This document shows positions 1 to 44,203 of a stretch of DNA of 44,203 bases, piece after piece. Under the pieces are notes generated by a model, which saw only the letters and a list, made by a program, of their open reading frames with translations, was not told where the DNA came from and did no database searches. Where the stretch lies: contig JABDGR010000004.1 in the NCBI GenBank assembly GCA_013285985.1, positions 1 to 44,203 on the forward strand, given 5' to 3'. The stretch is from Verrucomicrobiota bacterium. Lineage in GTDB: Bacteria > Verrucomicrobiota > Verrucomicrobiia > Opitutales > JABDGR01. The number at the start of each line of letters is the position of its first letter. The stretch's first letter is position 1. A program made the translations under genes and the position numbers.

Positions 1-12
1 ACACCGTTGGCT

Positions 13-48
13 AGGTTGGGAAGGTTTGATAGGTTGGGAAGGTTGGCT
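13..48. repeat. Four tandem copies of a 9-bp unit (AGGTTGGGA / AGGTTTGAT / AGGTTGGGA / AGGTTGGCT)
   Basis: Direct reading of the sequence; the window starts within or near this element. Confidence 0.8.
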
Positions 49-361
49 GCGCATCGTCCGTGCGTTAGCCAACGCAGGCGAGCGCAGCACTAGATAGGCA
101 TCGTCGGAATGGGTTGGATAGGTTGGAGAGGAAAGAATGAGTTTCGGGTTTCGTGTTTCGGGTTTCGTGTTTACAGTTTTTGCGACTAGAAATAGGTGCC
201 AAGAACAACCACGGATGGCACGGAGGAAGCGGGTGAGAAGCCCCAGCGGCGGGCTGAGGGCAGCCCGCCCTACCCTTAAAACGCGTTCCAGGTGGGGCGC
301 GTTGCCCCCAACGCGCCGTCTGCAGTGATGGGACTCGCGCCAAGACGCGAAGGCGCAAAGG
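41..361. repeat. Copy 1 of a ~325-bp composite direct repeat
   Basis: Near-identical to 878-1205, including GTTTCGN heptads, two perfect hairpins and the tail GGACTCGCGCCAAGACGCGAAGGCGCAAAG. Confidence 0.9.
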
Positions 362-426
362 ACTGACCTCCCGAGCCTGTGGAAAGGCAGAAAAGACCCA
401 AGCGGAACTCCAATCCCGAGCCCTGC

Positions 427-624
427 TCAATTGTCGTCGCCTGAATCGCGATCATGACTGTCGTCATGCTCAATCACACGATTCACGGAATCGGCTGCTT
501 CAGACAATGAGTGCAGGCTAGGAGTGGACTTACTGCTGGCCGCCGCGCAGGCACCCCGCTTTGCGGCTGCACAAGCGCTGGCATGCACCGCCTTAACCGC
601 TGGAATAAGTAGAAGATGAATCAT
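427..624 (-). CDS. Small 65-aa hypothetical protein with two Cys and an acidic C-terminus
   Basis: Minus-strand ORF preceded by a good Shine-Dalgarno (ATAGGAGAAACGCC-ATG) and an AT-rich upstream region; lies between the two repeat copies. Confidence 0.5.
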   Translation of the reverse strand: MIHLLLIPAVKAVHASACAAAKRGACAAASSKSTPSLHSLSEAADSVNRVIEHDDSHDRDSGDDN

Positions 625-877
625 GGCGTTTCTCCTATGGTTTTTAGTGGTTGAGTGGGACAGTTATCCAATACACCATTATATCACTTTTGTCAAAGGG
701 ATTTTCCATTTTTTACGATTTTCCGATTCATACGAACGTTTGTTTTATGTATATTCGGCTATAAACAAGCATTAGGCCATTCAAAGGATCCCTGAAGGCG
801 CGGGAGGCGGGCGATTTTGCCGGTGCGGGTGCTCATCCCGTCAGCTTAAAGCGAGGGAGCGCAAAGCGGTAGCAATA

Positions 878-1205
878 GGTTGGCTGCGCATCGTCCGTGG
901 TTAGCCAACGCAGGCGAGCACGACACTTCGATAGGCATCGTCGGAATGGGTTGGGTAGGTTGGGGAGGAAAGAATGAGTTTCGGGTTTCGAGTTTCGGGT
1001 TTCGTGTTTACAGTTTTTGCGACTAGAAATAGGCGCCTAAAAGAGGAAAAGCCACGGACAACACGGAGGGAACAGATGAGAAACCCGAGCGGCGGGCTGA
1101 GGGCAGCCCGCCCTACCCTTAAAACGCGTTCCAGGTGGGGCGCGTTGCCCCCAACGCGCCGTTCTGCAGTGATGGGACTCGCGCCAAGACGCGAAGGCGC
1201 AAAGG
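878..1205. repeat. Copy 2 of the ~325-bp composite direct repeat
   Basis: Near-identical to 41-361. Confidence 0.9.
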
Positions 1206-1320
1206 GCCTCAGGAGGGCGAAGGGTAAAATGTAAAATCTGGCCCTTTTTCGGGCCCCATGTAATGTACCTGCTCTTTGCTTGCCTTAGTTTAGCCGACAC
1301 CTAAAGGATAAATAGCAGCC

Positions 1321-1656
1321 ATGGAAATCGTGGACAATAAACCCGTCTTAAAGCGCGATTCGTTAGCAGCGGTCGCTTTCTATCTCGGGGTTATCATCAT
1401 GATTTTTCCAACGGAAGCTGACTACCTTTATGTCTTTCATCGCGAGCAGGATTTCGTCAGGGCGACATTGTTCGCCATCGTCTGTTTTGCGATAGTGTTT
1501 ACCCCGTTTTTCCTGGCATGGCGCAGATGGCGACGCCAGCCAAACGTCTGGAAAAGTCGGGGCTATTTGATAGCCACGCTCATCATTCTCGTCCTTAACG
1601 TTCTGATGATTATCGTAATGTTTGCCGGTGCCTTGCAGCACAGAACGAACACTTAA
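1321..1656 (+). CDS. Small predicted membrane protein (111 aa, three hydrophobic segments)
   Basis: ATG with upstream AAGGA; hydrophobic segments [57 protein letters not shown]. Confidence 0.6.
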
Positions 1657-3074
1657 TACCGATAGTGCTCGGGCTTGTACGGCCCCTCGATGGGCACGCC
1701 AATATACTCCGCTTGATCCGGGCGGAGCTTGGTGAGCTTGACGCCGATTTTTTCGAGGTGGAGGCGGGCGACTTCCTCGTCCAATTTCTTGGGGAGAATA
1801 TAAACGCCGGGGGAATATTTGTCGCGGTTGGCCCAGAGGTCCATTTGCGCGAGGACCTGGTTCGAAAACGAATTCGACATCACGAACGACGGGTGGCCGG
1901 TGGCACAGCCGAGGTTGACGAGCCGGCCTTCCGCCAGCATGTAGAGCGAGCGGCCGCCGGGGACGTCGTAGCGGTCCACCTGGGGCTTCATATTGACCTT
2001 CTTCACGCCGGGGGCCGTGTTCAATTTGTCCACCTGGATTTCGTTGTCGAAGTGGCCGATGTTGCAGACGATGGCCTGGTCCTTCATCTTGAGCAGGTGC
2101 TCGACGGTGATGATGTCCTTGTTGCCGGTGCAGGTGACGTAGATGTCGGCGAGGCCGAGGGTGTCCTCCAGCGTGGTGACCTGGAAGCCGGCCATCGCGG
2201 CCTGGAGCGCGCAAATGGGGTCCACCTCGGTGACGAGGACGATGGCGCCGAGACCGCGGAGGGATTGGGCGGAGCCTTTGCCGACGTCGCCATAACCGCA
2301 GACGACGGCGGTCTTGCCGGCGATCATGACGTCCGTGGCGCGCTTGATGCCGTCCACGAGCGATTCGCGGCAGCCGTATAAATTGTCAAACTTGGACTTG
2401 GTGACCGAGTCGTTGACGTTGATGGCGGGGACGAGGAGCGCGCCCGTCTCAAAGCGCTGGTAAAGGCGGTGCACGCCGGTGGTGGTTTCCTCGGAGACGC
2501 CCTTCCAATCCGGCACGATTTTGTGCCAGTGGCCGGGGTGCTCGCGGTGGATTTTTTTGAGGAGGTCCTTGATGACCTTTTCCTCGTGGCTGCCGGAGGC
2601 GGAGTTGACCCAGTCGCTGCCGTTTTCGAGTTCAAAGCCTTTGTGGATTAAAAGCGTGGCGTCGCCGCCGTCGTCCACGATGAGTTGCGGGCCAGAGCCG
2701 TTGGGCCACGTCAACATGCGCCAGGTGCATTCCCAGTATTCCTCCAGCGTCTCGCCCTTCCAGGCGAAGACGGGCGTGCCACCCTTGGCGATGGCGGCGG
2801 CGGCGTCATCCTGCGTGGAGAAAATGTTGCAGGAGGCCCAGCGCACGTCCGCGCCGAGGGCGTTGAGCGTCTCGATGAGGACGGCCGTCTCGGTCGTCAT
2901 ATGGAGCGAGCCGGAAACGCGGACGCCCTTGAGCGGCTTGGTCTTCGCGTATTTGGCGCGGATGGAGAGCAGACCGGGCATTTCGTGCTCGGCCATGCCG
3001 ATGCGCTTGCGGCCGAGTTCGGCGAGGGAGAGGTCGGCGACTTTGTAGTCGGGAGCGGTGGTAGTGGTGCTCAT
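1653..3074 (-). CDS. ahcY: Adenosylhomocysteinase (S-adenosyl-L-homocysteine hydrolase)
   Basis: Full-length SAHH signature: [55 protein letters not shown]-terminal KPEHYRY. Confidence 0.97.
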
Positions 3075-3089
3075 GGGAATTGAAAAGTT

Positions 3090-3206
3090 TCGGGTTGCGA
3101 GTTTCGGGTTTCGGGTTGGAATGGCGGACTGGGAGTTTCAGGGTTCGAGTTTGAAGTTTCGGGTTTTGTCTTGGATAACTCGAAACGCGAAACCCGAAAC
3201 GCGAAA
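3090..3206. repeat. GTTTCGN heptad repeats in inverted arms filling the metK-ahcY intergenic gap
   Basis: GTTTCGG/GTTGCGA/GTTTCGG/GTTTCGG near 3090-3120; reverse complement of 3178-3206 reads GTTTCGC/GTTTCGG/GTTTCGC/GTTTCGA. Confidence 0.85.
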
Positions 3207-4376
3207 CTATTTTACGGCTTTGAGGAGGGCGTCCACCTTGTCGGTGTCTTCCCAGGAAAGGCCGGTTTTGCCGAAGTGGCCGTAGTTGGTGGTGCTGCGG
3301 TAAATCGGGCGCAAAAGGTCGAGCTGGCGGACGATGTCCGCGGGCTTGAAGGAGAAGACCGCGTTGATGGCGGCGATGATGCGGCGCTCGGCGATGGCGT
3401 TGGTGCCAAAGGTGTCCACATGGATGCTCGTCGGGCGCGGGTGGCCGATGGCATAGGCGATTTGCAGCTCACACTTTTTGGCGAGGCGCGCGGCGACGAC
3501 GTTTTTCGCGACCCAGCGGCACATATACGCGGCGGAGCGATCCACCTTCGAGGGGTCCTTGCCGGAGAAGGCGCCGCCACCGTGGCGGGCCCAGCCGCCG
3601 TAGCTGTCCACAATGATTTTGCGGCCGGTGAGGCCGGAGTCGCCCTGCGGGCCGCCGACGACGAACTTGCCGGTGGGGTTGATGAGGAACTCGGTGCGCT
3701 TGGTGAGCAGGCGGGACGGGAGAACTTTTTTAATGACCTGCTCGATGCAGAATTTTTCGATGGTGCGGTGCGCGGCGCTCGCGGCGTGCTGGGTGGAGAT
3801 GACGACGCTGCGGATGGCGACGGGCTTGAAATTCACGTATTCGACGGCGACCTGGGATTTGCAATCGGGGCGGAGCCAGGGCGCGAGGTTCGTGCGCTTG
3901 CGGATGCGCGTCAGCTCGCGGTTGAGGCGGTGGGCGAACATCACCGGCGCGGGCATGAGCTCGCGAGTGTCGTCGCACGCGTAGCCAAACATGATGCCCT
4001 GGTCGCCGGCGCCTTGTTCGGCGGTTTTCTTGCCCTTGGCCTTGCGGGCGTCCACGCCCTGGGCGATGTCGGGCGACTGGCGGGTGAGCGCGTTGGTGAT
4101 AAAGACCTGGTCGGCGTGGAAAACGTCGTCGGCATTGACGTAGCCGATGTCGCGAATGGCGTCGCGGACGATGCGCTCGTAATTGAGGCGGGCCTTGGTG
4201 GTGATTTCGCCGGCGATGAAGACGCAGTTGCTCTTGACGAGGGTTTCGCAGGCGACGCGGCTGCGCGGGTCCTGTTCGAGGCAGGCGTCAAGGACGCTGT
4301 CGGAAATGAAGTCGGCGACCTTGTCCGGATGGCCTTCGCCGACGGACTCGGAAGAGAAGATGAAGCGGTCTGGCAT
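3207..4376 (-). CDS. metK: S-adenosylmethionine synthetase
   Basis: MetK motifs: [59 protein letters not shown]. Confidence 0.97.
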
Positions 4377-4469
4377 AAGAAGCGGGCACCCTACCCGCCT
4401 CTTGAGTCACTTGCAAGCATATATCAACGCATCTGGATGGGTTGATGCGTCAGCGCCCATCTCCGCCAG

Positions 4470-4490
4470 GGGGAGGGGGGTCCCCTCCCC
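4470..4490. terminator. Perfect GC-rich hairpin directly after the protease stop codon
   Basis: GGGGAGGGG-ggt-CCCCTCCCC; T-rich flank (TTATTTT) lies on the + side only, so function as a minus-strand terminator is uncertain. Confidence 0.3.
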
Positions 4491-6215
4491 TTATTTTCCA
4501 GCCGGGAGAGTCTCCGTCACATAAGCCGGCGCGAGCGAGCCGCCGTTGGTGTCCGTGCGATAGACGTAGAATTGATTGACGGCGCCGGGCTTGAGGAGGG
4601 CGCGTAGTTGCTCCAGCGACGTCACGGGCTTTTGATTGACCTCCGTAATGACGACGGTGCGGTTGCCGAATTCATAAAAATAAGGCGAATTGCGCGCGAC
4701 GTCGGTAATGACGAGGCCGCCGCCAACTTTATCCTTGTCGGGCAAGCTCATCTGCTTGCGCAGGTCTTCCGTCAGGGGAATCAGGGAAACACCTTCGAGG
4801 ATTTCGTTGACGTTGCGCGGCGCCGGGACGGCGGTGGGTGCGGGCACGGGCGGCGGCTCCGGAGTATACCGGGGCGTGGCCGAATTGTCGGCGGGTACCG
4901 GGATGGTGGCGGGGATGGCTGGTTCTGAACCAAATAATTCTTCGTGGTCAGCCAGGCGGACTTTGAAAACTTTGGGTTCGCCGTCGCGCAAGACCGTCAA
5001 ATTGATGGTTGAGCCCGGGTTGGACAAAGCGACCAGGTAGTGCAACTTGGAAGGCGAGTCCACTTCGTCGTCGTTAATCTTGACGATGACGTCGCCGTGT
5101 TTGAGGCCGGAACTGGCGGCCGGGCCATTGGCCGGGCTGAAGTCCGTAATCAGCGCGCCGTGCGTACCCGGCAGGCCCATGACTTGGGCGATGTCGCTCG
5201 TAATTTCCTGGGACTGGACACCCAGGGCGCCGCGGCGGACTTTGCCGTCCTTGATGAGGTCGTCGGAAACTTTGCGCACCATTGAGGATGGAATGGCAAA
5301 ACCAATGCCGATGCTGCCGCCGTCGGAGGAGTTGGAAACGATGGCGGTGTTGAGGCCGACCAGCCGACCGTACACATCCACCAGCGGGCCGCCGGAATTA
5401 CCCGGGTTGATGGCGGCGTCGGTCTGGATAAAGTCTTCATCGCCAGCGCCGGGATCCTGCGTGTCGCCAATCAAATCGAGTTCGCTGCGGCCGGTGGCAG
5501 AAACAATGCCGTGCGTGACGGTCAGGCCGACGTCCATGGGGTTGCCCACGGCGAAGACGATGTCACCGACTTTGATTTTTTCGCTGTCGGCCATTTTGAT
5601 GACCGGCAAATTTTTGGCGTTAATTTTGATGAGGGCGAGGTCGGTCAGCTTGTCGCTGCCGATGAGCTTGCCCTCGAATTCGCGGCCGTCCGGCAATTTG
5701 ACCAGGAAGCCGTCCGCCGGCTGGTCCGTGCGGTCGTCGGTGATGACGTGGTGGTTGGTGACGATATAACCGTCGGAAGAAATGATGCAGCCGGAACCGA
5801 CCCCCATGACGATGTATTTGTTGGACTGGGCATCCGTCCAGGTCAGGTCGGGCGGGATATTTTGCGGAGGGGTATTGTAGTAGCCGCGGTTGCGACCCCG
5901 GAATGGGCGCGCGGGGGAATTGGCCACCGGCACAATCTTGCGGGAGGGGTTGATGCAGACCACCCCGGGCGTGACGGTGCCAAGCATGTCCGCATAACTC
6001 GCGATTGGCGCGTGGTTGGAACGGTCCAGCGGCGTTTCATCGAAATAATAATGGATGGGGCCGGACGCCGGGGAAACTTGCAGTGCCGGGTTTACGTCGG
6101 GCTTGGTGGTGGCGGCCGAATCTTCGGCGGAGGCTGGTGCGGCGATGGACCAGACAAAGACGGCCAGCCCGGCCAGCACAGCCGTAATTTTCGGGGCAGG
6201 ATGTGCGTGTTTCAT
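4491..6215 (-). CDS. HtrA/Deg-family S1C trypsin-like serine protease with PDZ domains
   Basis: Signal peptide; catalytic motifs TNHHVI, DLALIKI, GNSGGPL; PDZ-like segments after the protease domain. Confidence 0.93.
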   Translation of the reverse strand: MKHAHPAPKITAVLAGLAVFVWSIAAPASAEDSAATTKPDVNPALQVSPASGPIHYYFDETPLDRSNHAPIASYADMLGTVTPGVVCINPSRKIVPVANSPARPFRGRNRGYYNTPPQNIPPDLTWTDAQSNKYIVMGVGSGCIISSDGYIVTNHHVITDDRTDQPADGFLVKLPDGREFEGKLIGSDKLTDLALIKINAKNLPVIKMADSEKIKVGDIVFAVGNPMDVGLTVTHGIVSATGRSELDLIGDTQDPGAGDEDFIQTDAAINPGNSGGPLVDVYGRLVGLNTAIVSNSSDGGSIGIGFAIPSSMVRKVSDDLIKDGKVRRGALGVQSQEITSDIAQVMGLPGTHGALITDFSPANGPAASSGLKHGDVIVKINDDEVDSPSKLHYLVALSNPGSTINLTVLRDGEPKVFKVRLADHEELFGSEPAIPATIPVPADNSATPRYTPEPPPVPAPTAVPAPRNVNEILEGVSLIPLTEDLRKQMSLPDKDKVGGGLVITDVARNSPYFYEFGNRTVVITEVNQKPVTSLEQLRALLKPGAVNQFYVYRTDTNGGSLAPAYVTETLPAGK

Positions 6216-6272
6216 GGGTAATTTATACCTTACGAACCCAAATAACGCCAGATTGTTCCGGCAAAAAATTTG

Positions 6273-7154
6273 TCAAGTCTCGGTGGCTTCCGCAACCGCC
6301 GAAGAACCCGCCCGGCGGGGATGAATGACAAAGGCGAGGGCGTAAAATGCCGCCGCCCACAAGACGATGGTCGCGCCTGTGGGCGTATCCCAATAAAAAG
6401 AAGAAATGAGCCCTCCGACACCGGCGGTGAGGGCGATGCTCGCGGCCCAAACAAGATACTGGCGGGTGTCGCGCGCCAGCATGCGCGCCGCAGCCGCGGG
6501 CAGAACCAGAAAGGCGTTTATCAACAACAGGCCAATCCAGGGAATGACCATGGTCACCGCAACCGCGACCAGCAAGGCGAACCCCGTTTGCACCCAAGCC
6601 ACGCGCACGCCGCGGCTGCCGGCGAGGGATGCGTTCAAACCCGTCAAGGCGAGGGCATTGAACCAACGCCAGGCCAGCGCGATGGCCACCATTAACACCA
6701 CGGCCAGCCCGGCCAGGCCGTGACCGGTGATGCCCAGCACGTCACCGATGAGGTAGGTGACGAGGCGGTTAGACTGCCCGCTGCGGGAAAGCAGCATGAT
6801 GCCTAGAGCAACGGAAAAAGCCATGAACACGCCGAGCACGGTGTCGGCCGCGGCGCGGGAACGGCGCTGCACCCATGTCATCAGCAACGCGATGGCCACG
6901 GCCCAAGCGAGCATCGCCCACCACGGCTCGGCCAGGCGAGCCACCACGCCGATGCCCAGTCCGGCCAGCGCCGCATGGCCCAAAGTGTCGGAAAAAAATA
7001 CCAGGCGTAATCCGACTACCTGGGTGCCGATGAGCGCGAACAACGGCGCCGCCAGAAAAACCGCGAGCAGCGCCAGGCGCATGTAACCATAATGCGCCCA
7101 GTCCCAAGGCAGCGCGCCAATCAAACTATGCCAAAATTCGGAGAGAAAATGCAT
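6273..7154 (-). CDS. Metal (Zn/Mn) ABC transporter permease, ABC-3 family
   Basis: Multi-pass protein with GTQVVGLRLVFFSDTLGHAALAGLGIG and GLLLINAFLVLPAAAARMLARD; adjacent to ATPase and binding protein. Confidence 0.9.
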   Translation of the reverse strand: MHFLSEFWHSLIGALPWDWAHYGYMRLALLAVFLAAPLFALIGTQVVGLRLVFFSDTLGHAALAGLGIGVVARLAEPWWAMLAWAVAIALLMTWVQRRSRAAADTVLGVFMAFSVALGIMLLSRSGQSNRLVTYLIGDVLGITGHGLAGLAVVLMVAIALAWRWFNALALTGLNASLAGSRGVRVAWVQTGFALLVAVAVTMVIPWIGLLLINAFLVLPAAAARMLARDTRQYLVWAASIALTAGVGGLISSFYWDTPTGATIVLWAAAFYALAFVIHPRRAGSSAVAEATET

Positions 7155-7161
7155 AAGGAAA

Positions 7162-7950
7162 TCAGTGTGCGCCGATTTTTTTCAGCACTTCAGCCGGCGG
7201 GCCGGCGGCCAGCAGCCGGCGGTCGAGGAAAAATACCCGGTCGGCAACCCGGGCCACGGCGGCCAGATCGTGGGAGACGAGCACCACCGCCATGTCGAAG
7301 CGTCCGCGCAAGCGCGCCACCAATTCGTAAAAACGCGCCAACCCGGCAGCGTCCAGGCCTTGTTGTGGTTCGTCGAGCAGCAGCAAATCCGGCGAGGGGG
7401 AGAGGGAGAGCGCGAGCAAAACACGCTGCAATTCCCCACCAGACAAATCACCGAGGCGGCGATTGAGCAGATGGGCGGCGTCCACTTCCGCCAGCGAGGT
7501 GTCGGCCGCGGCGCGAACAGTGTCCGACAATCCGAGAAATGCCGGCTGCCTCCCCGCCGTCAAGGCGAAGAGGTCGGCGACGGTCAAAGGTGCGGCCCGG
7601 TCAAATCCGAGGCGCTGGGGGACGTAGCCGATGACCAGGCGGCGGCGGGTGGGATGGCCGGGGCCGCCATGAAATTGGCAACTGCCGGAAATGGGCACTT
7701 CGCCCAGCAGTGCGCGCAAAAGCGTGGTCTTGCCCGCACCGTTCGGGCCGACCAGCGCGGTGATTTCTCCGCAGCGCAAATCGAAGCTGAGGTCTTCCAG
7801 CACAATCTGCCCGCTCAGTTGCACACCCAAATTACGTACGTGGGTCAAACACGCCCCGCACGGCGCATGGGGCGCTTCGACATTCACCAGCGTATCATTA
7901 GGGACGATCACGAAATTAATGGGCAGCGGTAGTCCGGGCGGAGTAATCAT
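7162..7950 (-). CDS. Metal ABC transporter ATP-binding protein
   Basis: Walker A GPNGAGKTT, signature LSGGELQRV, Walker B LLLLDEP; start chosen at internal ATG (ORF extends to 8031). Confidence 0.9.
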   Translation of the reverse strand: MITPPGLPLPINFVIVPNDTLVNVEAPHAPCGACLTHVRNLGVQLSGQIVLEDLSFDLRCGEITALVGPNGAGKTTLLRALLGEVPISGSCQFHGGPGHPTRRRLVIGYVPQRLGFDRAAPLTVADLFALTAGRQPAFLGLSDTVRAAADTSLAEVDAAHLLNRRLGDLSGGELQRVLLALSLSPSPDLLLLDEPQQGLDAAGLARFYELVARLRGRFDMAVVLVSHDLAAVARVADRVFFLDRRLLAAGPPAEVLKKIGAH

Positions 7951-8860
7951 CGAGACCGAACGCAATGCGCAGTGTCGAAAGGTTTTTATCCATGGCCCGG
8001 AAATAAGCTTCCTTGGCTGCCGCGGGTTCAAGCGGGCCGGTCGTCACCGTATCCAAACTGTAAAGCGGGCGGCCCAATTCACGGCTCAAGACTTCCGCGG
8101 CGGGATTTTTGGCGTCAATTTCCGTCAGCAGCGCCACCTGGCCGGACGCGGAACGCACGCGCACCGCCACATCGGCCAATTCGCGGGCGCTGGGGTTCTG
8201 TCCCGGCGCGGGCTCGAGAATGGCGACCATTTCCAGATTCAAGTCGCGCGCGAGATACGGCAGGGAATCATGAAAGGCCACAAAGCGGCGCACCGGCGCT
8301 GGCGCGAGCACGTCGCGCATGTGCGCAGCCAGCCCTTCCTGCCGGGTGGCATAAGCCTCGCCGTTTTTTCGGTAAAGGGACGCATGCGCGGGGTCGGCAG
8401 TTGCGAGGGCCGCGGCGATGTTGCGGGTCTGTCTGGCCGCGGTGAGGGGCGAAACCCAGAGATGGGGATTATCTTCTCCTTCGATCTTGAGCAGAGCGAT
8501 TCCCGCGCTGGCATCCACCACTTTCAATTGCGGGCATTGGGCGGCGAGTTTGCCCAGGTAGCCTTCCAAGCCAGTGCCATTGATGATAAAAACATTCGCC
8601 CCCATCAGTGTTTTCATGTCGCCGGGGGTGAGTTGGTAATCTTCGGGGCAGCCCGTAGCCGTGGGAACCAGATTGGACACCTGCACTCCGGGAACGCCGT
8701 CCGTGAGGTTGAGGAGGGTCACATAAAGCGGGTAAAACTCCGCCACTACCTGAAAATTTGCCGAAACCGGCACCAGCGAACGCGCCCCACAGGCCGCCAG
8801 GAAGGACAGCCCAACGGCCAGCACGGCCGCTCCGGCCCGACGGGGATGCAAAAAATCCAT
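7916..8860 (-). CDS. Metal ABC transporter substrate-binding lipoprotein (ZnuA/TroA-like)
   Basis: Lipobox-like LSFLAACGA; FHDSLPYLARDLNLEM; EPAPGQNPSARELADV; overlaps the ATPase gene. Confidence 0.9.
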   Translation of the reverse strand: MDFLHPRRAGAAVLAVGLSFLAACGARSLVPVSANFQVVAEFYPLYVTLLNLTDGVPGVQVSNLVPTATGCPEDYQLTPGDMKTLMGANVFIINGTGLEGYLGKLAAQCPQLKVVDASAGIALLKIEGEDNPHLWVSPLTAARQTRNIAAALATADPAHASLYRKNGEAYATRQEGLAAHMRDVLAPAPVRRFVAFHDSLPYLARDLNLEMVAILEPAPGQNPSARELADVAVRVRSASGQVALLTEIDAKNPAAEVLSRELGRPLYSLDTVTTGPLEPAAAKEAYFRAMDKNLSTLRIAFGLDDYSARTTAAH

Positions 8861-8879
8861 CCCACCACTATTTCGTTAA

Positions 8880-8894
8880 TGCAAGTTTATTGCA
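8880..8894. promoter_or_regulatory. Candidate Fur-superfamily (Zur/Mur/Fur-like) operator TGCAA-N5-TTGCA
   Basis: Perfect 5-bp inverted repeat TGCAAGTTTATTGCA, 20 bp upstream of the metal-binding protein start. Confidence 0.5.
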
Positions 8895-8903
8895 AGTAAA
8901 AAC

Positions 8904-10034
8904 CTAGGCGTTCCCCGGCCGGGGGGCCGGGGGGAGGCTGACAGTAAAGATGCTCCCCTGCCCCGGTGTGCTGCGGGCCGTGATGGTGCCGGCCATCCTT
9001 TCCAGCAGTTCACGACACAAAACCAGGCCCAGGCCGGTACCGCGTTCCCCGGCGGTGCCCGGTTTACTGACGGGCCTGACGTCGCGCGCAAAGAGGTTGG
9101 TGAGGATGGCGGGCGCCATGCCTTCGCCTGTGTCGGCCACTTCCACCACTGCCCGGCCGTCCCGGGACAGGGAGCGCAGGGTGACCTTTCCTCCAACCGG
9201 GCTGAATTTGATAGCATTGGACAACAGATTGCGAAATACCACGTGAGCCATCCGGCGGTCGCCCCAAGCCGCGGTGGGGGCAGTCTCCAGATGCAAACCA
9301 ATCTTCTTTTGCTGGGCGGAGGGATTGAAAAGTTCCGCGAGTTCGGCCAGCAAGTTGTGCAATTCAATTTTTTCCAACCGGCACTCCATCCGGCCGGTAT
9401 GCAATTGGGACCATTCCAGAAGATTTTCCAGGAGCTGGTAAAGGTTGCGCGCAGATTTGGCCATTTCCGTCGTCGCCTCGACGACGTCCGCGTGACTAAA
9501 GTCCGGCAGATTGGTGGCCATGGCCTCGGACAAGCCAAGCAACCCGGCGAGCGGGCTGCGCAAATCATGCGCGATGATGGAAAAAAAACGGTCTTTGTCG
9601 GCATTGAGTCGGGCCAGGTCGGCGGCTTGGGCCTCGGCGTGAAGGGTTGCTTCGCGCAAGGCCAGATGCGTGCGCACGCGGGCGACCAATTCGGCGTGGA
9701 GGAATGGCTTGGTGATGTAATCCTGGCCGCCTTCGCGGAAACTGCGCACGATGTTTTCCTCGTCGGTGAGCGCCGTGATAAAGAGCACCGGCAAATTGCG
9801 TGTGGCCGGGTCGAGCCGCAGCCGGCGGCAGACCTCAAAGCCGTCCATTTCCGGCATCATGACGTCAAGCAGGATGAGGTCAGGCCGCCGGCGGGTGATG
9901 AGTTCGAGCGCCTGGGCGCCGTTGGTGGCGGCGGCCACAGCCCAATCTTCCGCCCGAAGTAACGGGCCCAGCACGCGCAGGTTCGCCTCGGTGTCGTCCA
10001 CGAGCAGGATGTAGGGCTTGCCGGATGTGGACAT
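8904..10034 (-). CDS. Response regulator-histidine kinase hybrid (REC-HisKA-HATPase)
   Basis: REC: LLVDDTEANLRVL, DLILLDVMMPEMDG; HisKA: FFSIIAHDLRSPLAGLLG; HATPase GTGLGLVLCRELLERM. Confidence 0.93.
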   Translation of the reverse strand: MSTSGKPYILLVDDTEANLRVLGPLLRAEDWAVAAATNGAQALELITRRRPDLILLDVMMPEMDGFEVCRRLRLDPATRNLPVLFITALTDEENIVRSFREGGQDYITKPFLHAELVARVRTHLALREATLHAEAQAADLARLNADKDRFFSIIAHDLRSPLAGLLGLSEAMATNLPDFSHADVVEATTEMAKSARNLYQLLENLLEWSQLHTGRMECRLEKIELHNLLAELAELFNPSAQQKKIGLHLETAPTAAWGDRRMAHVVFRNLLSNAIKFSPVGGKVTLRSLSRDGRAVVEVADTGEGMAPAILTNLFARDVRPVSKPGTAGERGTGLGLVLCRELLERMAGTITARSTPGQGSIFTVSLPPAPRPGNA

Positions 10035-10063
10035 CGCGAGAAAAGGAGCAATCCGTCTTCTTA

Positions 10064-12544
10064 CTACTTGCCGACACTGAGAGGCTCAACTGCGCTGGTG
10101 GCATTCGGTCCGCGCTGAAGACGTGCGGACAATTGGGGAAAGTCGCGCAGTGAATGGGTCATTTCTTCGACTTCAAAATCGCGGGCTTGCTCCGCCAGGC
10201 GGCGGCCATAGTCGCGCAGCACCGCCGGGGTGTTTTCGCCAGCGGCGTTCGCCAGCAGATTTCCAAAATTTTCGACATCTTCAAACAGCGGTGCTTGCAG
10301 GAGGATTCTCCAGGCGTTTGTCCAGGTTCCAGCGGCGAGTTCCGCGCAGCGCTGCCAGGCGGCGATGGACTCGGGCGTAAGGGGCATGATGCGTTCGGGT
10401 CCGAGTACTCCGCTGAGGATGTTGGGCAGGGGGCGCGAAGCGGCCAACTCGCTGGCTAAAGCCGGCGCCGTTTCGTGGCAGACATGGGGAATGGTCAGGC
10501 AAAATGTGCTGCCCGAACCAACTTCGCTGCAGGCCAGAAGGGTGCCGCCCATTAACTCAGCCAGACGACGGCTGATGCTCAGACCCAGCCCCGTGCCACC
10601 ATATTTGCTCGTGCTTTGCCCGAAGCGCTGCTCAAAGGGCTGGAAGAGCCGGGCCAGTTGCTCCGGCGGGATGCCCAGGCCCGTGTCCGTGACTTCAAAA
10701 TGCAGCAGACTGAGGCCGGATGATTCCTGCTCGGCCTCCACCGTCAACACCACCTGGCCGTGTTCGGTGAATTTAATCGCATTGCCGATGAGGTTGAATA
10801 AAACCTGGCGCACCCGGACTTCATCGAGGAGGAAGTGCCCGTCGATGGGGCCGTTGAAGCGGGTCAGGATGGAAATGCCTTTTTCCTCGGTTTTCAGCGA
10901 GAAGCACTGGCCCATTTCGTTGGCCAGCGTGCGCACGTCCACCGGCGCCGGTTGCAATTCGAGCCGGCCGGCTTCAACTTTGGAAAGGTCGAGCAGGTCG
11001 TTGATCAATTGCAACAAAGTCTGACCGCTCGAAAGTATGGCCTGGGCCTGTTTCTTCATCGCCGGTTCGTGCAAATGACGCTGGAGCAGTTCCGCAAAGC
11101 CGAGGACGGAATTCATCGGCGTGCGGATTTCGTGGGAAATATTGGCGAGAAATTCGGATTTGGTGCGATTGGCCTGTTCCGCGGCCAACTTGGCCGCTTC
11201 CATCTGGGCCTCGGCCTGTTTGCGGCTGGTGATGTCCACCGCGGTGCCGAGGAAACCGCGCGGGCGGCCATCCACGGAAGTAAGCAAGGTGAAGGATAAA
11301 AACACGGGGATGCGGTGGCCGTCTTTTCGAACATAGATCCATTCGCGTTCATCCGTCCGACCGCGCCGGGCCGCATCGGCGAGGGTCTCAAAGCCCTCTA
11401 TTTTTCGTCCGGCTTGTGCCGATTGCGCGAGTGAGCGTTCGGCCACCTCGGCCGGTTCATGAATCGAGAGGAGCGGGCGGCCGAGCAATTCATTTTCCGG
11501 ATAATCCAGGAGACGTTCCGCGCCGCGGTTGACGCTGGTGATGACCCCGCGATCATCCGTAACAATCACGGAGAAATTGGAGCCGTCGAGCACCGCTTTT
11601 TGAAACGAGGACAATTCGGCCGTGGCGCGAAGCGTGCGGCGGCGTTGGGCGGCCACGGCGCCCAGTACCAGCCCGGTGCCCGCCACACAAACGATGAAAA
11701 CTTGCAGCAGGATGAGCAACTCATCGGGATTGCCGTCGGTCAGCCCGAACGCCCTGAACCCATTGATGATAAAGGCCAGAACCACCAGCACAACCGTCAT
11801 TACCGCGGTGGTCAGCGCGCGGGGCCCAAGACGCAAACCGGCCCACACGAGCAGGGGAAAAGGCAAAAACGCCAGGGGAATGTCCGAAAGGTAGTCCGTC
11901 ACCGTGGCCAAGATGAGCAGGCCAAATAAAAGAATGGTCTCACCGATGGAGGCTTCACCATCCCGCGTAGAAGAAGGCTGAACCCAGCTGAGAACGAAAG
12001 AGCCGAAAACCGCCACCCCCATGGCGCTGCCGACAAAATTGGTTATCCAGGCCAGATACATTTGACCCACGGGCAAGCGATCGCTCCAGATGAGGAAACC
12101 CACCGTCCAGGTTGAAATCATGGCCGCGCGCACCACCCCACCCCACCAGAGAAAACCCAGCACACTCTTGATTGAGCCGAAATCAATCCGGGGCCCGACA
12201 AAATGCCGCACGAGCCACACACCTGCGAGCGCCTCCATGCAACCGCCCGCGGGCACGCCAAGGGATTCAAGCCAATTGTGCGTGAAGTGATACTCTGAAA
12301 TCACGCCGGTCAGCCACATCGCCGGCCAAAGACGGTAACCGCGCCAAAGGATGATTGCCAGGGTCAACCCCGAGACCGGCCGCACTGGCGTAACGGTGGG
12401 ATTAATATTGTTGGTGGCAAAGAGCAGCCCGATTTTTTGCACATAGTGAAAAACTAGGCAGAAAAACAACAACTCACTGACATACCGAAGCCAAGGCGGC
12501 AACCGCGTCCAAGCTGCTTTTAACGATGAATCCTTCGCCTGCAT
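10064..12544 (-). CDS. MASE1-PAS-HisKA-HATPase membrane sensor histidine kinase
   Basis: N-terminal multi-TM MASE1-like region, PAS segment, [40 protein letters not shown]; start at internal ATG (MQAKDSS...). Confidence 0.88.
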   Translation of the reverse strand: MQAKDSSLKAAWTRLPPWLRYVSELLFFCLVFHYVQKIGLLFATNNINPTVTPVRPVSGLTLAIILWRGYRLWPAMWLTGVISEYHFTHNWLESLGVPAGGCMEALAGVWLVRHFVGPRIDFGSIKSVLGFLWWGGVVRAAMISTWTVGFLIWSDRLPVGQMYLAWITNFVGSAMGVAVFGSFVLSWVQPSSTRDGEASIGETILLFGLLILATVTDYLSDIPLAFLPFPLLVWAGLRLGPRALTTAVMTVVLVVLAFIINGFRAFGLTDGNPDELLILLQVFIVCVAGTGLVLGAVAAQRRRTLRATAELSSFQKAVLDGSNFSVIVTDDRGVITSVNRGAERLLDYPENELLGRPLLSIHEPAEVAERSLAQSAQAGRKIEGFETLADAARRGRTDEREWIYVRKDGHRIPVFLSFTLLTSVDGRPRGFLGTAVDITSRKQAEAQMEAAKLAAEQANRTKSEFLANISHEIRTPMNSVLGFAELLQRHLHEPAMKKQAQAILSSGQTLLQLINDLLDLSKVEAGRLELQPAPVDVRTLANEMGQCFSLKTEEKGISILTRFNGPIDGHFLLDEVRVRQVLFNLIGNAIKFTEHGQVVLTVEAEQESSGLSLLHFEVTDTGLGIPPEQLARLFQPFEQRFGQSTSKYGGTGLGLSISRRLAELMGGTLLACSEVGSGSTFCLTIPHVCHETAPALASELAASRPLPNILSGVLGPERIMPLTPESIAAWQRCAELAAGTWTNAWRILLQAPLFEDVENFGNLLANAAGENTPAVLRDYGRRLAEQARDFEVEEMTHSLRDFPQLSARLQRGPNATSAVEPLSVGK

Positions 12545-12657
12545 CACGGCGAAGATTAACAGCAACCGCCCATATTCTGCACGCCTAAACTTCGCTGGGG
12601 TGAATTCACCATATCCCCTTGTCAAACGAACGGTTTGAGCATTATTGTGGCTGGTTT

Positions 12658-14274
12658 ATGCTCGCCCCGAACACGCCGCTGTTCCCATGGTTGCAAGAAC
12701 GCTCCTCCGGCATCTTGCTCCACCCGACCGCGCTGCCCGGCCCCTTCGGCATCGGCAATCTGGGCGCGCCCGCTCATCGCTTCATTGATTTTCTGGCCGA
12801 CACCCACACGCACTACTGGCAAATTTGCCCGCTGGGGCCCACGGGCTTTGGAGATTCACCCTACCAGTGTTTTTCCGCCTTTGCCGGCAACGCCTACGTG
12901 GTCGACCTGACCCCGCTGATCGAGCGGCATTTGTTAAAAGAGGACGAAGTCGCGTCCCTGCGTGCCTTGCCACAGGGCCGGGTGGATTTCGGACAGTTAT
13001 ATCAACTCTTCTGGCCGGCGCTGCGCCGGGCCTATGAGCGTTTCCAGCAGGCCCGCGATGCGCTGGCTGACTATGGCGACTTCGATCAATTTCGCGCCGC
13101 ACACCACGGCTGGCTGCATCCCTATGCTTTGTTTTCCGCGCTCAAACAGCAATTTGGCGGGCAACCGTGGACAACCTGGCCCGCCGAATGGCGCAGCTAC
13201 CGGGCCGCGTTGAGCCGGCCCCAGAGCAAGGAACTGGCCGAGGAGGTGGGCGCGCAACAGTTTTACCAGTTTCTTTTTTTCGGCCAGTGGCGCAAACTGC
13301 GCGAACACGCCGCGCGCCGGGGCGTGGGTATCATCGGCGATTTGCCGATTTTTGTCGCGCTGGACAGCGCCGATGTGTGGGCCACGCCGGAAATCTTCCA
13401 GCTCGACCACCGTACGGGGCACCCGCTGCGGGTGGCCGCCGTACCGCCGGATTATTTTTCGCCGCTCGGCCAGCTCTGGGGCAACCCGCTTTATGACTGG
13501 CAGGCATTGCGCGCCCGGCATTACGACTGGTGGATCGAGCGATTTCGATCCAACTTCGAACTTTATGACGTGGTGCGCCTCGATCACTTCCGGGGCTTTG
13601 AGGCCTATTGGTCGGTGGACGCCAAGGCCGCCGACGCTCGCGAAGGCTTCTGGGAAACCGGGCCGGGCCTGCCGCTGTTTGATGCGTTGCGAGAAAAACT
13701 GCCCCACTCCCGCATCATCGCGGAAGACCTGGGCTTCATTACCGAGCCGGTCATCGCGCTGCGCGAGGCGACGGGCCTGCCGGGCATGGCGGTGCTGCAA
13801 TTCGCCTTCGGCAGTGGCTCGGACAATTTCTACCTGCCCCATAATGTGAACCCGAACTGCGTGATTTATTCGGGAACCCATGATAATAACACCACCATCG
13901 GCTGGTATCGCACGGCCGGGCCGGTGATTCAGGACGAATTCCGCCGCTACCTGCGTTCAAGCGGCGAAGCGCCGCACTGGGATTTGATTCACGCCGCCTA
14001 CAAGTCAGTCTGCCGGCTCGCCGTCACACCGCTGCAGGACATGCTGGGCCTGGACACCGACGCCCGTTTCAACACTCCGGGCACACCCGCCGGGAACTGG
14101 CAGTGGCGCTTCGAGCATGCGCATCTCGACCACGCCTGGGATTCGCTCGCCGGGCACCTGCGCGAATTGTCAGACAATTCCGGTCGGCAGGCGCCACGGC
14201 CGATTCTGTCTCAGCGCGTGACGAATTCCTCAATCACGGAAACAAGCTCCGGGCCGGCATCTTCGAGCACATAA
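12658..14274 (+). CDS. malQ: 4-alpha-glucanotransferase (amylomaltase, GH77)
   Basis: SSGILLHPTALPGPFGIGNLG, GDLPIFVALDSADVWA, VRLDHFRGFEAYW, IAEDLGFITEPV, YSGTHDNNTTIGWY. Confidence 0.96.
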   Translation: MLAPNTPLFPWLQERSSGILLHPTALPGPFGIGNLGAPAHRFIDFLADTHTHYWQICPLGPTGFGDSPYQCFSAFAGNAYVVDLTPLIERHLLKEDEVASLRALPQGRVDFGQLYQLFWPALRRAYERFQQARDALADYGDFDQFRAAHHGWLHPYALFSALKQQFGGQPWTTWPAEWRSYRAALSRPQSKELAEEVGAQQFYQFLFFGQWRKLREHAARRGVGIIGDLPIFVALDSADVWATPEIFQLDHRTGHPLRVAAVPPDYFSPLGQLWGNPLYDWQALRARHYDWWIERFRSNFELYDVVRLDHFRGFEAYWSVDAKAADAREGFWETGPGLPLFDALREKLPHSRIIAEDLGFITEPVIALREATGLPGMAVLQFAFGSGSDNFYLPHNVNPNCVIYSGTHDNNTTIGWYRTAGPVIQDEFRRYLRSSGEAPHWDLIHAAYKSVCRLAVTPLQDMLGLDTDARFNTPGTPAGNWQWRFEHAHLDHAWDSLAGHLRELSDNSGRQAPRPILSQRVTNSSITETSSGPASSST

Positions 14275-15095
14275 TGGCCGGCATGGGGAAATTCGCGCAC
14301 CACGGCGGCGGGAAAGCGCCGGCGCCATTCCGCCAGATATACCGGTGAGAAACAAAAATCGCGCAAGCCCCAAGCCAGGAGCATGGGCTTGCCCTGAAAC
14401 TTTTCGAGCCCAGCTTCAATGGCCTGCAAAACCGGCGCGCTGGGATGATTGGATTCGAGCGGAATGTCCTGCACAAACCGCAGCACCGCCACGCGGTCCT
14501 GCCAGGAACGATAAGGAAACAGGAAACCTCGCCTGATCTCGGGGGGCAACGGGCGCACAACCGCCATGCATGCGGCCGGGCCGGCGAAACCGTTCAATCC
14601 ACGCACGAGCAACGGCCCAAGCACAGGCTCCCGGCAAAGCCGGATGCGCCTTGGACACGGGCCGGAAAATGCGGCGGTATTCATCACGACCAGCTTTTTC
14701 ACCCGGTCGGCCAGGCGCTCGGCCACCGCCAGGCCAATCGGGCCACCCCAGTCATGAACGATAAAATTTAATTTTGGCTGTGTGATCGTTGAGACGAGTC
14801 GGGCGAGATTTTCAATGTGGTCGGCGAGCCGGTAGGGAAAATTTTGCGGCTTGTCGGAAAGTCCGCAGCCGAGATGGTCGATCGCGATAACCCGGTGTTT
14901 CTTCGACAAGGATTTGACAACCTCGCGATACATGAACGACCAGGTGGGGTTGCCGTGTACACAAATCACGGCTTCGCCGGCATCGCGCGGGCCTTCGTCG
15001 AGGTAATGAATGCGGCCAGCGGGCGTCTCGAACCAGTGCGGCGCAAAAGGATACAGCGCACGCAAGTCGGGCGGCAATTCGGCGTTGGCAATCAT
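14211..15095 (-). CDS. oleB: OleB-like alpha/beta hydrolase (haloalkane-dehalogenase-type fold; putative beta-lactone decarboxylase)
   Basis: HGNPTWSFMYR, IVHDWGGPIGLAVAERL, LRFVQDIPL, AGHYVLEDAGPELVSVI; adjacent to an OleA-like gene. Confidence 0.75.
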   Translation of the reverse strand: MIANAELPPDLRALYPFAPHWFETPAGRIHYLDEGPRDAGEAVICVHGNPTWSFMYREVVKSLSKKHRVIAIDHLGCGLSDKPQNFPYRLADHIENLARLVSTITQPKLNFIVHDWGGPIGLAVAERLADRVKKLVVMNTAAFSGPCPRRIRLCREPVLGPLLVRGLNGFAGPAACMAVVRPLPPEIRRGFLFPYRSWQDRVAVLRFVQDIPLESNHPSAPVLQAIEAGLEKFQGKPMLLAWGLRDFCFSPVYLAEWRRRFPAAVVREFPHAGHYVLEDAGPELVSVIEEFVTR

Positions 15096-15107
15096 CGAAT
15101 TAAAAAT

Positions 15108-16139
15108 TTACCATTGCAGCGCCATCATCTGGCAACTGAGCCCGCTGCCGATGCCCAAAAGAGCGACTTTGGAACCAGGACGCAGACGGCCTTCCTCGGC
15201 AGCCCGCGTCAAAGTGATGGGCAGTGAAACCGAGCCGACGTTGCCGAGCCAGGCGAATGTCGAAAAATCCTTGGCGTCGTCGAGGCCAAGTTTGTCAAAC
15301 AGGCGGCGTTGGTGCTGCTTGCCAACTTGATGGCAGATGACGGTATCGGGTGTTTTTTCATTCCAGCCGGTTTCCGCCTTGAAGCGCGCCCAACAACGCG
15401 CGGCAACCTCCACCCCCGCTTCCAACAAGGCCTCGCTGTCCGTTTGCATTTCGAGGCCTTCGCCGGCGGTGTCACCCTCGCATAAATTGCTCGCGGTGGT
15501 GTCGGTCTCGACAACGCTAGCGAGCAGGCGCGGGGCGCCAGGCCGGGCCAAATCTTTATGCACAACCAGAGCCGCAACCGCGCCCGCCCCGATGGTGAGG
15601 TTGGCAAAATACGACTTTATCTGCTGGCGGTCGAGCGTGCCATCGTTCAAGCGGGCAATGGTTCGCTCTACCAGCGGCCGGCCATTCTCACCCGCGACGA
15701 GTAAGGCCCGGCTCGCCTGGCCGCCTTCAATCATTGCCGCCGACACGGCCAGTCCGTTCACAAAGCCGAGGCAGGCGTTGGATAAATCGAAAATCTGTGT
15801 GTGCGGACCGAGGCCGAGCAAGCGGTGTGCGTAGGCCGCGGTAGCCGGCTCGAGACGGTCGCGGCAGACCGCGCAATGCGCGAGTAGATCGATCTCCCGC
15901 GGATTGGTTTTAGTTTGCTCGAGCAGTTTTTTCCCGGCTTCCGCCGAAGCTTGCGACGGCGCAAAACCCGCCGGCCAAAAGCGCCGCTCGCGGATGCCAG
16001 TCATCAATTCCAGCCGGCCCTCGGGCAGGCGCAGACGCTGGTAAAGCGGGGCCAGCTTCTCTTCGAGCGCGGCGGAGGTCCACGGCTCCGGCGGCAGCGC
16101 GTAGGCGAGCGCCTCAATGGCAGCCGAGGAGAATTTCAT
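15108..16139 (-). CDS. oleA: OleA-like thiolase-superfamily enzyme (head-to-head acyl condensation), FabH-related
   Basis: Active-site context [46 protein letters not shown]-terminal [20 protein letters not shown]. Confidence 0.78.
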
Positions 16140-16957
16140 GGCGCGTTCGAGGTGCCGGGCGCAGCGGGGCGGGTCGCCGCGTGCACGACCTCGCGGTCAA
16201 AATAATTCCAGTCCAGCCCGGCGTTGACGACCACGCCCTGACCATTGATGCCACTGGCGCGCGGGCTGAGGAGATACACGACGGCATCGGCCACCTCTCG
16301 TGTTTCGAGCGCTCGTTTGCGGAAGGTGAGTTTTTCAGCAAAGAGGTAATGTTCGAGATAACCCGGTATGCCGGCGGACGCGCTGGTTTTGAGCGGGCCG
16401 GCGTTGACGGTGTTGAAGCGCACCTCGGAATCCGCGCTGAAGGATTTCGCGAGCATGCGCGTGGAGGATTCGAGCGCCGCCTTGATGGGCGCCATGTAGC
16501 CGTAGTTCTCGACCGTCACCTGCGAGGAAATGCCAATGGCGACGACCGAGGCGTCGCGTTTCAGCAGGGGCTTGAACGCGCGGGCGAGTTCGACGAGTGA
16601 AAAGCAGGAAATCGCGCAAGCCTGCAAAAAATCCGCCCGCGGCGATTCGTGGAACGGCTTCACGCCCTCGCGGTAATTGGCCCAGGCGATGGAGTGGACC
16701 AGGCCGTCAAATGGCCCATGTTTCGCGGCGACTTTGGCCAGCTCGGCGGTTTGTTTCTCGTCCTCAACATCGCAGATCAGCACTGGGCGCCCGGCGAGCA
16801 ATTTGGTCAAAGATTCTTTGCGTGCGGTGGAGCGCACGCTGTAAATCACCTTCGCGCCCTCGGCTTCGAGCGTTTGTGCAACGTGCCAGGCGACGCTTTT
16901 CTTGTTGGCCACGCCGGTGACCAAATACGTGCGTCCTTCGATGCCGAGGAATGCCAT
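16136..16957 (-). CDS. fabI: Enoyl-ACP reductase, FabI type
   Basis: [28 protein letters not shown]6-K catalytic pattern YGYMAPIK; 4-nt ATGA overlap with oleA. Confidence 0.88.
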
Positions 16958-16960
16958 GGC

Positions 16961-17404
16961 TCAGGATTCCTCCCCCGTGGGCAAAAGGGCAAGGGCAAAT
17001 TCGAGCGCGAGCACGGGCTTGCCATCCTTGCGCAGCACGCCGCGCAGAAAGTGGAATTTTTGCACTGTTTCCTTTTCGGTGACTTCGATTTCCACCGTGT
17101 CACCCGGTTTGACCATGCGCTTGAACTTGGCCTCGCCGATGCGCGAAAGCACGGGCGTCAAACCCTGCGCGCTGTGGCCCTGGGCAATGAGCTTGCGCAC
17201 AAGGAAAACGGCGGCAGTTTGAAAAGCGGCCTCGCACAAAATCACCCCGGGGGTGATGGGGTTGCCCGGATAATGCCCGGCATAAAAAAAATCCTCCGCG
17301 CGGAATGTGCGCCGGGCGATCAAACCATCGGGCCGCTCCTGGACAATTTCGTCCACGAACAAAAACGGCGGACGGTGCGGAATCGCGCGGGTGATGTCGT
17401 TCAT
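16961..17404 (-). CDS. fabZ: 3-hydroxyacyl-ACP dehydratase, FabZ type
   Basis: IPHRPPFLFVDEI, GHYPGNPITPGVILCEA; 3 bp upstream of fabI. Confidence 0.85.
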   Translation of the reverse strand: MNDITRAIPHRPPFLFVDEIVQERPDGLIARRTFRAEDFFYAGHYPGNPITPGVILCEAAFQTAAVFLVRKLIAQGHSAQGLTPVLSRIGEAKFKRMVKPGDTVEIEVTEKETVQKFHFLRGVLRKDGKPVLALEFALALLPTGEES

Positions 17405-17445
17405 ATTGAGAAATTAGCAGAGAATCGAAAAAGACGAAGAATAAT

Positions 17446-17781
17446 CTAAGAAACACGCATAATTTCATCCAATTTACTGGCGTAATCCCAGCCACGTCGA
17501 TTCGCTTTATACTTCTCTTCGTAGCTTTCAAGCATACCGCGAAAAATACTCCATTTAAAGCTTCCCCATCCATACATCTCTCTTGAAATATTATGGAATG
17601 CATCGGCCAAATCCCCAGCCTGTTCAGCATGACCATCTCGTCCAAGCGCTCGTATTTCTATAAATGCAAACTGGATCATTTCACAAAGAAGCTCACGCTG
17701 CTTTGGGCTTGGAAGCGGGTCGTTATTCATAACATTGAAATGGTTTCGTTTATTCTGAATGATCGAATGGCTGTTCGTCAA
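17446..17781 (-). CDS. Hypothetical protein (111 aa)
   Basis: Open frame with low-GC codon usage relative to neighbours; no motif recognised. Confidence 0.5.
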   Translation of the reverse strand: MTNSHSIIQNKRNHFNVMNNDPLPSPKQRELLCEMIQFAFIEIRALGRDGHAEQAGDLADAFHNISREMYGWGSFKWSIFRGMLESYEEKYKANRRGWDYASKLDEIMRVS

Positions 17782-17808
17782 AAACTAATCCGTATTTCTC
17801 TAGCATGG

Positions 17809-18060
17809 CTAAAACCATTTTTCATATTCTTTATGGGACCCAATCCAAAACCAGCGAAAGGTTTCACCCTCGAGAGTAGCCAGCGCGCGGTAGTTTTGCC
17901 CGATGCGCACCGACCAATAGATTCCGACCTTTTTGAATTGCAATGAAGGATGCCGGGGATTGGCCTGCCAAAGCGCGAAATTCTTGAATGCGAGATCCTG
18001 AATTTCGGCAGGCAAGCCAGCCAAGGCGTCACGGAACGCGGCGGTGACGGAGGAATTCAT
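17809..18060 (-). CDS. RelE/ParE-like type II toxin (83 aa)
   Basis: IQDLAFKNFALWQANPRHPSLQFKKVG-IYWSVRIGQNYRALATLEGETFRWFWIGSHKEYEKWF resembles RelE/ParE-superfamily toxins; start at ATG 18060. Confidence 0.7.
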   Translation of the reverse strand: MNSSVTAAFRDALAGLPAEIQDLAFKNFALWQANPRHPSLQFKKVGIYWSVRIGQNYRALATLEGETFRWFWIGSHKEYEKWF

Positions 18061-18259
18061 CGAGGGGAATATCCTTCTGCCCGGTGCTTTTGGCCTGCGT
18101 GCGCTGATAAAGGGCGTCCAGCCTTCCGGACTTTGCGTCGGCGGCCAGTTGCCGGTCGAAGTCCGTTTCGCGCTGCTGGTCAAACCACGCCGCCAGCGAC
18201 TCAAAGTCACTTTTCGCCAGCTTCATGATTGCCCGTTCGATTTCCTGAACTGTGCTCAT
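18029..18259 (-). CDS. Antitoxin-like protein (76 aa)
   Basis: MSTVQEIERAIMKLAKSDFESLAAWFDQQRETDFDRQLAADAKSGRLDALYQ...; overlaps toxin start by 32 nt. Confidence 0.65.
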   Translation of the reverse strand: MSTVQEIERAIMKLAKSDFESLAAWFDQQRETDFDRQLAADAKSGRLDALYQRTQAKSTGQKDIPLDEFLRHRRVP

Positions 18260-18291
18260 GGTTGCATTTTTACCCAAAATGGGACGGTATT

Positions 18292-19737
18292 TCAAGCCAC
18301 ATTCCGGCCACCCGACAGAAACGAATCCACCTTGCTGGCGGTGATGACGCCGTAGTTGATGGTGCCAAGCCAGCCGGACATGATGATGCCGACCGAGCCG
18401 GCGTGGTAGAGGCCGGGGACTTGCTCGGGCAGTTCCATCGAGACCTTGAGGCCCTCGAATTTCGTGCCGAAAGAAGTGCCAGCCCAATGGCGAACATAGC
18501 GCTGCACGGTGCGTGGCGTGGCGGCTTCGAGCCAGTCAATTTTTTCGCGCACGCCGGGGATATAACGCTCCAGGCCGGCGACAGATTCCTCGATAATGCG
18601 CTCCTTGTGCTTGGCGTAATCGGCTTCGTCCAGCTTGGCCCAATCTTGCCAGCGGGCGTTAATGGAGGCGACGATGGCATAGCGGTGCTCGGCGTTTTGC
18701 GGGCGCGTGTCGGGGTAATAGACGGAATAGGTGCGGCTGGTGGTGTGAAAATCCGTCAGCTCTGTGCTGGTGAATTCCTTGGCGTCCGAGGTGAAGACCA
18801 AGTCGCCGATGTGCGGGATGGTTTCGCCGGCGCGGATGCCCATGTAAACCTGGCAGGAGCTGGAGTTGATGCGCACGGCATCGGCCTCGGCGGCGTATGC
18901 GGGCGGGAGGTTTTCCCGACCCACCAAATCAAAGAGCGTGTTCTTGACGTTGGCGTTCGAGAGCACGGCGCGGCAGCGGATTTCCCGCCCGTTGATGATG
19001 ACGCCGCGGACGCGGGGGCGGCCATCGGGGTTCGGTTCCGTCAACACTTTCTCGACCAGGCAGCGGTGGCGCAGATCGGCGCCATTTTTACGCAATTCCG
19101 CCGCCATGAGGCCAATGAGCAAATCCGTGCCGCCGCGGAAAATATAAACGCCCTTGCTCATGAAATTGGAGAAGACGATGCCGTAGGTGATGGCCGGGTC
19201 GTCGAGCGTGGAACCGTTGGCGTAGGCGATGGGTTCGAGGAGAAGGCGGTGCACATCACCGCGGCCGGGGAAAAATTCCTCGAACAGCTCGCGCGTCGTA
19301 CGTTGGTCGCGGTCGTAATAATTCATCTGCCGCAGATGCTCGAAAAACGCGGTCACGCGCTCGGCGGGGACATGAAAACGCTCGGTCAACTGGCGCGTGA
19401 AATCTTCGCGGTCGAAAGTCGTTTGCAAATTGAACTGCGGGTTGACGAAGCGCACGTCCTTGAGCTGGACGATGCGGTCGGAGATTTCCTTCGTCCAATA
19501 CTTGCGGCAGGATTTAATCATGCCAACGGGGAAGCCGTGGAGTGAGATGTCGAAGATGTGGCCGCGTTTGCGCGTGAACCAGGTGGCGAGGCCGCCAAAC
19601 TGGTAATGATGTTCAAGCACCAGGACGGAATGGCCGAGTTTCGCGAGGTAATTTGCGCCGGTCAGCCCGCCAAGGCCGCTGCCGATGACCACCACGTCGT
19701 AGGCGTCGCGCACACCTTTGAGAAAGTCCTTGGCCAT
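18292..19737 (-). CDS. FAD-dependent phytoene desaturase/carotenoid isomerase/retinol saturase-like oxidoreductase
   Basis: Rossmann [32 protein letters not shown]-terminal [22 protein letters not shown]; start at MAKDFLKG. Confidence 0.82.
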
Positions 19738-19865
19738 GGTGGTGGGAAGTCGGAGAAAGTGAACGCAACGGGCGAAGCCGCCAGCGCGCGAGCTTGAGCA
19801 TTTACCGCGCAGCTTTGCCGCTGGCAAGGGATAATGCGAGACGGTCCGCCGACGCCCTGTGCCGC

Positions 19866-20663
19866 TTAAAACCCGTGGGTGCTGGTGAGGGCGGAGTTCG
19901 GAATTCTGCCATCGGGGGTTTTGGCCAGCCCTTTTTTGACTTCGAGAAGTTTTTTGTCGAAGTCCGTGCTGAATATCACCAGGTCGTTGTCCACGCGCAG
20001 GGCGCGGGCCTGACCGTCGCCCCGTTCATAGTCATAACCGATAAAGGAAGCATCACCGGAGTCATCGCTTAACAAAAGGGTGCGCGAGGAATCCCCATGT
20101 TTACGGGCCCAACTGCTGTTTCCACGGTTGGCGCCAAGCAGCGCCTCAATCTCCGGGTCCAGCAGGCCGGCGCCATGGCGATGGTAAATTTCCAAAGCGG
20201 ATAACTGTTTGTAGTGATATACCCGCAACTCCCAGCCGGTAATGCTGGAAGGGTCATCCAGTTTTTTCCCCACCGGCGAGCCGTCATCGGTTTTGAAATA
20301 AATGTATTCGTTAAAATCGGGCGGCTGTCTTTGCACACCATTGCTGTCGGGCGCCGGCGGGCTTTGGCCGATGGCCTGCCAGAGCAGGCTGTCAATGCTG
20401 CTGACGATGTCAAAGCCGCCTCCGCTGGTGTGCGTGGCGGGAGGAAATCCGCGGCCAAAGCCGCGACGGCCAGCTCCGTGCAAGGCGGCAGCATCGGCCG
20501 GCGACATCCGTTGCGCGGCACCATCAGCCAAAAGATGGCCCTCGAGTTGCTGCTGGGTCTCCCCCACCCGCCCGGTCAACTGCACTGACGCCGCCGCCCA
20601 AACCAGTGCAGTGAGGCCGATGAACCGTCCAGCCATCCGGGGTGTAAATCCGTTATTTTTCAT
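19866..20663 (-). CDS. Secreted hypothetical protein
   Basis: Signal-peptide-like start [29 protein letters not shown]; no family recognised. Confidence 0.6.
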
Positions 20664-20765
20664 GCGTGCAGGGAAAGAAGTTACCGGGCAATTTCCAGTT
20701 GGCAAGCCCGCTCTGAACCGGCACAAAGTTAATGCCCGGGTGATGTTCCGCTGCCGCCCCTCTCC

Positions 20766-22064
20766 ATGCCCAATCGATTTTACAACGCCGAGGATGTCGC
20801 CCTGCTCGAAGGCGAAGTGTCGGTCCGCCGCCCAAGAGATGAAGGCGATCCGCGACCACCCTTCGCCATTGACCGCGACCGCGTAATTTTCTCGTCCGTG
20901 TTCCGCCGCCTGCAATCGAAGACGCAGGTATTCCAATCCGGCGAATATGATTTTTACCGCACGCGCCTCACCCACTCTATCGAGGTCGCGCGCATCGGGC
21001 GCTCCATCGCCGAATTTCTCAATGCGACGCAGCCCGGCTTTGGATCGGAACTTTTTGTGGACCCGGATCTAGTCGAGGCGATTGGCCTGGCGCACGACAT
21101 CGGCCACCCGCCGTTCGGGCACATCGGCGAACGCCGGTTGCACGCGCTGATGACCGGCTGGGGCGGTTTTGAAGGCAACGCTCAGACCCTGCGGCTGCTG
21201 GCGGAACGTTTTTACGAACGCCCTAAACAATCGCGCGGGCTCAACCCAACGCGGGCGTTTCTCGACGGGGTGTTGAAATACAAATCGCTCCATTGCGAGG
21301 AATGCGCCGGCGGCGAAGCGCCCCGGCATCATTTTCTTTACGATGAGCAGGAGTATTTGCGCGACTTCGCCCTCGGCGGAGCCGCCAACACGCAGGCCTG
21401 CCGCGCGAAGACCGAACTCAATGACTGCAAGTCGCTCGAATGCCAGATCATGGACTGGGCGGATGACACGGCTTATTGCTTGCACGACATTCTCGACGGA
21501 GTGAAGGCGCGCTTCATCACGGTCGAAGCCATTGAACATTGGGCCGCGGGACAGGCCCTCGATGAGGTGGAACAGTCTTTACTGAAGAAATTGCTCGAAA
21601 TCATCCGGCTGGAAAATATCGAGCCGGTGTTTAACTCGAAAATCGGCCAGTTCATCCGCGCCGGTCGGCTGGCCAAACGCGAGCATCCCCTCGCCGCGCA
21701 GACCCAGCGTTACGCTTGGAGCCTGGAAATTTCCCCGGCCATCATCACCGAAGCCGAATTTTACAAGAAACTGGCCCTCGACATCATCTTCCGCTCGCCC
21801 TCCATTTTGCAAATCGAGTTCAAGGGCGGCTTCATCATTGACCGGCTGTTTGGTGCGCTGCACGAGCATTACATTGAGCCGGAAACGCCGAAGCTCGCCT
21901 TCCTGCCCGCGCGCTGGACCGCGACCCTGGCCGAGGCGAAAACGACCTCGGCCCGCGCGCGCCTGGCCTGTGATTTTCTCGCCGACCTCACCGACGGCGC
22001 GGCCATCCGGCTCTACAGACGCCTGTTTGATCCGGCCTTTGGGTCGATTACGGATTTGACCTAG
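20766..22064 (+). CDS. dgt: Deoxyguanosinetriphosphate triphosphohydrolase-like HD protein
   Basis: FRRLQSKTQVF, RLTHSIEVARIGR, GLAHDIGHPPFGHIGE, MDWADDTAYCLHDILDG. Confidence 0.94.
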   Translation: MPNRFYNAEDVALLEGEVSVRRPRDEGDPRPPFAIDRDRVIFSSVFRRLQSKTQVFQSGEYDFYRTRLTHSIEVARIGRSIAEFLNATQPGFGSELFVDPDLVEAIGLAHDIGHPPFGHIGERRLHALMTGWGGFEGNAQTLRLLAERFYERPKQSRGLNPTRAFLDGVLKYKSLHCEECAGGEAPRHHFLYDEQEYLRDFALGGAANTQACRAKTELNDCKSLECQIMDWADDTAYCLHDILDGVKARFITVEAIEHWAAGQALDEVEQSLLKKLLEIIRLENIEPVFNSKIGQFIRAGRLAKREHPLAAQTQRYAWSLEISPAIITEAEFYKKLALDIIFRSPSILQIEFKGGFIIDRLFGALHEHYIEPETPKLAFLPARWTATLAEAKTTSARARLACDFLADLTDGAAIRLYRRLFDPAFGSITDLT

Positions 22065-22148
22065 CTGGTCGTATGTTTGCGCGCCGGATGGGGTGTTGAC
22101 TCCTAACGGGGAAAAGTATTGGGTAATCACAAGCCTCCACCCCGGGTC

Positions 22149-24590
22149 GTGAAAAGAAAATTCCGCTTGTTTCGCTGGTTTCTGGTCGACGCATTATTGG
22201 CCGGCTCGGTGAATTGGGTATGGGCGGTGGCCTTGGTACCACAAAACACAGCACCGCAGCCTGCGGCGCAGCAACCCACGCCACCGCAAACCCCGCCGAA
22301 ACCCCCGGCGCAACCAGCCGTCGACTCACATTACAGTGCGGTGATCGAGGCGCGCAAACTCGCGACGTCGGTTCACGGCTATGTTGTGGTAGAGCCAGGC
22401 AAGCACCAGGCAGTCACCGCAAAGGGTTATTCGCTGGTGATTTTCGAACCGGCGTCAACGGGCGTGGGCGACCCGACGCCTTTGGCACAACTTTGGCTGA
22501 GCCTCGTGAACAGCCGCCAGGATGTCGTGGTGGCAATACCGGGTGAGCATGGTAACTATGTAAAGATGTCCATGATCACCGAGATTATTGATGACACGGT
22601 GGCGCACGACCACGTCAACCCGAAGCATATCTTCGTCGTCGGACACATTGAGGGCGTCGCCGGCGCCGCCAACATCGTGGGCTCCCGCCCGGATTTGTTT
22701 GCGGGTATTGCTTATATTTCACATCAGCTGCCGGGCAGTTTCTTCACCGCAGACATGAAGAAATACGCGGGAAAAATGTTGGTGTACCGTGCCATTGAAA
22801 CGAAGGAAATGTCCGACGCCATGTTTGCCGATGAAGCCGCGAGACTCAAAACCTTTGGTTTCACCAACATCGGCAGTGACCGGCCCGAATCCAGCCACCA
22901 AATGTCCACACCCGAATTCGAACAGGTGACCAAGAACATTATGGCGTTCTTCGACCACGCACTGTCGGCAAACTACGCGAAGGAGAAGACGGAAGCCGCC
23001 ACCATGAACTTTCTGGCAAAAAGCATGCTGACCCAGAACCGTACGTTGGCAAAACCGCCAGAAACCTATGTTTTCCTGACCCCAGACCGGCAAAAATTTC
23101 CCGTCACCACGGAATCCACGCTGCTTATTTGCCTGCATGGCAAGGGGGACACCGCTGCCAATTTCGCCAAAAGCTGGACCGACCTCGTGCAAAGCCGTAC
23201 CGACGTGGTGATCGCGGTGCCGGAAGGAACGGGAAACGCCACCGGTGACCCCTGGGGCGTGGATGCAGCCGACCTGGTCAAGGCCATCATTGATGACACC
23301 GTGGCGAACGACCACGTCAACCCGAAGCATATCATTCTGGCCGGATACGGTGACGGTTGTCAGGCGGGCGGGCGGATTATGGGTGAACATCCGGAATTAT
23401 TTGCGGGTTTCGCCGACCTGGCGGCAATTTTTCCGGATGCATTTTTCACCCCGACGGTGAAGGCGGACGCGGCCAATCTAGCAGTCTATTATGCTGTCGG
23501 AACCAAGGCATCCTATAGCCCCACTTATATTCCCAGCATGCAGCAGCTGCAGCACTTTGGTTTCAACAATTATGGCGTCCATAGTTTTCTAGACCCGGTC
23601 AACCTCCTGGTGGAAAAGTACAACTATGCCGACGATGCCACCCCGGATGGATTCAAGTATCTCGTCACGCGCCTGATGCGTTTCTTTGACAACGCGCTGG
23701 CCGAGAATGACAAAAAAAACGCACTGGCGGTAACGGCCGCCGCTCCCAAGACCCAACTCCTGGATCTACCCAATGACGACCTGCCCAATAATGCGGTGGT
23801 GACGGCGGAGAAACGCACCTTGGACGGATTTTTTGGCCTGCCTTATGAATGGCATAGTGTTTCCACGTCGAAAGGGAATGACTGGATAAACATCTCGACG
23901 CCGGATCGGCAAAAGGAGAGAGCCTCCTATGTCGTGGTCAAAAACCGTTCCACCCTGGTCAAGGATTTTGATTTGCTGATTTTTGCCCATTGGGGTGTCG
24001 CGGCCGATGACGCCAAGACCTTGTCCGCCCTGGTTGCCAACCGCCCCAATTTAATTGTGGTGCTGCCCGACGACGGGGTCGTCGTTAAGAGGAATAAAGG
24101 GGTCGAAACCGATGTCAGACCCCCGAATTATGCTGCGATTCCAGCCATTATCAACGACTTGGTCGCGCATGAAGGAGTCAATCCCCGGCATGTCATGCTG
24201 GCTGGCGTTTCGGGCGCCGGGGAAGAAGCCCGTGAATTGCTTCTTCGCTCTCCCGAGTTATACGCGGACTTCGGCCTGATGGATTGCGATTTCCAGGCGC
24301 CCCCGCCAGACGGTGTGTTCACACCCAAGTTGAAAGAATATACGAACAAGATTGCCGTTTACTATGCCGTGGATACTGACGCCGGCCCGCGTGGCAACAT
24401 GTTTCGGGAAGGGTTTACCCCCTCGCTCAAACATTTGACCGATTTCGGTTTTTCCGTCCATGCCGAGCAACCCGCCAGTGGCCATACCTACACCCTCCCG
24501 GAAGTTGACAGCATGATGAACTACTTCGACGGCGCGTTGAAAAAGAACGATCAAGCGGAAAGGAAAGCGGCGCAACTCGTCAAACAATAG
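22149..24590 (+). CDS. Secreted protein with three tandem alpha/beta-hydrolase (LpqC/PHB-depolymerase-like) domains
   Basis: Signal peptide MKRKFRLFRWFLVDALLAGSVNWVWA from GTG; three repeats of a LVIF/LLICLHG...VVVAIP...IIDDTVA-DHVNPKHI...GFxN...MxFFDxAL pattern. Confidence 0.85.
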   Translation: MKRKFRLFRWFLVDALLAGSVNWVWAVALVPQNTAPQPAAQQPTPPQTPPKPPAQPAVDSHYSAVIEARKLATSVHGYVVVEPGKHQAVTAKGYSLVIFEPASTGVGDPTPLAQLWLSLVNSRQDVVVAIPGEHGNYVKMSMITEIIDDTVAHDHVNPKHIFVVGHIEGVAGAANIVGSRPDLFAGIAYISHQLPGSFFTADMKKYAGKMLVYRAIETKEMSDAMFADEAARLKTFGFTNIGSDRPESSHQMSTPEFEQVTKNIMAFFDHALSANYAKEKTEAATMNFLAKSMLTQNRTLAKPPETYVFLTPDRQKFPVTTESTLLICLHGKGDTAANFAKSWTDLVQSRTDVVIAVPEGTGNATGDPWGVDAADLVKAIIDDTVANDHVNPKHIILAGYGDGCQAGGRIMGEHPELFAGFADLAAIFPDAFFTPTVKADAANLAVYYAVGTKASYSPTYIPSMQQLQHFGFNNYGVHSFLDPVNLLVEKYNYADDATPDGFKYLVTRLMRFFDNALAENDKKNALAVTAAAPKTQLLDLPNDDLPNNAVVTAEKRTLDGFFGLPYEWHSVSTSKGNDWINISTPDRQKERASYVVVKNRSTLVKDFDLLIFAHWGVAADDAKTLSALVANRPNLIVVLPDDGVVVKRNKGVETDVRPPNYAAIPAIINDLVAHEGVNPRHVMLAGVSGAGEEARELLLRSPELYADFGLMDCDFQAPPPDGVFTPKLKEYTNKIAVYYAVDTDAGPRGNMFREGFTPSLKHLTDFGFSVHAEQPASGHTYTLPEVDSMMNYFDGALKKNDQAERKAAQLVKQ

Positions 24591-24645
24591 CCGACTCAAC
24601 ACTCTTGGGCATGCTTGGCGGCGAGATTTCTCGAGACGGCAAAGT

Positions 24646-25092
24646 CTAAGCCCCAAACAGGGAAAAAAGCGCCCCGCCCGCCAGCAAAGTCCAAATGGCC
24701 CATTCATACGGCGTCGGCCGAAGTTTAAGAAAGCAATAGGCGGCGGCCTGGCAAAAAATCAAATCGAGCAACAAAACCGCGAACACGCCTTCCACGCCGC
24801 GCAAAAGTCCCGCGAGGTCGGACGTTTGCAGCAAACTCGCCGCAATATAAAACACCACGACGAACAAAATACTGCTGAATTCGAGGTATTCAATTTGTTT
24901 GTTTTGGCGGACGATATTCGTCCACCCGGCCGCCTGGGCGGCCAAACGCAAAATTCTTGGACGCTGCAGCAACAGCCAAAGCGGAATGAAAACCGCCAGA
25001 CAATCCCAGGGCGCATAGTGATTGCCTAGATAATGCTTGCGTATGGACATGACAAAAACGAGCGAAAGCAAAAATGCCGGGAGCGCCCACAC
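24646..25092 (-). CDS. Multi-pass membrane protein, hypothetical
   Basis: 148 aa with several hydrophobic segments. Confidence 0.55.
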   Translation of the reverse strand: MWALPAFLLSLVFVMSIRKHYLGNHYAPWDCLAVFIPLWLLLQRPRILRLAAQAAGWTNIVRQNKQIEYLEFSSILFVVVFYIAASLLQTSDLAGLLRGVEGVFAVLLLDLIFCQAAAYCFLKLRPTPYEWAIWTLLAGGALFSLFGA

Positions 25093-25198
25093 CAGGCCTA
25101 AAAAAACAAGGAAAAGGCCAGCTCGCCAGTGTTCGATGGATCAAAAATATCCCGCTGATTGAGGGTTTTGGGCATTTTCAGAACGTGGAGAGCACCGG

Positions 25199-25288
25199 CT
25201 ATGCCCGCGGATGCGCCTTGCGGTGGGCTTCCTGAAGGCGGGCGATGCTGACGTGGGTGTAGATTTGGGTTGTCGAAAGACGGGCGTG
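25199..25288 (-). pseudogene. xerC 3'-end remnant (about 30 codons incl. stop)
   Basis: Encodes [29 protein letters not shown]-stop, the same residues as the C-terminus of XerC at 26935-27900. Confidence 0.9.
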
Positions 25289-25346
25289 ATGCAGCGTTGA
25301 CTTTTAACGATTAAAGTATTGGATAATTGCGAAGCCTGCTCCGACG

Positions 25347-26921
25347 GTGAAAAGAAACTTTCATTTGTTTCGATGGTTGCTGGCCGGAGTTTTGCTCGGC
25401 AGTCTGGCAGGACAGGCATGGGCGGTCGCCCTAGCACCACAAAACTCGCCGCTGCAACCCACTGAGCCGAATTACGACGTGGTGGTAGAGAATTGCAAAC
25501 TCAGAAAAAACGCTGACTCAACGCGAGATTCCACCTATGTTTTCCTGGCCCCGGGTCGACATGGATACATTCCCGCAAAAGGCTACACCTTGGTGATTTG
25601 CCTGCATGGCACGGGCGACACCGCGGATAATTTCGCAAAGTTTTGGATGGCCCTGGTGAACAGTCGTCCAGATGTGGTAGTCGCGGCGGTGGAAGTCAGC
25701 GGCGTCATCGGGGGAGGATACACCTCTCGCGCCGATTTAATCTCCGCTGTCATTGATGATGCCGTCGCGAACAAGCATGTGAACCCCCGACACGTCATCC
25801 TTGCGGGATACTCCGGCGGCGCTTCCGACGCCAGCGTGGCAGCGCGTGAGCGTCCGGAATTACTGGCGGGGTTCGCTTACTTTTCACAGGGATTTTTATC
25901 CGATGAAATCACCGGAAGCTGGAAAGAAAATGCAGGCAAAATGGCGGTATATTTTAGCGCCGGGACTGAAGAGATGAATGACAAGCTGTTTGCCTTTGAA
26001 GCTGCGCGACTCAAAAACATCGGCTTCGCAAACCTTTTTACTGATCACCGCGAAGGCGGCCATCAAATGTCGATTGACCAATTCGGACAAATGACGATGC
26101 GCATGATGGAATTCTTTGCGCAGGCGTTTTCCGAAAACGATCAAAAGGAAAAAAGGACGGCAATGATGACACAAAACCCTGCACCAGCGCCCGTGGACGA
26201 ATCCGACAGGAAGGTCGTGGCCGAAAAGCGCACTGTGCAAAAAAAGGGTTTGGGTTCTTATATTTTCCTGAGCCAAGACCGAAGCAGATTTCACACCACC
26301 CAGCCATCCACACTGCTGATCTGCCTGCCGGGCCAAGGAGATTCGGCGACTGATTTTGCAAAAAATTGGATAGCGTTGGTAAATAGCCGCGCGGACGTGT
26401 TGGTCGCAGTGCCGGAGAAAGTAACCCCCAACCCCATTCAAATGGTTGCACACTACCAAAATATCGCTCAACTCGTGGCCGCAATTATTGAGGATACAGT
26501 GGTGCGTGACAATGTTGACCCAAAACATGTCATCCTGATGGGATACTCGGAAGGAGCTTGGGACGCTGGCCTCGTGCTTACGGCACATCCGGACCTTTTT
26601 GCGGGCTTTGCCGGCATTGCAACCTGTTTTCCATCCGTGGATGGCAAATCCCCTTCAAGGTTTTTCAATCCTACCGTAAAAAAAGCCGCGGAGAGGCTGG
26701 CGGTCTACTATGCCGTGGGGGCCCGGGATGAAATATTTAAGGGTTATTACTCTGACAGTGTGGCCGGGTTGAAAAATTACCGGTTTGCCAACTTCACGAG
26801 TGAAAAGCCCGATTGTGGCCACAATCTAACGCAGCTCGAAATCGCGCATATGATGACGTTTTTCGACAAGGCGCTGGCTACGAATGACCAGAAGGAACAG
26901 AAAGCGACGGCGGGCGAATAA
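25347..26921 (+). CDS. Secreted protein with two tandem alpha/beta-hydrolase domains; paralog of 22149-24590
   Basis: MKRNFHLFRWLLAGVLLGSLAGQAWAVALAPQNS start from GTG; two intact GYSxG motifs; same repeat pattern as the upstream paralog. Confidence 0.85.
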   Translation: MKRNFHLFRWLLAGVLLGSLAGQAWAVALAPQNSPLQPTEPNYDVVVENCKLRKNADSTRDSTYVFLAPGRHGYIPAKGYTLVICLHGTGDTADNFAKFWMALVNSRPDVVVAAVEVSGVIGGGYTSRADLISAVIDDAVANKHVNPRHVILAGYSGGASDASVAARERPELLAGFAYFSQGFLSDEITGSWKENAGKMAVYFSAGTEEMNDKLFAFEAARLKNIGFANLFTDHREGGHQMSIDQFGQMTMRMMEFFAQAFSENDQKEKRTAMMTQNPAPAPVDESDRKVVAEKRTVQKKGLGSYIFLSQDRSRFHTTQPSTLLICLPGQGDSATDFAKNWIALVNSRADVLVAVPEKVTPNPIQMVAHYQNIAQLVAAIIEDTVVRDNVDPKHVILMGYSEGAWDAGLVLTAHPDLFAGFAGIATCFPSVDGKSPSRFFNPTVKKAAERLAVYYAVGARDEIFKGYYSDSVAGLKNYRFANFTSEKPDCGHNLTQLEIAHMMTFFDKALATNDQKEQKATAGE

Positions 26922-26934
26922 ATAATCGCCTGGT

Positions 26935-27900
26935 TCACGCCCTTGGATGGGCCTTGCGGTGGGCTTCCTGGAGGCGGGCGATGCTGACGTGGGTGTAAAT
27001 CTGCGTCGTGGAAAGGCGGGCGTGGCCAAGCATTTCCTGGACAGCGCGCAGGTCAGCCCCATGGTTGAGCAGGTGCGTGGCGAAGGAATGGCGCAGCTTG
27101 TGCGGCGACAAATCGAGCGGCAGGCCGGCGAGTTTTAAAAAGGTCTTGAGCCTTAACTGCAACCAGCGCGCGGACACGGGCTTCCCATTGACCTGCGTGA
27201 TGACCGGCGCGGAGAATTCGACATTGGCCGAAAAATTGTCGCGATGCTTGCGCAAGGCTTCGACGGCGCTTTCGCCCAACGGGCAGAGCCGCTCCTTGTC
27301 CCCCTTGCCGCGCACGCGCGCGCTGCCTTCCTCCAAATCCAGCTGGCCCCACGTCAGCGTCGCGAGTTCACTCACCCGCAGACCCGCGCCGTAGAGAATC
27401 TCCAACATGATGCCGTCGCGGCTGCGGGCAAAGGCGCGGGCCTTGGCATCACTCCCCTCGCCCATTTCGTTTTCCGCGAGCTGCGCGGGCACGGCGAGGA
27501 GCGTGCGCATCTGCTCCTCGGTGAGGAATAGCGGCAGCTTTTTCGCCAACTTGGGCAGGGACAGACCCAGCCATGGACTCATCTTGGTATGTCCACGTCG
27601 CTGTAAAAACTTCCAGAAGGCCCGCAAGGCCGAGACATGCAGGTGCACCGTCCGTCGGTCGAGCAGCCGCTGGCTTTCGATGACAAAACTGCGGGCTTGC
27701 AAACGCGAGACCTGGGCGGGGTCGATAGCCTTGCCCTCGCCCTGCCGCAGCCAGGCGAAAAACCCGCGCACGGCGTGCTCGTAGTTGCGCGAGGTGTTTT
27801 TCGAGAGCCGGCGCTCGCCCCGCAATTCCTCCAAAAACGCCTCCAGGTGCGGCACGCGCTCGGGCGTTTTTACCGGGGGTGCGGGCGGGTCACCGGGCAT
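26935..27900 (-). CDS. xerC: Tyrosine recombinase XerC/XerD
   Basis: [61 protein letters not shown] (R, H-x-x-R, Y catalytic residues). Confidence 0.93.
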   Translation of the reverse strand: MPGDPPAPPVKTPERVPHLEAFLEELRGERRLSKNTSRNYEHAVRGFFAWLRQGEGKAIDPAQVSRLQARSFVIESQRLLDRRTVHLHVSALRAFWKFLQRRGHTKMSPWLGLSLPKLAKKLPLFLTEEQMRTLLAVPAQLAENEMGEGSDAKARAFARSRDGIMLEILYGAGLRVSELATLTWGQLDLEEGSARVRGKGDKERLCPLGESAVEALRKHRDNFSANVEFSAPVITQVNGKPVSARWLQLRLKTFLKLAGLPLDLSPHKLRHSFATHLLNHGADLRAVQEMLGHARLSTTQIYTHVSIARLQEAHRKAHPRA

Positions 27901-27924
27901 GGCAGGCGGTTTGAGCGGGGAAAA

Positions 27925-27999
27925 TGGAGGTGCGGGTCGGAATCGAACCGACGAATGGGAGTTTTGCAGACTCCGGCCTTACCACTTGGCTACCGCACC
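27925..27999 (-). tRNA. tRNA-Cys (anticodon GCA), CCA encoded
   Basis: Cloverleaf by eye: acceptor GGTGCGG/CCGCACC, anticodon arm GGAGT-CTGCAAA-ACTCC, T-arm GTCGGTTCGATTCCGAC, U73, CCA. Confidence 0.95.
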
Positions 28000-28069
28000 G
28001 AAAATGAAACGGCCCAGGCGGATACTACACCCGACCCGGGCCGGCTTTTCAAGCGCATTCCGCAAGGGC

Positions 28070-29065
28070 TTAGAACCGGAAGGTCAGGGCCGCCTTGAGG
28101 CGGTAAGTCGGCACGGCCTGGAACCCCGGGTCGTAGTGGGTCGCCACCGGCACCTCCAGCGCCACATTGGCGGTGAAATGCTGGTTCCAGGTGAAGAGCA
28201 CCTTCGGTCCGAGGCTGACCGACTTGCCGGCGGTATCATTGGTAACAGTACCCTGCACCGTGTCGGCGCCCTTGTATTCACCCGTGGCCAGCAATTGCAG
28301 GCTGAGCGCGTAATCGTCATTTTCAATCAACCGGTAACCCGGGCCGGTGGACCAACTGAATTCGTTGGCGTAACGGTAGCCGAAGCTGCCGGTGCCGCGG
28401 ATGGCGTAGTCGGCATCGGCGGTGTAAAACCAGCGCTGCCAGTTCAGGTTGACGCCGGTGGCGAGAATGCCGTCATACGAGCCGCTGCCGAGGGCGACGT
28501 CATGGCCGCCGATGGCGCTGAAGGGCCCGTTTAACGGTGAGACCAGGCTCGTGCCCGGTGCCTCCAACGCCAGCAGGCCGGAATCGCCCGTCGGCAGTTT
28601 GACGCCGCCGGAGACGCGCCAGGTGTAACCCCAGTCCGCCTGTTCATCCCGCGCAACGATGTAATTCGCCACCACCGACACATCGCCCAAGCCATCCGAT
28701 TGCCCGTTGTCCATCGCGGTGCCGGCGTTGTTCATCACCCGGTACCAGCGGTAGATGTAGGGCACGTTGACCTGTACGCCGAGACGGTCGTTGATTTGGT
28801 AGCCGAGGATGAATTGGGTGATGGAACTGCGCTCGAATTGGTCGAGCGAAGCGCCAGCCGGCACGTTTTTCAAGGTGTCGTAGTCGGTAAACTGCTCCGC
28901 CACTGAGGCAAAGAAGTACGGTTGTTGCAGGGCGGTACTGTGACCGTAAAGCGACAGGCCGTTAAGCACGCCGGGTTCGCAGAATTCGCAGCCACAGGTG
29001 TCGCACGCGCGGGTCGAGGTGATTGCGAGAATTATCAAGGAGAACGGTATTAAATGGTTTTTCAT
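28070..29065 (-). CDS. Outer-membrane beta-barrel-like protein with N-terminal CxxCxCxxC motif
   Basis: Signal peptide then ACDTCGCEFCEPG; alternating beta-strand-like pattern; C-terminal LTFRF (terminal Phe). Confidence 0.7.
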   Translation of the reverse strand: MKNHLIPFSLIILAITSTRACDTCGCEFCEPGVLNGLSLYGHSTALQQPYFFASVAEQFTDYDTLKNVPAGASLDQFERSSITQFILGYQINDRLGVQVNVPYIYRWYRVMNNAGTAMDNGQSDGLGDVSVVANYIVARDEQADWGYTWRVSGGVKLPTGDSGLLALEAPGTSLVSPLNGPFSAIGGHDVALGSGSYDGILATGVNLNWQRWFYTADADYAIRGTGSFGYRYANEFSWSTGPGYRLIENDDYALSLQLLATGEYKGADTVQGTVTNDTAGKSVSLGPKVLFTWNQHFTANVALEVPVATHYDPGFQAVPTYRLKAALTFRF

Positions 29066-29229
29066 GGAATTGCCCCGAAGTCGCCACCACTTCGATGGAA
29101 GGATGGCTAAAATGGATGATCTATCCCTCTATTTTCACCAGCAGGCGCACGCCGCCGCGCGGGTACGCCGAAATTGGGACCATACGGAACACGCCGAACA
29201 TTGCGTATCAACCGGCCCAAACCATCAAA

Positions 29230-29247
29230 CCCCGGGCTAGACCGGGG
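29230..29247 (-). terminator. Possible intrinsic terminator CCCCGG-N6-CCGGGG followed by TTT on the minus strand
   Basis: Hairpin located just after the stop of the 29253-29678 gene. Confidence 0.35.
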
Positions 29248-29252
29248 CGCAA

Positions 29253-29678
29253 TTACGCCAGCCGGGGCGGCGGTGTTTCGGGCTGGGCAATTTCCACCGG
29301 TAGTTTTATCGACATCTCCAACCATTGCCCGGTTTGCGCCACAGGCTGGTCCAGCGCCAAGGCTGCCAGCTTGGGCAGGGGCAGGAGGATTGTCCGCTCG
29401 GACTGGTTTTGCATTCCGTCGAGGTTGTGGCGCTCTTTCTCGGCCGTCTGGACGGCTTTGCACAGCGAGCAGGGATATTCACCGCTAAAGGTGATTTTCC
29501 AGGCAACACTTGTGGAATAATTCTCGCGGTAGTGGGCATACATCCGCGACCAGGCGACCGCCTGCACCAGCGGCAAATGCAAATTTCCTGCCATCGCCAC
29601 CGCGATGATCAACAGTACCGCAAAACTCTTTTGGAAAGCCGGACGCACGCAGCCCGACTTTAGCTCTCCGTCCCTCAT
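29253..29678 (-). CDS. Hypothetical protein with N-terminal hydrophobic segment and a CSLC motif
   Basis: SFAVLLIIAVAMAGNLHLPLVQAVAW...FSGEYPCSLCKAVQ; same strand, upstream of the CxxCxCxxC barrel. Confidence 0.55.
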   Translation of the reverse strand: MRDGELKSGCVRPAFQKSFAVLLIIAVAMAGNLHLPLVQAVAWSRMYAHYRENYSTSVAWKITFSGEYPCSLCKAVQTAEKERHNLDGMQNQSERTILLPLPKLAALALDQPVAQTGQWLEMSIKLPVEIAQPETPPPRLA

Positions 29679-29792
29679 CTGTCAACCGATCCGCGCAGTA
29701 TCAGAAAGTCGAATGTACACGGTTAAACCGCCATTTTTGCTTGCCCGGCGAGGGGTAAATTGAAATTATCTCCCTTTTGACGGTTCCCCTTT

Positions 29793-29867
<75 letters not shown>

Positions 29868-29895
29868 TTTTTATCACCCTGCCGCGCATTTTCCC

Positions 29896-30852
29896 ATGAA
29901 CGGCGACTCCTGTTGCACCCCCACCCGCGCGCCGGGCATAGGCACACTGATACCCGCCGCGCTGACGAACGACTTGGTGCGCACAACGCGGGGCGCGTTG
30001 AAGGGCCTGCAGCCGATTCCCGGCGGGGAATTTCTCATGGGTGCCAACGACGCCGATGGCTGGCCAAACGACGGCGAGGGCCCGGTGCGCGCCATCACCC
30101 TCCAGCCGTTTCATATCGACGCCGGTTGTGTGACCAACGAGCAATTTAACGATTTCGTCAATGCCACGGGCTACAAGACCGAGGCGGAGCGCTTTGGCTG
30201 GTCGTTTGTATTTTGTCTTTTTCTATCACGCGGGTTGCTGGCGCGCGTGACACAGCGAGTGGCAGGCAGCGAGTGGTGGTGCCGGGTCGAGGGCGCGCAT
30301 TGGCGTCACCCCGAAGGCGAAGGCTCGAACATTAAAAAACGCTGGAGCCACCCGGTCGTGCATGTGTCCTGGAACGACGCACAGGCGTATTGCAACTGGA
30401 CAGGCAAACGCCTGCCGACGGAGGCCGAATGGGAATGTGCCGCGCGCGGCGGCCTCGTGCAAAAGCGCTTTCCGTGGGGCGACGAACTCACCCCCCGGGG
30501 CCGACACATGTGCAACATCTGGCAAGGCCCTTTTCCGAACCACGACACCGCAGAAGATGGTTACAGCGGCACCGCACCGGCGAAAAGTTTTCCCGCCAAT
30601 GGCTTCGGTCTCTACAACATGGCCGGCAACGTCTGGGAATGGTGCCACGACTGGTTCAGCCGGGATTTTCATGTAACCGGCCTGCGCATTGATCCCGCCG
30701 GCCCGCCCACCGGTGAGCGCAAGGTCGTGCGCGGCGGCAGCTACCTGTGCCACCATTCCTATTGTAACCGCTACCGCGTCGGCGCACGCATCGGCAACAC
30801 GCCCGACAGCTCGACCGGCAACACGGGCTTCCGCTGCGTGCGGGATGCGTGA
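29896..30852 (+). CDS. Formylglycine-generating enzyme (SUMF1/FGE family)
   Basis: IPGGEFLMGA, RLPTEAEWECAARGG, NMAGNVWEWCHDWF and active-site GGSYLCHHSYCNRYRVGAR with both catalytic Cys. Confidence 0.93.
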   Translation: MNGDSCCTPTRAPGIGTLIPAALTNDLVRTTRGALKGLQPIPGGEFLMGANDADGWPNDGEGPVRAITLQPFHIDAGCVTNEQFNDFVNATGYKTEAERFGWSFVFCLFLSRGLLARVTQRVAGSEWWCRVEGAHWRHPEGEGSNIKKRWSHPVVHVSWNDAQAYCNWTGKRLPTEAEWECAARGGLVQKRFPWGDELTPRGRHMCNIWQGPFPNHDTAEDGYSGTAPAKSFPANGFGLYNMAGNVWEWCHDWFSRDFHVTGLRIDPAGPPTGERKVVRGGSYLCHHSYCNRYRVGARIGNTPDSSTGNTGFRCVRDA

Positions 30853-30854
30853 TT

Positions 30855-30868
30855 GGGAAATTTTTCCC
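30855..30868. terminator. Perfect 14-bp palindrome GGGAAATTTTTCCC-type hairpin between convergent genes
   Basis: GGGAAA-TT-TTTCCC located between the FGE stop and the permease stop. Confidence 0.3.
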
Positions 30869-30878
30869 GCCAGCGGTC

Positions 30879-31853
30879 TTACGGCAACCGCTTTTGCGTG
30901 GCGCGTAGGAGGAGGCGCTGGAAGAGAATGAACCCAAGGAGGAGCGCGCCGGTAATGATGCGCGTCCACCAGGAACTCAAGGAGCCATCGAACGTAATGG
31001 CAGATTGAATGGTGCCGATGATGAGGAAGCCCAGGAGCGTGCCGAGCATGTGGCCGCGCCCACCGGTGAGCAACGTGCCGCCGATGACCACGGTGGCGAT
31101 GGCGTCGAGCTCCAAGCCGATGCCGTAAGTCGAATCACCGCCGCTGACGAGGGTGCTGACCAGTCCGGCCAGCGCCGCACCTGCGCCGCACAATGCATAG
31201 ACGGCAATTTTCGTCACGCCGACGGGCAAACCCATCAACAGCGCGGATTGCTCGTTGCCGCCAATGGCCAGCAGGTTTCTGCCAAAGCGAGTGTGCTGGG
31301 CCAGCACATAACCGAACGCCAGAACGACCAGAAAAACGTAGGCGGGTAAAGGGTGGATGGTGTCGCCGCCGATTTTGGCCGTATCACGCGAGAGCTTGAG
31401 GAAAAGTTCGTTGTGGATGTCAATGCTGTCGGTGCTCATCCAATAGGCGCAACCGCGCGCGAAGAACATCCCGGCGAGGGTGACCAGGAACGCGGGTTGT
31501 TTAAAATAATGGATAAGGGCACCCATCGCCGCGCCAAAAGCGGTGCCGATGGCCAGCGACGCCAAAATCACCAGCAGTGGATTCATCCCGTGCTTTTCGA
31601 TGAGCACGGCGGCAAAGATATTCGTGAAGGCGGCCACCGCACCGACGGAAAGGTCAATGCCGCCGGAAAAAATCACCAGCGTCATACCGACGGCGATGAT
31701 GCCCAGGCAGGCATTGCCGATGAAAAGATTGGCAACGTTGGGAGCGGAGGCGAAATTGACCTCGTGGTAGCGCCAGCCTGCGGCCGCAAACAGCAGGAGG
31801 AAGATGCCGGCCGTCACCAACTGCGGCAGGCGTTGGCGGAATAGCGAGTTCAT
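30879..31853 (-). CDS. yjfF: Sugar ABC transporter permease (YjfF-like)
   Basis: BPD_transp_2/RbsC-like features: IIAVGMTLVIFSGGIDLSVGAVAAF, GGDSTYGIGLELDAIATVVIGGTLLTGGRG; 4-nt overlap with the upstream permease. Confidence 0.87.
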   Translation of the reverse strand: MNSLFRQRLPQLVTAGIFLLLFAAAGWRYHEVNFASAPNVANLFIGNACLGIIAVGMTLVIFSGGIDLSVGAVAAFTNIFAAVLIEKHGMNPLLVILASLAIGTAFGAAMGALIHYFKQPAFLVTLAGMFFARGCAYWMSTDSIDIHNELFLKLSRDTAKIGGDTIHPLPAYVFLVVLAFGYVLAQHTRFGRNLLAIGGNEQSALLMGLPVGVTKIAVYALCGAGAALAGLVSTLVSGGDSTYGIGLELDAIATVVIGGTLLTGGRGHMLGTLLGFLIIGTIQSAITFDGSLSSWWTRIITGALLLGFILFQRLLLRATQKRLP

Positions 31854-32854
31854 GCGGAAGCCCTCCGGAACAAGCCGCCGAACCAGCGGCGCGTGGTTTC
31901 TGATTGCAACAGACACACAATGACGATGAGCACCGCCTTGGGCACGGGCGCAACCTGCGAACGGACCTGGTCGTAATACATCGTCTCCGTCAAAGTTTGC
32001 AGCAGGAGCGCCCCGAAATAAGTGCCGAGCAGGTTGAACCGTCCGCCGCTGAGCGCCGTGCCGCCAAGGACTACGGCAAAAATGGCATCGAGTTCCATGT
32101 TCAGGCCATCGTGCAGCGGGTTAGCATTTTTGATATCGGACGAGGCCAGGATGCCCGCCACCGCCGCGCATAGACCACATGCGACGTAGGCCAGGCACTT
32201 CACGCGCGCCGTCGCCAGACCGGCGAAGCGGCTGGCCGTTTCATTGTCACCCGCAGCTTCGATGAACAAGCCCGTGGCGCTGCGCCGCAGCCCCAGCCAC
32301 GCCGCCAGATACAGCACCGTGACCAAAATCGGCGGAAGGGGCAGGCCGAATAAAAAGCCATTGCCAAGAAAGGTGTAATGTGTGTCGTCGATTCTCACTT
32401 GAAAACCGCCGGTGACGAGCTGCGCGATGCCGCGGCCGGAGACCATCAACACCAACGTGGCGACGATCGGCTGGATGCGCGCCCAGGAGATCAACAGACC
32501 GTTGACCAGCCCGCACAGCAGCCCGACACCCAGGCCCGCCACCAGTACGAGCGCCAGTGAATGGCCTTGCTGCAATAGCGTGGCCGCCACCGCCGCGACA
32601 ATCGCCATGACCGAACCAACGGACAAATCGATGCCGCCTGTGGCGATGACCAGCGTCATGCCGAGCGCCAGCACCAAACAAATCGATCCGTTCTTGAAAA
32701 TGTCCACCATCGCGCCCACGTAATGCCCGTCTCTCACGGTCAGCGAAAAAAACTCCTTGCTGAACGCCAGGTTGACCAGCGCCAGCAGCAGCAAACCTGC
32801 CAGCGGCCAGAGCGCGGGCGATTTCAGCCAGGAACGATGGCGGGGCTCACTCAT
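31850..32854 (-). CDS. ytfT: Sugar ABC transporter permease (YtfT-like)
   Basis: LALGMTLVIATGGIDLSVGSVMAIVAA, LDAIFAVVLGGTALSGGRFNLLGT; start MSEPRHRS overlaps the ATPase end. Confidence 0.87.
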   Translation of the reverse strand: MSEPRHRSWLKSPALWPLAGLLLLALVNLAFSKEFFSLTVRDGHYVGAMVDIFKNGSICLVLALGMTLVIATGGIDLSVGSVMAIVAAVAATLLQQGHSLALVLVAGLGVGLLCGLVNGLLISWARIQPIVATLVLMVSGRGIAQLVTGGFQVRIDDTHYTFLGNGFLFGLPLPPILVTVLYLAAWLGLRRSATGLFIEAAGDNETASRFAGLATARVKCLAYVACGLCAAVAGILASSDIKNANPLHDGLNMELDAIFAVVLGGTALSGGRFNLLGTYFGALLLQTLTETMYYDQVRSQVAPVPKAVLIVIVCLLQSETTRRWFGGLFRRASA

Positions 32855-34403
32855 GGGTCTTGGCCACCCCGGCCATTTCATGCAGCAGGCGGTGCAATTC
32901 CATTTCGCCTCCGGAAAGTTCTGCGACTTTGCGCCGGTCACGCAAAACGGCGATGCGGGTGCTATTGCGCACGACCTCCTCAATTTCCGAGGAAATAAAC
33001 AGGACGGCGACACCGTCCGCGCGCAGTTTGGCAATGAGCTGCTCGATTTCCGCCTTGGCGCCAACGTCAATGCCGCGCGTCGGCTCATCGAGGATGATGA
33101 GCGCAGGTTGCGTGGCTAGCCAACGCGCGAGGAGAACCTTTTGCTGATTGCCGCCAGAAAGGTTTTTAATCGGCGTCTCGGGACTGCCGGTTTTGATGCG
33201 CAGGGCCTGGATGTAATGGGTGCAAAGCCTCCCCTGTTCCGCACGAGAAAGCGTGTTCCACGCGCCCCGCTTAGCCTGCAGGGCGAAAATGATGTTCTCG
33301 CGCACTGAAAGATTCGGCAGGATGCCCTCGGTCTTGCGGTCCTCCGAGCAGAAGGCCAGACCTTTTTGCACGGCGGCCCGCGGGGAGGAAATCTTCATCG
33401 GCTGCCCGCGCAGTTTGATTTCACCCGTGTCAGCGCGATCGATGCCAAAAAGCAGGCGCGCGGTTTCGGTGCGCCCGGAACCGAGCAGACCCGCGAGACC
33501 AGTGACTTCGCCGGAGCGCAACGTCAAGTCGAGGGGGTGCACCGCACCGCGCCGGCCCAGTTGGCAGGCCTCCAGCAATGGCACAGTTGTTTCGGAAGAT
33601 GGACGGCCTCCAACCGCGGCTGATCTCCCACCCTCTGCGGCATGGCCTTCTTCGTCGCTTACTTCGCGGCCAAGCATTTTACTGACGAGCTGGAGGCGAC
33701 CAAGCCCCGCCGTCGGGTATTCGCCGACGAATTCACCGTTGTGCAGGACGGTGATGCAGTCAGTGACTTCGTAAACCTGATCCAGAAAATGCGTGACGAA
33801 TATGATGCCCAGGCCCGCCACCCGCAGCTGGCGCATGATTTTGAACAACTCGTCCACTTCTTTTTCGTCGAGACTAGCGGTCGGCTCGTCGAGCACGAGG
33901 AGCTTGGCCTGCAAGTCCAGGGCGCGGGCGATAGCGACCATCTGCTGAATAGCCAGTGGCAAAGAACCCAGCTCGGCATCCACGTCCACTTCAATTTCCA
34001 GCCGCGCCAGCGCAATGCGGGCATGGCGACGTAATGCGCTCCAGTTGAGGAAACCGAATTTCCCCGGCTGCCGGCCCAGGCCGATATTTTCTGCGACTGA
34101 GAGCGTTGGAATCAAATTCACTTCCTGATAAACTGTGCTGATGCCGAGTCGCTCGGCGTCACGCGGCGAAGCGGGGCGGATGGGCTGGCTAGCCAGGCGA
34201 ATGTCGCCTTCATCCGGCGCATAGACGCCCGTGAGCACCTTTATCAGTGTGGATTTGCCCGCGCCATTTTCACCGAGCAAGGCGTGGATTTGACCTGCGC
34301 GCACGGTGAAATCCACTCCGGAAAGCGCGATCACGCCGGGAAATTTCTTCCCAACGCCACGCATGGCGAGCAGGGGCGGCGTTGACGGCTCGACGGCGGC
34401 CAT
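32847..34403 (-). CDS. ytfR: Sugar ABC transporter ATP-binding protein, two ABC domains (YtfR-like)
   Basis: GENGAGKSTLIKVLTGVY, LSGGNQQKVLLARWLATQPALIILDEPTRGIDVGAK. Confidence 0.92.
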   Translation of the reverse strand: MAAVEPSTPPLLAMRGVGKKFPGVIALSGVDFTVRAGQIHALLGENGAGKSTLIKVLTGVYAPDEGDIRLASQPIRPASPRDAERLGISTVYQEVNLIPTLSVAENIGLGRQPGKFGFLNWSALRRHARIALARLEIEVDVDAELGSLPLAIQQMVAIARALDLQAKLLVLDEPTASLDEKEVDELFKIMRQLRVAGLGIIFVTHFLDQVYEVTDCITVLHNGEFVGEYPTAGLGRLQLVSKMLGREVSDEEGHAAEGGRSAAVGGRPSSETTVPLLEACQLGRRGAVHPLDLTLRSGEVTGLAGLLGSGRTETARLLFGIDRADTGEIKLRGQPMKISSPRAAVQKGLAFCSEDRKTEGILPNLSVRENIIFALQAKRGAWNTLSRAEQGRLCTHYIQALRIKTGSPETPIKNLSGGNQQKVLLARWLATQPALIILDEPTRGIDVGAKAEIEQLIAKLRADGVAVLFISSEIEEVVRNSTRIAVLRDRRKVAELSGGEMELHRLLHEMAGVAKTHE

Positions 34404-34419
34404 GCGGTTGGGGGCGCGG

Positions 34420-35448
34420 TTAATAGGGCCGCTTGGGAGCTTCCGCGGCGGCGTTGGTGCTGTCGAAAACGTGGTCGGTATTGTAGGTCACCGCCGGGAC
34501 ATCCTGGCCGGCAAGGACTTTTTGCACGGCGTCAAACACGAGCGGGCCGACCATCGGGTTGCACTCCACCACGCAATTGATTTTACCAGCGGCCACCGCC
34601 TGCACGGCTTCCTTCTCGCCGTCAATCGAGACGACCATGAGATCCGTGCCTGGCTTCAAACCCGCAGCCTCGATGGCCTGGATGGCGCCAAGGGCCATGT
34701 CGTCGTTGTGCGCGTACACGATATCGAAGCTGCCTTTGGCGTGGGCCTTGAGCATCGCTTCCATCACTTCCTTGCCCTTGTCGCGCTGGAACTGGCCGCT
34801 TTGCGAATCAATAATCTTGAGGTCCGTCTTGGCGATGGCGTCCGCAAAAGCCTTGTGGCGGTTTTCCGCGGCGGCGGAGCCGGGTTCGCCGTAAAGTTCG
34901 ATGATGTTGCCCTTCCCACCGGTCTTTTTGATGAGCCACTCGGCGACCATCTGGCCTTCCTTGGTGAAATCGGAGCCGATGAAACACTTGAAGAGCGATT
35001 TGTCCGCATCCACATTGCGATCCTCAATGATGACGGGAATGCCCGCCGCCTTGGCATCTTTCAACGTTTCGTCCCAGCCGGTGGATTTAATCGGGGCGAT
35101 GATGATGGCGTCCACCTTCTGGGTGATAAAGTCGTGGACGGCTTTGATTTGCAGCTCGGGTTTGCTCTGGCAGTCCACAAAATTAAGCGTGATGCCGCGG
35201 GCCTTCGCTTCGTCCTGCAAGGATTTGGAATTGGCGGTGCGCCACTGGCTTTCGGCGCCGGTTTGCGCGAAGCCGACGCGGATGGTTTTGGCCGCGGGCG
35301 CCGCGGACGACGAAGGACTCGTCGCCGTGTTTTCGGACTTCGAGCAGCCAGCCAGCAGCAGGCCGCCGGCAGCCAGGCCAAGGGCGAGGCGGGAGAAGGA
35401 GAGCAAGGGGGATTTCATGGGGGAGAAGTATTTAGAATGAAACCACAA
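34420..35448 (-). CDS. ytfQ: Sugar ABC transporter substrate-binding lipoprotein (YtfQ-like)
   Basis: Lipobox LLLAGC; IRVGFAQTGAESQWRTANSKSLQDEAK, QKVDAIIIAPIKSTGWD, VYAHNDDMALGAIQAIEAAG. Confidence 0.9.
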   Translation of the reverse strand: MWFHSKYFSPMKSPLLSFSRLALGLAAGGLLLAGCSKSENTATSPSSSAAPAAKTIRVGFAQTGAESQWRTANSKSLQDEAKARGITLNFVDCQSKPELQIKAVHDFITQKVDAIIIAPIKSTGWDETLKDAKAAGIPVIIEDRNVDADKSLFKCFIGSDFTKEGQMVAEWLIKKTGGKGNIIELYGEPGSAAAENRHKAFADAIAKTDLKIIDSQSGQFQRDKGKEVMEAMLKAHAKGSFDIVYAHNDDMALGAIQAIEAAGLKPGTDLMVVSIDGEKEAVQAVAAGKINCVVECNPMVGPLVFDAVQKVLAGQDVPAVTYNTDHVFDSTNAAAEAPKRPY

Positions 35449-35455
35449 GGAATGT

Positions 35456-37456
35456 TCAACGCAAATCCAAGCGATATATCACCACGCTGAGGGCGGGGAC
35501 AGCGAGCTTGCCACCACTGGTATTTACGCTGTGTTCCTGAATGGTGAGGTTCTGCGGCTTGCCCGGCTCGTTGTATTCATCCGGGTCAGTTCCGATAATG
35601 AGCCATTGGGTGGATTGATCCTTGACGGTGGTTGAGCCGAGGTTGACGACCAGTTCGTCGGCCGTGGAACGCGGATTGACGACGGCAATAGTGATGGCCT
35701 TTCGGTCGGTCGTCCAGGCTGCAGAAACGTCGAGGTCGCCCGTGGGCTGCTGTGAAACTTCGATGGGAATCGTGCCGAAATGGTTGCGATACAGGACTTG
35801 CGGCAGCGCCGTGGCGTCAAAGGCCGCGGCCGTCGGCGTGGTCTTGATGGCACCGATGACGTTTACCGTCTGCGCGTAATTGGCCATGTAGAAAATGTCG
35901 CTGTTGCGGAAAAATTCGTGGTAGCCCTTGGCGATACCCAGAGCGTCCTTGAGGTGATAGCGCACGCCCAGTTCGCCGTAAAGGTAATCGCCATACCAGT
36001 AATTCCATTCGTCCATGGCGACGCGGATGTCCTTGCCCTGCAGTTCGGGAATTGACTGCCGGAAACCGCGATGGGCGTTCGCCACCCGGCGAATTTCATC
36101 GGCCAGTTGCGCCACGTGCGCGACGACATCCAGTTTTTCCTTCACGTAAACATGCTCACTCATCAGGTTCATGTAGTCCGCGCAGATCTTGAACATGGTT
36201 TGGTCCCAGCCATTGCGGTTGTCCGCCGCGCCAACGGCGACGAGCTTGGCGTTTTTATCCACGCTCAACATTGCCTTGGCGACGTCGTTGTGCTTCTGCA
36301 CGTATTGCTCGAGCGGCATGTTGCCGAGCTGCCAGCTGCCAAACATCTCATTGCCGACGGCATACCATTTGACATTGAACGGTTCCGCATGGCCATTGGC
36401 GGCCCGCAGTTTGCCCATGGGCGAATCCGCCGCGCCGTTGAGGTATTCAACTTCCGCGGACACGCCGTCAATCGTGCCCAGGCCGGTATTGACGGAAACA
36501 TACGGCTCCGCACCGATGAGTTGCATCAAGTCCATGTATTCGTGGATGCCCACGTCGTTCGGCTCAACGCCCTTCCAGGCCGGATTTTTGCGCGGCGGAC
36601 GCTGGTCGCGATCGGGGCCGATGCCGTCCTTCCAATTATAGCCGCTGACGAAATTGCCGCCGGGCCAGCGGTAGATGGGTGCGTTCAACTGTTTCAACAG
36701 CACGACGGTGTCGGCGCGCCAGCCGTGGATATTGTCCGCGGGCATGAGGGAAATTGAACCAATCTCCACATCGCCCTGGCCGCGGCCCACAATTTCAAAA
36801 TGGGCATTGAGGGAATCCGCCGGCGCGGTGAACTTGAAATCCGTGCGCTGGTAGTCGCCCCCAGCCGCGGTAATCGTCTGGATGACGCGCGGGGCGAGAT
36901 CGTCCATCAGCATGCGCACGGTGACCGTGCCAGAAAAGTTTTGGCCGCTCAGCATGACGTGGCCGATGTAATCGCGCCCCTTGGTCAGCTGGATGCATTC
37001 CTGCGAAATGCCGACATCCCCATTCGGGCGCAGATGCAGGACGGGAGCTTGCGGCGGCTGGATAACCTGGCCGATTTGCGGGCCGGCATCAGGATTATGG
37101 TCTTCCACATAAGTGTGCGTGGTGTCCATCGTGACCGCGCCTCGGGTGTTGCGCGGCGCAATAACCTTCCACGGCGAGCCGCTCAGGTACATATAAGGGC
37201 CGGTGTTCCACTGGGGGTCGGTGGCGACCGACCACGGACTGTAACTGTCTTTTACTGGATAATAAAATTTGCGATCTTCCAGCAGCTCAGCCCAGAGGCC
37301 GCCGTTGACGCATTTGCCGAGATGCTCGATGAACTGCCCATAGATGTAGGGCGAAATCGGCTCCTTGGTCTTGGCCGTATCGAGGGTGAGGGTCTGGCTG
37401 GCCGGAAGAGCGCCGCCAAGCAGGAGGCCACCGACAATGAACAGAAGTTTTTTCAT
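35456..37456 (-). CDS. Alpha-L-arabinofuranosidase (GH51), secreted
   Basis: SPYIYGQFIEHLGKCVNGGLWAELLEDRKF, RWPGGNFVSGYNWKDGIGP, WYAVGNEMFGSW, VAMDEWNYWYGD; signal peptide from ATG 37456. Confidence 0.93.
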   Translation of the reverse strand: MKKLLFIVGGLLLGGALPASQTLTLDTAKTKEPISPYIYGQFIEHLGKCVNGGLWAELLEDRKFYYPVKDSYSPWSVATDPQWNTGPYMYLSGSPWKVIAPRNTRGAVTMDTTHTYVEDHNPDAGPQIGQVIQPPQAPVLHLRPNGDVGISQECIQLTKGRDYIGHVMLSGQNFSGTVTVRMLMDDLAPRVIQTITAAGGDYQRTDFKFTAPADSLNAHFEIVGRGQGDVEIGSISLMPADNIHGWRADTVVLLKQLNAPIYRWPGGNFVSGYNWKDGIGPDRDQRPPRKNPAWKGVEPNDVGIHEYMDLMQLIGAEPYVSVNTGLGTIDGVSAEVEYLNGAADSPMGKLRAANGHAEPFNVKWYAVGNEMFGSWQLGNMPLEQYVQKHNDVAKAMLSVDKNAKLVAVGAADNRNGWDQTMFKICADYMNLMSEHVYVKEKLDVVAHVAQLADEIRRVANAHRGFRQSIPELQGKDIRVAMDEWNYWYGDYLYGELGVRYHLKDALGIAKGYHEFFRNSDIFYMANYAQTVNVIGAIKTTPTAAAFDATALPQVLYRNHFGTIPIEVSQQPTGDLDVSAAWTTDRKAITIAVVNPRSTADELVVNLGSTTVKDQSTQWLIIGTDPDEYNEPGKPQNLTIQEHSVNTSGGKLAVPALSVVIYRLDLR

Positions 37457-37501
37457 GGGTAAGCAGCAGATTGAGCCAGGTGAATCAAGGGGTACGGCCC
37501 A

Positions 37502-37517
37502 ACCCATCCCGATGGGT
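37502..37517. promoter_or_regulatory. Candidate operator ACCCATC-CC-GATGGGT
   Basis: Perfect 7-bp inverted repeat with 2-nt centre, 46-61 bp upstream of the GH51 start. Confidence 0.4.
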
Positions 37518-37524
37518 ATTAACC

Positions 37525-37550
37525 TTTTGACGCAAAATGGGAAGTCAAAA
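37525..37550. promoter_or_regulatory. Candidate operator TTTTGAC-N12-GTCAAAA
   Basis: Perfect 7-bp inverted repeat upstream of the GH51 operon. Confidence 0.4.
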
Positions 37551-37618
37551 TCACGACCAATGTGAACCGTCCGGCACGGCTCGTCCGTGTGTCCCAATCA
37601 TCAATCTGCACCGATTGG

Positions 37619-40600
37619 TCACGCCGCCTGAAGTTGCTGCAATTCCAACTCGATGCGCTTGAGCATCTGCAAAAGATCCTCACAGCGCTGCCACCATAAT
37701 TTGTCCCCCAGCTCCTGGTGGCGGCATTCGATATCCTCGGTGATTTGAATAAATGTCGGCAGACCCAAAACCCCCAATGAACCGCGCAAGTAATGCGTAA
37801 TACGCTGGACGGTCGTCACATCACCTTCATCGATTGCGCGACGAAATAACGGTATCTGGACCTGGAGGGTCTCCAGACACAAGTTCATAATTTGCTGCTG
37901 AACCTCCGGGTCATCCCCGACGTGCGCAACGAGATTCTCCGGGCGAACCAGCGGCGCGGTGTCGTCCGCGACTGCCGGGATTTCCTTGGACGGAGGAGCA
38001 AGCGCCGCCCGGGTTGCTATCCGCGGGGAAAAACTTTCCACGAGCGCAATGAATCGCTCGCGTTGCAAAGGCTTGGAAACATAGGCGTCCATGCCGTAGG
38101 AAAGGCATTCCTCTTCGACGCCCTTGAGGGCATGGGCGGTCATCGCAATGATGGGGATGTGACCGCCGCGGGCTTTTTCCTCGGACCGAATGCGCCGGGT
38201 TGCAGTCGGGCCGTCCATGACCGGCATTTGGATGTCCATCAAAATAAGATCGAAGCCACCCTTGCGCCATTCGGCAACGGTCTGTTCGCCATCATTGGTG
38301 GTGACGATCACATGGCCGCGTTTTTCGAGATGGTTGCGGGCGACTTCGCGGTTGACGACGTTGTCCTCGGCCACCAGCACTCGCAGGCTCCGCTCGGCCC
38401 GGCTGCTGGCCGCCACCGGCGCAGGAACGCGCAAATTTTTATTCTCCCACAAGGCGGTGCCGATGGCCTGGAGTAAATCGCGCTGGCTGACGGGCTTGGT
38501 CAGCACCGCCTGAATGCCCAGGTTGTCGCATTGCTCCAGATCGCTCGCCCGGTAAGCGGAAGAAAGCATCATGATGGCCGGGCCGTGGAACTCCGTGCGA
38601 TCCTTGAGCGTGCGGGCGACGTCAAAGCCGTCCATGCCCGGCATCAGTGCGTCAAGAAGGATGAGGTCGAAAGGTTGGTTTTGTTCGACAGCGCCGCGCA
38701 CGGCGGCAATGGCGTCCGGCCCGCTGGTTGCGAGGGTGACCTCCGCGCGCCAGTTGGCCAGCATCACCTGCAAAATGGTACGGTTGGCGGCATTGTCGTC
38801 CACCACCAGGACTCGTTGCCCTCGCAAGGCTTGGGCGAGCGATTCATTCACGCGGACGACGGGGGTCGCCGATTCCGCAATATGCACGATGAAATGGAAA
38901 ATGCTGCCCTGGTTGAGGGTGCTCTCAACCCAGATGCGCCCGCCCATTTGCTGGACCAGACGCTGGCAGATGCTCAAACCCAGGCCGGTGCCGCCGTAGT
39001 GGCGCGAGGTCGAGCCATCGGCCTGGCGGAACGCCTCAAAAATCAATTCCTGCTTGTCCGGTGCAACGCCAATGCCGGTGTCGCGAATGCGAAAGTGCAG
39101 TTGCCGCAGGCCATTGTTCAGGCCTTCGTTGTCCACCATGACGATGACTTCGCCCTGGGCGGTGAACTTGATGGCATTGGCCACGAGATTGGAAATAATC
39201 TGGCGCAGCCGGCCGGCATCGCCCAAGAGGCTGTCCGGCACATCGGGCTGGGCGAGCGCAGCGAGTTCGAGGCGCTTTTCGGCCGCCCGCAAAGAGAACA
39301 TCTTGACGGCGTCGTCCAGGCAGTTGCGCAGGGAAAAAGGCGCCTCGTCGAGGGCGAATTTGCCGGACTCAAGTTTGGAAAAGTCGAGGATGTCATTGAC
39401 GATGGCCAGGAGCGCGTGCGCCGAGCTTTGCACCATCCCGAGATAATCGCGCTGCTGCTTGGTCAATTCCGTGTCGAGCGCGAGTTCGACCATGCCGATC
39501 ACCCCGTTCATGGGCGTGCGAATTTCATGGCTCATGTTGGCGAGAAATTCGCTTTTGACCTTGGCCGCCCTCTCGGCTTCGCGCCAGGCCTCCTCGGCTT
39601 TGGCTTTTTCGATCTCCAGTTCGCGCGAGCGGGCTTCCAGCTCCTTGCTGCGCTCGAGGAGGCGGGTGCTGAGGCTGGCGCCATACAGCAGGTTGCTCGC
39701 GGAATTGGTCAACCGGGCGGAGTCGAGCGCGCGGCGCTGGTCGAATTCCACATCAAGCACGCCGACCTGCTTGGACTGGAAGGAAATCCCCAGGCGCATG
39801 AGACTCTGCCCAGGTGCAACTAACTCCTCGAGCCAGTCCTGATCCGTGCGTTCGCTCACCTGGGCCGCCGGCGCTTCCGTGGCCTTGAGGTTGGACCGCG
39901 CGTTCCAGACCCGTGGTGAACCTTCCCGCGCTTCCAGGCGGAACAGGCGGATGCCCAGCTTGCGGCGGATTTGATCCAGCACCCCGGCCGCGCCCTTCAT
40001 ATCCGTGACGCTGGTGATGGCCGGCTGGAAAAAATTAAACACTTGTTGCACCTCGCTGGCCAGTGCGTCGCGATAATCGCGGTAATTGTCCACATACGCT
40101 TCCGCACGCAGTTCAGACAGGCAGCGGGAGATAAAGCTTTCCCGTTGCGCGACATCGGCCAGGCCGGCCCGGCCCTGCTGGAAGTAACTTTCCAGCTTCG
40201 TCATGGCGAAATGGAAGTAGAGGTCGTTTTTGCCACGGTTAATCAGCTCGCGCACGCCCTTCCGCAAAGTGTCGAGCGGATCGGCGCTGGCCGCGGCGGT
40301 GGTCACCACCACCCGCAAAATTTCGCTCGTGCGTTGTTGTGCATGCAACCCCGGCGTGTCCAGGCTGTGCGCCACCTCGGGCTGGATGACCTCCGGTTGC
40401 GGGAGGCTCCCAATCGCGGCTGCTTCATCCACGGCGGGATCGAGGGCCCGGCAGGATTGGCGAAACGCGAAGTGCGGGATGAGAACTTTGCGCGTGCACT
40501 GGACAAACGGCCGCCCCGCAGCTTCGGCCAGCATCCGCACCGCCTGGTAGCCGCATTCATAAACCGGCTGCGCCACCGTCGTCAGCGGCGGATCCAGCAA

Positions 40601-41257
40601 GGCCGGGTCGCAATGTTCCCGGAAGGAAAAATTATCGAAACCCGTCACCGACACATCGTGCGGCACCACCAAACCATGCCGCTGGAGGGCGACACACGCA
40701 CCGTGCGCGAGGAGATCGTTGGCGCATACCATTGCGGTGCACTGGCCGCCGCGGCGCACAAATTCCTCCACCGCGCGGTCGCCATCTGCCGTCTGCCAGT
40801 TGTTGGCCAGCAGAATGTTTTTCCGGTCGCACGTCAGCCCGTGCTTGAGCAGGCCGCGTACAAAGCCCTGGCGGCGCAATTCATTTTCCGGGTTAGTCAC
40901 CGGCCCGGACACAAAGACGAAGTCGCGGTGGCCCAGCCGCACGAGATAATCCACCATGCCTTCGATGGCGCCCAGATTATCCACCGTGATTTGCGCATAC
41001 GACGGCCCCAAATCATAACCGGAAATGACGATGGGCACGCCGCGTTCGGACCATTTGGACAGATGCTCGACATCGTGTTTCTCCTCCGGCCGGTCTGCAA
41101 GCAGCCCGTCCAATTTCAAGTCCTGGATAAGGTTGAAGTCACTGAATACCACGAGCCGAACACCCAATTCCCGCGCCGCGAGGCTGGCACCCAACGCGAC
41201 GGTCGAGGTATTGCCCTTGTGCAAAGGGGTATAAATGCCGAAGAGCGGAGCAGCCAT
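37619..41257 (-). CDS. Cytosolic hybrid histidine kinase: LacI-type sugar-binding domain, HisKA, HATPase, two REC, HPt
   Basis: N-terminus [13 protein letters not shown]...[34 protein letters not shown] (LacI/GalR ligand domain); [50 protein letters not shown] and [12 protein letters not shown] domains; C-terminal HPt-like [15 protein letters not shown]. Confidence 0.9.
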
Positions 41258-41543
41258 AGGTTTTTCTTTTAGGCATTCTAGACTAAACCACTTCCTCCGC
41301 CCATCAGGCAAACCCTGTAGGCACTCACCCATTTATAGTCTAGGTTTTGAAGGCACATTATTAGTGCTTTCCATCAAATAGTTAGGCTGCAGACATAAGA
41401 AGCTTAATGCATAATTATTTCATAAGCAATGACTTAATTATTGGACAATTCGAGCATGTCTGACTCATGAATATTCTGAAAAATATTTGCCCGCGTTAGG
41501 TTTTTATTTTCCTCCGGATGGGCGAAGAATTTTGCAGGGGAAT

Positions 41544-44054
41544 TTATTTGGCAGCAGCCACTATGACTGGGGTGGTCAGACGGATATCATCTGAAGCCGC
41601 ACCGATTTGGAAGTCATACGCGCCGGGGGCTACGACATAATCTTTTTTCGTGGCGTCCCAGAGGCGCAGGTTCTTCGTCGGAATATCGAACGTCACGGTG
41701 ACTTTCTGGCCTTTGGCAATGGCAACTCGCTTGAAGCCAACCAGACGCTCACGCGGCGTCGCGGAGTCCGTGTTGCCTTGCGGACGCGCGTAAATCTGCA
41801 CGACTTCGTCGCCGTCACGGCCGCCGGTGTTGGTGATGTCCACCGAGATGGGAATGCTGCCGTCATTGGGAGTGGCACTGCCGCCAGCGGCAAGATTCAA
41901 ACTATCGTATTTGAATGCCGTGTAGCTGAGGCCGTGCCCAAAGGCGAAAAGCGGCTGGCCGGTGAAATAGCGATACGTGCGGTTAGCCATGTTGTAATCG
42001 TCGAAGGCCGGCAAATCCGCGGTGGATTTGTAGAAAGTTATCGGCAGCCGCCCGGCGGGGTTGTAATTACCAAACAAAACATCGGCCACCGCCGTGCCAC
42101 CAGCCTCGCCAGGATACCAAGCTTGTAAAATTGCGGGCAAGTTCCCCGCTTCCCACGGCATCGCGATGGCGCTGCCACTACAATTGATAAACACCACCGG
42201 CTTGCCCGTGGCGTACAGCGCCTGGAGTAATTTGGTCTGGATGGCCGGCAGCTCGATGCGGGTGCGGTCGCCGCCGGAAAATCCGTCCAGCTTGGTATTC
42301 ATTTCCTCGCCCTCAAGTTGCGCGCTGATGCCGCCAACGTAGAGGACGACATCGGCGTCCTTCGCCAAATTTACGGCTTCCTCAAAATTTGCCTGCTCAT
42401 CGGCACTCAGAGTGCCCTTGGCCGGTGCGGGTGGCGGCGCGCCGCGTCCGCCTTGTCCAGCGCGATAACCCTGCACCAAGGCGCAGCCAACAGCATAAGT
42501 CACTTCAATATTGGCCGAGGCTGCCTCCGCGCGGATGCCCGCGAGAACCGTCACCGGGTGCGAAGGCGTGCCGTTGTAGTTGCCGAGGAGCATGGGTACG
42601 GAATCCGCATTGGGGCCGATGACCGCGATTTTTTTGAGCTTCGATTTGTCGAGCGGCAGCACTCCGGAGTTTTTGAGCAGCGTCATGGATTCATGTGCGG
42701 CCTGGAGCGCCAGCGCGGCATGCTCCGGCGTGTCCACATCGGCCAAAGTGTATTTGGAATAAGGGACTTTTTCCGGCGGATTGAACAACCCGAGTTGGAA
42801 ACGCGCCTTAAGCACATAATGCAGCGCCTGGTTGATTTCCTGCTCTGTTACCAAACCCTGCTGCCAGGCATCGACGAGGGCGGCATGGTATTGGGGCGGC
42901 CTCAATGTCCCAAAGCCGCAATTGAGGTCGAGGCCAGCCTTGAGCGCGAGGGCCACGGCCTCCACCTGGGTCGCCACAATTTTATGGGTCTTCCAAATAT
43001 CCTCGACTGAGTCGCAGTCCGAAACCACATGGCCTGCGAAGCCCCATTTTTCGCGCAGTATTTTCGTGAGCAAAAGCGGGCTGGCGCTGGCCGACATGCC
43101 GTAAACACTGTTGTAAGCCGCCATGATGGTGCCGACATGGCCTTCACGCACCGCCGCCTCAAAGTGTGGAAGATAATTGTTATAAAAGTCCTGCTCGGTC
43201 GGCTCTACATTGATAGTGTGGCGGGTGGACTCCGGCCCGCTGTGCACGGCAAAATGCTTGGCCGTGGCGAGCGCCTTGATGTAATGCGGGTCATCACCCT
43301 GCAAGCCGGTGATGAATGCGACCGCCATCCGGCCCGTGAGGTAAGTGTCCTCGCCGTAAGTTTCCTGCCCGCGGCCCCAGCGCGGGTCGCGGAATAAATT
43401 GATGTTCGGCGTCCAAAAAGTCAGGCCATAGTATTGCCATTGCTGGGCGCTCCACGGGCCGTTGGCCACGCCGTCGTTGAATTTCCCGCGGGCTTCGGTG
43501 GCGATGGTGTCGGCGATGCTGTGTAATTGGCTGGTATCCCACATGGCGGCCATGCCGATGGTCTGCGGGAAAACGGTGGCGTTGCCGGCGCGCGCGACAC
43601 CGTGGAGAGCCTCATTCCAATAATTGTAGGCCGGAACCTTGAGGCGCTCGATGGCCGGGGCGTCGTTGCCCATTTGCGAAACTTTTTCCCGCAAGGACAT
43701 GCGCCGGATGAGATCATCCACGCGTTGGTCTATGGGTTGGCTCCAATCGGGATAGATGACGGGATCTTTAATGTCAGGCACGGCGTCGGGATTGGGCCCG
43801 CTATCGGCGAGGAGCGCCCCATAGGGTAGCGCGCGCGCATCAAACGCGGAGAAATCACCGAAATGCATGGCAGCGGACATCATGGCCCGGCCGTTGCTAA
43901 AATAAAAAACTCCGGAAGGACGGGCAAAAACATCCGGCTCAGCCGCCGTCGCGGTCTGGCCACTCGTTTCGCAATCACAGTCTTCTTCCGCCGCCCGGGT
44001 GGGCTGGGGCAAAATCAGCAGGGCGCATCCGAATAACAGCAGTGAGTAACGCAT
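41544..44054 (-). CDS. Glycoside hydrolase family 3 beta-xylosidase/beta-glucosidase, secreted
   Basis: WNEALHGVARAGNATVFPQTIGMAAMWD, GHVVSDCDSVEDIWKTHK, NPAGRLPITFYKSTADLPAFDDYNMANRTYRYFTGQPLFAFGHGLSYT, fibronectin-III-like C-terminus. Confidence 0.93.
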   Translation of the reverse strand: MRYSLLLFGCALLILPQPTRAAEEDCDCETSGQTATAAEPDVFARPSGVFYFSNGRAMMSAAMHFGDFSAFDARALPYGALLADSGPNPDAVPDIKDPVIYPDWSQPIDQRVDDLIRRMSLREKVSQMGNDAPAIERLKVPAYNYWNEALHGVARAGNATVFPQTIGMAAMWDTSQLHSIADTIATEARGKFNDGVANGPWSAQQWQYYGLTFWTPNINLFRDPRWGRGQETYGEDTYLTGRMAVAFITGLQGDDPHYIKALATAKHFAVHSGPESTRHTINVEPTEQDFYNNYLPHFEAAVREGHVGTIMAAYNSVYGMSASASPLLLTKILREKWGFAGHVVSDCDSVEDIWKTHKIVATQVEAVALALKAGLDLNCGFGTLRPPQYHAALVDAWQQGLVTEQEINQALHYVLKARFQLGLFNPPEKVPYSKYTLADVDTPEHAALALQAAHESMTLLKNSGVLPLDKSKLKKIAVIGPNADSVPMLLGNYNGTPSHPVTVLAGIRAEAASANIEVTYAVGCALVQGYRAGQGGRGAPPPAPAKGTLSADEQANFEEAVNLAKDADVVLYVGGISAQLEGEEMNTKLDGFSGGDRTRIELPAIQTKLLQALYATGKPVVFINCSGSAIAMPWEAGNLPAILQAWYPGEAGGTAVADVLFGNYNPAGRLPITFYKSTADLPAFDDYNMANRTYRYFTGQPLFAFGHGLSYTAFKYDSLNLAAGGSATPNDGSIPISVDITNTGGRDGDEVVQIYARPQGNTDSATPRERLVGFKRVAIAKGQKVTVTFDIPTKNLRLWDATKKDYVVAPGAYDFQIGAASDDIRLTTPVIVAAAK

Positions 44055-44203
44055 GGGGAGAGCGTTGGGGGAATGGAGCCAATCACAAAACAGCTCGGGG
44101 TGAAAGAAAAGATTACGCCTGCAATCAACCGCTCCGGGCATTTGGCAACGGACGCACCAGCCGTTCGCCAAAGGCCACGGCACCGAAAGCCAGCACGAGG
44201 GAA

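Follow-up and report, generated by a model that had tools for sequence, protein, structure and literature searches.

Paralogous proteins of three and two alpha/beta-hydrolase-like modules, two of them without a nucleophile, encoded by neighbouring genes of a Verrucomicrobiota bacterium

Two neighbouring genes of a Verrucomicrobiota bacterium encode proteins, here called P1 and P2, that contain three and two homologous alpha/beta-hydrolase-like modules respectively, 30–47% identical to one another in a five-module alignment. By sequence, three of the five modules are candidate enzymes and two are not. The two proteins are probably paralogous secreted serine esterases that arose by module duplication, with the dead modules of P1 acting in binding or spacing. 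Because just three of the five copies retain catalytic residues, we regard them as an unusual arrangement, restricted to one lineage, of a familiar enzyme fold and not as a new system. The window, that is the whole stretch of DNA that was analysed, is 44,203 nucleotides long, and the two genes and their parts lie in it as follows.

22149–24590, + strand: P1, three-module alpha/beta-hydrolase-like protein, predicted to be secreted; 813 aa, GTG start
22149–22226, + strand: putative signal peptide of P1, VKRKFRLFRWFLVDALLAGSVNWVWA, read from the sequence; similar leader in P2
22326–23021, + strand: module 1, elbow GHIEG, Ile167 replacing Ser; Glu220 and His250 retained; predicted non-catalytic
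23031–23762, + strand: module 2, elbow GYGDG, Gly401 replacing Ser; acid and His also missing; predicted non-catalytic
23781–24587, + strand: module 3, GVSGAG, Ser688, His779, candidate acid Asp742/Asp744; possibly catalytic
25347–26921, + strand: P2, two-module alpha/beta-hydrolase-like protein, predicted to be secreted; 524 aa, GTG start
25347–25424, + strand: putative signal peptide of P2, VKRNFHLFRWLLAGVLLGSLAGQAWA, read from the sequence; similar leader in P1
25467–26177, + strand: module 4, GYSGG, Ser156 at a strand-helix turn, Glu209, His239; predicted catalytic
26193–26918, + strand: module 5, GYSEG, Ser401 at a strand-helix turn, Asp461, His492; predicted catalytic

P1 and P2 aligned in register by BLASTP with 351 bits (E=2e-116), and off-register pairs of modules scored 79–231 bits, far above chance. 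A five-row profile of the modules matched the genome exactly five times (E 1e-108 to 2e-87), with no further match at E 1e-10 or better. Alignment, BLASTP and profile search thus bear out an earlier sequence-only reading, in which the tandem paralogues were said to contain five repeats, three in one protein and two in the other. The consensus quoted in that reading (LVICLHGxGDTAxNFAK / VNPKHVILAGYS.G) describes modules 2, 4 and 5 well and module 1 in part, but module 3 poorly. The common signal peptide that it reported was also recovered, as a similar leader in both proteins with the pattern VKRxFxLFRWxL...WAVALxPQN (sequence reading and BLASTP). This leader resembles a Sec signal peptide, by which P1 and P2 would be exported, and in P1 it is followed by a proline-rich linker. 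The two genes also resemble each other over a short upstream stretch (22095–22130 and 25296–25331, GTTGACTnnTAACG...AAAGTATTGGnTAAT), one inserted base apart. Its pattern, with up to three mismatches, occurred at no further place in the genome, and the stretch was rejected as a promoter element of a genome-wide regulon.

An AlphaFold2 model of P2, made from a three-row alignment and of moderate confidence (pLDDT 69, pTM 0.47), contained two complete alpha/beta-hydrolase folds. In the model Ser156 lies between strand 145–155 and helix 157–168, and Ser401 between strand 390–400 and helix 402–413; such a strand-helix junction is the expected place of a nucleophile elbow. Foldseek matched the model to S. 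pneumoniae EstA, Bacteroides feruloyl esterases and a thermophilic PHB depolymerase in the PDB (E 2e-9). The model of P1 was poor (pLDDT 54), with the order of strands and helices appearing three times at low confidence, and feruloyl esterases were again among its Foldseek matches. The number of folds in P1 therefore rests on module homology together with the matching order of strands and helices. The resemblance to CE1 feruloyl and acetyl xylan esterases is structural only, at 12–17% identity.

The best curated-family match of both proteins was the NCBIfam model NF050058 (e_dPHAscl_type1), with whole-protein scores of 69.6 and 62.8 bits, below the curated cut-off of 150; it matched at three places along P1 and at two along P2. 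The PHB esterase subfamily model TIGR01840 scored 40.2 and 43 bits, below its curated cut-off of 107.85. PF10503 (Esterase_PHB), the Pfam family named in the earlier reading, reached 20.5 bits in P2, below its gathering score of 23, and was not listed for P1. The models above gathering score in P2 were Abhydrolase_6 (37.2 bits, gathering score 26.3), Abhydrolase_2 (26.6, 23) and Peptidase_S9 (23.0, 22.6); none was above it in P1, and module 3 alone matched no Pfam model. Sequence matches in the PDB were weak, LC-Est1C being found by the module profile at E=0.0005. Sequence and fold together uphold the proposed kinship with the LpqC, PHB-depolymerase and feruloyl-esterase group, though below the curated PHB-depolymerase cut-offs.

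The triad columns were fixed in an alignment of the modules with single-domain relatives, one of which is a secreted homologue encoded by the genome itself. This homologue is a single-module protein of 280 aa with the motif GMSNG (L064 2945–3787, contig C24 of the source genome G000), and it is the genome's best match to NF050058, at 99 bits. The Ser-His-acid triad is not present in every module. It is complete in modules 4 and 5, and module 3 has Ser, His and a candidate acid that is one residue off in the alignment. Modules 1 and 2 have no nucleophile in the triad column, which leaves the earlier view of five hydrolases unsupported, and the GYS.G motif is not general, its Ser being missing from the same two modules. 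P1 thus looks like two non-catalytic modules joined to one catalytic module, and P2 like two catalytic ones. The substrate may be an extracytoplasmic polymeric ester, either a polyhydroxyalkanoate or an acylated or feruloylated polysaccharide, and no neighbouring gene in the window fixes it. A link to PHA storage by the bacterium itself was set aside: no PHA synthase (PhaC_N match) was found in the genome, which is only 50% complete.

The closest pairs of modules are 1 with 4 (43% identity) and 2 with 5 (47%), and since they pair in this way a two-module ancestor probably preceded the split between P1 and P2. Module 3, the most divergent, is 30–33% identical to all the others and carries an extra N-terminal stretch. 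In the explanation that we favour, a single alpha/beta-hydrolase module would have been duplicated to give the two-module ancestor before the genes separated, with P1 carrying an additional divergent third module. Both modules of P2 would cleave acyl esters by means of a Ser-His-Asp/Glu triad. Modules 1 and 2 of P1, having lost the nucleophile, would serve only for binding or as spacers ahead of a third module that is possibly active. Within P1, modules 1 and 2 are 79% identical in nucleotide sequence over 82 nt (22573–22654 and 23275–23356) just before the lost nucleophile, compared with 61–65% between module 1 and the P2 modules over the same stretch. A plausible cause is local gene conversion between these two dead modules.

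We consider it unlikely that P1 and P2 are no longer enzymes at all, and are instead binding proteins of the surface or envelope, in which the fold has been reused and the remaining Ser-His pairs are relics. The nucleophile is clearly absent from two modules, and all of the modules are far from relatives elsewhere (about 20–42 bits to the profile), as such proteins might be. However, Ser, His and acid have been jointly retained in modules 4 and 5 despite divergence of these modules to 38% identity.

It is improbable that P1 is a functionless, decaying copy in which loss of active sites is mere degeneration after duplication. The losses are indeed confined to P1, and its third module is the most divergent of all, but its 813 codons are free of stops. 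All modules, the dead ones included, show codon-position G+C of the kind seen in coding sequence, and dN/dS between paired modules is approximately 0.2–0.3, a rough value with dS near saturation. Coding-like G+C and low dN/dS indicate that P1 is a maintained gene, and argue against pseudogene decay. Third-position G+C is 0.58–0.66 in P1 and P2 compared with 0.70–0.81 for most neighbours, and total G+C is 50–57% across 22500–27000 compared with about 59–64% on either side.

Five active sites, with modules 1 and 2 using another nucleophile or a different mechanism, are very improbable: module 1 retains His250 and Glu220 in position, and one published account describes relocated catalytic residues in some pseudoenzyme-like proteins (PMC10211241), but Ile and Gly stand exactly at the nucleophile position and module 2 is without all three triad residues.

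P2 lies between two copies of the 3′ end of xerC, and the following features surround it.

24646–25092, − strand: hydrophobic ORF of 148 aa in the interval between P1 and the xerC fragment; possibly not a gene
25199–25288, − strand: duplicate of the 3′ end of xerC, comprising its final 29 codons and the stop, just upstream of P2
26935–27900, − strand: xerC, intact tyrosine recombinase gene, convergent with P2; the gene whose 3′ end was duplicated

The two xerC ends (25199–25288 and 26935–27024) are identical at 29 of 29 residues and differ by 11 synonymous substitutions, and the fragment ends in TAG where the intact gene has TGA. None of 300,000 simulations of 11 random substitutions preserved the protein, and the result was the same with 13. 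The exclusively synonymous differences indicate that both ends diverged while translated. Duplication of a xerC fragment within the genome followed by neutral decay was therefore rejected, as none of the 11 substitutions changes an amino acid. The simpler reading of this scar is an old duplication of a unit consisting of a P gene and xerC, one xerC later being largely deleted, and we prefer it because it explains the ancient split between P1 and P2 as well. The scar also fits acquisition of P2 together with the xerC 3′ end of a relative. A strain chimera in the assembly is unlikely, because the joint has no shared sequence.

As in an integrative element, P2 is flanked by direct repeats, 86–90 bp of the xerC 3′ end, and deletion within a second xerC would give the same picture. 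No integrase was found between the repeats, and P2 is alone within 25289–26938. It seems distinctly doubtful that the xerC 3′ end is an accretion site, repeatedly gaining single-gene units from related bacteria, with the multi-module proteins as diversifying cargo. Each unit would then comprise a promoter and a fast-diverging gene for a secreted multi-hydrolase, and each arrival would rebuild the xerC end and displace the previous unit, the dead modules being used for binding. At the xerC loci of 29 relatives, no dgt gene, relative of P1 or P2 or repeated xerC end was found within 1.5 kb, and a conserved dgt-xerC neighbourhood was accordingly rejected over that distance.

The 148-aa ORF had no Pfam match and no relative among 52 genomes. 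Other neighbours are an HD-domain (dGTPase-like) gene, a sugar ABC transporter, an arabinofuranosidase, GH3 and GH77, all with housekeeping or sugar-use functions, and the sugar-use genes are several kb from P1 and P2. A 369-aa ORF (19866–20975, − strand) with no Pfam match adjoins the HD-domain gene and overlaps its listed start.

Profile searches detected no close relative of the modules above about 42 bits in 384 genomes of the class, nor above about 42 bits among the strong matches listed for 273 genomes of the order and 388 of the phylum. Close relatives of P1 and P2 were likewise absent from the genomes of 52 relatives, from GTDB r220 contigs and viral contigs (pattern search), and from plasmids and phages (tblastn). 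The arrangement of modules is thus lineage-restricted within the genomes searched, among which the source genome is the sole member of its family. The kinship seen would suit a verrucomicrobial order such as Opitutales. Roles in defence or in phage biology were set aside, there being no useful match in PADLOC or PHROGs respectively.

The sequence-only reading took concatenated domains of this kind to be a non-standard architecture. Tandem chains of CE1 domains have in fact been published (PMC8040265, PMC12055684) and a tandem protein is present in another genome of the same phylum, G730, but the three-module variant does differ from these. In Dysgonomonas mossii the secreted protein DmCE1B carries a pair of CE1 domains, 35% identical and both with intact triads, on either side of a CBM48, and its C-terminal CE1 domain is nearly inactive on the substrates tested (PMC8040265). 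A Teredinibacter protein combines GH11 with two CE1 domains in one chain (PMC12055684). Like DmCE1B, P1 and P2 hold several esterase modules of one family in a single, apparently secreted chain; unlike it, they have no recognised CBM and up to three modules, and the nucleophile is missing from two. With the extracellular type 1 scl PHA depolymerases of NF050058 (LpqC/PF10503 group) they share the features of a secreted alpha/beta-hydrolase with Ser in GxSxG. They differ in their scores (63–70 against the cut-off of 150), in the repetition of modules two to three times, two of these being without Ser, and in having no recognised separate substrate-binding domain. The G730 protein (L065 1277–5158, 1293 aa), found in the NF050058 survey, has two dPHAscl-type modules, both intact and retaining GxSNG and GHxWPG; behind them comes a long C-terminal region with the appearance of FG-GAP repeats. 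It resembles P1 and P2 in its tandem modules but is not closely related to them. P1 and P2 stand apart from these known cases in that one chain holds three modules and has no recognised binding domain, in that two modules have lost the nucleophile, and in their restriction to one lineage. In an otherwise ordinary fold from a little-sampled lineage, P1 and P2 offer a compact natural case of an apparently exported, repeated esterase fold with some copies lacking the nucleophile, and could show whether dead copies turn into binding modules.
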